A stretch of DNA of 58,515 nt from the NCBI GenBank assembly GCA_030524715.1, contig JAUNGB010000023.1, positions 1 to 58,515 of the forward strand. The letters run 5' to 3'. Shown here in pieces: positions 1-58,515 of this stretch; the first letter of the stretch is position 1; each line of letters starts with the position of its first letter. The position numbers and the translations under genes were made by a program. The DNA comes from Eubacteriales bacterium (GTDB lineage: Bacteria > Bacillota > Clostridia > Lachnospirales > Lachnospiraceae). The notes below the pieces were generated by a model. That model saw only the letters and a program-made list of their open reading frames with translations, had not been told where the DNA came from and did not search any database.

Positions 1-47
1 GAAAGGGAAAGCCTCAGAAAAAGAACAGGAAAGCATGGAGGAAAAAG

Positions 48-938
48 ATGTCCGAGTTAAGCGAAAAAATCAGAAAAGAATTTAAAGAGAGCGATGATGT
101 AAGGGATGCGCTGATGTCCACACCGGAGGATGTTGAGCGTTGGGATGATATTGTGTACGGCCATATTGACCGGCAGATCCAGAAGCTGGACGTTTACCGT
201 CCCAAACAGGCGGGATCAGACGACCTGCCAGTGATCATCAGCGTTCACGGAGGAGGCTGGGTATACGGCGATAAAGAGCGTTACCAGTATTATTGTATGA
301 GCCTTGCCCAGAGGGGCTTTGCGGTTGTGAACTTTACCTACCGTCTGGCTCCGGAGCACAAGTTTCCTGCACCGCTTGAGGATCTGAATCTGGTCTGCAA
401 ATGGGTGATGAAACGGGCGCGAAGATATCATTTTGATACAGAGCGTATCTTTGCGGTGGGGGATTCCGCCGGGGCTCATCTTCTGGGGCTTTATGCCGGT
501 ATCTGCACAAAGCCGGACTATGCGGCGGAGTTTGATTTTGTAGTACCCGAGGGCTTTGCCCTGACAGCTATCGCCCTGAACTGCGGCGTATACGCCTTGG
601 ACAGAACGGACAGCTCTCAGGAAATGTCACTGGAACTTATGAAGGATTTTCTGCCGGAACAGGGAACAGATGAGGAATTGGAAAAAATTAATGTCCTGAA
701 TCAGATCACAGATGTTTATACCCCTGTATACTGCATGACGGCAGTGAATGATTTCCAGAAATTTCAGGCTCCGGCGCTGGTAGAGAAGCTGATGGAGAAT
801 CAGGTTCCGTTTGTATATCGTGTTTTCGGGGATAAGGTGAACAGGCTGGGGCATGTGTTCCACTGCGACATCAAGACAGTGGACGCCGCCCAGTGCAATG
901 ATGCGGAATGTGATTTCTTCCGGGAGTTTTGTTTTTGA
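48..938 (+). CDS. alpha/beta-hydrolase, HSL-like esterase/lipase
   Basis: A 296-residue protein that should hydrolyse small carboxylic esters in the cytoplasm; the substrate cannot be told. It has the hallmarks of the hormone-sensitive-lipase (esterase family IV) group: the oxyanion-hole motif HGGGW at residues 67-71 and the nucleophile elbow GDSAG at 138-142 (Ser140). A late GHVFHCD segment probably carries the catalytic His, and the Asp of an AVNDF segment may be the acid. There is no signal peptide. The ATG follows a GGAGG box by about six bases. The frame stays open upstream to the window edge, so a longer form cannot be fully excluded. It sits about 95 bases before holA on the same strand. 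The hydrolase class is firm; the physiological role is unknown. Confidence 0.88.
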   Translation: MSELSEKIRKEFKESDDVRDALMSTPEDVERWDDIVYGHIDRQIQKLDVYRPKQAGSDDLPVIISVHGGGWVYGDKERYQYYCMSLAQRGFAVVNFTYRLAPEHKFPAPLEDLNLVCKWVMKRARRYHFDTERIFAVGDSAGAHLLGLYAGICTKPDYAAEFDFVVPEGFALTAIALNCGVYALDRTDSSQEMSLELMKDFLPEQGTDEELEKINVLNQITDVYTPVYCMTAVNDFQKFQAPALVEKLMENQVPFVYRVFGDKVNRLGHVFHCDIKTVDAAQCNDAECDFFREFCF

Positions 939-1032
939 AACAGAATAAATATGTAATAACAGAAATTTTGAGGCTGCCCGGTATCTGCCGGTCAGTCCCC
1001 AGAAGTTTAGCGATAGATCAGGAGCTGTAATT

Positions 1033-2019
1033 TTGAAGAGTATACAGGAAGACATTAAAACAGGAAATTTTAAAACAGCGTATCTTCTTTATGGAGAGGA
1101 ACCATACCTGAAACAGCAGTATAAGCATAATCTGGTCAACGCCCTGAATCCGGACGGCGATACCATGAATTTCGGCCATTACCAGGGAAAGGGCATTGAT
1201 GTAAAGGCGGTGATAGATCTCTGCGAAACCATGCCGTTTTTTGCGGACTACAGGGTTCTTCTGATAGAGGATTCCGGATTTTTTAAGAATAAGTGCGACG
1301 AACTTGCCGATTATATGAAGGAGCTTCCGAACTATGTCCGCATTATTTTTGTGGAATCGGAGGTAGACAAGCGCAGTCGGATGTACAAGGCTGTAAAAGC
1401 CTGCGGCCGCGTCGTGGAATTTTCCAGACAGAACGAAAAAACGCTGATGACCTGGGCGGCAGGCATCCTTAAAAAAGAAGGGCGCAGGATCACTCAGAGA
1501 GATATGGAGCTTCTTTTGACAAAAACAGGGACGGATATGGGGAACCTCCGTATGGAACTGGAAAAGCTGATCACCTACACCATGGGGAGGGATACTGTCA
1601 CAGCCCGGGATATTGAAGCCGTGTGCACAACGCAGACCCCCAACAAGATTTTTGATATGGTACGTGCAGTAACGGAAAAAAACCAGAAACGTGCCCTTGA
1701 GCTTTATTATGACCTGCTGACGCTCAAAGAGCCGCCCATGCGGATCCTGTTTCTTCTTGCCAAACAGTTCCGCCAGCTTCTCCTTACGAAAAAGCTGTCC
1801 TCTGAGGGAGCGTCTCAGTCAGAGATCGCCTCCCGGCTGGGCGTTCCCTCCTTTGTGGCACGGAACATTGCCTCCTGCGCACGTTCCTATGATACGGAGG
1901 AACTGGAACAGGCTGTGGCGGATTTTGTGGATGCTGAGGAAGCTGTTAAGACAGGACGGCTGGGGGATGTACTGAGCGTGGAGCTTTTGATCGTAAAATA
2001 CAGCTCGGCGCGTGCGTGA
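1033..2019 (+). CDS. holA: DNA polymerase III subunit delta (clamp loader)
   Basis: The delta subunit of the clamp loader opens the beta sliding clamp during replication. The 328-residue length is typical. The N-terminus has the characteristic YLLYGEEPYLKQQY segment of the AAA+-like domain without a functional Walker motif. The middle contains the helical LRMELEKLITYT segment, and the C-terminal ~120 residues form the collar domain. The start is TTG, chosen because a GGAG box lies 8 bases upstream and the homologous N-terminus begins there. Being near rpsT, gpr, spoIIP and lepA is a common arrangement in Clostridia, which supports the call. Confidence 0.95.
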   Translation: MKSIQEDIKTGNFKTAYLLYGEEPYLKQQYKHNLVNALNPDGDTMNFGHYQGKGIDVKAVIDLCETMPFFADYRVLLIEDSGFFKNKCDELADYMKELPNYVRIIFVESEVDKRSRMYKAVKACGRVVEFSRQNEKTLMTWAAGILKKEGRRITQRDMELLLTKTGTDMGNLRMELEKLITYTMGRDTVTARDIEAVCTTQTPNKIFDMVRAVTEKNQKRALELYYDLLTLKEPPMRILFLLAKQFRQLLLTKKLSSEGASQSEIASRLGVPSFVARNIASCARSYDTEELEQAVADFVDAEEAVKTGRLGDVLSVELLIVKYSSARA

Positions 2020-2156
2020 GAGAAAATAATAATAAAAATCTTCATACAGCGGTACAACGAGTCTTGAAACAGATAAGCAATACTCATTGAAGACGGGAAA
2101 TGTCTTTCTTGGGTCATTTACACGAACAAAATGCCTTAGAAAATGCAAAAATGCGG

Positions 2157-2185
2157 TTGACATTGGCTGATTTCCATGCTAGATT
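2157..2185 (+). promoter_or_regulatory. SigA-type promoter of candidate small RNA
   Basis: A perfect -35 TTGACA (2157-2162), a 17-base spacer and a -10-like TAGATT (2180-2185). No ORF with a ribosome binding site begins soon after it. Transcription would start near 2192 and run into the terminator at 2375-2408. Confidence 0.6.
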
Positions 2186-2191
2186 ATAGGT

Positions 2192-2405
2192 AATGAAAAG
2201 AGTAAGAGCTTTTGCGGCGAGAGAGAGAGGAGCTACCCGTCCCGACTTTGCGGGCAATAGAAATACAAAGAAGCTCTCTGCCTATGGAGTAACATAGGAC
2301 CTGCTCCCAATCTTATTTATTGAACATTAGTAGTTCAATAAGCATGAATTGCAATTCATTATAAGAAAAGTTTAGCCTGGGCTTAATTGCTCAGGCGTTT
2401 TTCTT
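2192..2405 (+). ncRNA. candidate structured small RNA, ~210 nt
   Basis: This part of the 435-base gap after holA has its own promoter, several hairpins and an intrinsic terminator but no credible ORF. Visible structure includes an outer pairing of GGCGAGAGAG near 2215 with CTCTCTGCC near 2275 (one bulge). There is also a small CCCG/CGGG stem near 2250, a 6-bp stem CCTATG/CATAGG (2281-2286 with 2293-2298), a 9-bp stem TTATTGAAC/GTTCAATAA (2317-2325 with 2333-2341), and a palindrome ATGAATTGCAATTCAT (2344-2359). The size fits 6S RNA or another abundant regulatory RNA, but I do not recognise a diagnostic core, so the family is open. The preceding 2020-2156 stretch shows only a weak AAGAC/GTCTT hairpin that may end holA transcripts. 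Confidence 0.45.
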
Positions 2406-2408
2406 CTA
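2375..2408 (+). terminator. intrinsic terminator of candidate small RNA
   Basis: An 8-bp stem GCCTGGGC/GCTCAGGC (one G-U pair) with loop TTAATT, followed by GTTTTTCTTCT. It separates the candidate RNA from the gene starting at 2455. Confidence 0.7.
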
Positions 2409-2454
2409 TGAGGACGAATCAAGGAAGCATAAGAAACCGGAGAGGAAATGACGG

Positions 2455-2937
2455 ATGGCAAATCAAAAATTACTGGAGGTTTTTTTAGATACGAAACGGA
2501 TTTTGTGTAAGAATGATTATTATATCCATATACCGAAAAAAATTATCCATGTAACAAATACTGAAAATATGATACCTCACCTGATGGGGATGCAGTATGT
2601 TGGCAGACCTGATATGTTTACTGGAGACAGGGGAGCCTATATGATAAAAAAAGGAAGGTTAAAATATGATTCCCTTGAAAAACTGGTAAGAAAATATTAT
2701 CGAGGTGAAAATAAACAGGCATCAATACTTGCGATGGTAAGTGGGAAGATTGACAATTTGCACAGAATAGAAGATATGCTGTCCACATATTCAGAATTGT
2801 ATTTGTATGATGTCGCCGCAAATCCTGAACTGGAGTTAAAGACAGATTACCTGTTAGTCAATCATCTGGAAGAAATGGTTTTGCAGTTGGGCATGGTAAA
2901 AGCATACAATAAAAAAAATGCAGGAGTATCATTGTAA
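2455..2937 (+). CDS. N-terminal part of split PBECR4-like nuclease-family protein
   Basis: A 160-residue product with an FLDTKRILCKNDYYIHIPKK start and an IPHLMGM motif. From memory this pattern matches the PBECR4 group of Barnase/EndoU/ColicinE5-D/RelE-like phage-associated nucleases. The frame ends 20 bases after a run of eight A (2911-2918). One A fewer would join it to the next frame, whose sequence continues naturally as KKMQEYHCNSFMVDYKK. The ATG follows GAGAGGAAATGACGG. The gene is AT-richer than holA and lepA and sits between the RNA candidate and rpsT, which suggests acquisition. Whether the break is a mutation, a sequencing error or programmed slippage cannot be told. Family confidence is moderate. 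Confidence 0.6.
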   Translation: MANQKLLEVFLDTKRILCKNDYYIHIPKKIIHVTNTENMIPHLMGMQYVGRPDMFTGDRGAYMIKKGRLKYDSLEKLVRKYYRGENKQASILAMVSGKIDNLHRIEDMLSTYSELYLYDVAANPELELKTDYLLVNHLEEMVLQLGMVKAYNKKNAGVSL

Positions 2938-3298
2938 TTCTTTTATGGTTGATTATAAGAAAAATGATGATTATGATCTGCACTACAGGAACCTGACACA
3001 ACGTTATGAAATCAGTAAAATTGTTCGGAAGGATAAGATAGTGGGACGGGCAGAGGTTATTTATCAGAGCAGGGGAGCAGAAAAAAGGGAGCTTGCAGGA
3101 ATTGAGAAAATGCTTGCGTCTGCTGATGTTCAGATAAGTGAGAAGTTGGTAAAGACTGTTTTTCGTCTGAATCAGAAATTTGGCGAATATCATACGCTGG
3201 ATATGCTTTCGGATACAGAACAGCTTATGAAAAAATGTCGTGACAACCGGGATGAGGCTCTGGTTAAGGACTTTATCAGTAGCTCTGGTCGCCGGTAA
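2918..3298 (+). CDS. C-terminal part of split PBECR4-like protein (shifted frame)
   Basis: A 126-residue frame that begins at the last A of the A8 run and overlaps the previous frame by 20 bases. The early segment EYHCNSFMVDYKKNDDYDLHYRN, followed by RYEISKI, looks like the second half of the nuclease-fold domain begun upstream. The remainder is a basic helical tail. There is no separate good ribosome binding site for its ATG (upstream is A-rich), which supports it being a continuation of the upstream gene rather than an independent one. A repaired frame would give a protein of about 280 residues. Confidence 0.55.
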   Translation: MQEYHCNSFMVDYKKNDDYDLHYRNLTQRYEISKIVRKDKIVGRAEVIYQSRGAEKRELAGIEKMLASADVQISEKLVKTVFRLNQKFGEYHTLDMLSDTEQLMKKCRDNRDEALVKDFISSSGRR

Positions 3299-3328
3299 AT
3301 AGCATATCCGGCGGCGGCTGTCCGAAAA

Positions 3329-3369
3329 TAAAAAAAGGCAGCCACTGACGGTTGTGACTGTCTTCTTTT
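3329..3369. terminator. bidirectional terminator between split gene and rpsT
   Basis: A hairpin of GGCAG + CAC paired with GTG + CTGTC (3337-3362), flanked by an A tract on the left and TTCTTTT on the right. It can serve the plus-strand split gene and the minus-strand rpsT. Confidence 0.65.
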
Positions 3370-3410
3370 AATCATAAGCTTATAATTAAAATACTATATA
3401 TCGTTCTCTA

Positions 3411-3674
3411 TCAGCCGATGCTGTTAACGGCTTTTGTTAAACGGGAAACTTTTCTGGCGCAGTTGTTTTTGTGATAAACGCCCTTGGAAGTAGCCTTGCT
3501 GATGGTAGAGATCGCATTTGTCAATGCAGCCTGTGCAGCTTCCTTATCATTGTTCTGTACTGCAACTTCAACCTTCTTGATGGAAGTCTTAACAGCAGAA
3601 CGGATCGCTTTGTTTCTCGCAGCTTTTGTTCTGTTAACTAAAATTCTTTTTTTAGCAGATTTAATGTTAGCCAA
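3411..3674 (-). CDS. rpsT: 30S ribosomal protein S20
   Basis: A small basic protein that binds 16S rRNA early in 30S assembly. The 87-residue product begins (M)ANIKSAKKRI and ends in the usual lysine/arginine-rich helices with the YHKNNCARKVSRL segment. The start is a TTG at 3674. It lies 6 bases after a GGAGGTG box (plus-strand 3681-3687). An in-frame TTG at 3689 overlaps that box and is rejected. It is divergent from gpr. Confidence 0.97.
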   Translation of the reverse strand: MANIKSAKKRILVNRTKAARNKAIRSAVKTSIKKVEVAVQNNDKEAAQAALTNAISTISKATSKGVYHKNNCARKVSRLTKAVNSIG

Positions 3675-3756
3675 TTCGTACACCTCCAATTCCGGAATAA
3701 AGTGAAATGTATTTTCGCAGAAACAGACACGGGCGCCCCTGCGAACATGCTTTTAT

Positions 3757-3785
3757 AGTTTAGTATAATTCCCTCTGAATGTCAA
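3757..3785 (-). promoter_or_regulatory. SigA-type promoter of rpsT
   Basis: Read on the minus strand: TTGACA (plus 3780-3785), a 17-base spacer, and TAAACT (plus 3757-3762). A GC-rich GGGGCGCCC segment lies in the leader, between promoter and gene. Confidence 0.75.
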
Positions 3786-3890
3786 TACATATTTCCTCAA
3801 AAAATGAGAAAAATAAGAGAAAATAAGAAAAAAGGTGTTGCTGTGAACGGAGTGAGCAGTAACGAAATAAGGAATCCGGAGGGTGAAAAT

Positions 3891-4799
3891 ATGTTGGGAA
3901 ATTACAGAATCAGAACCGACCTGGCATTGGAGACAAAAGAGCGTTTTGCGGAGGAAAACGTAGAGGTCAGGGGAGTGGAGGTCAGTGAGGATTACAACAA
4001 GGAAAAAGATATCCGCACAACAGTTGTGAAGATCAGGACGGAGAACGGAGCAAAAACCATGGGACGCCCGCAGGGAAACTACATTACCATCGAGGCCCCA
4101 AACCTTTCTGTTCCAGATGAAGATTATCACAGAGAGGTTTCAGAAGAGATTGCCCGGCATCTGCGCCAATTGATCGATCTGAACAAAGAGCAGTCGATTC
4201 TGGTGGTCGGTCTGGGAAATCTGGGCATCACCTCAGACTCTCTTGGTCCGCATGTGGTGGAAAACCTTCATATGACCCGGCATATCATCCGGGAATACGG
4301 CCTCAATGGGATGGGACAGGAAAAGATGCACCGTACCAGCGGCATTATTCCCGGTGTTATGGCACAGACAGGAATGGAAACCTCAGAAATCGTAGAGGGG
4401 GTTGTGGCGGAGACAAAGCCGGATGTGGTGATCGCTGTGGATGCCCTGGCGGCGCGGAGCACCAGGAGACTTAACCGGACGATTCAGATCACGGATACAG
4501 GCATCCATCCGGGTTCCGGCGTGGGAAATCACAGAATCGGGCTTACAGAGGAAAATCTTCAGGTTAAAGTAATCGGAATCGGTGTTCCTACCGTTGTGGA
4601 TGCGGCGACAATCGTGCATGATTCCATGGCGCATCTTCTGGATGCTCTGGATGAGGCGGAGCAGAAGGAATTTCTGGAGGAAATGATTTCTCCGCATCTG
4701 CACAGTATGTTTGTCACACCGAAGGATGTGGATGAGACAGTGAAATATTTAAGCTTTACCATTTCAGAGGGACTGAATCTTGCTTTTGCAGAAGTATAA
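3891..4799 (+). CDS. gpr: GPR endopeptidase (spore germination protease)
   Basis: Degrades small acid-soluble spore proteins at germination, freeing DNA and supplying amino acids. The 302-residue protein carries the N-terminal RTDLA motif that resembles the SASP cleavage site and is tied to self-processing. It also has VVGLGNLGITSDSLGP (Asp116) and VIAVDALAARS (Asp184). These two acids are spaced like the proposed catalytic Asp pair of the A25 family. The ATG at 3891 has GGAGGG 7 bases upstream. An earlier in-frame ATG at 3804 has no such site and adds a lysine-rich tail foreign to the family. spoIIP follows 43 bases later. Expression in the forespore is expected from the family, but I could not identify a convincing sigma-G promoter. 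Confidence 0.95.
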   Translation: MLGNYRIRTDLALETKERFAEENVEVRGVEVSEDYNKEKDIRTTVVKIRTENGAKTMGRPQGNYITIEAPNLSVPDEDYHREVSEEIARHLRQLIDLNKEQSILVVGLGNLGITSDSLGPHVVENLHMTRHIIREYGLNGMGQEKMHRTSGIIPGVMAQTGMETSEIVEGVVAETKPDVVIAVDALAARSTRRLNRTIQITDTGIHPGSGVGNHRIGLTEENLQVKVIGIGVPTVVDAATIVHDSMAHLLDALDEAEQKEFLEEMISPHLHSMFVTPKDVDETVKYLSFTISEGLNLAFAEV

Positions 4800-4842
4800 T
4801 CCTTTGCCTTTTGTCATAGGATACCTTTAAAGAGGTGATCGC

Positions 4843-6273
4843 GTGACGAATTTCCAGAAGGCATGTTGTGTATTGTTAAGCCTGTGTTTTTTTGCTGTCC
4901 TGGCAGTGATGCCGGGTCCCTTTTTCCTGAAAGGCAATGTGTACAGGCAGCTTCCGCTGTACTGCTTTCTGGAAGAAGAGGCCCGAAGCATTCCTCAGAG
5001 AGAAGATCCGGAAACATACGAGAAAATTATCGAGAGCAACGCGGGATATCTGAGTGAGCGGATGCAGGAGGAAAACGCGGCTGCTTCCGGGGAAGAAGAG
5101 GATACTTCTGCTGTAAAGGAGGACAACCTGACAGGGAAGGATAAGACAGAGCCGGAGGGTGAAGAAGAAAGCAAGACAGAGCCGGAAGAAACGACAGATC
5201 CGAAGGGTGAGGAAGAAACGATAGCTCCAGAGGGCAAAGAAGAAACGACGGAGCCGGAGGGCGAAGAAGAAAACAAGAAAGAGCCGGAAGAAACGACATC
5301 CCCGGAGGGTGAGGAAAAAACGACATCCCCAGAGGTTGAAGAAGAGAAAACGGAGCAGAAGGGCAAAGAAGAGAAAACAGAACCAGAAGGTGAAGAAGAG
5401 AAGACGGAGCCGGAAGAAACGACAAACCCGGAGGACGAAGAGAAGACAGAACAGGAGTCAGCTTCGGCAGCAGCACAGATTCAGCCGCAGCCGGTCATTG
5501 ATCTTTCCCCGGAGGTGCTGGCGGATTACGATTATGTTATGAATCAGTTTTTTGTTCTGGATCCCAATACAGCTACAAGCGCAGAACAGATCAATGCAGC
5601 CCGGTTTCTTGGGGAAGACCTGACGATGGAAAAGGATGCTTCTGTCCCGCAGATACTCATTTACCACAGTCATTCCCAGGAGACCTTTGCGGACTCCCGA
5701 GAGGGAGAAGCGGAGGATACGGTTGTAGGAGTAGGGAATTATCTTACCAGTATTCTCACAGAAACCTATGGCTATAATGTTTTGCATGTGACCGAAACCT
5801 TTGATATTGTTGACGGAGAGCTTGACCGAAGCGCTGCCTATGATTACTCCGGAGAGTATGTGGAGCAGGTGCTGGAGGAAAATCCTTCTATAGAAGTAGT
5901 GATCGATCTTCACCGGGACGGTGTTCCGGAGGATCGTCGTCTGGTTACGCAGATCAACGGCAAGGATACCGCTCAGATCATGTTTTTTAACGGATTGAGC
6001 TACACCCAAAACAGCGGGCAGATAGATTATCTGCCTAATCCGTACATACAGGATAATCTGGCCTTTTCTTTTCAGTTGGAATATCAGGCCGCCCAATACT
6101 ATCCGGATTTTTACCGGTGCATTTACCTGGCGGGGCTTCGTTATAATCTGCACCTCCGCCCAAGAGCGATTCTTCTGGAAGCAGGCGCCCAGACTAATAC
6201 TGTCCAGGAGGTAAAGAATGCCATGGAACCGTTTGCGGATATTTTAGACAGAGTGCTAAGTGGAAGGGCATAA
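4843..6273 (+). CDS. spoIIP: stage II sporulation protein P, with long acidic linker
   Basis: A peptidoglycan amidase/endopeptidase of the SpoIIDMP engulfment complex, anchored in the septal membrane. Residues 5-28 form the membrane anchor. From about 85 to 210 the protein is a degenerate repeat of PEGEEKTE-like units, far more acidic than in most homologues. The catalytic domain then has QILIYHSHSQE near 270, VIDLHRDGV near 353, and LLEAGAQTNTVQEVKNAMEP near the end, giving the zinc-binding His and catalytic Glu. The start is GTG, preceded by AGAGGTGATC. It is probably cotranscribed with gpr or has its own sporulation promoter. The call is firm; the function of the linker is unknown. Confidence 0.94.
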   Translation: MTNFQKACCVLLSLCFFAVLAVMPGPFFLKGNVYRQLPLYCFLEEEARSIPQREDPETYEKIIESNAGYLSERMQEENAAASGEEEDTSAVKEDNLTGKDKTEPEGEEESKTEPEETTDPKGEEETIAPEGKEETTEPEGEEENKKEPEETTSPEGEEKTTSPEVEEEKTEQKGKEEKTEPEGEEEKTEPEETTNPEDEEKTEQESASAAAQIQPQPVIDLSPEVLADYDYVMNQFFVLDPNTATSAEQINAARFLGEDLTMEKDASVPQILIYHSHSQETFADSREGEAEDTVVGVGNYLTSILTETYGYNVLHVTETFDIVDGELDRSAAYDYSGEYVEQVLEENPSIEVVIDLHRDGVPEDRRLVTQINGKDTAQIMFFNGLSYTQNSGQIDYLPNPYIQDNLAFSFQLEYQAAQYYPDFYRCIYLAGLRYNLHLRPRAILLEAGAQTNTVQEVKNAMEPFADILDRVLSGRA

Positions 6274-6288
6274 TTGCCAACAAAGTTC

Positions 6289-6317
6289 TTGTTTTATACG
6301 GAAATTCGTTTTACAAT
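6289..6317 (+). promoter_or_regulatory. putative SigA promoter of nitroreductase gene
   Basis: TTGTTT, a 17-base spacer, and TACAAT. The gene's ATG is 49 bases downstream. Confidence 0.45.
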
Positions 6318-6365
6318 ATGGAATACAGAACACAATTTTATAATACCAGAAGGGAGTACAGAAGA

Positions 6366-6884
6366 ATGAACGAAGTATTGAAAAGCTTAATGGAGCGTAG
6401 AAGCGTGCGCGGTTACAAAAAAGATCTGGTACCACAGGAAATTCTGGATGAGATTCTGGAAGCAGGAAAATATGCTCCCAGTGGAATGGGAATGCAGGGA
6501 ACAATGATGGCAGTCACTCAAGATCCGGAGCTGGTAGCCAGACTTTCCAAAATGAATGCAGCGGTCATGGGGTCAAAGGCGGATCCATTTTACGGTGCGC
6601 CGACAGTTGTGATCGTATTTGCTGACAGCAGCCAGGGAACCTTTGTGGAAAACGGCAGTCTTGTCATGGGAAATCTGATGCTTGCAGCTCATGCGGCAGG
6701 GGTGGATTCCTGCTGGATACACCGGGCAAGAGAAGTCTTTTCCAGTGAGGAAGGCAAAAAGCTGAAAAAAGAATGGGGTATCCCCGAGAGCTATGAAGGA
6801 ATCGGACACTGTATCCTTGGATATCGAAGCGGGGAATATCCCAAGGCGAAGCCAAGAAAAGACAATTTTGTAGTAAGGGTATAG
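6366..6884 (+). CDS. nitroreductase-family FMN oxidoreductase
   Basis: A 172-residue flavoenzyme of the nitroreductase fold, probably reducing nitro compounds, quinones or flavins with NAD(P)H. The N-terminal RRSVRGYKK motif binds FMN phosphate. APSGMGMQ near residue 38 and the terminal GHCILGY segment are also typical. The chosen ATG is 9 bases after GGAG. An upstream in-frame ATG at 6318 overlaps the -10 box and is rejected. A short 9-bp hairpin TCCGAAAAG/CTTTTCGGA (6890-6913) follows the gene without a T tract. Substrate is unknown. Confidence 0.87.
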   Translation: MNEVLKSLMERRSVRGYKKDLVPQEILDEILEAGKYAPSGMGMQGTMMAVTQDPELVARLSKMNAAVMGSKADPFYGAPTVVIVFADSSQGTFVENGSLVMGNLMLAAHAAGVDSCWIHRAREVFSSEEGKKLKKEWGIPESYEGIGHCILGYRSGEYPKAKPRKDNFVVRV

Positions 6885-6899
6885 CATTTTCCGAAAAGG

Positions 6900-7166
6900 T
6901 CAGTCTTTTCGGAGATGCCTCCAGATTATATGAAAAATGATAGTTGTCAGTGTGATACCTGCAGACATACTGGCTGCGAAAAGCAGGGCATAGGTGCTTT
7001 CTACCGTGAAGGAAGCCAGATCCTGACGCATGAGGCAATTCATGGCGCGGTAGAGTGCGGCTTCCGGGATAAGAGGGATGGCAGCAGCCACAAGAAAGAC
7101 TGTAACAGGAGTTTTGTGGATGCGGGCCATCCCCTCTTTGTAAATGGTATTAAATACGGCTATCAA
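6900..7166 (-). pseudogene. remnant of ThrE/YjjB-type threonine/serine exporter subunit
   Basis: An 88-residue reading frame that matches only the C-terminal half of the small ThrE-type (YjjB, DUF3815) membrane subunit. It keeps ARIHKTP, a PLIPEAALYRAM segment and two hydrophobic helices. Normal members are ~150 residues and read PLIPG here; the Gly-to-Glu change and the missing N-terminal helices suggest decay. Upstream in frame the sequence runs into the promoter of the large surface protein gene without family similarity. No partner ThrE subunit is present. Confidence 0.6.
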
Positions 7167-7205
7167 TGAATTATTATCTATAACAAAATTAAAAGAGTTC
7201 CTTTG

Positions 7206-7234
7206 TTGACACCTATATAAGAATATGCTATCTT
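7206..7234 (+). promoter_or_regulatory. SigA promoter of surface repeat protein gene
   Basis: TTGACA (7206-7211), a 17-base spacer, and TATCTT (7229-7234). The palindrome at 7236-7253 begins one base later, so transcription should start inside it. Confidence 0.75.
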
Positions 7235-7235
7235 G

Positions 7236-7253
7236 AGTTAGTAATTGCTAACT
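7236..7253. promoter_or_regulatory. operator-like palindrome AGTTAG-N6-CTAACT
   Basis: Two 6-base arms around TAATTG; the core TTAGTAATTGCTAA is nearly symmetric. It is placed just after the -10 box, where a repressor would block initiation. The shape resembles MarR-family sites. No regulator gene is nearby. Confidence 0.55.
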
Positions 7254-7278
7254 AACGCGTATAAGAAAGGGGCTTACA

Positions 7279-10200
7279 GTGAAAACAAGGAGGAAGTTAG
7301 GAAAAGGTCTGTCGTTTGTAATGGCGGCAGCGGTTACATTAAATTCTGCGGCTGTAGTACCTGTAGCTGCAGCAGATGAGACACTATGGATATCTGATTC
7401 AGAAGGCCTATTCTCTGATATGGAAGGTATGCCACAGACTACGGCAGCAGGGCAAAATGCAGCAGGAGAGGATATTACTGATAATTCAGTAAATGCTTTT
7501 ACTTCGGAACCAGCAGACGATGCGGCATTGGCTCAGAGTATAGCGTCAGAGGATGCAGCGGAAACGGATTTGTTCGGAACAGGTGATTTGAAACCGGCGC
7601 CAGCGGAGGTTAAAGGTGAATATCAATCTGTTTTTTTGGATCAATATCTTATCATAACAGTGGAACAAGGTAATGACTATGTGAAGGGAATTACGGAAAT
7701 AAAGGTCAATGATACGAATTTGGCTTCTACAGATTACAAATCATCTTTGTTTGGCTCAGACAAGTACTATTTGGATAAAGAAAATTCTAAAATATATTTT
7801 GACGGTAGTTCCGGAGGAGGTAAATATAAATTAGAAGAGGAAGATATTGTTACTATTGAAAGTGAAGGCTATGAAACTCTCAAATTGAAAGTAACCGGCT
7901 CCGGCTCTGGTTTTGGTGTGGAAGTTGTTCAGAAAGAGCCGGAAAAGAAACCTGCTCCGGAAGTAAGCGCTGAGAAAATAAGCGAAGGATTCAACAGTTT
8001 TTTAGCTATAAATGTATCGGATGAGGAATATGTGAGCGGCGTTGAGAGTGTCAGCATCAATGGAATGGAATGGCAAGAGGTAAGTTCAGAGATAAGCTTG
8101 TTTGGCTCAGACAAATATTACCTGAAACAAGACAGCTATCAGATATATTTTGACGGCAGCGGTTCAGGTGTGCTGAAAAAAGGAGACACAATTACTATTA
8201 GTAATTCGGCTTACAATGATTTAGTATTGACGGTAACAGGCGATGGAGAAGAGTTTGCTGTTGCACCGTATGACCCAGAGGTTAAGCAAGATACCCTGCA
8301 TGTTCGCCTGATCGGATCCTTTGAAAGTGCAATTACCGGACAGAAAGGATATGATGCCGTCAGCGGCGCTTCTACGTCTGTATCTACAAATAAAAACAGT
8401 AACGTATTCGTTCAGGCAGTTGTTTTACCTGATGGCCAGGAGCCGACAGAAGAGAGCTGGGCAGACCTGAATGATGTGGTTCGCGTAAATGCACAGAAGA
8501 CAAAGGTAAATATAGATACAGAAAATAGCGGTATGGCAGGAGTTTATTCTACATATGACAGTTCCCTGACGCTTTCCGGTACACCGAAAGAACCCGAAGA
8601 ATACTTTGTCAGCGTAACTGTTACTGATGAGAGTGGACGTACGGCAACCAGCAATAGCCTGAGCTTCAAAGTATATTCGGGAGATGAGAAACTGATCGAC
8701 CAGCTTACTCTGGCAAATTCAACACAGACAGCCGATGGGAAATATATGTATGATATGGAACCATGGGCAATAAAGAATTTCGGCGGAGAAAACGAGACAG
8801 TAACTGTCCCTAAGGACATTAAAGCGTGGTATGGCTCCCATACAAGCGGTACCTACGGAGAATTGGGATACGCAGTACAAGACGCCCCGGTACAGACTTT
8901 AATAGTTCCGGCCGGATGCAGTCTGACTTTTGTAAATATGAAGATTTTAAGCAGTGTGAAGATTGTAGTGGAGAACGGCGGTAAGCTGAATCTTCGTGAT
9001 TCTTCCCTGCATGGGCAGATTGAAGTAAATAATGGCGGAACCTTTTCCATGAATTATGACGATTATTCGGGAGAATTTCTAACGGGGTCTTCCATTAACG
9101 GACAGTTAATCCTCAATGACGGTGCAGTGCTGGAAAATTCCCTGATTTATTCTAATACTAATTTCCTTCCGAATGGAGACGAAGCGCGTCACAATACTGC
9201 GCCTGTTGTAGTGACAAACGGTAATGTGACAATACGGGGAGAGGTTTGCATAAGAGGCGATGAAGCGGCTACAGGTACGGACCCGAACACAGGAAAAAGT
9301 TATTCCGGACAGCCGGCATTGCAGGTGAATGGTAATTTGACAGTTGGGGATAGCTCGGTATTGGCAGTATATGGCGGTGGAAAAGATGCTACTACATCTG
9401 TTGGCGGTGATGCATTGATTCTTAATAATGGCACAATTACCGGAAGTGGGAAACTGATTGCTGTCGGCGGCAGTGGGAGCATGGATAATGGTGGAAATGC
9501 AGTGTCAGGAAATGGAGAGATTTCTGTTGCTGAAATTTATCTGGAAGGCGGAAATACTTATTTCCCTAAGTCCGGCAGTACTGCAGGAAAAGCTGTTACG
9601 GAAAATATTACGGTCTCTGACGAAACAAAAAATTACAAAAAAGATGGAAAAATCGTAAAAGATAACAGTGAAGAATACCCTCCTGAGACTTATTGGACTG
9701 ATATCACAAAGAAACCGGATTTGAACTCTTACGTGATACCTGAACCGACCGTTACTCCGACCCCAACACCTGCGGCTACTCCGGTACCGACCTCTGCTCC
9801 GACTCCGCTGCCTACGACTACTCCGGTACCTACGACTACTCCGGTACCGACTGCTGCTCCGACTCCAGTACCTACAACGCCGTCAATCCCGGTTTATCCA
9901 GGTACTCCCTCACAGCCCGGCGGAAGTACGACCACACCAGACGGTATTGTGATAGGAAGTGACGGAACCATTACACTGCCGGATGGTACGCAATTGAAAC
10001 CGGATGATAAAGGCAATAAACCTTCAGTTGATAAAGACGGCAATGTTACGGATGTGAACGGAACAGTTATCCGGGCGGATGGAATTATTATTCTTCCGGG
10101 CGCGGATTTAAATTCTACAGCAGATGATACCAAGGTAGAACAGGGTACAGGAATCAGCAAACCAGTATACGATCCTAAGACGGGAAGTGTTACCACAGAC

Positions 10201-11034
10201 AATGGCAATAAGGTGACTCAGCCGGGAGGAAATATTGTAATAACATCTGCCGGAGCTGTTGTGAAGCCTGATGGAACGATCAATGAGACAGATGGGACGA
10301 TCATCGCGCCGGATGGAACGGCTACAAAACCCGACGGAACTATCATTGATGCGGACGGAACCATCCATAATACGGACGGCAGCGTCCAGACTTCTGATGG
10401 GACCTACCTTATTCCCGCAACTCCATGGCTGGAAAGAGCGGAGGTTTCGGTTTTCGGCAATCAGGTAAAGGCTGTTTTAGCGGGAACTGTTAATGGAGCT
10501 CAGGGATATGATTACGTTATCAGCGAGAATATTGATTGTATCAAAGACAAAGACTATCTTGCACGGAGTAAAAATATTCTTTTAACAAAAACAAGCTTCC
10601 GCTATATTCCGGCAGGTACATATTATGTATACTGCCATGCATGGATTCGCGGTGCGGATGGTAAAAAGATATTCGGAAATTGGTCCAACTATAAAACTGT
10701 GACAGTAACAGCGACCACTCCGGCAACACCGAAAATTGCCAGCGTGAAAATAAAGGGAAAAAATGTCACGGTTACTTATACTCAGTGCGAGGATGCGGCA
10801 GGATATGACATTGTTCTTGGAAACAGTGCAAAGAAGGTTTATGGAGAAACTCGTCCTGTAGATTACGGAGACAATGTAAAGAAAGTAAAAAGTGGAAACA
10901 CTGTGACGATTACTTTTAAAAATGTAAAATCAGGGGTTTACTATACAGGTCTTCACGCATGGAACAGAACCAGTGAAAATGGAACGAAAGTTTTCAGCCC
11001 CTGGTCTGATCTGAAGAAAATAAGAGTGAAATAA
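7279..11034 (+). CDS. large secreted repeat protein with DUF1533-like pair and xDGTIxx heptads
   Basis: A 1251-residue exported protein of unknown function. Residues 1-32 form a signal peptide ending PVAAADE. Two related ~100-residue units follow (about 115-215 and 225-328). Both contain SLFGSDKYYL...IYFDGS and resemble, by eye, the DUF1533 surface domain. Residues ~340-480 look Ig-like. About 550-800 is glycine/asparagine-rich and may form a beta-helix (NGGKLNLRDSSLHG). A Pro/Thr linker spans about 820-880. DGT-rich repeats follow, ending with seven consecutive heptads at 997-1045. Two C-terminal fibronectin-like units come last. No LPXTG motif or wall-binding repeats are visible, so its attachment is unclear. 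The start is GTG after AAAGGGG. Confidence 0.8.
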   Translation: MKTRRKLGKGLSFVMAAAVTLNSAAVVPVAAADETLWISDSEGLFSDMEGMPQTTAAGQNAAGEDITDNSVNAFTSEPADDAALAQSIASEDAAETDLFGTGDLKPAPAEVKGEYQSVFLDQYLIITVEQGNDYVKGITEIKVNDTNLASTDYKSSLFGSDKYYLDKENSKIYFDGSSGGGKYKLEEEDIVTIESEGYETLKLKVTGSGSGFGVEVVQKEPEKKPAPEVSAEKISEGFNSFLAINVSDEEYVSGVESVSINGMEWQEVSSEISLFGSDKYYLKQDSYQIYFDGSGSGVLKKGDTITISNSAYNDLVLTVTGDGEEFAVAPYDPEVKQDTLHVRLIGSFESAITGQKGYDAVSGASTSVSTNKNSNVFVQAVVLPDGQEPTEESWADLNDVVRVNAQKTKVNIDTENSGMAGVYSTYDSSLTLSGTPKEPEEYFVSVTVTDESGRTATSNSLSFKVYSGDEKLIDQLTLANSTQTADGKYMYDMEPWAIKNFGGENETVTVPKDIKAWYGSHTSGTYGELGYAVQDAPVQTLIVPAGCSLTFVNMKILSSVKIVVENGGKLNLRDSSLHGQIEVNNGGTFSMNYDDYSGEFLTGSSINGQLILNDGAVLENSLIYSNTNFLPNGDEARHNTAPVVVTNGNVTIRGEVCIRGDEAATGTDPNTGKSYSGQPALQVNGNLTVGDSSVLAVYGGGKDATTSVGGDALILNNGTITGSGKLIAVGGSGSMDNGGNAVSGNGEISVAEIYLEGGNTYFPKSGSTAGKAVTENITVSDETKNYKKDGKIVKDNSEEYPPETYWTDITKKPDLNSYVIPEPTVTPTPTPAATPVPTSAPTPLPTTTPVPTTTPVPTAAPTPVPTTPSIPVYPGTPSQPGGSTTTPDGIVIGSDGTITLPDGTQLKPDDKGNKPSVDKDGNVTDVNGTVIRADGIIILPGADLNSTADDTKVEQGTGISKPVYDPKTGSVTTDNGNKVTQPGGNIVITSAGAVVKPDGTINETDGTIIAPDGTATKPDGTIIDADGTIHNTDGSVQTSDGTYLIPATPWLERAEVSVFGNQVKAVLAGTVNGAQGYDYVISENIDCIKDKDYLARSKNILLTKTSFRYIPAGTYYVYCHAWIRGADGKKIFGNWSNYKTVTVTATTPATPKIASVKIKGKNVTVTYTQCEDAAGYDIVLGNSAKKVYGETRPVDYGDNVKKVKSGNTVTITFKNVKSGVYYTGLHAWNRTSENGTKVFSPWSDLKKIRVK

Positions 11035-11045
11035 AAAAAGTAAGT

Positions 11046-11078
11046 GTTACTGTTTGCACCGTAAGTATGAACAGTAAC
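11046..11078 (-). repeat. 33-nt dispersed hairpin repeat, copy 1 (reverse orientation)
   Basis: Arms GTTACTGTT and AACAGTAAC with a 15-base centre. The centre matches the other copies when read on the minus strand. Confidence 0.75.
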
Positions 11079-11082
11079 AAGT

Positions 11083-11116
11083 AAGGGGACGGCTGTAAAA
11101 GCAAGCCGTCCCCTTT
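11083..11116. terminator. strong GC hairpin terminator after surface protein gene
   Basis: An 11-bp stem AAGGGGACGGC/GCCGTCCCCTT around an 11-base loop, followed by a short T run. It directly follows dispersed repeat copy 1. Confidence 0.65.
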
Positions 11117-11117
11117 G

Positions 11118-11147
11118 TTGACGCAGAAGAAATCATTATGGTATAAT
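11118..11147 (+). promoter_or_regulatory. SigA promoter of GNAT gene
   Basis: TTGACG (11118-11123), an 18-base spacer, and TATAAT (11142-11147). Confidence 0.7.
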
Positions 11148-11250
11148 GCATATATTTATTCTGCATTATAAGAGCAGAATACAGGAAGTGAAGAATAGAT
11201 ATTCGCTATTATATTTGTTGTCATATGTCAGGAAAGGGTATTGTGAGTGG

Positions 11251-11841
11251 ATGAACAGAGAAGGAATAAAAATACGGATAGCCCGGCCGCAGGATGCGGA
11301 GGCTTTGCTTAAAATTTACGCGCCGTATGTTACGGATACGGCAATTACTTTTGAATATGATGTTCCTTCGGTTCAGGAATTTGCAGATAGAATCTGTAAA
11401 ATTCAAAAGAAATATCCGTATCTGGCAGCAGAGGAAGACGGACAGGTGGTTGGCTATGCCTATGCGGGAGCTTTTCACGCACGTGCCGCTTATGAATGGG
11501 CAGTAGAAACTTCTATTTACGTGGACAAAGCGAAAAAAGGTATGGGGATCGGCAGTACCCTGTATGAGGCTTTAGAGAAGTGCTTATCTGCGCAGGGAAT
11601 TTTAAATCTGAATGCCTGTATTGCCTGCCCCCGGGAAGAAGATGAATATCTGACGAAGGACAGTATTTATTTTCATGAGCATTGTGGCTATCGACTGGTA
11701 GGGGAGTTCCGGCTTTGCGGTTATAAATTTAACCGCTGGTACAATATGGTGTGGATGGAGAAACATATTGGAACTCATATGGAGTGCCAGCCGAAAATAA
11801 AGGCTTTTGATGAAATCAGAGAAAATCTTCCTTATCAGTGA
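11251..11841 (+). CDS. GNAT N-acetyltransferase, phosphinothricin-acetyltransferase-like
   Basis: A 196-residue acetyl-CoA-dependent N-acetyltransferase. Typical of the Pat-like subgroup are IRIARPQDAEALLKIYAPYV at the N-terminus, GYAYAGAFHARAAYEWAVETSIYVD in the middle, and an acetyl-CoA loop KKGMGIGSTLYEAL. Family members acetylate phosphinothricin, methionine sulfoximine or similar amines, but this substrate is not known. The ATG at 11251 is chosen because the family's N-terminal strand starts there. The frame continues upstream to 11146, into the -10 box, which makes the longer form impossible from this promoter. Confidence 0.85.
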   Translation: MNREGIKIRIARPQDAEALLKIYAPYVTDTAITFEYDVPSVQEFADRICKIQKKYPYLAAEEDGQVVGYAYAGAFHARAAYEWAVETSIYVDKAKKGMGIGSTLYEALEKCLSAQGILNLNACIACPREEDEYLTKDSIYFHEHCGYRLVGEFRLCGYKFNRWYNMVWMEKHIGTHMECQPKIKAFDEIRENLPYQ

Positions 11842-11848
11842 AAAGGAG

Positions 11849-11876
11849 TGGTTACTGTTCATACTATGAATAATCG
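11849..11876 (+). repeat. degenerate half copy of the 33-nt dispersed repeat
   Basis: GTTACTGTTCATACT matches the left arm and part of the centre of copy 1 (read in reverse), but the right arm is missing. It lies just after the GNAT gene. Confidence 0.4.
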
Positions 11877-11907
11877 GTGTTTTGCGGCAATAAGATGTAC
11901 TATTCTT

Positions 11908-11936
11908 TTGACATTGATAAATGGATAGTGTAAAAT
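11908..11936 (+). promoter_or_regulatory. SigA promoter of membrane/protease operon
   Basis: TTGACA (11908-11913), a 17-base spacer, and TAAAAT (11931-11936). It lies 25 bases before the first start codon of the four-gene operon. Confidence 0.75.
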
Positions 11937-11960
11937 CGGTTACAAGGGAGGTGAGAGAGA

Positions 11961-12521
11961 TTGCAGGAACGTCCAGAAGAAGCAGTCAAGAGGATCAGCA
12001 GGGAAGAATATGAACGGGAAATTGCACAGTTAAAATACTGTCTGGAAATAGGAAAAGAAGCTTATGCACAGGAAAACACCAGGACGGAGACATTGAAAAT
12101 GAGGACGGAGAACATCGTGAAATACAGCACTGTCTTTGTTGCGATTGCAAACCTGGTTGTTTCACTTGTGGATAAGGGAGCGTTAGGGGTAAGTGTATCA
12201 TTGCCTGTAAAGGCGCTCTATATCGGGCTGATGGCAGCAATCATTGTCTGCATTATATTGGCGCTTATTGCACAGCGTCCAGTGCTTACGGAAATGTTTC
12301 CGGATGGGGTGTGGATGCTGGAAGAAGTCCGTTCACACCAGGATGAATACCAATATGAAAATGAACGTATTTATGAGCTGGTCCTGAGATATGCAGGCAG
12401 AACGAGAGTCATGAAAAAGAATAATGATACCTCTTTTAAACTGGTGACTGCTTCCTATGTTTTGTATATTCTCTCCATCATATTATTGGCAGTTTTGCTG
12501 GTTGTTACGTTAAATGTATAG
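11961..12521 (+). CDS. three-helix membrane protein with coiled-coil N-terminus
   Basis: A 186-residue protein of unknown function. Residues 10-50 are charged and predicted helical or coiled. Two adjacent membrane helices follow at about 57-75 and 83-105. A charged cytoplasmic stretch (DEYQYENERIYELVLRYAGR) leads to a third helix at about 163-184. The layout, with KMRTENIVKY before helix 1 and NNDTSFKLVTASY before helix 3, is reminiscent of SLATT/Pycsar-type membrane effectors. That is a similarity of form only. The start is TTG, placed 8 bases after GGGAGGTGA. It is the first gene of a four-gene operon ending at 14323. Confidence 0.7.
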   Translation: MQERPEEAVKRISREEYEREIAQLKYCLEIGKEAYAQENTRTETLKMRTENIVKYSTVFVAIANLVVSLVDKGALGVSVSLPVKALYIGLMAAIIVCIILALIAQRPVLTEMFPDGVWMLEEVRSHQDEYQYENERIYELVLRYAGRTRVMKKNNDTSFKLVTASYVLYILSIILLAVLLVVTLNV

Positions 12522-12535
12522 GAGAGGGAGAAAAC

Positions 12536-12715
12536 ATGGAGAGTACCAGGAAAGCGATGGAAAAGGAAGGCACCGTATCAGAAAGTACGGAAGAAACAGA
12601 ATCAATGAAAGAAGAAAGCTACCCGTCTGTTTTTTTAAACCGGAACCCATCTAAGGACTTGAAAAAACTCAGAGGAAAAGGGAGAAGTTTTCAGGCAAAT
12701 AAAAACGAACGATAG
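12536..12715 (+). CDS. 59-residue charged protein, unknown
   Basis: A small ORF with ATG preceded by GGAGAGGGAG. The N-terminal half is acidic (many Glu, Ser, Thr) and the C-terminal half basic (NPSKDLKKLRGKGRSFQ). There is no signal peptide or membrane helix and no family I recognise. It lies 14 bases after the membrane protein gene and 10 bases before the next small ORF of identical length. It may be an adaptor, regulator or substrate of the protease-like protein encoded two genes on. Confidence 0.6.
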   Translation: MESTRKAMEKEGTVSESTEETESMKEESYPSVFLNRNPSKDLKKLRGKGRSFQANKNER

Positions 12716-12725
12716 GAAAAAAATT

Positions 12726-12905
12726 ATGACAAGATTGAAATATGACGTAGCAGATAGGGAAATGAGGGAAGCATTGCAGAAAGGCATGGCTGACTACAAA
12801 AAGACAGCAGAGGATCGGTCTGCGGCTATAAAGAATGACAGGGCTGCCGGTACCCACGGAAAGAAATCTGATTTACGGAAACTGGCAGCGTTTGGCAGGG
12901 TTTAA
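12726..12905 (+). CDS. second 59-residue charged protein, unknown
   Basis: Begins MTRLKYDVADREMREALQ and is helical and charged, ending KLAAFGRV. Its ribosome binding site is AGGAAAAAA, of moderate strength. The stop overlaps the start of the next gene by one base (TAATG), a classic coupling arrangement that ties its translation to the protease-like gene. It shares its length but no clear sequence with the preceding small ORF. Function is unknown. Confidence 0.6.
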   Translation: MTRLKYDVADREMREALQKGMADYKKTAEDRSAAIKNDRAAGTHGKKSDLRKLAAFGRV

Positions 12906-14323
12906 TGAGAAACTTTTTATTTAAAGAGTTTTGCGCTCCTAATCTGGGCGCGGATATCATGGAAGTTGTGGCTTTTGACAGCGAGGAGCGGGAAAGCCTT
13001 GTGCCGGATATCCCAAAATACATCATTCCCAGATTAAAAATTTTTTGTGGTCAAACTACTATCTACTACATTTTTGAAAATGAATATATTGAAACAGAAT
13101 GGAAAGATATGATCAGTGTCCATTATATTAATACATCATATCAGACCAAAAGAACGGTAATGAGAGTGCATTTGTTCCGCCGGGAGGAAATGTGTGAAGA
13201 AGCATATCTGGGTTTCTTTACACTAAGAAGCATCAATGATGTTGACCTCATGCTTTCTTATGTATATCCGAACTGGAAGAACATAGCTTCTGATCTGCCG
13301 GAGAAAAGTTATATCATGACATATAAGAAAAGCGTACATATTTGCGGAACGGAGTTACATATGTACACGTATCCTTTATATGTGCAGGATTCTGCAGTTA
13401 CGAGCTGCTCCCATGCCAGTATGATAGCAATGTCAAAATATCTGAAGGGAAAATACCATTATCAGTGCATCCGGATATTTGACATGAATGACAGTTATAC
13501 TTATGGGAAGAAAAAGATTTATCCAACCCTGGGGCTGGACCCGCTTCAGATGCTGGAGATTTTAGATTCAAATGGGATTTTTGTCGATTACAAAACGTAT
13601 AGTGACGCAATGCAGAAAGCCGTGAAAGCACATATAGATTTCTGCATTGAAAGCGCAATGCCGGTGTTGCTTGGGATCCATATAAGGAATCAAGGAGAGG
13701 TTGCCGAGCATGTGATCCAGATTGTCGGGCACACTTTAGACTCGGAGGGGGAGAAAAATTACATCATTTATGATGATTCAGGCTATTATACTTCATACAG
13801 GAATCATGCCAAAGCAGGCTCCTTTGTCGATATCATCACATGGAAGGAAATGAAGCAGCTTCTGTCGGAAGGCAAAGACTACGAGTGTGGTTTCATTATG
13901 TATCCGATACATGAAAAAGTTTATATCTTGTATGATGAACTTCGGAGGCGGCATTTAAAAAGCTTTTTTGACCACATAAGCGGAACAGACGAAGAAGTTC
14001 AGAAAAAGACCAGGATACTGCTTGTTGATAATAACCTTGTGAAAGAATACCTGAATGACCTTATACTAAAAGAAAAGAAGGAGCACGATGAAACGGAAGA
14101 CGATATAGAATATGAAAGAATAGTTGAAGAAGAAGCCGGACGTTTGCTGAGGCAGAATCTCCCCCATTATATATGGGTATTGGAAGTGGACAATGGAAAC
14201 GGAAAACGGAGCCTGATATTGGCGGACCCGACACTTAATTCAGCCACAAGAAAAAATATTCTTTTATCGTCCGCAGTTTTTACTGTTACAGAAGGATTTT
14301 CGTTGCTGAATGATTTTGACTGA
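12905..14323 (+). CDS. papain-like (C39-type fold) cysteine protease-like protein
   Basis: A 472-residue cytoplasmic-looking protein. The middle part has the order expected of a papain-like hydrolase: Gln161 and Cys168 in QDSAVTSCSHASMIAMSKYL, His269 in AEHVIQIVGH, and Asp290 in YIIYDDSGYY. This matches the oxyanion Gln, nucleophile, general base and orienting acid seen in C39-like peptidases. The first ~150 residues and the C-terminal ~130 (with a strongly acidic helix KKEHDETEDDIEYERIVEEE) match nothing I know. There is no transporter domain and no export signal, so it is not an ordinary bacteriocin-processing exporter. Translation is coupled to the upstream 59-residue ORF. Confidence 0.65.
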   Translation: MRNFLFKEFCAPNLGADIMEVVAFDSEERESLVPDIPKYIIPRLKIFCGQTTIYYIFENEYIETEWKDMISVHYINTSYQTKRTVMRVHLFRREEMCEEAYLGFFTLRSINDVDLMLSYVYPNWKNIASDLPEKSYIMTYKKSVHICGTELHMYTYPLYVQDSAVTSCSHASMIAMSKYLKGKYHYQCIRIFDMNDSYTYGKKKIYPTLGLDPLQMLEILDSNGIFVDYKTYSDAMQKAVKAHIDFCIESAMPVLLGIHIRNQGEVAEHVIQIVGHTLDSEGEKNYIIYDDSGYYTSYRNHAKAGSFVDIITWKEMKQLLSEGKDYECGFIMYPIHEKVYILYDELRRRHLKSFFDHISGTDEEVQKKTRILLVDNNLVKEYLNDLILKEKKEHDETEDDIEYERIVEEEAGRLLRQNLPHYIWVLEVDNGNGKRSLILADPTLNSATRKNILLSSAVFTVTEGFSLLNDFD

Positions 14324-14328
14324 GTTTT

Positions 14329-14368
14329 AAAGAACAGAAGAAATCCGTGTGGCTTTAGATGCGCGGTT
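14329..14368 (+). repeat. ~40-nt dispersed RNA-like element, copy 1
   Basis: AAAGAACAGAAGAAAT followed by a hairpin CGTGTG (14346-14351), loop GCTTTAGA and TGCGCG (14360-14365), then GTTC. The second copy at 32360-32399 has CGCGCA in the left arm. The differences all keep pairing through G-U. Confidence 0.6.
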
Positions 14369-14412
14369 CCGTGGATTGAAACAAAGAACTAAATACAGAA
14401 AAACAGCCGAAA

Positions 14413-14457
14413 GGCAGGAATTTTGCAGAAATGCCCGTTTCCTGCCTTCCTTTTTTG
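14413..14457 (+). terminator. intrinsic terminator after protease-like operon
   Basis: An 8-bp stem GGCAGGAA (14413-14420) / TTCCTGCC (14439-14446), followed by TTCCTTTTTT. The rest of the 290-base gap holds the dispersed element and the lepA promoter. Confidence 0.75.
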
Positions 14458-14529
14458 GAGAAAAGCAAATTGAATGCAGATAAGAACCAGATGTCTCGGA
14501 AAATATTATAAGATAAATCGAATAGATGT

Positions 14530-14558
14530 TTGCTTTTTCTTTTATTATATGGTATGAT
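14530..14558 (+). promoter_or_regulatory. SigA-type promoter of lepA
   Basis: TTGCTT, a 17-base spacer, and TATGAT. The leader ends in AGGAGGAGCTCCT, where the ribosome binding site itself lies in a short palindrome. Confidence 0.6.
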
Positions 14559-14613
14559 GAACCTAAAATGAGAATGAAAGTATAGATTTGAGATAAGAGG
14601 AGGAGCTCCTGGA

Positions 14614-16422
14614 ATGACAGACCAGAGTAAAATTCGAAATTTTTGTATTATAGCACATATCGACCATGGGAAATCAACCCTGGCAGACAGAATTATTGAG
14701 AAAACCGGACTTTTGACAGAGCGTGAGATGCAGGCGCAGATTCTGGATAATATGGATCTGGAGCGGGAGAGAGGGATCACCATTAAGTCTCAGGCGGTGC
14801 GTATCATTTATAAGGCCAAAGACGGGGAGGAATATATTTTCAACCTGATCGATACCCCGGGGCATGTTGATTTTAATTACGAGGTATCCAGAAGCCTTGC
14901 CGCCTGCGACGGAGCGATTCTGGTTGTTGACGCGGCGCAGGGTATCGAGGCACAAACGCTTGCCAATGTATATCTGGCGCTGGACCATGATCTTGATGTT
15001 CTTCCGGTCATCAACAAGATCGACCTGCCAAGCGCGGATCCCCAGCGCGTTATCAATGAGATCGAGGATGTGATCGGGCTGGAAGCGCAGGATGCTCCGC
15101 AGATTTCAGCAAAGACAGGCATTAATATAGAAGAAGTCCTGGAGCAGATCGTGGAAAAGATTCCAGCTCCCGACGGCGATGCGGATGCGCCTTTGAAGGC
15201 GTTGATCTTCGATTCCGTCTATGATCCTTATAAAGGCGTAATTGTTTTCTGCCGTTTAATGGACGGGCGTGTAAAAAAGGGAACCCCCATCCGCATGATG
15301 GCCACCGGATTTAAGGCTGAGGTTGTGGAAGTCGGTTATTTCGGCGCGGGACAGTTTATTCCCTGTGACGAGCTGACCGCAGGCATGGTTGGATATATTA
15401 CTGCAAGTATTAAGAATGTCCGTGACACCCGTGTGGGAGATACTGTTACGGATGATTCACGCCCCTGCGCAGAGGCGCTTCCCGGTTATAAGAAGGTCAA
15501 TCCTATGGTCTACTGCGGCCTGTATCCGGCAGACGGCGCGAAATACGGCGACCTTCGCGATGCGCTGGAAAAGCTGCAGCTCAATGACGCCTCTCTGTTT
15601 TATGAGCCGGAAACCTCCGTTGCGCTGGGCTTCGGTTTCCGATGCGGCTTCCTTGGACTGCTCCATCTGGAGATTATCCAGGAGCGTCTGGAACGGGAAT
15701 ATAACCTGGATCTGGTAACCACAGCCCCCAGCGTTATTTATAAGGTGCATAAGACCAACGGGGAAGTGATCGATCTGACGAACCCTACCAACCTTCCGGA
15801 TCCGTCAGAAATTGAATATATGGAAGAACCGATGGTGAATGCAGAGATTATGGTAACTACGGAATTTATCGGCGCGATCATGGATCTCTGCCAGGAACGC
15901 CGGGGACAATACATCGGTATGGATTATATGGAAGAAACCCGTGCGCTGTTAAAGTATAAACTGCCGCTGAATGAAATTATTTACGACTTTTTTGACGCGC
16001 TGAAATCCCGTTCCAGAGGCTATGCTTCTCTGGACTATGAATTATGCGGCTACGAGCGCAGCGAGCTTGTGAAGCTGGATATTCTTGTAAATAAGGAGGA
16101 GGTGGATGCCCTGTCCTTTATTGTACACGGGGAAACCGCTTATGAACGCGGGCGCAGAATGTGCGAAAAATTAAAGGACGAGATTCCCCGCCAGCTTTTT
16201 GAGATTCCTATTCAGGCAGCGATCGGCAGTAAGATCATTGCAAGAGAAACAGTTAAGGCCATGCGTAAGGATGTGCTTGCCAAGTGTTACGGCGGCGACA
16301 TTACCCGTAAGAAGAAGCTTCTCGAGAAACAGAAGGAGGGTAAGAAACGTATGCGTCAGGTAGGCAACGTGGAAATCCCGCAGAAAGCATTTATGAGTGT
16401 GCTGAAGCTGGACGATAAATAG
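14614..16422 (+). CDS. lepA: elongation factor 4 (LepA) GTPase
   Basis: A ribosome-bound GTPase that back-translocates or remodels stalled ribosomes. The 602-residue length is standard. The G motifs are [10 protein letters not shown] (G1), RGITIKS (G2), DTPGHVDF (G3), NKIDLP (G4) and SAKTG (G5). They are followed by the beta-barrel domain, two alpha/beta domains, and the LepA-specific C-terminal domain with [24 protein letters not shown]. The ATG has AGGAGGAG upstream. It is followed directly by the lipoprotein gene and hemW, likely as one transcript. Confidence 0.98.
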
Positions 16423-16451
16423 ACAGGCAGTTCATAATGGAGAGTGAAGCT

Positions 16452-16916
16452 ATGGTTAAGACACATAAGGGACAGATATTGCTGCCGGTGCTTGCGGGAC
16501 TTTGCATCTTTCTTTCCGGCTGCGGCTGCGGCCAAAAAAAGGAACAGGATCCTGCAGGGCAGCAGGTACTGAAGATTACCATTACCCCTGCCGTTACGCC
16601 AACTCTTGCTCCAAGCGAGGTAAATCCTGACGCAGTCGTTACTAATGGAAACCTGACTATGGTAAACAGCTATCTGGAAGCAGAGAGCGCGGCAGGCCAG
16701 TCGCAGGAGGCAGATGCAGGCAGCAGTAATACAGACGGCACAGGCGCAGATGCAGGCGGCGACAGTTCAGGTACAGACGGCACAGGCGCAAATGCAGACG
16801 GTTCAGGTACAAATATAGACGGCTCAGGTACAGATGCGGGCGGCGACGGCTCGGGCACAGACAGTGAAAGCGCAGGTACAGACGGCGGGGACTCAGGGGA
16901 AGATAACTATGAATAA
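16452..16916 (+). CDS. lipoprotein with Asp/Gly/Thr-rich low-complexity tail
   Basis: A 154-residue predicted lipoprotein. A basic start and hydrophobic stretch end in the lipobox LSGC (Cys near residue 24), followed by CGQKKEQ. A conserved-looking ITITPAVTPT segment comes next. After ~75 residues the rest is a simple repeat of DGTGA/DGSGT units, which would be flexible and acidic. The ATG at 16452 has GGAGAG 7 bases upstream and is preferred to the ATG at 16437. The end overlaps the hemW start by 8 bases. No enzymatic domain is visible; a short lipoprotein between lepA and hemW may be a lineage feature. Confidence 0.75.
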   Translation: MVKTHKGQILLPVLAGLCIFLSGCGCGQKKEQDPAGQQVLKITITPAVTPTLAPSEVNPDAVVTNGNLTMVNSYLEAESAAGQSQEADAGSSNTDGTGADAGGDSSGTDGTGANADGSGTNIDGSGTDAGGDGSGTDSESAGTDGGDSGEDNYE

Positions 16917-18054
16917 AACGCTGCCGCCCTTGGAATTATATGTGCATATTCCATTTTGTATAAAGAAGTGTGCGTACTGTGATTTCCTTTCCGGTCCTGC
17001 CGGCCGGGAAGAGCAGAAAGCGTATTTTCATGCGCTTCTTGAAGAAATCCGCAATCTTCCCGATTTTTTTGGAGAACAGGATACTCATGAGGTGGTCTCC
17101 GTATTTATCGGGGGCGGTACGCCTTCTACAGTGGATGAACACTGGATTGGAGAAATCCTGGATCATTTAAAAAAGAAATTCCGTATTTCCCCGGACGCCG
17201 AGGTTACCATAGAGGCAAATCCGGGGACTTTGACGAGGGAAAAGCTTGACTGCTATATCTCCCATGGAGTGAACCGCCTGAGTCTGGGGCTCCAGTCCCC
17301 CCGGGAAGCAGAGCTTCGGATGCTTGGCAGAATCCATACCTATGAGCAGTTTCTGGAAAGCTACACTATGGCAAGGACGGCGGGATTTTCCAATATAAAC
17401 GTTGATCTGATGTTCGCCATTCCGGAGCAGACAAGAGAGGGATGGATACAAAATCTGCGCACGGCGGCGGAATTGCGGCCGGAGCATATTTCTGCGTACA
17501 GCCTGATCATAGAGGAAGGCACGCCCTTTTATGAGAGAGAGCTTGTCCTTCCTGATGAAGATACGGAATACCTGATGTATGAAGATACGGCGGATGTGCT
17601 TGCGCAGTACGGGTATCGGCAGTATGAGATATCCAACTATGCAATGGAGGGCTATAGGTGCCGACATAATCTCGGATATTGGAAACGGACAGAGTATCTG
17701 GGCATCGGACTGGGAGCGGCGTCTCTGTATGATGGCGTGCGTTTTTCCAATACAAGAGATATGAAGGAATATCTTCAGAAAAGCAAAAGCCCGCAGGATA
17801 TCCGAAAAGACAGAACAAAGCTTACCGTAAGGGAACAGATGGAGGAATTTATGTTTCTGGGCCTGCGAATGACGGAAGGGATCCGGGAGGATGATTTTGA
17901 AGAGCAGTTTGGAATAACACTTTCACAGGTTTATGGGACGATCCTGGACAAATATGAAAAAATGGGATTCCTGGAACAGTCGGGCGGATACTGGCGTTTT
18001 ACAAGGCCGGGGATCCATGTAAGCAACTCTATCCTTGCGGATTTTATCGAATGA
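16909..18054 (+). CDS. hemW: radical SAM heme chaperone HemW
   Basis: A 381-residue radical SAM protein of the HemN/HemW group. Cys17, Cys21 and Cys24 in HIPFCIKKCAYCDF form the CxxxCxxC site for the 4Fe-4S cluster. IGGGTPSTV and the C-terminal HemW-type domain (LGLRMTEGI) follow. HemW is thought to insert heme into target proteins, whereas true HemN has an additional N-terminal extension absent here. The ATG at 16909 follows CAGGGGAAG and lies inside the last codons of the lipoprotein gene. The longer frame upstream only reads the lipoprotein repeats in another frame. Confidence 0.93.
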   Translation: MNKTLPPLELYVHIPFCIKKCAYCDFLSGPAGREEQKAYFHALLEEIRNLPDFFGEQDTHEVVSVFIGGGTPSTVDEHWIGEILDHLKKKFRISPDAEVTIEANPGTLTREKLDCYISHGVNRLSLGLQSPREAELRMLGRIHTYEQFLESYTMARTAGFSNINVDLMFAIPEQTREGWIQNLRTAAELRPEHISAYSLIIEEGTPFYERELVLPDEDTEYLMYEDTADVLAQYGYRQYEISNYAMEGYRCRHNLGYWKRTEYLGIGLGAASLYDGVRFSNTRDMKEYLQKSKSPQDIRKDRTKLTVREQMEEFMFLGLRMTEGIREDDFEEQFGITLSQVYGTILDKYEKMGFLEQSGGYWRFTRPGIHVSNSILADFIE

Positions 18055-18077
18055 TATGATGCTTTAGGCGTCAAAAA

Positions 18078-18101
18078 GGTAATTCAACAACTGGAATTAC
18101 C
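18078..18101. repeat. inverted repeat between hemW and uvrA
   Basis: An 8-bp stem GGTAATTC/GAATTACC with loop AACAACTG. It is preceded by GGCGTCAAAA, which also occurs near 44857 next to another inverted repeat. No T tract follows. Confidence 0.45.
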
Positions 18102-18235
18102 ATATTTAGTATATTAACTTTGTTAGTCATAGCAATATATTATAGAAGAATCTGAAAAAGGACTTTTGACGATCTAATCATATGACACTTTCTTTAGATG
18201 ACATCATAACCATACATGCAGAATTGGAGGCACAA

Positions 18236-21082
18236 ATGGCTTCAGATACAACAAAAAAGCAATTTATACGAATCAGGGGAGCTAATGTAAACAATTTAAA
18301 AAATCTGAGCGTAGATATCCCCAGAGACAAATTTGTAGTATTGACAGGGGTCAGCGGTTCGGGCAAATCATCGCTGGCTTTTGACACGATCTATGCGGAA
18401 GGACAGAGAAGATATATGGAATCTCTGTCCTCCTATGCGAGACAGTTTCTGGGACAGATGGAAAAGCCGGATGTGGAGCTGATCGAGGGGCTTCCCCCTG
18501 CCATATCCATCGACCAGAAATCCACCAACCGGAATCCCCGTTCTACGGTTGGTACTGTGACGGAAATTTATGATTATTTTCGTCTGCTTTATGCCAGGAT
18601 CGGCATTCCTCACTGCCCCAAATGCGGCAGGGAGATCAAAAAGCAGACAGTTGACCAGATGGTGGACAGTATTATGGCTATGCCGGAGCGTACAAGGATC
18701 CAGCTCCTTGCCCCTGTGGTAAGAGGCCGTAAGGGAACCCACGCCAAGCTTCTGGAACAGGCCAAAAAAAGCGGATACGTCCGCGTCCAGATCGACGGGA
18801 ACGTTTACGAGCTGTCCGAGGAGATCAAGCTGGAGAAGAACATCAAGCATAATATCGAAATCGTTGTGGACCGTCTGATCGTAAAGCCGGGTATCGAAAA
18901 ACGTCTGTCCGATTCCATTGAGACAGTGCTGGATCTGGCGGACGGCCTTCTGATGGTAGACACCATGGATGGAAATATCCATAATTTCAGCCAGAGTTTC
19001 GCCTGCCCGTACTGCGAGATCAGCATTGACGAGATCGAGCCGCGCAGCTTTTCCTTTAATAATCCTTTTGGAGCCTGCCCGGACTGCTATGGCCTTGGCT
19101 ATAAGATGGAATTTGATATTGACCTGATGATTCCGGACAGGTCTCTGAGCATTTTGGAGGGTGCCATCGTGGTGACCGGCTGGCAGTCCTGCACGGATAA
19201 GGGCAGCTTTACCAGAGCGATCCTGGACGCCCTTGCAAAGGAATACAAGTTCAGCCTGGATACGCCGTTTCAGGACTATCCCGAAGAGATCCAGGATATC
19301 CTGATCAACGGTACCAATGGTCATTCCGTTAAGGTTTATTATAAGGGCCAGAGAGGGGAAGGCATCTATGACGTGGCGTTCCCGGGCCTGATCAAAAATG
19401 TACAGCAGCGTTACCGTGAAACAGGCTCCGATACCATGAAGCAGGAATATGAGTCCTTTATGCGCATTACTCCCTGCAAAACCTGTAAGGGACAGCGTCT
19501 GAAAAAGGAGTCTCTGGCAGTTACGGTCAGCGGCAAAAACATCTATGAGATCACGGCCCTGTCTATTGATAAGCTTAAGGAATTTATGGGCAATCTGGAC
19601 TTAACAGAACAGCAGCAGCTTATCGGTAAGCAGATCCTCAAGGAAATCCGGGCGAGGGTAGGCTTTTTGTCCGAGGTGGGTCTGGACTATCTGTCCCTTG
19701 GACGCGCTACCGGTACTCTTTCCGGCGGAGAGGCACAGAGGATCCGTCTGGCGACCCAGATCGGCTCCGGGCTTGTGGGCGTTGCCTATATTCTTGACGA
19801 ACCCAGCATCGGCCTGCATCAGAGAGATAATGATAAGCTTCTGAGCGCTTTGATGCGTCTTCGCGATCTGGGCAACAGTCTGATCGTGGTAGAGCATGAC
19901 GAGGATACCATGCGGGCGGCGGACTGTGTGGTGGACATCGGACCCGGTGCGGGAGAGCATGGCGGCGAGCTGGTAGAGATCGGTACGGCAGAGGATTTAA
20001 TGAAGAACGAAAATTCCATTACAGGTGCTTATTTAAGCGGAAAGATCAAGATCCCTGTACCGACGGAGCGCAAACAGCCCACAGGCTTTCTGAGGATCAA
20101 GGGCGCTGCGGAGAATAATCTGAAAAATGTCAATGTAGACATTCCGCTGGGTGTCCTGACCTGTATTACAGGCGTTTCCGGTTCAGGGAAAAGCTCATTG
20201 ATCAATGAGGTGCTTTACAAGCGGCTTGCCAGAGATCTGAACCGTGCAAGGACTATTCCGGGTAAGCATAAGGAAATTTTGGGAATGGAGCAGCTTGACA
20301 AGGTGATTAACATCGATCAGTCGCCTATCGGAAGGACTCCAAGATCCAACCCTGCCACCTACACAGGAGTGTTTGACCAGATCAGGGATCTGTTTGCTTC
20401 CACCGCGGACGCCAAGGCAAGGGGCTACAAAAAAGGCCGTTTCAGCTTCAATGTAAAGGGTGGACGCTGTGAAGCCTGCTGCGGCGACGGGATCATTAAG
20501 ATCGAGATGCATTTTCTTTCTGATGTTTACGTTCCCTGTGAGGTATGCAAGGGCAAGCGCTATAACCGGGAGACTCTTGAGGTAAAATATAAGGACAAGA
20601 ATATTTATGATGTATTGAATATGACAGTGGAAGAGGCTCTGACCTTCTTTGAAAATATACCTTCTATCCGCAGAAAGATCGAGACCCTTTATGACGTAGG
20701 CCTTTCTTATATCCGTCTGGGGCAGCCCTCCACAGAGCTTTCCGGAGGGGAAGCGCAGCGGATCAAGCTTGCGGCGGAGCTGAGCAGGCGCAGTACGGGA
20801 AAGACCATCTATATTCTGGACGAGCCCACAACGGGCCTGCACTTTGCAGACGTGCATAAGCTGATCGAAATTCTGAAACGTCTGACAGAGGGCGGAAATA
20901 CCGTGGTAGTGATCGAGCATAATCTTGACGTGATCAAAACTGCGGATTATATTATTGACATGGGCCCCGAGGGCGGAGATAAGGGCGGCACGGTCATTGC
21001 TAAGGGAACGCCGGAGGAGATCGCGCAGAATACTGCGTCCTATACAGGACAATATGTTAAAAAATATCTGGATCGTGTTTAA
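18236..21082 (+). CDS. uvrA: excinuclease ABC subunit A
   Basis: The damage-recognition ATPase of nucleotide excision repair. The 948-residue product has Walker [10 protein letters not shown] at residue 38 and CPKCGREI of the first zinc module. The first ABC signature [14 protein letters not shown] and a second Walker A ([14 protein letters not shown]) follow. The zinc finger CEACCGDG...[10 protein letters not shown] and the second signature [14 protein letters not shown] complete it. The ATG at 18236 has TTGGAGG 5 bases upstream; an in-frame ATG at 18182 has no such site. I see no LexA-type GAAC-N4-GTTC box upstream. uvrB is not in this window. Confidence 0.98.
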
Positions 21083-21126
21083 AATTGCGGAATACATCTT
21101 GCAGAAAGCAATTTTCAAACACGCTC
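21073..21126. repeat. inverted repeat overlapping the uvrA stop codon
   Basis: Left arm CGTGTTTAAAATTGC and right arm GCAATTTTCAAACACG (one base deleted on the left). The uvrA TAA stop lies in the left arm. It is related to the palindrome at 21224-21268. Confidence 0.6.
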
Positions 21127-21223
21127 TGGAACAGCAGTCCGGATCATACAGAGAATCCTACAATTTACGAAAAAGGGGGTTCCATTTTGGCTGAAGTCGT
21201 ATATAATTGGATTATCATGTTTT

Positions 21224-21268
21224 AGAGTGTGTTTGAAAATTGCGGGAATGAATTTTCAAACACATTCT
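21224..21268. repeat. long palindrome related to the uvrA-end repeat
   Basis: Eighteen-base arms (21224-21241 and 21251-21268) containing GTGTTTGAAAATT and its complement, one mismatch, 9-base loop GCGGGAATG. No T tract. Confidence 0.7.
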
Positions 21269-21278
21269 AGAACCAGAG

Positions 21279-21305
21279 TAAAGCGGAACATTTGTATTCC
21301 GCTTT
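21279..21305. terminator. hairpin, possible terminator
   Basis: A 9-bp stem AAAGCGGAA/TTCCGCTTT around CATTTGTA. Runs of T are short. It lies between the palindromes and the mreB-type gene. Confidence 0.45.
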
Positions 21306-21323
21306 GCCGCACATTCTACAGCG

Positions 21324-21356
21324 GTTACTGTTCACACCTGTGGCGCAAACAGTAAC
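21324..21356 (+). repeat. 33-nt dispersed hairpin repeat, copy 2
   Basis: Arms GTTACTGTT/AACAGTAAC around CACACCTGTGGCGCA. It has the same 33-base length as copies at 11046, 32278 and 40923, and lies 33 bases before the next start codon. Confidence 0.8.
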
Positions 21357-21388
21357 CTACAGCGAATATCGTTGCGAAAGGGGATTTC

Positions 21389-22378
21389 ATGGCTGCAAGT
21401 GATATCGGAATTGACCTGGGAACCAGAAACTGTCTGGTGTATTCCACCGGGAAGGGCCTTGTGCTGAAGGAGCCTTCCATTGTAGTGTATGATAAAGATT
21501 CAGAAAAAATCCGGGCGATCGGAGAAGAGGCCCGCCAGATGGCAGGGCATGTAACCTCTAATATGGAAGTGATCCGTCCGATTCGTCAGGGGGTTATCGT
21601 AGATTATATTGTAATGGAGAAAATGCTGAAGTATTTTATCTCCAAAGCAATGGGCAGGCGCGCCTTCCGCAAGCCGCGCATCAGTATCTGTGTACCCAGC
21701 GGTATCACGGAGATCGAGCGTAAGGCGGTGGAGGAAGCCACCTATCAGGCAGGCGCCAGAGAGGTCTTCCTGGTTGAAGAGCCTATTGCGGCCGCCATCG
21801 GGGCAGGTCTGGATGTGACGAGGCCCTATGGTAATCTTATTGTGGATATCGGAGGCGGAACCACAGATGTGGCGGTGATCTCTCTGGCCGGGGTAGTGGT
21901 TTCAAGCTCTATCAAGGTAGCAGGGGATGCTTTTGATCAAGCGATCATGAACTATGTAAGAAAGAACCACAGCCTGTTTATCGGAGGGGATACGGCGGAG
22001 GCTATTAAGATACAGATCGGGACTGCCAGTGAAGAGGCAGATCCCCGTACGATGGAAGTGAAAGGGCGAAATGTGATCACCGGGCTTCCCAAGGTGGCCA
22101 CTCTGACCTCGGAAGAAATCCGCATTGCTTTAAAGGACGCTACCGGCCAGATCGTGGAAACGGTTCACAGTGTTCTGGAAAAAACGCCGCCGGAGCTTGC
22201 CGCGGATATTGTGGACAGGGGGATTGTCCTGACCGGAGGCGGCGCCCTGCTTCACGGAATGGATACCCTGATTGAGCAGAAAACAGGAGTAAATACCCTG
22301 ACTGTTCAGGAGGCCATGAGCGTAGTTGCCGTGGGCACGGGGAAATATGCGGAGGTTATGGCAAAAATGGATGAATAA
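21389..22378 (+). CDS. mreB: rod-shape-determining protein of the MreB/Mbl family
   Basis: An actin-like ATPase that moves along the membrane and guides side-wall synthesis. The 329 residues have the phosphate-1 loop DIGIDLGTRNCLVY, DIGGGTTDVAVI (phosphate 2), and GIVLTGGGALLHGMD (adenosine site), as in all MreB paralogues. Linkage to mreC/mreD is absent and it precedes recD2, so it could equally be Mbl or MreBH. The ATG follows GAAAGGGGATTTC. The family is certain; the paralogue is not. Confidence 0.93.
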   Translation: MAASDIGIDLGTRNCLVYSTGKGLVLKEPSIVVYDKDSEKIRAIGEEARQMAGHVTSNMEVIRPIRQGVIVDYIVMEKMLKYFISKAMGRRAFRKPRISICVPSGITEIERKAVEEATYQAGAREVFLVEEPIAAAIGAGLDVTRPYGNLIVDIGGGTTDVAVISLAGVVVSSSIKVAGDAFDQAIMNYVRKNHSLFIGGDTAEAIKIQIGTASEEADPRTMEVKGRNVITGLPKVATLTSEEIRIALKDATGQIVETVHSVLEKTPPELAADIVDRGIVLTGGGALLHGMDTLIEQKTGVNTLTVQEAMSVVAVGTGKYAEVMAKMDE

Positions 22379-22431
22379 GGGGTGCTGCGTATGCAGCGCC
22401 TTTTTGTACCGATAGGTATCAGGAGGAAAAA

Positions 22432-24672
22432 ATGAGCGAGACAGTTACCGGTTATATCGACCATATTATTTTCAGAAATGAGGACAACGGATATACGGTT
22501 CTGGTACTTAAGGACGCGGGAGAAGAAGAACTGACCTGTGTGGGGAGCTTTGCTTCTGTTTCCCAGGGGGTGACTATTGAGGCAACAGGCTCCTATACCC
22601 GGCATCCTGTTTACGGGAAACAGTTCCAGATAGAGTCCTTTACAGAAAAAATGCCGGAGGATGCCCTTGCCATGGAACGCTACCTTGGCTCAGGGGCGAT
22701 CAAAGGGGTTGGCGCGGCATTGGCTGCGCGTATCGTACGCCGTTTCGGGGAGGATACTATCCGTATTGTGGAGGAAGAGCCGGAGCGTCTTGCGGAGGTA
22801 AAGGGCATCAGCCAGAAGAAGGCAAGGGAGATCGCCGCGCAGATAGAAGAAAAGGCGGAGATGCGCCGTGCCATGATGTTTTTACAGAAATACGGGATTT
22901 CTTTGAATCTGGGGGCCAAGATCTACCAGAAATACCGGGAATCGGTTTATAACGTCCTTCAGGAGAATCCCTACCGTCTGGCTGAGGATATCAGCGGCGT
23001 AGGCTTTAAGATAGCGGATGAGATCGCGTCCCGCATCGGCATCCACGCAGATTCAGATTACAGAATCCGAAGCGGGCTGCTGTATACTTTATTACAGGCT
23101 ACAGGAGAAGGACACACCTATCTTCCGAAGGAACAGCTTTTTGAAAGGGCTTCCCGGCTTTTGGACGTGGATCCCTCTTATATGGAAAAGCATCTGATGG
23201 ATATGTCTATTGACAGAAAGCTTGTGCTTAAGGAACTTGACGGGAATGTGAACGTTTATCCAAGCCAGTATTATTATCTGGAGCTGAACACAGCGCGTAT
23301 GCTCCGTGACCTGAACATCCTCTGCCCGGAGGATGAACAGATGGTACAGAAAAGGATCGCTCTGATCGAAAAGGAAACAGGGATCGTTCTGGACGAAATG
23401 CAGAAAAGGGCGGTTGTCGAAGCTGCCAGCCACGGGCTGTTCATCCTGACAGGCGGCCCGGGTACCGGCAAGACCACAACCATTAACGCGATCATCCGTT
23501 TCTTTGAGGGAGAAGGCGCAGAGCTTCGGCTGGCCGCGCCCACGGGACGGGCGGCAAAGCGTATGACTGAGGCGACCGGCTATGAGGCGCAGACTATCCA
23601 CCGGCTTTTGGAACTGAGCGGAATGCCGGAGGATGAACGGGAAGGCCGGCCCATTCACTTTGAGAGGAATGCGGAAAATCCTCTGGAAGCAGATGTTATC
23701 ATCATTGATGAAATGTCGATGGTGGATATTCAACTGATGCATTCACTGCTGCTTGCCGTAACTGCCGGGACGAGACTGATCCTGGTGGGGGATGAGAACC
23801 AGCTCCCAAGCGTGGGGCCGGGGAATGTGCTGCACGATATCATCAGCTCCGGCCAGTTTGCCGTTGTGGAGCTTACAAAGATCTTCCGGCAGGCGTCAGA
23901 GAGTGATATTGTAGTGAACGCCCATAAGATCAATAAAGGCGAGCAGGTAGCGCTGAACAATAAAAGCAGGGATTTCTTTTTTCTGAAACGATACGACGCA
24001 GATATTATCATCCGTGTTGTGATCGCATTGATTCAGGAAAAGCTCCCACGATATGTGGAGGCAAAGCCCTTTGACATTCAGGTGCTTACGCCTATGCGGA
24101 AGGGGCTCCTGGGAGTGGAACGCCTGAACCAGATCCTGCAGAGGTATTTAAATCCTCCGGATGAACGGAAAAAAGAGCGGGAATCCGGGCAGCATCTGTT
24201 CCGCGAGGGGGACAAGGTCATGCAGGTACGCAATAACTATCAGCTTGAATGGGAGATCCGGGGCAAGTACGGCATTCCTGTGGAGAAGGGCGTGGGCGTC
24301 TTTAACGGAGACACCGGTATTCTGACGGAGATCAACGAGTTTGCGGAGACAGCCTCCGTGGAATTTGAGGACGGACGGTACGCGGAGTATTCCTTTAAAC
24401 AGTTGGAAGAGTTGGAACTTGCCTATGCCATTACCATACATAAATCCCAGGGCTCCGAGTACCCGGCAGTGGTTATGCCGCTGCTTTCAGGCCCCAGGAT
24501 GCTTTTAAACAGAAATCTTTTATATACTGCCGTAACAAGAGCCAGGAAATGTGTGACCGTGGTGGGCAGCGAGGAAACCTTTGCGGAAATGATACGCAAC
24601 GAGAAACAGCAGAAGCGCTTCAGCTCGCTGGATGTGCGGCTTAGAGAGCTGGCAGAGAGTGAGTACAGATAA
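22432..24672 (+). CDS. recD2: RecD2-type 5'-3' DNA helicase
   Basis: A 746-residue SF1B helicase of the RecD2/YrrC group. It has a long N-terminal region with an OB-like start (TGYIDHIIFRNEDNGYTVL) and helix-hairpin-helix units (LGSGAIKGVGAALAARIVRRFG). The helicase core follows: motif I GGPGTGKTTT near residue 343, motif II IIDEMSMVD near 425, and motif VI LYTAVTRARK near the end. RecD2 acts without RecBC in replication-fork repair. The ATG has AGGAGG 7 bases upstream. A 6-bp hairpin AGCGGA/TCCGCT sits just after the stop. Confidence 0.95.
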   Translation: MSETVTGYIDHIIFRNEDNGYTVLVLKDAGEEELTCVGSFASVSQGVTIEATGSYTRHPVYGKQFQIESFTEKMPEDALAMERYLGSGAIKGVGAALAARIVRRFGEDTIRIVEEEPERLAEVKGISQKKAREIAAQIEEKAEMRRAMMFLQKYGISLNLGAKIYQKYRESVYNVLQENPYRLAEDISGVGFKIADEIASRIGIHADSDYRIRSGLLYTLLQATGEGHTYLPKEQLFERASRLLDVDPSYMEKHLMDMSIDRKLVLKELDGNVNVYPSQYYYLELNTARMLRDLNILCPEDEQMVQKRIALIEKETGIVLDEMQKRAVVEAASHGLFILTGGPGTGKTTTINAIIRFFEGEGAELRLAAPTGRAAKRMTEATGYEAQTIHRLLELSGMPEDEREGRPIHFERNAENPLEADVIIIDEMSMVDIQLMHSLLLAVTAGTRLILVGDENQLPSVGPGNVLHDIISSGQFAVVELTKIFRQASESDIVVNAHKINKGEQVALNNKSRDFFFLKRYDADIIIRVVIALIQEKLPRYVEAKPFDIQVLTPMRKGLLGVERLNQILQRYLNPPDERKKERESGQHLFREGDKVMQVRNNYQLEWEIRGKYGIPVEKGVGVFNGDTGILTEINEFAETASVEFEDGRYAEYSFKQLEELELAYAITIHKSQGSEYPAVVMPLLSGPRMLLNRNLLYTAVTRARKCVTVVGSEETFAEMIRNEKQQKRFSSLDVRLRELAESEYR

Positions 24673-24711
24673 GCATAGCGGAATGATAATGTCCGCTTTA
24701 CAGAATCTGTT

Positions 24712-24733
24712 CAAGACTCGCTCGCGAGTCTTG
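24712..24733. terminator. perfect short palindrome between recD2 and comF
   Basis: A 9-bp stem CAAGACTCG/CGAGTCTTG with a CTCG tetraloop. A T run is lacking, so termination is uncertain. Confidence 0.4.
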
Positions 24734-24801
24734 GTGCGGGATTCGGGTCAGCTACGCTGGCATAAATATAAGAAAATGTCATCGGGGAGAAAGGACATTT
24801 T

Positions 24802-25524
24802 TTGAAAAAAATAAGAAACAGGGCTTTGATAAACAGTATTTTAAATATTTTGTATCCCAGACATTGCCCCATCTGCCATGAGATATTGAAGGACCAGAAA
24901 AGCCTCATATGTCCCGTATGCGCCGGTGAGATAAAGCCTATTAATTCCTGGCGGTGCATGAAATGCGGACGCCCCGTGGGAGAAACAGAAGAATATTGCG
25001 GGGAATGCAGGAAAGGCGGCAGGGAATTTACCCAGGGCCGCGGGATTTTTCTGTATAATGACAAAATGAAAGCGTCTGTTGTGCGGTATAAGTACTACGG
25101 ATGCCGGGAATACGGTGATTTTTATGCGGCGGCCATGTGCCGCTACGCCCGGGATGAGATACTCCGTTGGAAGCCGGACGTGATCGTTCCGGTTCCCCTT
25201 CATAAGAAAAAATTGCGGACGCGTGGTTTCAACCAGTCGGAATATCTGGCGAGGAGGGTCGCGGGATTTTATGGGATTCCCATATCCGTCCGTATCATAT
25301 ATAAGACAAAGAATACAAAATCCCAGAAAAAGCTCAGCGCCCGGGAACGCCGGAAAAATCTGGAAGAGGCTTTTTCTGTGGCGGAGAGGCTGGACGGGCT
25401 GTCAGTGCTGGTCATTGATGATGTTTATACCACGGGCAGCACCATGGATGCGGTTTCAGCGGCTCTGAAAGAAAAAGGAGCTGAGAAGATATATTTTCTG
25501 ACAGTCTGCATTGGACGTAACTAA
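24802..25524 (+). CDS. comF: ComF-family amidophosphoribosyltransferase-like protein
   Basis: A 240-residue protein with an N-terminal double zinc site (Cys22/25/37/40 and Cys52/55/66/69). A C-terminal phosphoribosyltransferase fold follows, with the PRPP loop VLVIDDVYTTGST near residue 203. ComF in Bacillus assists DNA uptake, perhaps as an accessory to the ComFA helicase. No comFA is adjacent, so a role outside competence is possible. The start is TTG with AAAGGA 7 bases upstream. Confidence 0.88.
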   Translation: MKKIRNRALINSILNILYPRHCPICHEILKDQKSLICPVCAGEIKPINSWRCMKCGRPVGETEEYCGECRKGGREFTQGRGIFLYNDKMKASVVRYKYYGCREYGDFYAAAMCRYARDEILRWKPDVIVPVPLHKKKLRTRGFNQSEYLARRVAGFYGIPISVRIIYKTKNTKSQKKLSARERRKNLEEAFSVAERLDGLSVLVIDDVYTTGSTMDAVSAALKEKGAEKIYFLTVCIGRN

Positions 25525-25628
25525 TATTTTCATTGCAAAAAAGTTCTTTTCATAGGTAGCGATATATGTTACAATTAACCTGTATGAGTATTTTTGGATT
25601 CCTGAGAAATTATGATAAGGAGTACTTT

Positions 25629-26063
25629 ATGATTAATGAAGAAAAGGTAAAGGTAATGAATAAACTTGCTATGTATGAAAAGGGCGAGGGCAGGAAATAC
25701 CTTCCGGTCAGTAAGTATTACAGGAGCGACTACATTGGCCTTGCATTGATCAAAAATTTTTTTCTGGTCACCATCGGCTATATACTGGTGCTTGTGGGCG
25801 TCGGAGCCTATTTCAGCGAATATCTCCTGAACAATATTCATAAGATGAATCTGATTGCATTGGGTACTGCTGTCCTTGTGGGATATGTGGCCGCTCTGGT
25901 TGTGTTTTCGGTACTGACCTATATTCAATATTCCGTTAAATATCACCGCGCCAAAAAGAGCGTTAAGGGCTATTATGCCGAACTCAGTAAGCTTAGCAGG
26001 ATTTACGAACGGGAAGAAAAGAAATCCGCAGGCCGGGGAATGTCAGGAGGGCATAGAAAATGA
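25629..26063 (+). CDS. two-helix membrane protein of unknown function
   Basis: A 144-residue protein with a soluble start (KLAMYEKGEGRKYLPVSKYYRSDY), two membrane helices (about 40-60 and 75-98), and a basic tail. I know no function; the SKYYRSDYIGL signature looks conserved in related gut Clostridia from memory. The ATG follows AAGGAG by 7 bases. The stop overlaps the next start (ATGA), so the two are translationally coupled. Location before cdaA suggests a link to membrane or wall homeostasis, by inference only. Confidence 0.7.
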   Translation: MINEEKVKVMNKLAMYEKGEGRKYLPVSKYYRSDYIGLALIKNFFLVTIGYILVLVGVGAYFSEYLLNNIHKMNLIALGTAVLVGYVAALVVFSVLTYIQYSVKYHRAKKSVKGYYAELSKLSRIYEREEKKSAGRGMSGGHRK

Positions 26064-27175
26064 CAGCATTACTGGAATTTAAGCAGAAACTGAAAAGCTT
26101 TTACGGGCAGTATGAAATCTATATTCTGCCATTTTTGAAATTTGTGGTAGGTCTGGCCTATTTTATGTGGATCAATCAGAATATGGGCTATATGGAAGAA
26201 CTGAATAATATTTTTGTCGTCCTTATCCTGGCTCTGATCTGCTCGATCCTGCCGTCTTCGGCAATGATCTTTGTGGGCTTCGTTTTGATGATCGGACATT
26301 GCTATGCGCTGGGAATTGAAGTCGCGGGCTTTATGCTGGTTCTTCTGCTGTTTATGATGATCCTGCTTCTGCGCTTCAGCACAGGCAAAAATATTGTTCT
26401 TGTGTTCACTCCGCTTTCCTTCAGCCTGAATGTGCCGGCTTTGCTGCCGGTAGGCAGCGGGCTTCTGTGCAGCGCGGTATCGGCGCTCCCGGCAGGCTGC
26501 GGCGTTATTATTTATTACTTTGTCCGTTTGCTCCAGTCACAGACGCAGATATTTGAAAATCCGGACATGGAGACGCTGGACAGACTGGCTGTTCTGGCTG
26601 ACGGAATGGTGCAGAACTGGGAAATGTGGATCAATGTGGTTGCCTTTATTCTGGTAACACTTCTGGTAAATCTGATCCGTACCCGTTCCTTCGATTACGC
26701 GTGGAGGATCGCGATCGTGGTGGGCGGTGTAACGTATGCGTTTATTATGCTTGCCGGAAGCTTTTATTTTGAAGTGGACATTAATATGGTATCGCTTATC
26801 GTCTTTACCGTTGTGGCGGTTGTGGTGGGTATCATTCTGGAATTTTTTGTGTTCGGCGGAGATTATTCCCGTACCGAGCGTCTGGAATATGAGGACGACG
26901 AATATTACTACTATGTAAAAGCCGTGCCCAAGGCTTCCGTTGCAACCTCAGAGCGCAGCATTAAAAAGATCAACGGGGATCCTGTAAGGGAAGATAAAAA
27001 AACGGAGGAAGGCGTGGTATCCTACGCAAATCCGATCTTCCAGGGAGAAGCAAAACCAGGGAAGTCCCCGGCGCCCTCAATGAAAGAAGAGAGCGCCCAT
27101 CCGGTGATCAAGACGGCTGAGCTTGAAGATATCGATTTTGAGAAAAAGCTGGAAGAGTCTTTGAAAGATTTATAA
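26060..27175 (+). CDS. polytopic membrane protein of unknown function, upstream of cdaA
   Basis: A 371-residue protein with about eight hydrophobic helices across residues 20-270. A charged, probably cytoplasmic tail (EYEDDEYYYYVKAVPKASV...) of ~100 residues follows, ending in EDIDFEKKLEESLKDL. It overlaps the previous gene by four bases. There are no transporter or enzyme motifs that I can identify. It is likely a partner of the 144-residue protein. A 3 x 17-bp tandem repeat begins at its stop codon. Confidence 0.75.
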   Translation: MTALLEFKQKLKSFYGQYEIYILPFLKFVVGLAYFMWINQNMGYMEELNNIFVVLILALICSILPSSAMIFVGFVLMIGHCYALGIEVAGFMLVLLLFMMILLLRFSTGKNIVLVFTPLSFSLNVPALLPVGSGLLCSAVSALPAGCGVIIYYFVRLLQSQTQIFENPDMETLDRLAVLADGMVQNWEMWINVVAFILVTLLVNLIRTRSFDYAWRIAIVVGGVTYAFIMLAGSFYFEVDINMVSLIVFTVVAVVVGIILEFFVFGGDYSRTERLEYEDDEYYYYVKAVPKASVATSERSIKKINGDPVREDKKTEEGVVSYANPIFQGEAKPGKSPAPSMKEESAHPVIKTAELEDIDFEKKLEESLKDL

Positions 27176-27222
27176 AAAGATTAATTTAATAAAAAGATCA
27201 AATTAATAAAAAGATTTATGAT
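27172..27222 (+). repeat. three 17-bp tandem repeats
   Basis: Units begin ATAAAAAGAT at 27172, 27189 and 27206, with the last seven bases varying. The first unit contains the stop codon of the upstream gene. The block lies in the leader of cdaA. Confidence 0.75.
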
Positions 27223-27294
27223 CGGCTCTGACAGAACGGAATAGATCCGGCAGAAATAAAAGCTTTTGGTTTAAGCAGGGGAAAGGAGGACATT

Positions 27295-28179
27295 ATGCAG
27301 AACATCTTGCAGATGATTATCGGATATTTATCTCAGATCAATCTGCCCAACATCGGAGTGATCGATGTGATCGAAATACTGCTCATATCGTTTTTTGTAT
27401 ATCAGTTTATGGTATGGATCAAGTATACCCGTGCTTATACCTTGCTTAAGGGCATCCTGACAGTGCTTGCGTTTCTTCTGGTTGCCTATATATTCAAGAT
27501 GACGACCATTCTCTGGATCGTGGAGAAGGTTGCCAGCGCTCTGGCTATCGGTGTGGTCGTGATCTTTCAGCCTGAGCTGCGTAAGGTTCTGGAGCAGCTC
27601 GGACAGAAAAAAATCATGTCGGCGCTCATCCCCTTTGACGCCGGCAGGGAGGTACAGGAACGTTTTACGGATAAGACGGTGAATGAACTGGTTAAGGCCT
27701 GTTTTGATATGGGCGAGGTGAAGACGGGAGCCCTGATCGTTATCGAGCAGGACATCCGCCTTACGGAATACGAGCGGACCGGAATCAATGTGGACGCTGT
27801 CCTGACCAGCCAGCTTCTGATCAATATTTTTGAGCATAATACCCCTCTTCATGACGGAGCTGTTCTTGTAAGAGGCAACCGTATTGTATCAGCTACCTGC
27901 TATCTTCCTCTTTCCGATAATATGGAACTGAGCAAACAGCTTGGAACCAGACATCGGGCCGGGGTAGGCATCAGCGAGGTCAGCGATTCCGTAACGATCA
28001 TTGTTTCTGAAGAAACCGGTCAGGTTTCCGTGGCTCAGCACGGCCGCCTGATCCGAAATGTTACAAGTAACCGTTTAAGAGAGATTCTGGTAAAAGCCCA
28101 GAATAAGAAGGTTGTAGACAACAGCAAACTGCGTCACTTACTGAAAGGGAGAGTGAAACATGAAGAGAAAGCTGACTAA
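27295..28179 (+). CDS. cdaA: diadenylate cyclase CdaA
   Basis: Makes c-di-AMP from two ATP; essential in many Firmicutes for potassium and wall homeostasis. The 294-residue protein has three N-terminal membrane helices (about 20-80) and the DAC domain. The catalytic motifs are DGAVLVRGN near residue 188 and GTRHRAG near 218. The ATG has AAGGAGG a few bases upstream. The next gene, cdaR, overlaps by 20 bases, the usual cdaA-cdaR arrangement; glmM is not in this window. Confidence 0.97.
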   Translation: MQNILQMIIGYLSQINLPNIGVIDVIEILLISFFVYQFMVWIKYTRAYTLLKGILTVLAFLLVAYIFKMTTILWIVEKVASALAIGVVVIFQPELRKVLEQLGQKKIMSALIPFDAGREVQERFTDKTVNELVKACFDMGEVKTGALIVIEQDIRLTEYERTGINVDAVLTSQLLINIFEHNTPLHDGAVLVRGNRIVSATCYLPLSDNMELSKQLGTRHRAGVGISEVSDSVTIIVSEETGQVSVAQHGRLIRNVTSNRLREILVKAQNKKVVDNSKLRHLLKGRVKHEEKAD

Positions 28180-29455
28180 AAATATCCCTTTGAAGATTAT
28201 GTCCCTGGCAGTCGGCGTTTTGGTCTGGCTGTTGGTAGTAAATATTGATAATCCCATCACTACAAGAGTGATCACCATCAACAATGTGCAATTAGTTAAT
28301 GAAGCGTATCTTGATGATTTCGGAAAGATGTGCGTCCAGGAGGAAGACCAGGACGCGATCCGCGTTACCATTAAGGGAGAGCGCAAGACTGTAGAAGGAA
28401 TCAAGCCGTCCGATATCACAGCGGTGGCGGACGTCCAGCAGTCGGCGAACCTGAATATGGATTCAGATCTGGTCATGGTTCCCATTTATGTGACCTGCGA
28501 TAAGGTTTCGAGCACCAACATTGAGGTGACTCCCAGAAATTTAAGTATTCATCTGGAGGATAAGAAGACTCAGGAGTTCGTGGTCAGCGTAAGCAGCAAA
28601 GGCGATTCCAGGCCGGGACGGGGCTATGAGGTGGGAACCCTTACTTCTAATCCGGAGAAAATCAAGATTACGGGTCCGGCCTCTCTGATCAATAAAATAG
28701 ACAAGGTAAGCGCTACCGTCGACGTCAGCGGAAGCACCTCCGACGTAGTGGAAGAGACTGAGGTGACGATCATTGATAAAAACGGGGAAGAGCTTGACGA
28801 GCTCCAGATGAGCTATCTGAATGTGCCGAAGGTTACAGTGACGGCCAAGCTGTGGAAGGTCCGTTCTAATGTAAAGATCCATGCGGATTATGTGGGAGAG
28901 CCGGCAGAGGGATACGAAGCGGAGGATACCGTAACGGTGATCCCGGATGTTGTCAGTGTGGCAGGCCCCGATGATGTGCTGGAAGAACTGAGCCAGATGG
29001 ATAACACTATTTGGATACCTGCGGAAACCGTGGATATTTCCGGCCAGAGCAAGGACTACGAACAGAAGGTGAATATAGCCGAGCTGCTTCCGGAGGGCCT
29101 GACATTGACCAGCGATTCCAGCGAGGACGTCTTTGTCCAGGTAAGCATTCTTCCGGAGGGAAGTCTTTCTTATGATATTTCCACCAAGGATATCGCCAAG
29201 AATAATCTGGCCGACGATATGCAGGTGATGTTTGAAACAGATAAGATCGAAATCCGCATTAAGGGAGTGGATAAGAGCCTGGACGATCTTGACGAGACAA
29301 AGATCAGCGCTTCCATTGACCTGAAGGATAAAGGTGAGGGAAGCTATAAGATACTTGTCAGTGTTGAACTTCCCGACGGCTATGAACTGGTGGAAAGCCC
29401 GTTTGCGGAAGTGAAGGTTTCAGAAATTTCCAGTGTGGAACAAAGCGAGGAATAG
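28160..29455 (+). CDS. cdaR: CdaR, YbbR-domain regulator of CdaA
   Basis: A membrane-anchored extracellular protein that modulates CdaA. One N-terminal helix (residues 12-30, LKIMSLAVGVLVWLLVVNI) is followed by four YbbR-type beta domains of ~80-90 residues. They are recognisable by repeated endings such as VSGSTSDV and VDISGQSKDYEQKVNI. The ATG follows GGGAGAGTG inside the end of cdaA. Confidence 0.93.
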   Translation: MKRKLTKNIPLKIMSLAVGVLVWLLVVNIDNPITTRVITINNVQLVNEAYLDDFGKMCVQEEDQDAIRVTIKGERKTVEGIKPSDITAVADVQQSANLNMDSDLVMVPIYVTCDKVSSTNIEVTPRNLSIHLEDKKTQEFVVSVSSKGDSRPGRGYEVGTLTSNPEKIKITGPASLINKIDKVSATVDVSGSTSDVVEETEVTIIDKNGEELDELQMSYLNVPKVTVTAKLWKVRSNVKIHADYVGEPAEGYEAEDTVTVIPDVVSVAGPDDVLEELSQMDNTIWIPAETVDISGQSKDYEQKVNIAELLPEGLTLTSDSSEDVFVQVSILPEGSLSYDISTKDIAKNNLADDMQVMFETDKIEIRIKGVDKSLDDLDETKISASIDLKDKGEGSYKILVSVELPDGYELVESPFAEVKVSEISSVEQSEE

Positions 29456-29468
29456 GGGGAGTAACGCT

Positions 29469-29732
29469 ATGGTAAGTAAAAAAGTAACAATAAACAATCC
29501 GACAGGCCTTCACTTGCGTCCGGCAGGACTTTTGTGTAAGGAAGCAATGAAGTTTAAGTCGCTGATCACATTTACTTTTGAAGGCGGTACGGCCAATGCC
29601 AAAAGTGTATTGAGCGTACTTGGAGCGTGTGTGAAGTGCGGAGACAGTATAGAGTTAGTCTGCGAGGGCGTCGATGAAGACGAGGCCCTGAAAACTCTGG
29701 TGGATGCCATAGAGAGCGGACTCGGTGAATAA
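29469..29732 (+). CDS. ptsH: HPr phosphocarrier protein
   Basis: An 87-residue protein. His15 in GLHLRPAG is the phosphotransfer residue and Ser46 in ANAKSVLSVLG is the site of HPr kinase. Both are present, so it can serve in sugar transport and in CcpA-type catabolite control, unlike Crh, which lacks His15. The LHLRPA sequence differs slightly from the commoner IHARPA. The ATG at 29469 follows AGGGGGAGTAAC. The frame upstream only re-reads the end of cdaR. No ptsI is adjacent. Confidence 0.9.
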   Translation: MVSKKVTINNPTGLHLRPAGLLCKEAMKFKSLITFTFEGGTANAKSVLSVLGACVKCGDSIELVCEGVDEDEALKTLVDAIESGLGE

Positions 29733-29773
29733 TGGGTAACAAATTGTTTTAATTATAAAAGGAGGAGTATATT

Positions 29774-32263
29774 TTGAAAAAAAGAATTGTGGCAGCCCTG
29801 CTGAGCTTGACGTTATGTATGGCTACCGTAATGGAGACAGGAGCGGCCGCTTTTGACGACCAGTTGTTTACGGATGCTCCGGCAGCGGTCACAGACGTCG
29901 CCGCTGCTCAGGATCCGGTGGGAGATATTCAGACGGAGACCAACGAAGCTCCGGCAGAACAGGTTACTCCGACGCCGGAGGAACCGGAAGAAGTAACGCC
30001 CACGCCGGAAACTCCGGGAGAGGCAACGCCAGCGCCGGAGGAACCGGGAGAGGTAACGCCTTCTCCAGAACCTTCCGGGGAGCCGACCCCAACGCCGGGA
30101 GATTCTGATGTTGATGTGTTTGTCCCGGGGGAAGAATTGCCGGACGACGGTATTACAGATCCGGATGCGGAAACTGACATTTTCTCCAGCGGGGATGCAG
30201 AACTGCTTTCATCCGCAGCACTCATAGAGGTCAACAGGACAGACTGGGTGCAGACGCCCTCAGGCAGCGGAGAATGGATGCTGAAAAGCGGAGAGAATAC
30301 ATATTATAAGGATACGGACGGTATCTTATATATTAAGACTGTAGAGGATAAAAGCGCTCCGGCGTCAGATACGGCTGCCCATACAGGACACAGCGGATAT
30401 TACATGTTTACCGCGGCCGGGATTCTGGTAGAAGGACGCGCCAGCATTGCACCGGGAACCCCGGGATATGATGGAACGACTACAGAGGAATATTATTTTA
30501 TGCTCAGCACAGAGGCAGAATATCTGCAGGGATATGAGTCCAATGCCGTAAAGACGCCTCTTAACTCCAATATGGGACAGCTTCAGAAGAAGTATTGGCT
30601 GTGGTCGGACGGCGCTTTCCGCTACTATGATTCCACAGGGAAGTATCTCACTATGGCGAAGCTGAAAGAAACCCGTGTTGCAGCAGGCACCTATGACGGA
30701 TATTACAACATCAACGGCGACTATTACTGCCTGGATGATAACGGAGTTCCCAGGGTAGGAGACGTCGAGTTGACAGACGTCAGGAAACCTGGTAAATATT
30801 ACTTCCAGCCGGCAGGCAGCGACGGGATCCCGGGCAAGATGTTCAAGGGAGGCTGGCTTCAGACACAGACCACCAAGGGGACGCAGTGGCGCTATTATAA
30901 GAGTTCAGGCCAGTTATATGAGCGCGGTATTGTAGCCACACGTCTGGATACGGAAGTTATGGGCGATTACACCTATCTGCTGGATCAGGATGGATACATC
31001 ATTAAGAGCAAGATGGTGAAGGCCGCTAATAATTCCTATTACGGTTCCGATAAGAACGGCCGTGTCTACAAGAGCAAGCTTGTAAAATATGGCAATTACA
31101 GATATTATTTCGGAAGCAGCGGCAAACGCGCGACCTGGACGAACTCCTGGCACCGCTGCCCGGGAGCGAGCAACCGCTTCTACTATTTCGGCAAAACCGC
31201 AGGACGGGTAACTGAGAAAACAGGCTGGCAGAAGGTAACCAGCACAAGCGGAAAAATGTACGGCTGGTTCTACTTCAGCAGCAACGGCAACCATTATATG
31301 AATAAATGGGCCCAGGGAGGCTATTTCAGGGAAGACGGCAGGCTGGCAAGCGGCGTTACCACAGTAAACGGCAAGACGTATTTCTTCCAGGTGTCCAATT
31401 CCAAAGAACACAGAGGAAAGCTCTTTAAGAGTACCTGGATCAGCTACAAAGGCAAGAGATATTACGCAGGAAGCAACGGCGTTCTTTATGGAAACGGATG
31501 GAAGAAGATCAGCGGGGCTTATTACTACTTTAATGAGGATTTCACAGTTAAGACCAATACCTTCGCAACCAGAAACGGCGTGAACGGTTATCTGGATTCC
31601 AAGGGTAAATACTGTACCGGATGGGTTGTGGTAGATAACGCTACCAATAAGGTACGCTATGTTGATCCGGACGGAGACGGCTTTGTGAAGAACACCTCCA
31701 AGGTGATCGACGGCCTGAGATATTACTTTGATAAGAACGGCTACCGTAAAAACGACCTGACCTCTATATACAAAGGACCGTATTATGTGGAGGTTGACCG
31801 TGTGAACGGTGTAATGACTATTTTTGATAAGAACAGGACAACACCGGTAAAATCCATCCGTGTATCGGTAGGGCTTTCAGGCACACCGACTCCTCTGGGC
31901 ACTTATGTCCTGAGACGTTCAGCCAGATGGCAGCCTTTGATGGGACCGTCCTGGGGACAGTATGGTACTCATGTTTCCGGCGCAGGCCAGGGAGGTATTT
32001 TTGTTCACTCCGTAGCCGGTTGGGCAACGAACAGCACCAGCATGCCGATGGGAGAATACAACAAGCTGGGTAATCCGGCGTCCCATGGCTGTATCCGCTG
32101 CTGCGTGGCAGATGCGAAATGGGTATATGAGAACTGCAACGGCGCTACCATCAAGATCTTTGACGGAACCTACAAGGCGGACGAGGTTTTCAAGGGGCCG
32201 TTAGGACGCAGAGCTCTGGTGAAGACAAACGGCAATTATGACCCTACAGATCCGGCTCTTTAA
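29774..32263 (+). CDS. secreted L,D-transpeptidase with choline-binding-like repeats
   Basis: An 829-residue wall enzyme predicted to form 3-3 cross-links or attach proteins. It has a signal peptide (about 1-26) and a Pro/Thr/Glu linker with TPTPEEPEE repeats at ~55-125. A long array of aromatic wall-binding repeats (GWKKISGAYYYF, WRYYKSSGQLY) spans about 150-660. The C-terminal YkuD domain has GIFVHSV (His) and ASHGCIRCCVADAKWVYE (catalytic Cys). The start is TTG after AGGAGGAG. It is the first of three enzymes in this window with such repeats. Confidence 0.93.
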   Translation: MKKRIVAALLSLTLCMATVMETGAAAFDDQLFTDAPAAVTDVAAAQDPVGDIQTETNEAPAEQVTPTPEEPEEVTPTPETPGEATPAPEEPGEVTPSPEPSGEPTPTPGDSDVDVFVPGEELPDDGITDPDAETDIFSSGDAELLSSAALIEVNRTDWVQTPSGSGEWMLKSGENTYYKDTDGILYIKTVEDKSAPASDTAAHTGHSGYYMFTAAGILVEGRASIAPGTPGYDGTTTEEYYFMLSTEAEYLQGYESNAVKTPLNSNMGQLQKKYWLWSDGAFRYYDSTGKYLTMAKLKETRVAAGTYDGYYNINGDYYCLDDNGVPRVGDVELTDVRKPGKYYFQPAGSDGIPGKMFKGGWLQTQTTKGTQWRYYKSSGQLYERGIVATRLDTEVMGDYTYLLDQDGYIIKSKMVKAANNSYYGSDKNGRVYKSKLVKYGNYRYYFGSSGKRATWTNSWHRCPGASNRFYYFGKTAGRVTEKTGWQKVTSTSGKMYGWFYFSSNGNHYMNKWAQGGYFREDGRLASGVTTVNGKTYFFQVSNSKEHRGKLFKSTWISYKGKRYYAGSNGVLYGNGWKKISGAYYYFNEDFTVKTNTFATRNGVNGYLDSKGKYCTGWVVVDNATNKVRYVDPDGDGFVKNTSKVIDGLRYYFDKNGYRKNDLTSIYKGPYYVEVDRVNGVMTIFDKNRTTPVKSIRVSVGLSGTPTPLGTYVLRRSARWQPLMGPSWGQYGTHVSGAGQGGIFVHSVAGWATNSTSMPMGEYNKLGNPASHGCIRCCVADAKWVYENCNGATIKIFDGTYKADEVFKGPLGRRALVKTNGNYDPTDPAL

Positions 32264-32277
32264 AATTCTAAAATAAG

Positions 32278-32310
32278 GTTACTATTCACACCTGCGGCGT
32301 AAACAGTAAC
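32278..32310 (+). repeat. 33-nt dispersed hairpin repeat, copy 3
   Basis: Arms GTTACTATT/AACAGTAAC around CACACCTGCGGCGTA. Confidence 0.75.
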
Positions 32311-32327
32311 AAAATAAGAACTACAGA

Positions 32328-32358
32328 GGCACTCTTCGTGAAAACGGAGGGTGCCGTT
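32328..32358 (+). terminator. intrinsic terminator after L,D-transpeptidase gene
   Basis: A stem GGCACTCT + CGT paired with ACG + AGGGTGCC around GAAA, followed by GTTT. Confidence 0.6.
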
Positions 32359-32359
32359 T

Positions 32360-32399
32360 AAAGAATAGAAGAAATTCGCGCAGCTTTAGATGCGCGGTT
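32360..32399 (+). repeat. ~40-nt dispersed RNA-like element, copy 2
   Basis: AAGAATAGAAGAAATT followed by CGCGCA (32377-32382), loop GCTTTAGA and TGCGCG (32391-32396), then GTTC. It matches copy 1 at 14329-14368. Confidence 0.6.
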
Positions 32400-32427
32400 C
32401 AGGAAACAAAAAGGAGAATTTATTTTC

Positions 32428-33357
32428 ATGAGTCTGTATTCTATTGTTGTCCCGGTTTATAATTCCGAGCATACACTGGAAGAATTATATAGCAGAATTA
32501 AAGCGGTCTTTACCGACACCCTCCATGAGGAATTTGAAATGATCCTGGTGGACGACAGTTCCAGGGACGGATCCTTCAGGGTTATGGAAAAGCTTCACCA
32601 AATGGATCCCCGGGTAAAGATCATACAGCTTGCCAAAAATTTCGGACAGCATCCAGCGCTTTTATGCGGATTTTCTCATGTGTCCGGTGATTTCGTCATC
32701 ACTCTGGATGATGATCTTCAGCATCCTCCGGAAGAAATCCCCAAAATGGTAAATGCCATGAAGGAGCGTGAAGATGTGGACGTGATCATAGCCAAATACG
32801 AGGGACGTAAGCACAGTCTTATCCGCAGGATCGGAACCAGAGTTTCCGTCTACGCAACCTCCAAAATGCTTCACAAGGATCCGAATCTGGAGATCACCAG
32901 CTTCCGCCTGATGCGCCGTTTTATTGTGGACGCCATCCTCAATACAAACACCCACCTGCCGCAGATTGGAAATCTTCTGGTACAGACCTCCAACCGGATC
33001 ATTAATGTTCCGGTGGCCCATGATGCGCGCAAATTCGGCAAAAGCAATTATACCTTCCGGCATCTCTTTCACGACCTGATTTATGATATCACCACACATT
33101 CCGCCCTGCCGCTGATCATTGTGCGGAATATCGGGATTATCAGCTTTATTGTAAGCGTACTTCTTGCGATTTTTTATCTGGTACGGTATTTTACCTGCGG
33201 TATTACCGTAGCAGGTTTTACAACGCTGGTGCTGCTTACCCTGGGCTATAACGGGCTGATCCTGCTGGGAATCGGTGTCCTGGGACAATATCTCATGCAC
33301 GTGCTGGATGAATCCAAAAAGATGCCGAATTATGTGATACGCAAAAAAGAACTGTAG
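32428..33357 (+). CDS. GtrB/DPM1-like polyprenyl-phosphate glycosyltransferase
   Basis: A 309-residue GT2 enzyme that likely transfers a sugar from a nucleotide donor to undecaprenyl phosphate on the inner face. Motifs are LVDDSSRDGSF near residue 40 and DDDLQHPPEE near 94 (metal-binding DxD-type). Two C-terminal membrane helices at about 232-255 and 265-290 match the ArnC/GtrB layout. The ATG follows AAGGAGA. The donor sugar is unknown; an aminosugar made with the WecE-type enzyme is one option (inference). Confidence 0.87.
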   Translation: MSLYSIVVPVYNSEHTLEELYSRIKAVFTDTLHEEFEMILVDDSSRDGSFRVMEKLHQMDPRVKIIQLAKNFGQHPALLCGFSHVSGDFVITLDDDLQHPPEEIPKMVNAMKEREDVDVIIAKYEGRKHSLIRRIGTRVSVYATSKMLHKDPNLEITSFRLMRRFIVDAILNTNTHLPQIGNLLVQTSNRIINVPVAHDARKFGKSNYTFRHLFHDLIYDITTHSALPLIIVRNIGIISFIVSVLLAIFYLVRYFTCGITVAGFTTLVLLTLGYNGLILLGIGVLGQYLMHVLDESKKMPNYVIRKKEL

Positions 33358-33373
33358 AAGCCACGATATTGAC

Positions 33374-33410
33374 CATAGAAAGTGCTCATAGAAAGCGCTC
33401 ATAGAAAGGG
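33374..33410 (+). repeat. 13-bp tandem repeats in leader
   Basis: CATAGAAAG(T/C)GCT at 33374 and 33387 and a partial third unit from 33400, which merges into the ribosome binding site of the next gene. Confidence 0.7.
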
Positions 33411-33418
33411 AAATGCTT

Positions 33419-34411
33419 ATGAAAGAAATCGGCGGTTATTTGCAGATGGAGCAGCTTTCCGGGAAGGAATATTACCCGGAACTGCTCCCTTTGAATTTAG
33501 GGCGGACGGCCCTTCTTTATGCATTGGAAAAGCTGCAGGTCCGGCGCCTGTATATCCCAAATTTCATCTGTGATTCTATTACGGCAATGCTTTTTAAATG
33601 GGCGGGGACTGTCACGGTTTATCCCGTAGGAAATGATTTCCTTCCGGCTGAAGGCTTTCTTCAGTCTGAGGAAGCTTATATGAAGGACGGAAGCTATCTC
33701 TTTGTGATAAATTATTATGGACAGATCACAAACAAGATGCTCCGGAGCCTGAAAGAGCAATGCGGAAATCTGATCGTGGACAATACCCACAGCTTTTTCC
33801 AGCATCCTCTTCCGGGGGTTCCTACTCTTTATTCCTGCCGGAAATACTTCGGCCTTCCCGACGGAGCATACCTTTCTCTGCCGGAAAAGCCGGAGGATTT
33901 CAGCAGTCTTCCCATGGACTGCTCCAATCACAGGCTGAAACATATTCTGGGACGCTACGAACAATCCGCTTCCCTGTACTATGGGCAAATGCTGGATACA
34001 GCCCACAGCTTTTATGAAGAACCGGTGAAACAGATGTCTCTGCTCACCAGAAATCTTCTCCGGGGAATCAATTATCAGAAAAGCGCCGCACAGCGGGAAG
34101 AAAATTTTCGGATCCTTGACGGGCTGCTGGGGGCATATCAGCCCCGTGAGTTCTACATGTCCGAAGGCCCCTTTGTATATCCTTTTTATTCCCCGGATGC
34201 TCCTTTATTAAAAAAGCGTCTTGCGGAAAACAAGATTTTTGTGCCGACCTACTGGAATAATGTCATAGAAGAGGCGCCAAGGGACAGCGTGGCATACGAT
34301 CTGGCCGCCCATATCCTTCCCCTCCCGATTGACCAGAGATATTCCCGTGAGGATATGGAACGTATTGCCTGGGTTTTGACAGGCCTGTTAAAGGAGGTGG
34401 ACAAGCGATGA
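33419..34411 (+). CDS. DegT/DnrJ-like aminotransferase-fold protein
   Basis: A 330-residue protein with the fold and signature order of sugar aminotransferases: LNLGRTALLYAL at the N-terminus, YIPNFICDS, VDNTHSF where family members bind PLP, and SCRKYFGLPDGAY with a likely PLP lysine. It is more divergent than the WecE-type protein at 41180. It overlaps the ATP-grasp gene by 4 bases, so the two probably act in one step sequence. The ATG at 33419 has AAAGGGA at a better distance than the ATG at 33413. Substrate is unknown. Confidence 0.68.
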   Translation: MKEIGGYLQMEQLSGKEYYPELLPLNLGRTALLYALEKLQVRRLYIPNFICDSITAMLFKWAGTVTVYPVGNDFLPAEGFLQSEEAYMKDGSYLFVINYYGQITNKMLRSLKEQCGNLIVDNTHSFFQHPLPGVPTLYSCRKYFGLPDGAYLSLPEKPEDFSSLPMDCSNHRLKHILGRYEQSASLYYGQMLDTAHSFYEEPVKQMSLLTRNLLRGINYQKSAAQREENFRILDGLLGAYQPREFYMSEGPFVYPFYSPDAPLLKKRLAENKIFVPTYWNNVIEEAPRDSVAYDLAAHILPLPIDQRYSREDMERIAWVLTGLLKEVDKR

Positions 34412-35679
34412 AACACCGGCTTCTGATCCTTGGTTCCCTTATGGAATTTGTACAGCTTATCGACCTTGCCAAAAGCCAGGGAATTTATACGATCGTATGC
34501 GACGGTTATCCGGACAGCCCGGGTAAGCGGCATGCGGATAAGGCCTATGATATTCCTCCCGGTGAAATTGAACGGATTGCCGCTCTTTGCCGGGAAGAAA
34601 GGGTGGACGGTATTATTACCTCTTTTTCTGATTATCTGTTTGAATGTATGGTAAAAATCGCCGCCAGGGCAGAATTGAAATGCTATTTTCAGCCGGATAA
34701 ACTGGAGCTTTACCGCAATAAAGCCGCAATGAAGGAAATGCTGGACACACTGGATATCCCTAACGCCAGATCGGCAGTTCTTACAAAGGATTTTCCGGAC
34801 GAGGCGCTTGCGGGAATCCGTTTCCCCGTAGTGGCAAAGCCTCTGGATAAATACGGCTCCCGGGGAGTTCTGATCCTGAACTCTGTAAAGGAGATCAGGC
34901 AGGAATTTGACTATATCTGCGAAACCTCTGATGTGAAGCAGGTTTTAATAGAGGAATATAACGACGGTTACGAATTTAATATGATGACCTGGCTCATAGA
35001 CGGCAAGGTGCAGGTCCTCAGCATTGCGGACCGGGAGAAAACCGCTGTAAACAGCCGGGATATTCCCATCAGCACCCGTAATGTTTATCCCTCCCGCCTG
35101 ATGCCTCACGTCTATGAAGAGGCAAGAGATATTCTGCAGAAGATCGCCGATTACACAGGACAGCGTGAGGGGATTTTGTCCATGCAGTTTTTCTGGAAAC
35201 CGGGACGCCCGGTATCTGTATGTGAGGTTGCGGGACGTTTCCTTGGCTATGAACACGAATTGATCGAATACTGCAGCGGACTTGCGGTGGAACGCCTGCT
35301 TCTCCACTATGTTTATGACGAACAGGCGCTCCGGAAAGACCTTGAGGGCTATTCGCCGTTTTTCCAAAAGCAAAGTGCGGTTCTGTATTTTCATGGCAAA
35401 AACGGAATGACCGTATCCGACCAGTCAAAGGCCAGAGAACTTGCCTCGCTTGCACAGGTATGCGGCTTCTGCACTTTTTATAAGGAGGGGGAAACCGTCG
35501 TCCCCCACGGTCCCAATCCCTATGTGCTGCGCTATTACTTAACCGCCGGAACCCGTGAGGAAATCGATTCCCTGACCAGTTATCTTTACCGGAATACTGC
35601 CGTTACCGATCCGGAAGGAAATTCAGTTATCTATGAGAATCAGATACCCCGATATCCGGATTTCTCTTCCGACCAATAA
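34408..35679 (+). CDS. ATP-grasp ligase of carbamoyl-phosphate-synthase type
   Basis: A 423-residue ATP-grasp enzyme with an N-terminal pre-ATP-grasp domain (LLILGSLMEFVQLIDLAKSQG), the lysine-containing FPVVAKPLDKYGSRGV in the ATP site, LIEEYNDGYEFNMM, and CEVAGRFLGYEHELIEYCSG as metal site. Such ligases join a carboxylate to an amine. With the coupled aminotransferase-like gene it may add an amino acid or acyl group to an aminosugar (inference). The ATG overlaps the upstream stop (ATGA). A perfect 23-bp palindrome begins at its stop codon. Confidence 0.82.
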   Translation: MKHRLLILGSLMEFVQLIDLAKSQGIYTIVCDGYPDSPGKRHADKAYDIPPGEIERIAALCREERVDGIITSFSDYLFECMVKIAARAELKCYFQPDKLELYRNKAAMKEMLDTLDIPNARSAVLTKDFPDEALAGIRFPVVAKPLDKYGSRGVLILNSVKEIRQEFDYICETSDVKQVLIEEYNDGYEFNMMTWLIDGKVQVLSIADREKTAVNSRDIPISTRNVYPSRLMPHVYEEARDILQKIADYTGQREGILSMQFFWKPGRPVSVCEVAGRFLGYEHELIEYCSGLAVERLLLHYVYDEQALRKDLEGYSPFFQKQSAVLYFHGKNGMTVSDQSKARELASLAQVCGFCTFYKEGETVVPHGPNPYVLRYYLTAGTREEIDSLTSYLYRNTAVTDPEGNSVIYENQIPRYPDFSSDQ

Positions 35680-35727
35680 ACACAGGGGAGGCAGCGGCTC
35701 ATTTGAGCCGCTGCCTCCCCTGTGTTT
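35678..35727. terminator. perfect 23-bp bidirectional terminator
   Basis: Arms 35678-35700 and 35705-35727 are perfectly complementary with an ATTT loop. They include GGGGAGGCAGCGGCTC and carry AAA/TTT at the ends. It separates two converging transcription units. Confidence 0.9.
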
Positions 35728-35734
35728 AGCTCTC

Positions 35735-36073
35735 TTATCCAAGGGTATATATAAACACCCCCGTCATAATGATCAGATTCCCGATCACACGGCGTCTTGT
35801 CATTCTCTCGCGCAGAATAAAATAAGACAACAGCATAACGAACACATAGCTGAACGTATCGATTACTGCCCCATACTTCATATCCACCCTTGTATAAGCA
35901 TAGGTATTCAGCAGCAGCACTCCTACAAAAATCGAGTAGGAAAGGATCACTCTCCAATTCAGATATTCAAAAACCGGATGCCGGTATTCCCGGTTGGCGC
36001 TTTGTTTTAAAAGCAACTGGGATACGCTGGTAAAAAAGGTTCCGGCAAGCATCAAAAGCATATATTTATTCAT
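35735..36073 (-). CDS. SMR/EamA-type four-helix membrane protein (second half-flippase)
   Basis: A 112-residue protein with four hydrophobic helices, starting MNKYMLLMLAGTFFTSVSQLLLKQSA, the usual EamA/SMR helix-1 pattern. Together with the gene just upstream it resembles the ArnE/ArnF pair that flips undecaprenyl-linked aminosugar. The start at 36073 overlaps the end of the upstream gene by 8 bases. It is the last gene of the rmlB operon on this strand. Confidence 0.78.
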   Translation of the reverse strand: MNKYMLLMLAGTFFTSVSQLLLKQSANREYRHPVFEYLNWRVILSYSIFVGVLLLNTYAYTRVDMKYGAVIDTFSYVFVMLLSYFILRERMTRRRVIGNLIIMTGVFIYTLG

Positions 36074-36422
36074 GTTCCTGCACCACCAATACTCCAATAA
36101 ATACCAAAATCAGTCCAATGATATTCTCCGCAGTCAGATTCTCATGGAAGATCAGCACCGCCCATACCTGGGACCAGATCAGATACACGCTTTTATTTGC
36201 ATAGGCCACATTCAGGTCGAACCGTTTTATGACCTTCTGCCACACAAGCGCATAGACAAAGCAGTTCAAAAGCATAAGAAACAGAAAAACATACAATCCT
36301 ATGCCGTAAATTCCGTTTTTATTGAACTCATTGGACGCCATTTTCGTAAATACCGAGGTAAACGAAAACAGCAGGATGCTCAAATGCAGGAATACATAAT
36401 TTTTGATTTTATTCTTTGTCAT
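36066..36422 (-). CDS. SMR/EamA-type four-helix membrane protein (first half-flippase)
   Basis: A 118-residue protein with four helices (LHLSILLFSFTSVFTKMAS at helix 1; VYLIWSQVWAVLIFHENLTAENIIGLILVFIGVLVV at helices 3-4). It is paired with the 112-residue protein by an 8-base overlap. The ribosome binding site upstream of the ATG is weak. Heterodimeric SMR pairs often move lipid-linked sugars or small cations; the polysaccharide context favours sugars. Confidence 0.75.
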   Translation of the reverse strand: MTKNKIKNYVFLHLSILLFSFTSVFTKMASNEFNKNGIYGIGLYVFLFLMLLNCFVYALVWQKVIKRFDLNVAYANKSVYLIWSQVWAVLIFHENLTAENIIGLILVFIGVLVVQEHE

Positions 36423-36435
36423 TTTTTAATCTTAG

Positions 36436-37518
36436 TTATTTTGTCTTGTACATTTCTTCATAATACTTCTGGTAATCGCCGCTGGTCACGTTCTTCATCC
36501 AGTCTTCATGTTCAAAGAACCACTGGATAGTAAGACGGATTCCATCCTCAAAGCAGGTTTCCGGATACCAGCCGATCTCAGACTTGATCTTATCCGGCGC
36601 GATGGCATAACGGCGGTCATGTCCTTTCCGGTCTTCCACATAGGTGATCAGATCCTCGCTTACCAGTTCCCTGCGGGGATCTCCCTCGGGCAGCATTTCC
36701 TGCAAGGTATCCAGAATGATATGGATGATCTGGATGTTCTGCTTCTCATTATGTCCGCCGATATTGTAAGTCTCGAACAGCCGCCCCTTTTCCTGAACCA
36801 TATCGATGCCCTTGGCATGATCCATAACATACAGCCAGTCACGGACGTTTTTGCCGTCTCCGTACACCGGAAGCTTTTTGCCCTGAAGGGCATTATTGAT
36901 GATCAGCGGAATCAGCTTTTCCGGGAACTGATAAGGACCGTAGTTGTTGCTGCAGTTGGTGATATTGGCCGGGAATCTGTAGGTATCCATATAGGATTTT
37001 ACCAGCATATCCGAGGAAGCCTTGCTTGCGGAATACGGGCTGTGGGGATCATAGGGGGTCGTCTCATAAAAATAACCGCCCTCGTCGTCCAGAGAGCCAT
37101 AAACCTCATCTGTGGAAACATGAAGGAATTTCTTATCCGGCTTAAAGGTTCCGTCCGGCAGCTCCCATGCGGCCTTGGCAGCGTTGAGCATTACCAGGGT
37201 TCCCAGCACGTTCGTCTTTACAAATACCTCCGGGTTTTTGATGCTTCTGTCCACATGGCTCTCGGCAGCAAAATGAACCACCCTGTCAATGTCATTTTCT
37301 TCAAAAATTTTCATGATTGCTTCGCTGTCGCAGATGTCAGCTTTCACAAAGGTATAATTCTCTCTGTTTTCGATATCCTTGAGATTTTCCAGATTTCCCG
37401 CATAGGTCAGCTTGTCCACATTGATAATGCGGATCTCGTTCCCGTATTTCTGAAACATATAATGAATATAATTAGAACCGATAAATCCGGCGCCGCCGGT
37501 CACTAAATAAGTTCTCAT
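36436..37518 (-). CDS. rmlB: dTDP-glucose 4,6-dehydratase
   Basis: Converts dTDP-glucose to the 4-keto-6-deoxy sugar, the branch point for dTDP-rhamnose and dTDP-aminosugars. The 360-residue SDR enzyme has TGGAGFIGSNYIHYM (NAD site), HVSTDEVYGSL and YSASKASSD (YxxxK) motifs. The start at 37518 follows AAGGAG by 7 bases; the longer frame upstream reads a leader. It heads a minus-strand operon with the two SMR genes, apart from rmlA, rmlC and rmlD. Confidence 0.97.
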   Translation of the reverse strand: MRTYLVTGGAGFIGSNYIHYMFQKYGNEIRIINVDKLTYAGNLENLKDIENRENYTFVKADICDSEAIMKIFEENDIDRVVHFAAESHVDRSIKNPEVFVKTNVLGTLVMLNAAKAAWELPDGTFKPDKKFLHVSTDEVYGSLDDEGGYFYETTPYDPHSPYSASKASSDMLVKSYMDTYRFPANITNCSNNYGPYQFPEKLIPLIINNALQGKKLPVYGDGKNVRDWLYVMDHAKGIDMVQEKGRLFETYNIGGHNEKQNIQIIHIILDTLQEMLPEGDPRRELVSEDLITYVEDRKGHDRRYAIAPDKIKSEIGWYPETCFEDGIRLTIQWFFEHEDWMKNVTSGDYQKYYEEMYKTK

Positions 37519-37593
37519 AGATTTGCTCCTTTTCTGTGATTTTACCCCTATGATACACGGATTGCTCCGCACATAAAGCGTTCATTCTCCTGC

Positions 37594-37652
37594 AATCCGA
37601 AAAACATCCGAAATTCCCTCTAATCAGGCTGCTTTCTTATGTTTTTCGGATT
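37594..37652 (-). promoter_or_regulatory. 14-bp inverted repeat in the rmlB leader
   Basis: AATCCGAAAAACAT (37594-37607) and its exact complement (37639-37652), 31 bases apart. It lies between an extended -10 and the rmlB start, so it would fold in the leader RNA. Confidence 0.6.
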
Positions 37653-37658
37653 CATGTC

Positions 37659-37667
37659 ATTATAGCA
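37659..37667 (-). promoter_or_regulatory. extended -10 promoter of rmlB operon
   Basis: TGCTATAAT on the minus strand, an extended -10 box. No good -35 is seen 17 bases upstream. It starts 2 bases before the stop codon of the upstream amidase gene. Confidence 0.5.
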
Positions 37668-37669
37668 CA

Positions 37670-39172
37670 TTATTTCCGGTTTGTGCATACACCCTTGGAG
37701 TTAAATTTGTAAACAACTCCCTTAGAGCTTGTGGTTGTGGTGCTTTTCAGCATCACGCCTGATTTTTTCGTAAAATAATACCATTTTCCGTTCAGCTTCA
37801 TCCAGCCTTTTTTGGCCTTGCCGTTGGTCTGGAAGAAATAGGTATAAGATTTCCCGCCGGATTTCAGCGTTTTAAAGCCTTTATTGAAGCGGACGCCGTT
37901 TTTATCCACATAGTAAATATCGCCGTTTGACAGGGTGATCTTCTTGTTTGTATACAGATATGCCTTTTTCGGGTCGAAATAGTAATATTTGCCGCCTACC
38001 TTTTGAAAGCCTCTCAGGGCATATCCTTTTTCTCCTACATAATATTTCTGTCCCTTGTAGGTGCACCATCCGCTCATGCGTTTTCCGTCTTTGTCAAAAA
38101 GATAGACATTTCCCGAACCGGATACCAGAGCGATATCCTTATAGAGATATCCGTATTTCTGGTTAAAATAATACCAGGTGCCGTTATCGTTCATCCAGTT
38201 GCAGTGGGCGACGCCGTCCTCCTTAAAGAAATACTGCTTGCCCTCAAATTCCTGCCAGCCGTACTGACGCTTGCCCTCTTCATTGACGTAATAAATTCCG
38301 GGCAGCAGAAACAGCAGCTTATTGGTTACCTTCTTACCGTTTTCGTAGTAATAAGTATCACCGTCTTCTTCGTACCAGCCGTTTTTTCCCTTGCCGTCCG
38401 GATCGTCCTCCAGATACTCGTCAGGAAGCTGGTCGCAGTAACGTACGATCGCGTCGGCGTCAGCTTTTGCGACCTTACGGAGCTTACTGTCTGAACTGAG
38501 ATATTTCTTAGCATCCGATGCATTCGTAATAAATGCATGCTCTATAATCACCCCCGGCAGGTTCATTTCCACGCTGGACGCCACGATCCCGTAATAGTCT
38601 CTTAACTTGCCGTTGGGATAGGTACTGTTATTTTCGCTCATACGGTATTCCATGCCGCCGGTCTCAGGAAAACGCCTGTAAATGCCAAGCTTCCCAAGTT
38701 CCTCCATCACATAGCTTCCGAATAATTTCTCCTTTGCCGCCAGGGATGGACGGTAGGTTCCCTTTGAGATCATCACGGACGCGCCGTGGGGCTGCGGACT
38801 CTCTGATGCGTTGATGTGCTGGCTGACCAGAAGATCCGCATCATAATTCTTAGCTACCTGCACGCGTTCTCTGAGTCCCATGCGCTGATTGTAGGTTCTT
38901 GTGAGATGTACTTCGATCTCCGTATGCTTGGCCAGCTCCTGCAGAGTATAATTGGAAATCTTCCAGTTGATCTCTTCTTCCTTATAGGTTACTCCATTAT
39001 GAGTGGCGCGTGCTCCCGCCTCGCCGCCTCCATGACCCGGATCCAAAACCACCACATGCTTTTTCAATGTCCGGACCGTATCCCCGGCCAGGGCAGGCGC
39101 GCTGCCCCAGACCGCGGTAAATCCTATGGCTGCCGCCAGAAGCGCGCAGCCTAATCTTTTCATCTTTTTCAT
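37670..39172 (-). CDS. N-acetylmuramoyl-L-alanine amidase with wall-binding repeats
   Basis: A 500-residue secreted amidase_3 enzyme that cleaves the amide between MurNAc and the stem peptide. It has a signal peptide ending near APALAGD, the zinc motif VVLDPGHGG near residue 40, an EEE motif (Glu), SQHINAS (His) and GVIIEHAFI (catalytic Glu). From ~250 to the end come choline-binding-like repeats (GWQEFEGKQYFF, GWMKLNGKWYYF). The ATG at 39172 follows AGGAGAAGAGGA. It lies next to the GH25 lysozyme in the same direction. Confidence 0.93.
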   Translation of the reverse strand: MKKMKRLGCALLAAAIGFTAVWGSAPALAGDTVRTLKKHVVVLDPGHGGGEAGARATHNGVTYKEEEINWKISNYTLQELAKHTEIEVHLTRTYNQRMGLRERVQVAKNYDADLLVSQHINASESPQPHGASVMISKGTYRPSLAAKEKLFGSYVMEELGKLGIYRRFPETGGMEYRMSENNSTYPNGKLRDYYGIVASSVEMNLPGVIIEHAFITNASDAKKYLSSDSKLRKVAKADADAIVRYCDQLPDEYLEDDPDGKGKNGWYEEDGDTYYYENGKKVTNKLLFLLPGIYYVNEEGKRQYGWQEFEGKQYFFKEDGVAHCNWMNDNGTWYYFNQKYGYLYKDIALVSGSGNVYLFDKDGKRMSGWCTYKGQKYYVGEKGYALRGFQKVGGKYYYFDPKKAYLYTNKKITLSNGDIYYVDKNGVRFNKGFKTLKSGGKSYTYFFQTNGKAKKGWMKLNGKWYYFTKKSGVMLKSTTTTSSKGVVYKFNSKGVCTNRK

Positions 39173-39241
39173 TCCTCTTCTCCTGCCTTCTCTTTCCATC
39201 CTGTTTTTTGCCGCTGATAAAATATCTAAAATATTCCCGGC

Positions 39242-40819
39242 TTATTTTTTCTTATATTGTTTCGTACATACGCCCTGGCTGTTAAATACGGAAACCACGC
39301 CCGTGGAGCTTGTCAGCGTGATATTTTCCGCGCGTACGCCGGAGCCCTGGGTATTTCCTTTATAAAAATAGTATTTCTTGCCGTTAATGGTGTGCCAGCC
39401 CTTATAGGCGCGTCCGTTTTTGGCAAAATAATATGTATTCTTTTTACCGTTTTCTGTAATAGTGGCGAACCCGCTGCAGTACCGTGCCCCGTCGCTTCCC
39501 AGATAATAAATGTTTCCGGCGCTGGAAATGATCTTACGGTCCTTATACATATAGGCCTCTTTGGCGTTAAAGTAATAATATTTCCCGCCGATCTTGTTAA
39601 AGCCCTTGACCGCATAGCCGTTGGAAGCCATATAATAGCGTTTTTCCTTCCAGTCCACCCATTGGTTGGATACTCTTGCCCCCTCGTCATCCACATAACA
39701 GATGTTCATTTTAGAAGAGGTCAGGAGCGCATTTTTATATAAATACCCCTGTTTGCTGTTAAAGTAGTAATATTTGTTGTTGATTTTTTTCCATCCGGTT
39801 ACCTTCTGGTCGTTCACATAATAATAGGTCTTGCCGTCCTCTTCGGCCCATCCGTTTTTGCCGTTATTCACAGAGCCTCCCGTACTGGTGTCGGGAGTTG
39901 ATGAAGGCTCATAACTGGAAACGGGCTGCCAACGGGGAGTAATCTTTTTGGTATAGTCCACATATCCGAAGTCAACGTCTACGTTGCAGTCCGTGGGTAT
40001 TCCGGGGATCAGTCCTCTGGTAGTATTCAGGACTCCGCCGCCGTCGCCGTCTGTGGCCTGCCAGATGGTGTAATTGTAGGATGCGTGATCCGGCGCCTGA
40101 ATGGTATCTCCATAGCGGGCGATCCATACGTCCAGCCCTTCCAGAAGATCCATGTTTACTTTACTGTCATACCAGTAGGTGTTGGTATAAACCATGGGAT
40201 AGTATCCAGCCTTACGGATTTCATTACAGAATGTCAGCGCCAGTCTGGCGATCGCTGTAGGAGAAAGCTCTCCCATTTTAGAATATTCCAGATCGTAAAC
40301 AACCGGATAAGAGACCTTGTAGCCCTTCATCTTCTCGATGGCAAACTGCGCTTCCTTCAAAGCTGTTTTTGTGGAGGTGGCCGTACTGTAAATATACGTT
40401 CCCACAGGAATTCCCACAGCCTCTGCCTGCTTCATATTGTAGTCATATTTCTTATCCATGTATCCGGTTCCGTGAGCAATACGGATAAACGCAAAATCCA
40501 CGCCTGCGCTTTTAACCTTAGACCAGTTGATGGTTTCCTGCCATTCCGAAACGTCGATGCCTCTGGTGATAGCCCCGGGGATTTTCACTCCGCTTCCATT
40601 GTAGCAGACCCCATTAATTTTTTTCCACGCCTTGGAACTGACCTTGGAAGCCCCGAGCATGGACGAATCCTCTGCTTCCTCTACGCGTTCCTCCTCCGCA
40701 ACGGTCATCCACCTTTCATAGATGCCCGAAGCCTTTACCGCGCTTCCGGCAGACACGGTAAGCCCTACGCTTAAAATTACCGCCAGAAGCCCTTTTGCAA
40801 CTTTTTTTCTCCAATTCAT
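39242..40819 (-). CDS. GH25 lysozyme with wall-binding repeats
   Basis: A 525-residue secreted muramidase. A signal peptide (about 1-30) and a helical segment precede the GH25 domain. That domain has RGIDVSEWQETINW near residue 88, FAFIRIAHGTGY, PVVYDLEY (catalytic Asp-x-Glu) and WIARYGD. A Ser/Thr linker and repeats such as GWKKINNKYYYFNSKQGYLY follow to the end. The ATG at 40819 follows GAGAGGAAAA. It shares repeat style with the amidase and the L,D-transpeptidase, so all three probably bind the same wall polymer. Confidence 0.93.
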   Translation of the reverse strand: MNWRKKVAKGLLAVILSVGLTVSAGSAVKASGIYERWMTVAEEERVEEAEDSSMLGASKVSSKAWKKINGVCYNGSGVKIPGAITRGIDVSEWQETINWSKVKSAGVDFAFIRIAHGTGYMDKKYDYNMKQAEAVGIPVGTYIYSTATSTKTALKEAQFAIEKMKGYKVSYPVVYDLEYSKMGELSPTAIARLALTFCNEIRKAGYYPMVYTNTYWYDSKVNMDLLEGLDVWIARYGDTIQAPDHASYNYTIWQATDGDGGGVLNTTRGLIPGIPTDCNVDVDFGYVDYTKKITPRWQPVSSYEPSSTPDTSTGGSVNNGKNGWAEEDGKTYYYVNDQKVTGWKKINNKYYYFNSKQGYLYKNALLTSSKMNICYVDDEGARVSNQWVDWKEKRYYMASNGYAVKGFNKIGGKYYYFNAKEAYMYKDRKIISSAGNIYYLGSDGARYCSGFATITENGKKNTYYFAKNGRAYKGWHTINGKKYYFYKGNTQGSGVRAENITLTSSTGVVSVFNSQGVCTKQYKKK

Positions 40820-40922
40820 GATTTTCCTCTCAATGCTTACTGATTCCCGAATACTGCTGTATTCCTTCTGCGTTCCGCTGAGCATATAATTAAGCGCCTA
40901 AGCGCCCGGTAGCCGGAACATT

Positions 40923-40955
40923 GTTGCCGTTTACACCTGCGGTGCGGACAGTAAC
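40923..40955 (+). repeat. 33-nt dispersed hairpin repeat, copy 4
   Basis: Arms GTTGCCGTT/GACAGTAAC around TACACCTGCGGTGCG; more diverged than copies 1-3. It lies in the 360-base gap between the lysozyme and WecE genes, where no promoter is convincing. Confidence 0.65.
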
Positions 40956-41179
40956 GGAATATTTCCTGCCAAAAGATTACATATTTGTTACATTTTCATT
41001 ATACATAGAACCTTATGGGAATGCAAGGATATTTAGAAGGAATCCCAACCGGTATATTTTCCTGTTTCAATTTTTCTGTTTCCTGAAAATAAAGATTGAA
41101 TTTACCCCATGATTATGAGACAATAAAGCATTATAGGAAAGCTATCAGACGGAAACTTTACAGACGAGATGGAGAAATT

Positions 41180-42331
41180 ATGAGTCAGAGGACGGAAGAA
41201 AAAAAGATACCTTTTAATAAACCCGCTTATGTGGGGAAAGAATTGACATATATTAAGGATGCGGTGGATCAGGGGATGCTCTGCGGCGACGGGGTGTACA
41301 CGAAGCGCTGTTCCCGGTGGATACAGGAGCATTTTCAGGTGAATCAGGTGTTTCTTACCACATCCTGCACCCATGCGCTGGAGATGGCGGCGTATTTATC
41401 GGATATTCAGCCCGGGGACGAGGTGATCATGCCCTCATATACGTTTGTTTCCACGGCGGATGCGTTTGTGCTCCGGGGAGCAAGGATCGTGTTTGTGGAT
41501 ATCCGGCCGGATACCATGAATCTGGATGAGACGTTGATCGAGCAGGCGATCACACCCCGGACCAAAGCCATTGTCCCGGTTCATTACGCAGGGGTTGCCT
41601 GCGAGATGGATACGATCATGCGGCTGGCGCGGAAATACCGCTTGAAGGTTGTGGAGGATGCGGCGCAGGGCGTAGAAGCCTATTATCACGGACAGGCGTT
41701 GGGGACCATCGGAGATTTTGGCTGTTACAGCTTTCATGAAACAAAGAATTATACTATGGGAGAGGGCGGCGCTCTGGTCTTTCAGGATAATGCATATCAG
41801 GAGAAAGCGGAGATCCTTCGTGAGAAGGGAACGGACAGAAGCAAATTTTTCCGGGGACAGATCGACAAATACCGCTGGATCGACTATGGTTCCTCTTATC
41901 TTCCCAGCGAGATGAACGCGGCGTATCTGTACGCCCAGTTGGAGGAAAGCAGGAAGATCAATGAGAAACGCCACCAGATCTATGATTTTTATCACGAAAG
42001 CATGAAGCCTCTGGAAGAGCAGGGGAAGGTGGAGCGTCCGTATGTTCCGGCAGGGATCACCCACAATGCGCACATGTATTATCTGAAGGTGAAGGACCTG
42101 GAAACAAGGACAAGGCTGATTTCTTACCTGAAGCAAAACGGCATTTACAGCGCTTTTCATTATGTACCCCTTCACAGTTCTCCCGCAGGGAAGAAGTTCG
42201 GAAGATTTTCCGGGGAAGATGTCTTTACCACCAGAGAAAGCGAGCGCCTGCTGCGGCTGCCCATGTTTTATAACCTTGAGATGAGCGAGGCAGAATACAT
42301 TGTAGAGAAATTACTGAAATTTCCGTTTTGA
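41180..42331 (+). CDS. wecE: WecE-type dTDP-4-keto-6-deoxyhexose aminotransferase
   Basis: A 383-residue PLP enzyme closely matching the WecE/RffA pattern: IPFNKPAYVGKEL, LTTSCTHALEMAAYL, GDEVIMPSYTFVSTADAF, VHYAGVACEMD, VEDAAQGVEAY and SFHETKNYTMGEGGAL with the PLP lysine. It would turn the RmlB product into dTDP-4-amino-4,6-dideoxy-galactose or a related sugar. The ATG follows GGAGA by 4-5 bases. An in-frame ATG at 41096 lacks a site and is not family-like. Confidence 0.9.
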   Translation: MSQRTEEKKIPFNKPAYVGKELTYIKDAVDQGMLCGDGVYTKRCSRWIQEHFQVNQVFLTTSCTHALEMAAYLSDIQPGDEVIMPSYTFVSTADAFVLRGARIVFVDIRPDTMNLDETLIEQAITPRTKAIVPVHYAGVACEMDTIMRLARKYRLKVVEDAAQGVEAYYHGQALGTIGDFGCYSFHETKNYTMGEGGALVFQDNAYQEKAEILREKGTDRSKFFRGQIDKYRWIDYGSSYLPSEMNAAYLYAQLEESRKINEKRHQIYDFYHESMKPLEEQGKVERPYVPAGITHNAHMYYLKVKDLETRTRLISYLKQNGIYSAFHYVPLHSSPAGKKFGRFSGEDVFTTRESERLLRLPMFYNLEMSEAEYIVEKLLKFPF

Positions 42332-42337
42332 ACGCAG

Positions 42338-42398
42338 ATAAGCATTCCCCCGCTTCAAGTGTGCTGAGCACTGGATGGTGGGGATAGGGGATGCTTAT
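42338..42398. repeat. inverted repeat after wecE
   Basis: ATAAGCATTCCCC (42338-42350) pairs with GGGGATGCTTAT (42387-42398) with one bulged base. Inside, AGTG/CACT forms a smaller hairpin. It may end wecE transcripts, though no T tract follows. Confidence 0.5.
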
Positions 42399-42514
42399 GC
42401 CGGTGGGAATTCAAAGCTTTTATTGACAAACCGCGCAGCGACTTGCGTTCATGAGCATGCAGCAAAGCGGAAAAATGAAAGATCTGTCAGAGAAAAGAAT
42501 AGGGAGGAGAAAAT

Positions 42515-43801
42515 ATGAGGAAAACGAAACGCCCGATAACGGCGCTTTTGACAGCGGTGCTGCTTCTTCTGGTATCCGTTCCGGTGCAGGCGGTGACCGT
42601 AAATAACGGAACCATAGAGGAAGCGGTGTCCAACAGCATTGAAGGATGGCCTGCCGCGCTGGATACCTTTTCGGAAACGGCGGTAGTGATCGATGCGGAT
42701 ACAGGCGCAGTCCTGTATGATAAAGGAAAAGATTCCGTCCGTTATCCTGCCAGTATTACCAAGCTGATGACGCTTCTTCTTGCTGTGGAGAACTGTGCAT
42801 TGGATGAGGAAGTGACCTTTACAGAAACAGGGGTGCGGGATGTGACGGCGGACAGCACCAATATCGGAATGCAGTTGGGAGAGGTAATGTCCATGGAATC
42901 CTGCCTGTATGCCCTGGTGATTCAGTCGGCCAATGAGGTGGCAGCCCAGATCGCGGAATATGTGGGGGGAACGGAAGCGGAATTTGTAAATATGATGAAC
43001 CGGAGAGCCAAGGAACTTGGCTGTCAGAACACGAATTTTGTCAATGCCAGCGGACTGCCCGACGAGAATCACTATACCACCGCCTATGATATGGCGAAGA
43101 TCATGCGTGCCGGCCTGAAAAACAAGACCTTCCGTAAGATCATACAGACGCAGACTTATGTCATTCCGGCCACAAACATGAGTGAAGAACGCCGGCTTCA
43201 TACCCATCTTCCTCTTCTTGCGGAGGAATCCCCTCTTTATTATGAGGGCTGTATCGGCGGAAAAACAGGTGTGACTTCGGTTGCCTTAAACACCTTGGTT
43301 GTGGGTGCAGAGAGGGACGGGGAGACCTATATTGTCGTTACTATGCGGGACGCGGAACTGAGCCAGAACTGTTCGGACAGCACTGCGCTTCTGGATTACG
43401 CATTCCAGAATTTTGAGCATTTGGACGTCAACGGGCTGGGTACCCTGACAGTCCCTGTGGGAACCTCTCTCGACGCCCTTGAGACAAAGGAAGCGGAGAA
43501 AAACGGCGTGAAGCTGCTCCAGTATTATTTCGGGGGGCAGTATGTAGGAGTCTCCCGTGTGGAAACTCCGGAACCGGAAAGCTCCGGGGAGGTAGAAGAG
43601 GCGGAGGATGCAGACCAATTGCCTCTTTATCAGGAGGACGGCGGCAGCGATGAGCAGCAGGAACCTGTCAGGGAGGAAAAGGGACTTTCCGACCTGACAA
43701 AGTTCCTGTTTACCGTTATGGGATTTATGGCGCTGATCCTGCTTGTGTTAGTAGTCGCCCTTGTAATGAAAAACAGAAAAAGAAAACATAAAGTCAAATA
43801 G
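42515..43801 (+). CDS. D-alanyl-D-alanine carboxypeptidase (DacF-like)
   Basis: A 428-residue penicillin-binding protein that trims terminal D-Ala from wall stem peptides. It has a signal peptide (about 1-28) and the SxxK motif in YPASITKLM. SAN in QSANEVAAQI and KTG in GGKTGVTS are also intact. The C-terminal PBP5-type domain is followed by an acidic stretch and a membrane helix at about 395-420. It resembles the minus-strand protein at 57143 over its whole length. The ATG has GGGAGGAG upstream. Confidence 0.93.
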   Translation: MRKTKRPITALLTAVLLLLVSVPVQAVTVNNGTIEEAVSNSIEGWPAALDTFSETAVVIDADTGAVLYDKGKDSVRYPASITKLMTLLLAVENCALDEEVTFTETGVRDVTADSTNIGMQLGEVMSMESCLYALVIQSANEVAAQIAEYVGGTEAEFVNMMNRRAKELGCQNTNFVNASGLPDENHYTTAYDMAKIMRAGLKNKTFRKIIQTQTYVIPATNMSEERRLHTHLPLLAEESPLYYEGCIGGKTGVTSVALNTLVVGAERDGETYIVVTMRDAELSQNCSDSTALLDYAFQNFEHLDVNGLGTLTVPVGTSLDALETKEAEKNGVKLLQYYFGGQYVGVSRVETPEPESSGEVEEAEDADQLPLYQEDGGSDEQQEPVREEKGLSDLTKFLFTVMGFMALILLVLVVALVMKNRKRKHKVK

Positions 43802-43802
43802 A

Positions 43803-43909
43803 GAAAGAAATTCGGGCCAAATAAAAAATTAAGTCAATTAAAGAGAATTAAAGAAAATTAAAGTTAAACATAGAAAATTCAAGCCAAATATAGAAAATTT
43901 TAGTTAAAT
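43803..43909 (+). repeat. degenerate ~20-bp repeats in rmlA leader
   Basis: Units such as ATAGAAAATTCAAGCCAAAT at 43870, 43890 and, more diverged, 43803, separated by AATTAAAG-type runs. They end just before the rmlA AAGGAGG box. Confidence 0.65.
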
Positions 43910-43922
43910 AAGGAGGATTTCC

Positions 43923-44792
43923 ATGAAAGGAATTATTCTTGCAGGCGGCTCCGGAACCAGATTGTATCCGCTGACCGTATCTATCAGTAAACAGATCATG
44001 CCGGTTTATGATAAGCCTATGATCTACTATCCGTTATCGACCCTGATGCTGGCAGGCATCCGGGAGATCCTGATCATTTCCACACCCAGGGATTTGCCTG
44101 TTTTTCAGGATCTTCTGGGAACGGGAGAGCAGTTGGGACTGCAGATGTCCTACGCCGTTCAGGAGAGCCCAAGGGGGCTTGCGGACGCCTTTATCATCGG
44201 AGAGAAATTTATCGGGGACGACAATGTGGCGCTGGTGCTTGGAGACAATATTTTTTACGGGCAGAGCTTTACAAAGGTACTGCAGAGAGTCGCCGCAAGA
44301 GAAAAGGGAGCGACGATTTTCGGATATTATGTACGGGATCCCAGAGAGTATGGCGTAGTGGAATTTGACGAGAACGGCACGGCGCTTTCTATTGAAGAGA
44401 AACCGGAGAATCCCAAATCCAACTATGCGGTGCCGGGACTTTACTTCTATGACAATGACGTGGTGGAGATCGCAAAGAATGTAAAGCCTTCCGCGAGAGG
44501 CGAAATCGAGATCACCAGCGTCAATAACGAATATCTCCGCAGGGGAACCCTCCATGTAGAAACTCTGGGAAGAGGTTTTGCATGGCTGGATACGGGAAAC
44601 CATGACGCGCTGCTGGACGCTGCGGAATATGTGGCGGCAGTACAGAAGCGACAGGGCTTATATATCTCCTGTATTGAAGAAATCGCATACAAAAAGGGAT
44701 TTATCAGCAAGGAGCAGCTCGTGAAGCTGGCGCAGCCCTTATTAAAGACAGCTTACGGACAGTACCTCATCGAGGTATCTGAAGGATTGTGA
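43923..44792 (+). CDS. rmlA: glucose-1-phosphate thymidylyltransferase
   Basis: Makes dTDP-glucose, the first step of dTDP-rhamnose synthesis. The 289-residue protein starts [18 protein letters not shown] with the nucleotide-binding GGSGTR loop. It also has [28 protein letters not shown] and EIEITSVN, all standard for RmlA. The ATG has AAGGAGG 7-8 bases upstream. Confidence 0.97.
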
Positions 44793-44802
44793 TCAGTGAT
44801 CA

Positions 44803-44855
44803 TATGATACCAGGGGCAAAAGGGCATATTTGTCATGCCCGCATAAGGTATCATA
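44803..44855. repeat. nested inverted repeat between rmlA and rmlC
   Basis: Outer arms TATGATACC (44803-44811) and GGTATCATA (44847-44855); inner arms GGGCAT (44822-44827) and ATGCCC (44835-44840). It is followed by GGCGTCAAAA, which also occurs near 18067. Confidence 0.6.
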
Positions 44856-44920
44856 GGCGTCAAAATACTTTTTGATGCATTCATCATAATTCATAATATA
44901 ACAGAAAAGAGGAAAAAATA

Positions 44921-45475
44921 ATGGGAAAAATTAAAGTAACGGAATGCGGAGATATTGAAGGGTTAAAGGTGATCGAGCCGACTGTTTTCGGAGATGCCCG
45001 CGGCTACTTTATGGAAACCTATAATTACAATGATTTTAAGGAAGCGGGAATCGATGTGGAATTTGTGCAGGACAACCAGTCCAGATCCAGAAAGGGAGTT
45101 CTCAGGGGACTTCACTTCCAGATTAATTATCCTCAGGATAAGCTTGTGCGGGTGGTGAGCGGCCAGGTATTCGACGTGGCCGTGGATCTTCGTGAAGGCT
45201 CCAAAACCTATGGCAAATGGTTCGGCGTGGTGCTTTCCGCAGAAAATAAAAAGCAGTTTTTTATCCCCAAAGGCTTTGCCCACGGATTTCTGGTGCTTTC
45301 CGAGAATGCGGAGTTTACCTATAAATGCTCAGACTTTTATCACCCCAATGATGAGGGCGGCCTGATCTGGAACGATCCGGATATCGGCGTGGAATGGCCC
45401 ATTCCGGAAGGTATGGAGCTGATATTTTCCGATAAAGATACGAAATGGGGAAGCTTTAAGGACTTCCGGAAATAG
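44921..45475 (+). CDS. rmlC: dTDP-4-dehydrorhamnose 3,5-epimerase
   Basis: Epimerises the RmlB product at C3 and C5. The 184-residue cupin protein has RGYFMETYN, VQDNQSRSRKGVLRGLHFQ (catalytic His near residue 65), DVAVDLREGSKTYGKW and FIPKGFAHGFLVLS. The ATG follows AGAGGAAAA. The Wzm gene begins 9 bases after its stop. Confidence 0.97.
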   Translation: MGKIKVTECGDIEGLKVIEPTVFGDARGYFMETYNYNDFKEAGIDVEFVQDNQSRSRKGVLRGLHFQINYPQDKLVRVVSGQVFDVAVDLREGSKTYGKWFGVVLSAENKKQFFIPKGFAHGFLVLSENAEFTYKCSDFYHPNDEGGLIWNDPDIGVEWPIPEGMELIFSDKDTKWGSFKDFRK

Positions 45476-45484
45476 GAGAGAGTA

Positions 45485-46300
45485 ATGCTGAAAACTATTT
45501 TTTCCCTGCCGGCGGACGTATATAAAAACCGCCGGCTGGTCTTAAAACTGGCAAAAAATGATTTCAAAACCAGATATGCAGGTTCTTATCTGGGAATCGT
45601 ATGGGCCTTTATCCAGCCTATCGTCACGATTCTGGTTTACTGGTTTGTGTTTTCCGTAGGTTTTAAGCCGGATATGGATAATGTAGGCGTTCCGTTTGTT
45701 CTGTATCTGGTTGCGGGTATCGTACCCTGGTTCTTTTTTCAGGACGCCCTGGTGGGCGGGACAAACTCACTTCTGGAATATAATTATCTGGTAAAAAAAG
45801 TCGTTTTTAACATCAGCGTGCTTCCGGTGGTGAAGATAATCTCCGCAATGTTCGTACACGGCTTTTTTGTACTGTTTACCGTTATTTTATATATGTTTTA
45901 CGGAAGATTTCCGGATTTATATTATCTGCAGATTTTTTACTACAGCGCATGTACTTTTCTTCTGGCGCTGGGATTGTGCTATGCTACCTGCGCGGTGGTT
46001 GTATTTTTCCGGGATTTAACCCAGATCATCAATATCGGCCTTCAGGTGGGAGTCTGGCTGACGCCGATCATGTGGGTGGCCGAAGAGTCGCTGGCGACCC
46101 ATCCCCTGCTTCAGAAGGTACTGCAGCTAAATCCCATGTATTATATTGTATCCGGCTACCGGGACGCTTTTGTAAAAAAGGCGTGGTTCTGGGAGCGCCC
46201 CATGTGGACCCTGTATTTCTGGGTATTTGCCGTTTTGTGTCTTCTCGTGGGAAACTGGGTGTTCAAAAGGCTGCGGGTTCATTTCGCGGATGTGCTGTAA
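45485..46300 (+). CDS. polysaccharide ABC transporter, permease (Wzm/TagG-like)
   Basis: The membrane half of an ABC exporter for undecaprenyl-linked polysaccharide or teichoic acid. The 271-residue protein has a cytoplasmic amphipathic start (LKLAKNDFKTRYAGSYLGIVWAFIQP, typical of the ABC-2 family) and six membrane helices. It is followed 18 bases later by a GTG candidate and then the TTG of wzt. The ATG follows AGGAGAGAG. Confidence 0.92.
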   Translation: MLKTIFSLPADVYKNRRLVLKLAKNDFKTRYAGSYLGIVWAFIQPIVTILVYWFVFSVGFKPDMDNVGVPFVLYLVAGIVPWFFFQDALVGGTNSLLEYNYLVKKVVFNISVLPVVKIISAMFVHGFFVLFTVILYMFYGRFPDLYYLQIFYYSACTFLLALGLCYATCAVVVFFRDLTQIINIGLQVGVWLTPIMWVAEESLATHPLLQKVLQLNPMYYIVSGYRDAFVKKAWFWERPMWTLYFWVFAVLCLLVGNWVFKRLRVHFADVL

Positions 46301-46333
46301 GAGGGTATACTGATAAAAGTGAGGTTTATAAAT

Positions 46334-47596
46334 TTGGAAGATAAAAAAGTTATTCAGGTGGAGCATCTGTCGAAGATGTACAAGCTTTATGACAAGCCCT
46401 CTGACCGTTTAAAGGAATCTCTGGGCCTGTCCAGAAAAAAGCGTTACCGGGAACATTATGCCCTTCATGACGTGAACTTTGACATCCATGAGGGAGAATG
46501 CATTGGGATTATCGGGACAAACGGCTCCGGTAAATCCACTATTTTGAAAATTATTACCGGCGTTTTGAATCCCACGGAGGGACGCGTTACTGTGGATGGC
46601 AGGATTTCCGCCCTTCTGGAGCTTGGAGCCGGGTTTAATATGGAATATTCCGGCCTGGAAAATGTGTACCTGAACGGTACTATGATCGGGTTTTCCGAGA
46701 AAGAGATAGACGCCAGACTGGATGATATCCTGGCATTTGCGGATATCGGGGATTTTATCCATCAGCCGGTAAAGACGTATTCCAGCGGTATGTTCGTACG
46801 GCTGGCTTTTGCGGTGGCGATCAATATCGATCCCGAGATCCTGGTCGTGGATGAAGCTCTTTCTGTGGGGGACGTGTTCTTTCAGGCAAAGTGCTACCAT
46901 AAATTCGAGGAATTTAAAAAACAGGGAAAGACGATCCTGTTTGTAAGCCATGACCTGAGCAGCATTTCCAAATATTGCGACAGGGTGATCCTTCTGAACA
47001 AGGGACATAAGCTGGACGAAGGCTCTCCGAAAGCGATGGTGGATATGTACAAGCAGCTTCTGGTGCACCAGGATCCGGTAAAGCAGACGGAAGGCGGCGG
47101 GGATACGCCCGGGGCCTCCGAGAACTGGCGGGATGGCTTCCAGGTGAATCCGGATACGCTGGAATACGGGGAAAAGCAGGCGGAGATCACTGATTTCGTC
47201 GTTTTGGATTCCAAAGGACGCCAGAGCAATACTATCGAGAAGGGAAGCACCTTTCAGATCAAAATGCGGGTGCATTTCCACGAAAGCATCCAGCAGCCAA
47301 TTATGGCGTACACCTTTAAAAATATTCAGGGTACGGAGATCACGGGAACCAATACCATGTATGAGGAAGCGGTTGTGGAGCACCCGGATGCGGGACGGGA
47401 ATGTGTGGTTACTTTTGAGCAGCGGATGGACCTGCAGGGAGGGGAATACCTGCTTTCCTTCGGGTGTACCGGATACAGGAACGGTGATTTCTGCGTGTTC
47501 CACCGCCTGTATGACGCCTGTAATGTGACTGTGGTTTCCACAAAGAACACGGTAGGTTTTTATGATATGAACTCCGTAGTAACGGTGGAGGAATGA
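46334..47596 (+). CDS. polysaccharide ABC transporter ATPase with C-terminal cargo domain (Wzt-like)
   Basis: A 420-residue protein. Residues ~1-240 form the ATPase: Walker A GTNGSGKST at 61-69, signature YSSGMFVRLAFA and Walker B EILVVDEAL. Residues ~260-420 form an immunoglobulin-like beta domain (FQIKMRVHFHESI, EYLLSFGCTGYRNGDF) of the type that in Wzt of E. coli O9a binds the capped chain end. The TTG at 46334 is chosen because AGTGAGGT lies 8 bases upstream; a GTG at 46319 is an alternative adding five residues. The methyltransferase gene follows after 3 bases. Confidence 0.9.
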   Translation: MEDKKVIQVEHLSKMYKLYDKPSDRLKESLGLSRKKRYREHYALHDVNFDIHEGECIGIIGTNGSGKSTILKIITGVLNPTEGRVTVDGRISALLELGAGFNMEYSGLENVYLNGTMIGFSEKEIDARLDDILAFADIGDFIHQPVKTYSSGMFVRLAFAVAINIDPEILVVDEALSVGDVFFQAKCYHKFEEFKKQGKTILFVSHDLSSISKYCDRVILLNKGHKLDEGSPKAMVDMYKQLLVHQDPVKQTEGGGDTPGASENWRDGFQVNPDTLEYGEKQAEITDFVVLDSKGRQSNTIEKGSTFQIKMRVHFHESIQQPIMAYTFKNIQGTEITGTNTMYEEAVVEHPDAGRECVVTFEQRMDLQGGEYLLSFGCTGYRNGDFCVFHRLYDACNVTVVSTKNTVGFYDMNSVVTVEE

Positions 47597-47599
47597 GCT

Positions 47600-48526
47600 A
47601 TGGCAGAAAAAATCGGAAATGTAGAACTGGATTATACGTTTTACCCGGGCGAGGATCTTTACAGCGACGGGCCTGTAGAAGAGACGCTTCTGGAAATTGC
47701 AAAATCCTGCCGGGAGGAAGAGCTGAACAGTGTCATTGCCCAGCGGAACAGTTGGCCTGTGCTGTATCATTTCTCCCATATCAGGCAGAATATCGTAGAC
47801 TGGATCCCCTTTAAGAAGGAAGACCGGGTTCTGGAGATCGGCTCCGGATGCGGGGCGATCACAGGCGCGCTGGCCCGGCGGGCAGGGCAGGTAACCTGTA
47901 TCGACCTGTCAAAAATGCGCAGCACTATCAACGCTTACCGGAATCGGGACTATGACAACGTAAAGATTCTTGTGGGGAATTTTCAGGATATCGAAAAGAA
48001 TCTGGAGGAAACCTTTGATTATATTACTTTGATCGGAGTGTTTGAATATTCGGAGGGATATATCGGAACAGAGGAGCCCTACGTGGAAATGCTGCGGAGG
48101 ATCTCCCGGCATCTTGCGCCGGGCGGGAAGCTGGTGATCGCCATTGAAAACCGTCTGGGACTGAAATACTGGGCGGGCTGTACGGAAGACCATGTGGGAA
48201 AATATTTCGAGGGGCTGGAGGGCTATCCCGAAACAAAGGGCGTTAAGACCTTTTCCCGCAAAGAGCTGAGCAATCTGATAGATGCCGCCGGGGATTTTAC
48301 AACTGCTTTTTATTACCCCTATCCGGACTACAAATTTCCTCTGACCATCTATTCGGACGAGTATCTTCCCAAAAAAGGAGAGCTCAGCGATAATTTCTGT
48401 AATTTTGACCGTGTGAGAATGCAGTTGTTTGATGAACCGAGGGTATACGATTCGCTTTTGGAAAGCGGCCTGTTTCCGGAATTTTCCAACTCATTTCTGG
48501 TGATCGTAGAAAGGAAGGATGCGTAA
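47600..48526 (+). CDS. class I SAM-dependent methyltransferase
   Basis: A 308-residue protein with the SAM-binding loop VLEIGSGCGAITGAL near residue 75, the acidic second strand CIDLSK, NFQDIEK, and APGGKLVIAIENRLGLKYWAG. The first ~60 residues carry no recognised domain. It lies directly between the Wzt-type gene and a kinase-like gene that it overlaps by one base (TAATG). This order suggests a role in methylating the polysaccharide, perhaps at the chain end. The acceptor is unknown. Confidence 0.85.
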   Translation: MAEKIGNVELDYTFYPGEDLYSDGPVEETLLEIAKSCREEELNSVIAQRNSWPVLYHFSHIRQNIVDWIPFKKEDRVLEIGSGCGAITGALARRAGQVTCIDLSKMRSTINAYRNRDYDNVKILVGNFQDIEKNLEETFDYITLIGVFEYSEGYIGTEEPYVEMLRRISRHLAPGGKLVIAIENRLGLKYWAGCTEDHVGKYFEGLEGYPETKGVKTFSRKELSNLIDAAGDFTTAFYYPYPDYKFPLTIYSDEYLPKKGELSDNFCNFDRVRMQLFDEPRVYDSLLESGLFPEFSNSFLVIVERKDA

Positions 48527-49788
48527 TGGCAGAGGTGATTTTTTCAAAATATTCCAATGAACGCAGCCGCAGCTTTGCAGTACGGACGGATATTCTTAAG
48601 GAAAATGACGGGCGTTTTGTGAGAAAGACGGCTCTTTACCCGGAGGGACGTGCCCATGTGGAGAATCTGTACCGCTGGTATCAGGAGCTTGGCAGGATCT
48701 ACGAAGCGGCGCCTTTTGTATGCAACCGCTGTGAAAAAGAAGAGGGCAGCGTCCGTCTGGAATACCTGGAGGGGGAAACCCTGGAAGAGGCGCTGGACGG
48801 TCTGCTGGAAAAAGGCATGAAGGATCTGGCGGCACAGCGGCTCCGGGAATATTTAAGGAAGATTGAGCTGGTTTACAGCCGGGCAGCGTTTACTGTGACG
48901 GAAGAGTTTCAGAAGGTTTTCGGGAAGGTGACAGAGGAAGAGCTTCCCGGGGATCTCACCTGTGCGCCTGTGACCAATATCGATATGGTATGCCAGAATC
49001 TGGTGTTTACAGAGGTTCCTACGGTACTGGACTATGAATGGACCTTTGCATTTCCGGTGCCCTGCAGGTATGTGCTTTACCGGGTGATCCATTATTATGT
49101 GGATACTCACAGCGTCCGCGCCGTACTGAAGGAAGTGGATTTCTACCGTGAATTTGGTATCACGGAGAAGGAAAGGGCAGTTTACGAAAGAATGGAGGAA
49201 TGCTTCCAGAAATACATTACCGCAGGCCACGTTCCCATGCGGGAAATGTTTGCGGGGATGACTCCCGGTATCGGCACGGTGCAGATGGTAAACGGCGGGC
49301 AGCTTCAGGTGTTCTTTTCCTCAGGAGAGGGATACCGGGAAGAAAATTCGGTTCTGTTTCCCATTGAGGACGGAAAAGTTGTCTGTACGGCCGCGCTTCC
49401 AAAGGGATGTACGGATGTGCGTCTGGACCCGGGAGAACAGCCCTGCGCAGTCCATATAAAAAGCCTTGCTTTTGACGGAAAGGCGGCTTCCCTTGAGGGC
49501 TGTACCATAGATAAGGGCGCTATGGCGGGAGAGTGGGTCTATATCAGCAGGCCCGACCCGAATATTTCCCTGATCCCGGTTCCAAAAGGAGCAAAGGAGC
49601 TTCAGATTTCCTTTGAGATATACGGGGCTGGCGCGGAGCTGATGGAGCGTGCGCGCATCCTTGCAAAGGAGAATACGGAGCTTAAGGCAAAAGTGAAAAA
49701 GCAGGCTCATCTGATCAAAGAAATGAGAAATACGAAGGTCTGGAAGCTGTATGAGAAATACCGGAATCTTGCAGAGAGGAAAAAATAG
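48526..49788 (+). CDS. kinase-fold protein with beta domain and C-terminal coiled coil
   Basis: A 420-residue protein. Residues ~20-200 follow the eukaryotic-like/aminoglycoside kinase order: FVRK with Lys34, NIDMVCQN with Asp153 and Asn158 (the DxxxxN spacing of a catalytic loop), and VLDYEW with Asp169 in place of DFG. Residues ~250-370 form a beta-rich region. Residues ~375-420 are a coiled coil (RARILAKENTELKAKVKKQ). With the adjacent methyltransferase this gives the parts of WbdD, which caps O-antigen by phosphorylation and methylation. Kinase activity is inferred from spacing only. Confidence 0.68.
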   Translation: MAEVIFSKYSNERSRSFAVRTDILKENDGRFVRKTALYPEGRAHVENLYRWYQELGRIYEAAPFVCNRCEKEEGSVRLEYLEGETLEEALDGLLEKGMKDLAAQRLREYLRKIELVYSRAAFTVTEEFQKVFGKVTEEELPGDLTCAPVTNIDMVCQNLVFTEVPTVLDYEWTFAFPVPCRYVLYRVIHYYVDTHSVRAVLKEVDFYREFGITEKERAVYERMEECFQKYITAGHVPMREMFAGMTPGIGTVQMVNGGQLQVFFSSGEGYREENSVLFPIEDGKVVCTAALPKGCTDVRLDPGEQPCAVHIKSLAFDGKAASLEGCTIDKGAMAGEWVYISRPDPNISLIPVPKGAKELQISFEIYGAGAELMERARILAKENTELKAKVKKQAHLIKEMRNTKVWKLYEKYRNLAERKK

Positions 49789-49789
49789 C

Positions 49790-52297
49790 ATGGACGACCA
49801 CATTGTAATTTTGGATACCTGTGATTATACATTAAAAGGAAACGGAACCTGCATCCTGCGGGGCTGGATGTATGTGGGTGAGGAGGAACCCCAGGTGCAG
49901 GTGCGGGCGGATCATATTCCGCTGGAATGCAGCATGACGCGGAATGCCCGGCCTGACGTTCTGGCTGCTATGCCGGAGCTGCAGTTCCCTGATGAAAATG
50001 CGGGGTTTGAGATCCGCATTTCCAATATGGAGCCGGTTTTTTCACTGGCACATTCCCTTCGGGTGCGCATCTGCTGCAACGGGGAAAGCCTCCCTGTGCT
50101 CAAAAAGGATATGGATGAGGTGCGGGATGAGTATTACTCCAGCACCATACGGTATTACATTGAAACCATTGAACGAAGATTTGACAACGTGCATATCCAG
50201 GGCTGGTGCATCAGCACCTATGGGAAACTGGAAACGGCGTTTTATGACGAAAAAGGAAATAAAATAGAAGGGGTGCGCTTTACCGGGGTGCGCCGCGCGG
50301 ATTTATGCGAGCAGTTCCAGGTGGAACTGAAGGACTGCTACGGCTTTATCTTTGATATTCCCAGAAATCAGATCAAGGGGAGAAAGCTGCGGCTTTCCCT
50401 TGGCAATAAGGCGGTGCAGAAAGAGAAATGCTTTGATATGTACCGCTTTGACAGGGAAAATACCCGTATCGGGCGTATCCTGCATACTCTCAGGAAGGAA
50501 AATAAGGAGAAAAACAGAGAAATCCTGAAGGAAGAGGGAATCCGGGGCTTTTGGGACTTTCTCAGGGAAGAGTCCGGAACTTTTACGGATTCCTACGGAT
50601 ATTATGCAAGGAAGCACGAAGCATCCCCAAAAGAACTGCAAAGGCAGGCAAAAGAGGTTTTTTCAGAGGATATTCTGTTCAGCATCGTGATTCCCCTGTA
50701 CCATACGCCTGTGGAGTTTTTGAGGCTTCTTCTGGATTCGGTGACAGCCCAGAGCTATGGGAACTGGGAGCTCTGCCTTGCTGACGGGAGCGGTGACGCC
50801 TCCCTTGGAACGTATATTGAGGAACATTACGGAAAGGATAAGCGGATCCGTTACCGGCGTCTGGAGGAAAATCTGGGGATCGCCGGAAATACCAATGGGG
50901 CCCTTGATATGGCGGAGGGAGATTTTATCGTCTTTGCGGACCATGACGACGTGCTTGCGCCGGACGCCTTGTATGAGCTTATGAAGGAACTTCAGAGGCA
51001 TCCCGAGGCGGAGCTTCTTTACACGGACGAGGATCTGATCGATGAGGACGGAAACAGCCTGTATCCTCATTTCAAGCCTGATTTTAACCTGGATTATCTG
51101 AGAAGTATCAATTATATCTGCCATCTGACCGCAGTCAAAAGAAGCCTTTTTGAGAAGGTGGGCGGCCTGCGCAGCGAATTTGACGGGGCGCAGGACTATG
51201 ATTTCCTCCTGCGATGTGTGGAACAGACGGATAAAATCCGCCATATTCCCAGAGTCCTGTATCACTGGAGAAGCCACGAGGATTCCACCGCAGGCAACCA
51301 GGACAGCAAGCAGTATGCCGTTGACGCGGGCAAAAAGGCGCTGGATGAGCACTATCAGCGGCTGGGACTCGACGCCCAAGCGGAGTTTGCCGGGATCTTT
51401 ATTATGTACCGTACCAGATTTAAGGTGCAGGGCAGTCCGAAGGTCTCTATTCTGATTCCCAACAAGGATCACACGGAGGATCTGGAGACCTGCATTTCTT
51501 CTGTACAGGAAAAGAGCACCTGGAAAAATACTGAGATCATTGTCATTGAAAACAACAGCGAGCTTCCGGAAACCTTCGCATATTATCATTCGCTGGAAAA
51601 AAGATACCCCAACGTACAGGTGGTAAGGTATCAGGGAGAGTTTAATTATTCTGCCATCAATAATTTCGGCGCGTCCTATGCCTCCGGCGATTATATACTC
51701 CTTCTGAATAATGACACGGAGGTGATAACTCCGGACTGGTTGGAGCAGATGCTTGGATACTGCCAGAGGGAGGATGTGGCGATCGTGGGCGCTAAGCTTT
51801 TCTATCCGGACGACACGGTCCAGCACGCAGGAGTGGTGATCGGAATGGGAGGCTTTGCGGGGCATATCCTTACGGGGTATGGCAAGAACTATACAGGATA
51901 TATGGGCAGGCTTAAGGCGGCACAGGATATCAGCGCGGTGACAGGGGCCTGCCTGATGGTGAAAAAGAGTGTTTTCGACGCTCTTCTGGGACTGGATGAA
52001 GGCTTCGGCGTTGCGCTGAATGATGTGGATTTCTGCCTGCGGGCAAGGGCTATGGGCAAACTGGTGGTGTTCCAGCCACAGGCGCAGCTTTACCACTACG
52101 AATCAAAGTCCAGGGGCCTTGAGACGACACCCGAAAAGCAGGAACGCTTCCAAAGGGAGATCCGCAGGTTCCAGGAACGTTATGAGAAGCTTCTGAAGGA
52201 AGGCGACCCTTATTATAATCCCAATCTGAGCCTGATACGCGGCGACTGTTCTCTGCGGAAGGCGCATGAAGGCATGAAAGGAAGAAGAAATTCATGA
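49790..52297 (+). CDS. bimodular GT2 glycosyltransferase (first of tandem pair)
   Basis: An 835-residue cytoplasmic protein. Residues 1-~210 hold two beta-rich segments (ILRGWMYVGEEE and IQGWCISTYGK). A first GT2 domain at ~300-530 has FSIVIPLYHTPVE and ADHDDVLAPD near 384. A second at ~555-790 has VSILIPNKDHTEDLE and LLLNNDTEVITPDW near 640. Two catalytic domains in one chain suggest two linkages in a repeat unit. The ATG at 49790 has AGAGAGGA upstream. The stop overlaps the next gene by 4 bases. It is paralogous to the next gene. Confidence 0.9.
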   Translation: MDDHIVILDTCDYTLKGNGTCILRGWMYVGEEEPQVQVRADHIPLECSMTRNARPDVLAAMPELQFPDENAGFEIRISNMEPVFSLAHSLRVRICCNGESLPVLKKDMDEVRDEYYSSTIRYYIETIERRFDNVHIQGWCISTYGKLETAFYDEKGNKIEGVRFTGVRRADLCEQFQVELKDCYGFIFDIPRNQIKGRKLRLSLGNKAVQKEKCFDMYRFDRENTRIGRILHTLRKENKEKNREILKEEGIRGFWDFLREESGTFTDSYGYYARKHEASPKELQRQAKEVFSEDILFSIVIPLYHTPVEFLRLLLDSVTAQSYGNWELCLADGSGDASLGTYIEEHYGKDKRIRYRRLEENLGIAGNTNGALDMAEGDFIVFADHDDVLAPDALYELMKELQRHPEAELLYTDEDLIDEDGNSLYPHFKPDFNLDYLRSINYICHLTAVKRSLFEKVGGLRSEFDGAQDYDFLLRCVEQTDKIRHIPRVLYHWRSHEDSTAGNQDSKQYAVDAGKKALDEHYQRLGLDAQAEFAGIFIMYRTRFKVQGSPKVSILIPNKDHTEDLETCISSVQEKSTWKNTEIIVIENNSELPETFAYYHSLEKRYPNVQVVRYQGEFNYSAINNFGASYASGDYILLLNNDTEVITPDWLEQMLGYCQREDVAIVGAKLFYPDDTVQHAGVVIGMGGFAGHILTGYGKNYTGYMGRLKAAQDISAVTGACLMVKKSVFDALLGLDEGFGVALNDVDFCLRARAMGKLVVFQPQAQLYHYESKSRGLETTPEKQERFQREIRRFQERYEKLLKEGDPYYNPNLSLIRGDCSLRKAHEGMKGRRNS

Positions 52298-54741
52298 AAC
52301 ACCAACTGTTGGAAGTGGAAAAAGAACGGTTTTACCTGAATGACCCGTGTAAGTATGTGATACGCGGCGTGATTCCGGAAAAATATACGATCGAGGCTTA
52401 TCTGGACGGGACGCCGGCAGGGGTTTCCGTGGAAAAGCAGATTGCCCGAAGCGCCATGGAGCGCTTTAAGGACGGGGAAATGCTGGGAGGCCAGAGAGTG
52501 GAGGCTGTGATCTCACTGCCGGAAAAGCTGGCGGACTATGAGAAGCTGGAGGTCTTTGCCGTATTTGAGGCGGACAGGCAGCCGTGGTTTAAGATTAAGG
52601 TGTCAGAGCTTTTGTTCAAGCGCGGAAGGCCGCAGTTTTATATTGAAGAGGAAAAGGTAGACAGAGCGGCGGGAATGTGCAGTATCCGCGGATGGGCGGC
52701 GGCGCCGGGGCACGTTTCCATTAAGCTGTTCGATGAAGAGAAGAAGCCGATCCCGTGCAGAGTCCAGAGGATGAGCCGGGTGGATGTGCTGGACATGTTT
52801 AAGGAATGCCCGGTGGAAGAGGAATGCGGCTTTGCGGTGGAATTACAGGATTTCCACGGAAGGTTCCTCCATGTGGTGATGAGAACCCAGGACGGCAGGA
52901 AATCTGTTTATAAAATGGGACTGAGCGCCGGGGAGATCCTTAAAGGAAAGGTAAGGAAATACCGGAAAAAGGGTATGAATTATCTTCGGGCAAACGGAGC
53001 CAAGGCGCTTTTTGTAAAGAGTGTGCGTAAGCTTTCGGAGGCCGCCAACCGTCCGGTAGAATACAGCAAGTGGATCGAGCAGCACCTTCCCGGCCCTTCG
53101 GAGCTGGAGAAACAGCGGAAAACAAAGTTTGCCTGTGAGCCGAAGATCAGCCTTGTGGTTCCTCTTTATAAGACAAGGCCTGAGTATCTGGAGCAGCTCA
53201 TCGATTCTGTGAAGGCGCAGACATATGCAAACTGGGAGCTTTGCCTTTCTGACGGAAGCGGTGCGGATTCCCCCATTAAAGAGCTGCTTGAGAAGTATGC
53301 AGAGCAGGACGGACGGATTAAAGTAGTCTATCATGAAGAACCCCTTCGTATTGCGGAGAATACCAACGCGGCCATTGACATTGCCACAGGGGATTTTATC
53401 GCTTTCGGGGACCATGACGACGTGCTGACAGCCAATGCGTTTTTTGAGTGTGTGAAGGCCGTCAACGAGAAGCCGGAGACAGAAGTGCTCTACTCAGATG
53501 AAGACAAAATGTCCATTCACGGAAATAAGTTTTTCCTGCCGCATTTTAAGCCTGATTTTAATCTGGATTTATTGTGTACCGTTAATTATATCTGCCATCT
53601 GTTTGTGGCAAAGAGAGAGCTTCTGGATAAGGTAGGGACGCTGCGCCCGGAATTTGACGGAGCTCAGGACTATGACTTTATATTCCGGTGTGTGGAGGCT
53701 ACGGAGCATATTTACCATATCCCGAAGATCCTCTATCATTGGAGAAGCCATGAGGATTCCACCGCAGAAAATCCCGAGAGCAAGCTTTATGCGTTTGAAG
53801 CGGGAAAAAGAGCCGTCCAGGCGCATTTTGACAGGATCCATGTTCCGGCGGAGGTTTATCAGGGGGAATACCTGGGGCTGTACCGGACCAGGTATCTGTG
53901 GAAGGAGAAGCCGCTGGTCTCCATTCTGATCCCCAATAAGGATCACATTGAGGATCTGGAGCGGTGCATCAAATCCATAGAAGAAAAGTCCTCTTACCGG
54001 AATTTTGAGTATATTATCATAGAAAACAACAGCACGGAGGAAGCCACCTTCGCCTATTACAAAGAACTGGAAGCGCGGAATCCAAAGGTACGGGTGGTCT
54101 ATTGGGACGGCGTGTTCAATTATTCTGAGATCAACAATTTCGGGGCGTCCTTTGCTAACGGAGAGTATCTGCTGCTTCTGAACAATGATACGGAGGTCAT
54201 TAATGACGACTGGCTGGAGGAAATGCTGGGGTATTGTATGCGTCCCGATGTGGGAATCGTAGGCGCAAGGCTTTACTATGAGGACGACACCATTCAGCAC
54301 GCGGGCGTGGTCCTTGGGTTCGGCGGTATTGCGGGGCACTGCTTTGTGCAGCAGCCAAGGGGCAATACGGGATACTGCCACAGGATCATCTGCGCGCAGA
54401 ATTACAGCGCGGTGACAGCAGCCTGCATGATGGTCAGGAAAAAGGTATTCGATGAGGTGGGCGGCCTGAGCGCCGACCTGGCGGTGGCGTTTAATGATAT
54501 TGATTTCTGCCTGAAGGTCCGTGATAAGGGGTATCTGGTGGTCTATAATCCCTATGCGGAGCTGTATCACTATGAATCCAAGTCCAGAGGGCTTGAGGAT
54601 ACGCCGGAGAAGAAGGCAAGGTTCGCTAAAGAGATCGCTACACTGGAATCGCACTGGCCGAAGATTTTTGAGAAGCCGGATCCTTATTATAACGTGAACC
54701 TGACATTAAAGAGCCAGGATTTTTCATTAAAGAGATTGTAG
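52294..54741 (+). CDS. bimodular GT2 glycosyltransferase (second of tandem pair)
   Basis: An 815-residue paralogue of the preceding protein in the same order: N-terminal beta segments (CSIRGWAAAPGH), first GT2 domain with ISLVVPLYKTRPEYLEQ and FGDHDDVLTAN near 373, and second GT2 domain with VSILIPNKDHIEDLE and LLLNNDTEVINDDW near 630. Both share ILYHWRSHEDST and YHYESKSRGLE. The divergence between the two is large enough that they likely use different sugars or acceptors. rmlD follows 11 bases later. Confidence 0.9.
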   Translation: MKHQLLEVEKERFYLNDPCKYVIRGVIPEKYTIEAYLDGTPAGVSVEKQIARSAMERFKDGEMLGGQRVEAVISLPEKLADYEKLEVFAVFEADRQPWFKIKVSELLFKRGRPQFYIEEEKVDRAAGMCSIRGWAAAPGHVSIKLFDEEKKPIPCRVQRMSRVDVLDMFKECPVEEECGFAVELQDFHGRFLHVVMRTQDGRKSVYKMGLSAGEILKGKVRKYRKKGMNYLRANGAKALFVKSVRKLSEAANRPVEYSKWIEQHLPGPSELEKQRKTKFACEPKISLVVPLYKTRPEYLEQLIDSVKAQTYANWELCLSDGSGADSPIKELLEKYAEQDGRIKVVYHEEPLRIAENTNAAIDIATGDFIAFGDHDDVLTANAFFECVKAVNEKPETEVLYSDEDKMSIHGNKFFLPHFKPDFNLDLLCTVNYICHLFVAKRELLDKVGTLRPEFDGAQDYDFIFRCVEATEHIYHIPKILYHWRSHEDSTAENPESKLYAFEAGKRAVQAHFDRIHVPAEVYQGEYLGLYRTRYLWKEKPLVSILIPNKDHIEDLERCIKSIEEKSSYRNFEYIIIENNSTEEATFAYYKELEARNPKVRVVYWDGVFNYSEINNFGASFANGEYLLLLNNDTEVINDDWLEEMLGYCMRPDVGIVGARLYYEDDTIQHAGVVLGFGGIAGHCFVQQPRGNTGYCHRIICAQNYSAVTAACMMVRKKVFDEVGGLSADLAVAFNDIDFCLKVRDKGYLVVYNPYAELYHYESKSRGLEDTPEKKARFAKEIATLESHWPKIFEKPDPYYNVNLTLKSQDFSLKRL

Positions 54742-54752
54742 GAGGAAAGAGA

Positions 54753-55595
54753 ATGAGAGTATTAGTCACTGGTGTAAAAGGTCAGCTTGGCCATGATGTG
54801 ATGAACGAGCTGGCAAAAAGAGGCTATGAAGGCGTCGGCGTGGACGTGGAGGAAATGGACATTACGGACGCGGCTGCGGTAGAGAGGGTCATGACAGAAG
54901 CCAAAGCGGACAAGGTGGTGCACTGTGCCGCATGGACAGCCGTGGATGCCGCTGAAGACCAGGCGGAGCTCTGCCGGAAGGTGAACGCCCTGGGAACGGA
55001 GAATATTGCGCGGATGTGTAAGGAACTGGATCTTCCCATGGTATATTTAAGCACGGATTACGTGTTCGACGGGGAAGGCACAAGACCCTGGGAGCCGGAC
55101 GACGAGAGACATCCGCTGAACGTATATGGACAGACCAAATACGAGGGCGAGCTTGCCGTGGAAAAATATCTGGAAAAGTATTTTATTGTCCGGATCGCCT
55201 GGGTATTCGGCGTAAACGGCAAGAATTTTATTAAGACCATGTTAAGGCTCAGCGAAGATCACGACACGCTCACCGTTGTGGATGACCAGATCGGCTCTCC
55301 CACTTATACCTATGATCTGGCGAGACTGTTGGTGGATATGCTGGAAACAGACAGGTACGGGCGTTATCATGCCACAAATGAGGGGCTCTGCTCCTGGTTT
55401 GAGTTCGCGCAGGAGATCTTCAGACAGGCAGGCAGGGAGGTAAAGGTGCTTCCGGTCAGCAGCGACGAGTATCCGGCAAAGGCAAAAAGGCCCCATAACA
55501 GCCGCATGAACAAGGATAAGCTGGAGGAAATGGGATTTGAGAGGCTTCCGTCCTGGCAGGATGCGCTGTCCCGGTATCTGAGGGAGATTTTGTAA
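54753..55595 (+). CDS. rmlD: dTDP-4-dehydrorhamnose reductase
   Basis: The last step to dTDP-L-rhamnose. The 280-residue SDR protein has VTGVKGQLGHDVM (NAD(P)H site), CAAWTAVDAAED, YLSTDYVFDGEG, and YGQTKYEGE (YxxxK). PTYTYDLARLL is also typical of RmlD. The ATG follows AGGAGG by 7 bases. It is in the same transcript as the tandem GT2 genes. Confidence 0.97.
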   Translation: MRVLVTGVKGQLGHDVMNELAKRGYEGVGVDVEEMDITDAAAVERVMTEAKADKVVHCAAWTAVDAAEDQAELCRKVNALGTENIARMCKELDLPMVYLSTDYVFDGEGTRPWEPDDERHPLNVYGQTKYEGELAVEKYLEKYFIVRIAWVFGVNGKNFIKTMLRLSEDHDTLTVVDDQIGSPTYTYDLARLLVDMLETDRYGRYHATNEGLCSWFEFAQEIFRQAGREVKVLPVSSDEYPAKAKRPHNSRMNKDKLEEMGFERLPSWQDALSRYLREIL

Positions 55596-55601
55596 GGCGT
55601 C

Positions 55602-57035
55602 ATGAATACAAGATTAAAAAGAGAACGGTATGTAGAGTGGGGAGTGCTGGCGCTGTTTTTCGCGCTGGTGCTTGCCTGGTCTCTGACTACCTGGCTGCAG
55701 GGCGGACCGGATGAAGAGATGCGCTATGATGTGGCAAAATACCTTTATGAGCATCCGGGAACGCTGCCCCGGGGGGAGGAAGAGGCCATCCGCAATGAAA
55801 CCTGGGGGATCTCCTATGCGTTTTATCCCATCCTTTCTTATATGGTTTCCGCGGTTTTTATGTGGATCGCCGGTATTTTCAGCACCTCTAAGGATGTGCT
55901 GCTTCATGCGGCCCGCCTGGCGGATGTGCTGTTCATGACCGTTGCCGCGTGGTATACCATCCAAATCGGAAAACGGCTGTTTGGAAAGGAAAAAGGGTTG
56001 TTTTTCAGTGTACTTGTGATCTTTCTTCCGGGATATCTTTATCTGGGAACCTATGTGAATAATGACGCCCTGGCTATGATGGCGGCGGCCATGATCCTGT
56101 ACGCATGGGTAAAGTATCTGGATGAGGGCTGGACATGGAAGAACTGCGTTCTTTTGGCTGTGGGAATGGGAATCTGCTTTTTGTCCTACTATAACGCATA
56201 TGGTTGGATCCTGTGGAGCTTTTTCTTTTTCTGCCTTACGGTCCTGCTGTGTTCGAAGAAACCCATGAGGGAACGGTGGAGGTTCCTGTTTTCCAGAGGG
56301 ATTGTGATTGCTGCGGTGACTTTGGGAATATCTGGATGGTGGTTTGTGCGGAATTATTTCCTGTATGACGGGGACATTCTGGGAAGAAAGGCAAGCGCCC
56401 TCTGCGCGGAAAAGTATGCCCAGGAGAAATTCAAGCCTTCTGTATATATGACTCCGGCAAAAATGGGGTGGTCCCTGAAGGAACTGTTTTTGTATCAGGA
56501 TCCGGGATGGAGCCACAACTGGATCATGATGGTGCTCATAAGCTTTGTGGGGCTTTTCGGCAGCGGTTTTGATATTTATATGAACGAGACAGTCAGCAAG
56601 GTCTATATTGTATTTCTGGCCGCGGGATGCGCAGCCGTCTGTCTGATGCTCCGGGAATTTTGCTGGAAGAAACAGACCGTGACCGTGCAGAAAAGTACGG
56701 TCGGAGGCGAAAAAATAAAGGTGAAAACCGTGAGGACGTCAAAGGAGTGGAGCGCCAGAGGGATTTTTAATGTAATGATGGCTGCTTCTCTGGCGACGCC
56801 GGTGGTACTGTTCATCCAATACGCGTATTCCAGCGATAACCAGGCTCAGGGCAGATACATCATGTCGGCGGTGTATCCTCTTATGTATTTTGTCACCTGC
56901 GGTTATGGAAAGCTTCTGGAAAGACTGGTAAAAAATGAAGAGATACGGAAGTGGCTATACAGGGGCGTGGCTGTGCTGTGGATTGCCGGGGCAGTTCTGA
57001 CGTATTTCCTTTTGATCAGACCTGCTTATTCGTAA
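55602..57035 (+). CDS. polytopic GT-C-like / DUF2142-like membrane protein
   Basis: A 477-residue protein with about eleven membrane helices. The first extracytoplasmic loop starts GGPDEEMRYDVAKYLYEHPGTLP, an acidic-residue signature seen in DUF2142 and GT39/ArnT-like lipid-sugar-dependent glycosyltransferases. A charged loop (QKSTVGGEKIKVKTVRTSKEW) lies near 365-385. It may transfer a sugar from the GtrB-like product onto a wall polymer outside the cell. The start is ATG, 6 bases after the rmlD stop; the upstream GGCGTC is weak as a ribosome binding site. Confidence 0.78.
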   Translation: MNTRLKRERYVEWGVLALFFALVLAWSLTTWLQGGPDEEMRYDVAKYLYEHPGTLPRGEEEAIRNETWGISYAFYPILSYMVSAVFMWIAGIFSTSKDVLLHAARLADVLFMTVAAWYTIQIGKRLFGKEKGLFFSVLVIFLPGYLYLGTYVNNDALAMMAAAMILYAWVKYLDEGWTWKNCVLLAVGMGICFLSYYNAYGWILWSFFFFCLTVLLCSKKPMRERWRFLFSRGIVIAAVTLGISGWWFVRNYFLYDGDILGRKASALCAEKYAQEKFKPSVYMTPAKMGWSLKELFLYQDPGWSHNWIMMVLISFVGLFGSGFDIYMNETVSKVYIVFLAAGCAAVCLMLREFCWKKQTVTVQKSTVGGEKIKVKTVRTSKEWSARGIFNVMMAASLATPVVLFIQYAYSSDNQAQGRYIMSAVYPLMYFVTCGYGKLLERLVKNEEIRKWLYRGVAVLWIAGAVLTYFLLIRPAYS

Positions 57036-57083
57036 TATATCCGCCCGAACATAAGAAAACAGCCATTTTTCAAAGAAAAATGA

Positions 57084-57120
57084 GCGGGATAGAAAGAAAT
57101 CTGTCTTTCTGTCCCGCTTC
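57084..57120. terminator. bidirectional terminator between converging genes
   Basis: A 13-bp stem (one G-U pair) of 57084-57096 with 57105-57117, including GCGGGA/TCCCGC and AGAAAG/CTTTCT, loop AAATCTGT. It is flanked by AAAAA and TTCTTCT. Confidence 0.8.
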
Positions 57121-57142
57121 TTCTGAGTTTATTAAGAAATCG

Positions 57143-58405
57143 TCAGGATTTGATAACCTTCACCATCAAGAAGATAAGCAGAAGGAGCAACGCGGCGCCG
57201 ATTCCCCCGATAACATAGTACATCCCCGCGGATTTGTTGGCGGAAAAATCCTGGGCGGCCTTGAGGTTGGCCTCGCCTTCGACCGCAATGGAGTTATCCT
57301 GCTCCTGATTGGCCATTAGTGTGGCTGTTCCTACGGGAGTTCCGCCGAAATAGTACTGACGGGCAATTTCGCCGTCGGCTTCTGTGTCCTGGGCGGCGAC
57401 GTCAGCCTCCGTGGCAGTATTGGGGATGATAACAGTGCCTCCGGAGATCAGGTTGAAATCGTTCTCGCCAAGGGAGAGCTTCTGGAAGTTGTTGAAGCCG
57501 TAGTCAAGGGTGGTAATGGCTTCGTTATAGGTCTGGCCGGAGGCGCCCTGAAGGACGACGGAGATCAGGATGATGCCGTTTCTTTCCGCGGCAGTTGCAA
57601 GGGTGCTGGCGGACGCTTCCGTATAGCCCTCTTTGCCCCCCAGACAGCCCTGATAGTAAGAGGCGTCGGTACTCTTGAGCATGGTAAAGTTATTGGTCAG
57701 CGCCCGGGCTCCGCCGGAAACATTTGTAGCCGGTATGGTGTAGGAAGCCGCGGAGGCGATGGTGCGGAAGTCGGCGTTATCAATGGCGGCCTGCATAATA
57801 AGCGCCATGTCGTGGGCTGTGATATGCTGGTTCTCGTCGGGAAGCCCCGTCGGGTTGGTAAATACCGTGTTGGTGCAGCCAAGCTCCTGTGCCCGGGCGT
57901 TCATTTTTTCCACAAAGGCTTCCACAGAGCCGCCGATATGCTCCGCCACCTGCAGGGCGATATCATTGGCGGAGGCAAGCATGATCGCGTACAGGCACTG
58001 CTCCATGGTGAATACCTCGTCCAATTGGGCGGAAATATTGGCTCCCCCGTCCGTAACGCCGGATACACCGGTGGCAGTCATGGTAACCTGGTCGTCCAGG
58101 CTCGCATTTTCCAGGGCCAGAAGCGTAGTCATGATCTTAACGGCGCTGCCCGGGTAGAGGGGCTGATCCATATTTTTAGCGTAAAGGATCGTGTTGGTGG
58201 AATCCTCCATAACGATGGCTGCGGTGGACGTGATGTCAGGTCCCTGGGGCCATCCGGCAATGGAATTGGTGGAAATAGCGGATGCGTTATCGGCAGTATC
58301 CGCGGTTTCGGCGGTTTCCTCCGCGGCGGATACCGGAATCTGGAAAGGCGCGGAAGCGGCGATTCCAAGGGCCAGAAGGCCCGCAATAAATTTTTTTATT
58401 CTCAT
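57143..58405 (-). CDS. D-alanyl-D-alanine carboxypeptidase-like protein with KEG third motif
   Basis: A 420-residue DacF-like protein: signal peptide (about 1-27), SxxK in YPGSAVKIM, SAN in LASANDIALQ, PBP5-type C-terminal domain and C-terminal membrane helix. The third motif, KTG in nearly all active members and in the paralogue at 42515, reads KEG here (GGKEGYTEAS). The ATG at 58405 follows AGGAGAG; earlier in-frame ATGs precede it but lie near the promoter. Activity may be altered. Confidence 0.88.
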   Translation of the reverse strand: MRIKKFIAGLLALGIAASAPFQIPVSAAEETAETADTADNASAISTNSIAGWPQGPDITSTAAIVMEDSTNTILYAKNMDQPLYPGSAVKIMTTLLALENASLDDQVTMTATGVSGVTDGGANISAQLDEVFTMEQCLYAIMLASANDIALQVAEHIGGSVEAFVEKMNARAQELGCTNTVFTNPTGLPDENQHITAHDMALIMQAAIDNADFRTIASAASYTIPATNVSGGARALTNNFTMLKSTDASYYQGCLGGKEGYTEASASTLATAAERNGIILISVVLQGASGQTYNEAITTLDYGFNNFQKLSLGENDFNLISGGTVIIPNTATEADVAAQDTEADGEIARQYYFGGTPVGTATLMANQEQDNSIAVEGEANLKAAQDFSANKSAGMYYVIGGIGAALLLLLIFLMVKVIKS

Positions 58406-58450
58406 AATAAATAGACTCTCCTGTTTTTGGTAAATATTCATAATAAAGAT

Positions 58451-58480
58451 AGTATAACACATTCATTCCCTTTCTTGCAA
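58451..58480 (-). promoter_or_regulatory. SigA-type promoter of the minus-strand carboxypeptidase
   Basis: Minus strand TTGCAA (plus 58475-58480), an 18-base spacer, and TATACT (plus 58451-58456). Confidence 0.55.
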
Positions 58481-58515
58481 AAAATATAGTACAATGTTAA
58501 AATAAATTTACAAAT

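Follow-up and report, generated by a model that had tools for sequence, protein, structure and literature searches.

A bacterial operon that encodes a membrane protein, two proteins of 59 aa, and a putative papain-fold protease was analyzed within the window, i.e., the whole stretch of 58,515 nt under study. We tentatively interpret the operon as a mobile, probably anti-phage proteolytic module that is restrained by a small partner protein and that, in the window, also includes a membrane protein. The pairing of a protease gene with a tiny gene, together with the location of some relatives near known anti-virus genes, suggests an undescribed, probably defensive module. With its four genes, the operon of the window represents a local variant of this wider module of protease and small protein, and two-gene copies are its minimal form. 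A published description of such a system was not named in the open-access literature that was searched.

Organization and genomic location of the operon

The four open reading frames of 186, 59, 59, and 472 aa, which had been proposed in a first-pass annotation together with a TAATG overlap of the last two genes, were recovered with the same lengths, positions, and overlap (Table 1). At the overlap (12903-12907), the last A of the TAA of the second small gene is the A of the protease ATG, and the terminator scan revealed no hairpin with a T run before the protease gene in the window. The first small protein has an acidic N-terminal half and a basic C-terminal half. The strong promoter of the annotation was retained in part: the promoter-like site is the best one on the plus strand with a score of 11/12, but one site on the minus strand scores equally high, and the 10 promoter-like sites in the region, compared with a mean of 7.5 after shuffling, are not above chance. 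The operon is flanked by a GNAT acetyltransferase gene and, at 14614, by a gene that we take to be lepA from its sequence. It is present as a single copy in the genome (5.28 Mb, 210 contigs), which probably belongs to the Lachnospiraceae, as judged from the named relative L002. None of its four proteins matched an entry of PADLOC 2.0.0 (2023) at E<=1 (0/4), and the membrane protein did not match any Pfam family above the cut-off.

The operon is located in a variable segment of 8.3 kb, which also harbors the genes for a nitroreductase, a surface-type protein of 1251 aa, and the GNAT protein. The segment is bordered by lepA and by spoIIP, which ends at 6273. The arrangement of the two border genes could be compared in 11 of 18 relatives, i.e., in those with lepA on the plus strand, since all loci were read in one orientation only. 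In six of these 11, a spoIIP-like stretch was found not more than 1.5 kb from lepA (L032, L034, and L037 from the genus of the window, and L043-L045 from other families). Upstream of lepA, none of the 11 readable relatives had a convincing match to the operon genes, and the profile search did not detect a protease elsewhere in the genomes of L032, L034, and L037.

Two other regions of the window were also noted. The 1251-aa surface-type protein (7279-11034) contains two stretches that match a Shr-like haem-interacting domain family and, as seen by eye, a Pro/Thr-rich stretch. Between the genes for DNA polymerase III delta and a germination protease, an ORF of 160 aa (2455-2937) matches PBECR4 (phage-Barnase-EndoU-ColicinE5/D-RelE like nuclease 4, E 2e-13) and is followed by an overlapping ORF of 126 aa.

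Table 1. Features of the operon and of its genomic segment (positions in the window)
Feature	Position	Strand	Observation
8.3-kb segment between spoIIP and lepA, holds the operon	6274..14613	.	In six relatives, spoIIP is located close to lepA
Promoter-like site TTGACA-17-TAAAAT, sigma-70-like	11908..11936	+	11/12 matches
Gene for 186-aa membrane protein, TTG start	11961..12521	+	Charged N-terminal helix and three hydrophobic segments (by eye); homologues in L002, L029, L063
Gene for small protein 1, 59 aa	12536..12715	+	Same position in L002, L029, L063 (one ORF there); weak sequence similarity
Gene for small protein 2, 59 aa, proposed protease partner	12726..12905	+	Positional counterpart of the protease-adjacent small ORFs
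Gene for 472-aa papain/C39-like cysteine protease (putative) with N- and C-terminal regions, core at about residues 124-337	12905..14323	+	
Codon of Gln161, predicted oxyanion-hole residue	13385..13387	+	Invariant (20/20)
Codon of Cys168, predicted nucleophile	13406..13408	+	Invariant (20/20)
Codon of His269, predicted catalytic residue	13709..13711	+	Invariant (20/20)
Codon of Asp290, predicted catalytic residue	13772..13774	+	Invariant (20/20)

Conserved residues and predicted fold of the 472-aa protein

The identification of the 472-aa protein as a papain-fold protease with putative activity is well supported by residue conservation and fold comparison. The four residues named in the first-pass annotation are found at the proposed positions and are conserved in all full-length relatives (Table 1). 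In the alignment of the 20 full-length proteases, D441 is also invariant (20/20), and D162, D291, and W424 are each present in 19/20; the alignment does not include the broken protein of L028, the C-terminal fragment of L022, and the L029 protein, which is truncated at the end of its contig.

The structure prediction that the annotation had recommended was performed, and a papain fold was found in an AlphaFold2 model based on seven sequences (pTM 0.60). The model includes a helix (169-184) after Cys168, and it places His269 in a strand (265-278) and Asp290 just past another strand (284-289). It replaced a model based on two sequences (pTM 0.35), for which Foldseek did not retrieve any structure at E<=0.001 and listed staphopain at rank 13 (probability 0.82). 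With the seven-sequence model, Foldseek matched residues ~124-337 to staphopain, phytochelatin synthase, and C39 peptidases, and the best match was the staphopain-staphostatin structure 1y4h (E 1.9e-4). Further structural neighbours are UfSP, ZUP1, papain-like toxin/immunity pairs, and many papain-like enzymes of other function. The protein combines the features of clan CA, namely the order Gln-Cys-His-Asp, a Cys at the start of a helix, a His in a later strand, and a predicted papain fold. Taken together, conservation, model, and Foldseek results agree with the proposed C39-like protease that has additional regions at both termini.

Sequence searches of solved structures yielded no match, or none below E 0.3. 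Peptidase_C39_2 (PF13529) was matched at E<=1 by 5 of the 11 members of alignment A12 (best 5e-5), but not by the 472-aa window protein itself. Three of five scanned plasmid/viral proteases matched it as well, and that of L068 passed the gathering score (24.7 vs 24).

Distribution of the protease family

The protease family is diverse and patchy, with members in Clostridia, on proteobacterial and Hymenobacter plasmids, and on viral contigs or in prophages. Profile matches were found in 5/64 genomes of the genus (one broken, one cut), 6/299 of the family, 4/392 of the order, 4/391 of the class (one fragment), and 1/81 of the phylum; all counts include the window genome, which was the single match at the level of the phylum.

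The window protease did not match any of 50,697 phage records or 72,556 plasmid records. Four proteases tried as queries had no relative in the phage records, and four earlier viral scans did not yield a protease relative either. With L056 as the query, three plasmid relatives were retrieved (Mesorhizobium, Shewanella, and Hymenobacter), and these copies led to a fourth plasmid (Pseudomonas aeruginosa) and to five distinct viral copies. In E. coli genomes, there was no DNA match to the copy on the P. aeruginosa plasmid. Among the retrieved loci, L078 is a near-copy of L077 (13355/13356 bases), and L073, L074, and L076 are the same contigs as L071, L069, and L070. One candidate (L007, E 1.6e-4) was discarded on account of apparent flagellar genes and a reading frame with stops.

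Some members are accompanied by an additional gene. A gene of 208-238 aa is located upstream of the protease gene in L014 (identical to L005), L027, L055, and L056, and the 186-aa gene downstream of the protease gene in L004 is a weak candidate for a related gene.

Genomic surroundings of the relatives

The proposed defence role is based on the genes that surround several relatives. In L071, which is a P2-like prophage, the gene for the GPA replication protein (4.7e-127) is followed by a small gene, the protease gene, and then the portal and terminase genes. According to PMC9122126, the gpA-gpQ region of P2-like phages is a hotspot of anti-phage systems. Multiubiquitin and ThiF genes adjoin two of the four plasmid copies; one plasmid copy is located near TrlF, and one has genes for a caspase-family protein and a helicase as neighbours. 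Inspection by eye placed L056 among ICE-type genes, L027 beside IS66-type ORFs, L055 beside IS21-type ORFs, and L021 among phage-like genes, and PHROGs gave no firm match for the neighbours of L021. The neighbours of L005, L006, L009, and L010 look by eye like housekeeping genes, not like defence islands. PADLOC, applied to seven of the related proteases, yielded a single weak match (Csm2, E 0.021).

Additional genes were observed at three loci. L022 (2142-7131) encodes a DRT reverse transcriptase (UG5-nitrilase) with a C-terminal protease remnant downstream; it also contains a gene for 187 aa, which resembles the 208-238-aa genes, beside a gene for a 380-aa protein with the motif HEVAH (HExxH, by eye a possible metalloprotease). 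On the viral contig L069, which also carries a protease relative, a 184-aa protein with hydrophobic segments (3718-4272) has a weak match to SLATT_5 (E 0.012, below the cut-off). In L028 (6355-7011), the broken protease gene has an ImmA/IrrE-like gene (PADLOC matches of the capP and RmrA type) in its vicinity, in the opposite orientation.

An alternative to a defence system would be a toxin-antitoxin or maintenance module of mobile elements, with the protease as toxin, the small protein as antitoxin, and no dedicated anti-phage role. The gene arrangement is compatible with such a module, and the papain-like toxin/immunity pairs among the structural neighbours also point in this direction. However, several relatives are found beside defence genes or in the gpA-gpQ site, and the window form comprises two additional proteins, the membrane protein and another small one, and we regard this alternative as unlikely. 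Defence is favoured because several relatives adjoin defence genes or occupy the gpA-gpQ site.

Recurrence of the four-gene order

The co-occurrence of the four genes, another check recommended by the annotation, was also analyzed, and the genes were found to recur in two further loci. The order membrane protein, small protein, small protein, protease is complete in the window and in L002 (Lachnospiraceae bacterium UBA7179), which encodes proteins of 175, 54, 59, and 508 aa, the last one with 36% identity to the window protease. L029, from the genus of the window, contains genes for the membrane protein and for small proteins of 59 and 65 aa as well as the first part of the protease gene, which is cut by the contig end. 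In L063, the membrane protein gene and one small ORF are followed by the end of the contig, and the respective genome (G056) is absent from the family-wide protease matches.

The membrane proteins of the window, L002, L029, and L063 can be aligned over their full lengths, with ~25% identity to that of the window. In the small proteins of the window-type loci, position and size are retained, and the sequence is hardly conserved. The membrane protein was found in 2/64 genomes of the genus, in both cases with the operon, and, at E<=0.01, in 5/299 genomes of the family, including those of the window and of L063. G166 and G086 matched at E about 0.005-0.007. The match in G267 (E 1e-5) is surrounded by unrelated genes, with no protease gene nearby, and is doubtful, and the membrane protein was not adopted as a wider family. 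Neither the L002 membrane protein nor the partial L029 copy matched SLATT at E<=0.5.

The constant gene order in the window, L002, and L029 would fit a gasdermin-like system, in which the membrane protein would be the executioner, the protease only its activator, and the small proteins chaperones. Yet, most protease relatives do not have such a membrane gene alongside, the membrane protein does not match a known pore-forming family, and L063 has no visible protease gene (at its contig end or in its genome), which together make this interpretation quite unlikely.

The small partner gene

In 19 of 21 loci (the 20 loci with full-length proteases and L029), the protease gene is adjoined by an ORF of 52-83 aa, although short ORFs can arise by chance. 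The small ORF is located directly upstream of the protease gene in the three window-type loci and in all nine plasmid/viral loci. The latter comprise annotated genes in the four plasmids and ORFs in the five viral copies, of which that of L070 (7725-7913, 62 aa, ending in L) was read by eye. In L005, L006, L009, L010, L021, L055, and L056, the small ORF is located downstream, at a distance of up to about 200 bp. No small ORF was found beside the protease genes of L004 and L027.

Clear homology was observed between the small ORFs of L055 and L056. The claim of a homology across the whole family was dropped, as shuffled copies also reached the scores: when the three window-type pairs and L010 were compared with a profile of six others, their scores were reached by 14-211 of 300 shuffled copies, and the reverse test yielded 11-294 of 300. 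The assumption of one conserved partner is thus based on position and size, because sequence homology of the small proteins could not be demonstrated across the family.

The C-termini of the small proteins show a certain tendency: 11/19 have L, I, V, M, or F as the last residue, which is suggestive only (background about 0.237), and several end in [ST]-[LIV], e.g., YSL, CSL, and MTI. These ends, the C39-like fold, and the presence of potential substrates of small size beside the protease could be explained by peptide maturation or signalling, i.e., by a protease that would generate a secreted peptide from the small proteins. In contrast, no exporter is located beside the operon, no double-glycine leader was seen by eye in the small proteins of the window, and the small proteins are not conserved in sequence, all of which makes this role improbable. 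Of the three functions named in the first-pass annotation, namely defence, toxin, or peptide signalling, the first is favoured by the surroundings of the relatives, and for signalling there is no positive evidence.

In five of the nine plasmid/viral loci (L066, L067, L068, L069, and L071), a hairpin with a T run was found between the genes for the small protein and the protease, compared with 23/3600 random windows of the nine loci; the hairpin detector was written after these sequences had been seen. The five hairpins do not represent five independent events because L068, L069, and L071 are related. A simple and stricter terminator scan of the four plasmid loci revealed a hairpin between the genes in L067 alone, and L066 and L068 were not called because their T runs form base pairs with the stem as well. 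The gap between the two genes is 66 nt in L065, without a hairpin, and does not exceed 12 nt in L070 (3 nt), L075, and L077. The z values for RNA folding were -2.6 for L068, -5.0 for L066, -1.3 for L067, and +0.8 for L065.

Proposed mechanism

A role as a deconjugating protease for ubiquitin-like tags is extremely unlikely, since the multiubiquitin-ThiF genes next to two of the four plasmid copies and the structural neighbours UfSP and ZUP1 are opposed by the lack of recognizable genes of this type in the vicinity of the window or of any other inspected locus and by the many neighbours among papain-like enzymes of other function.

For the favoured anti-phage proteolytic module, the following course can be envisaged. 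The small adjacent protein (59 aa in the window) would bind the protease and keep it quiet, as an inhibitor or as a chaperone. We infer this restraint from the constant pairing of the two genes and from the terminator-like hairpin in some relatives, where the hairpin should lead to a higher production of the small protein than of the protease. Phage infection or the loss of the small protein may free the protease, which would then cut host or phage proteins and thereby halt phage growth. In the window form, the membrane protein could be a dedicated target or effector, and the output would probably include membrane damage.

In a more general form, to which we give rather less than even confidence, this would be an immune system present in several phyla, in which a papain/C39-like protease is held inactive by a protein of ~60 aa. 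In some lineages, a terminator between the two genes would ensure an excess of the small protein, and the lineage of the window would have gained a membrane executioner, resulting in a papain-based analogue of protease-gated cell death.

Comparison with known systems

Several known systems resemble the module in part. Staphopain, the best structural match together with its small inhibitor staphostatin, is likewise a papain-fold protease that is encoded with a small protein. However, staphopain is secreted, and staphostatin is larger than the small proteins described here, whereas the protease of the window is extended by long regions at both termini, and a secretion signal could not be seen by eye. 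The order Gln-Cys-His-Asp is shared with the C39 peptidases (Peptidase_C39_2), but the 472-aa protein contains neither a match to PF13529 nor one to an ABC transporter, and a double-glycine substrate is not visible. The view of the first-pass annotation that the operon is not a standard bacteriocin exporter is in agreement with this and with the absence of a transporter from the operon flanks.

In type II toxin-antitoxin systems, a small gene is found next to a larger one. The loci with an upstream small ORF are similar in that the small gene comes first, but the proteins of the window operon do not match a known antitoxin family. The membrane effectors of SLATT and Pycsar systems consist of an N-terminal helix and, behind it, short membrane segments, and the membrane protein of the window appears to be built in the same way; nevertheless, it has no SLATT or Pycsar match in Pfam at E<=1. 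The operon was not classed as a C39 exporter, a SLATT system, or a PADLOC family because a defining feature of each was looked for and not found. Bacterial gasdermins are immune effectors that are activated by trypsin- or caspase-like proteases, and a gasdermin family match is not present in the operon of the window.

The gated nuclease-protease pairs described in PMC12799240 have in common with the operon that a protease is encoded with a candidate effector and occurs in defence contexts. They differ in that their proteases are trypsin- or caspase-like, and the operon has no match to the MBL nuclease family. As far as is evident from PMC12799240, the protease-driven bacterial immunity described to date makes use of trypsin-like and caspase-like enzymes. 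If our interpretation is correct, the papain-like enzyme and its tiny partner would extend bacterial immunity by another class of protease and by a control scheme that is very simple.
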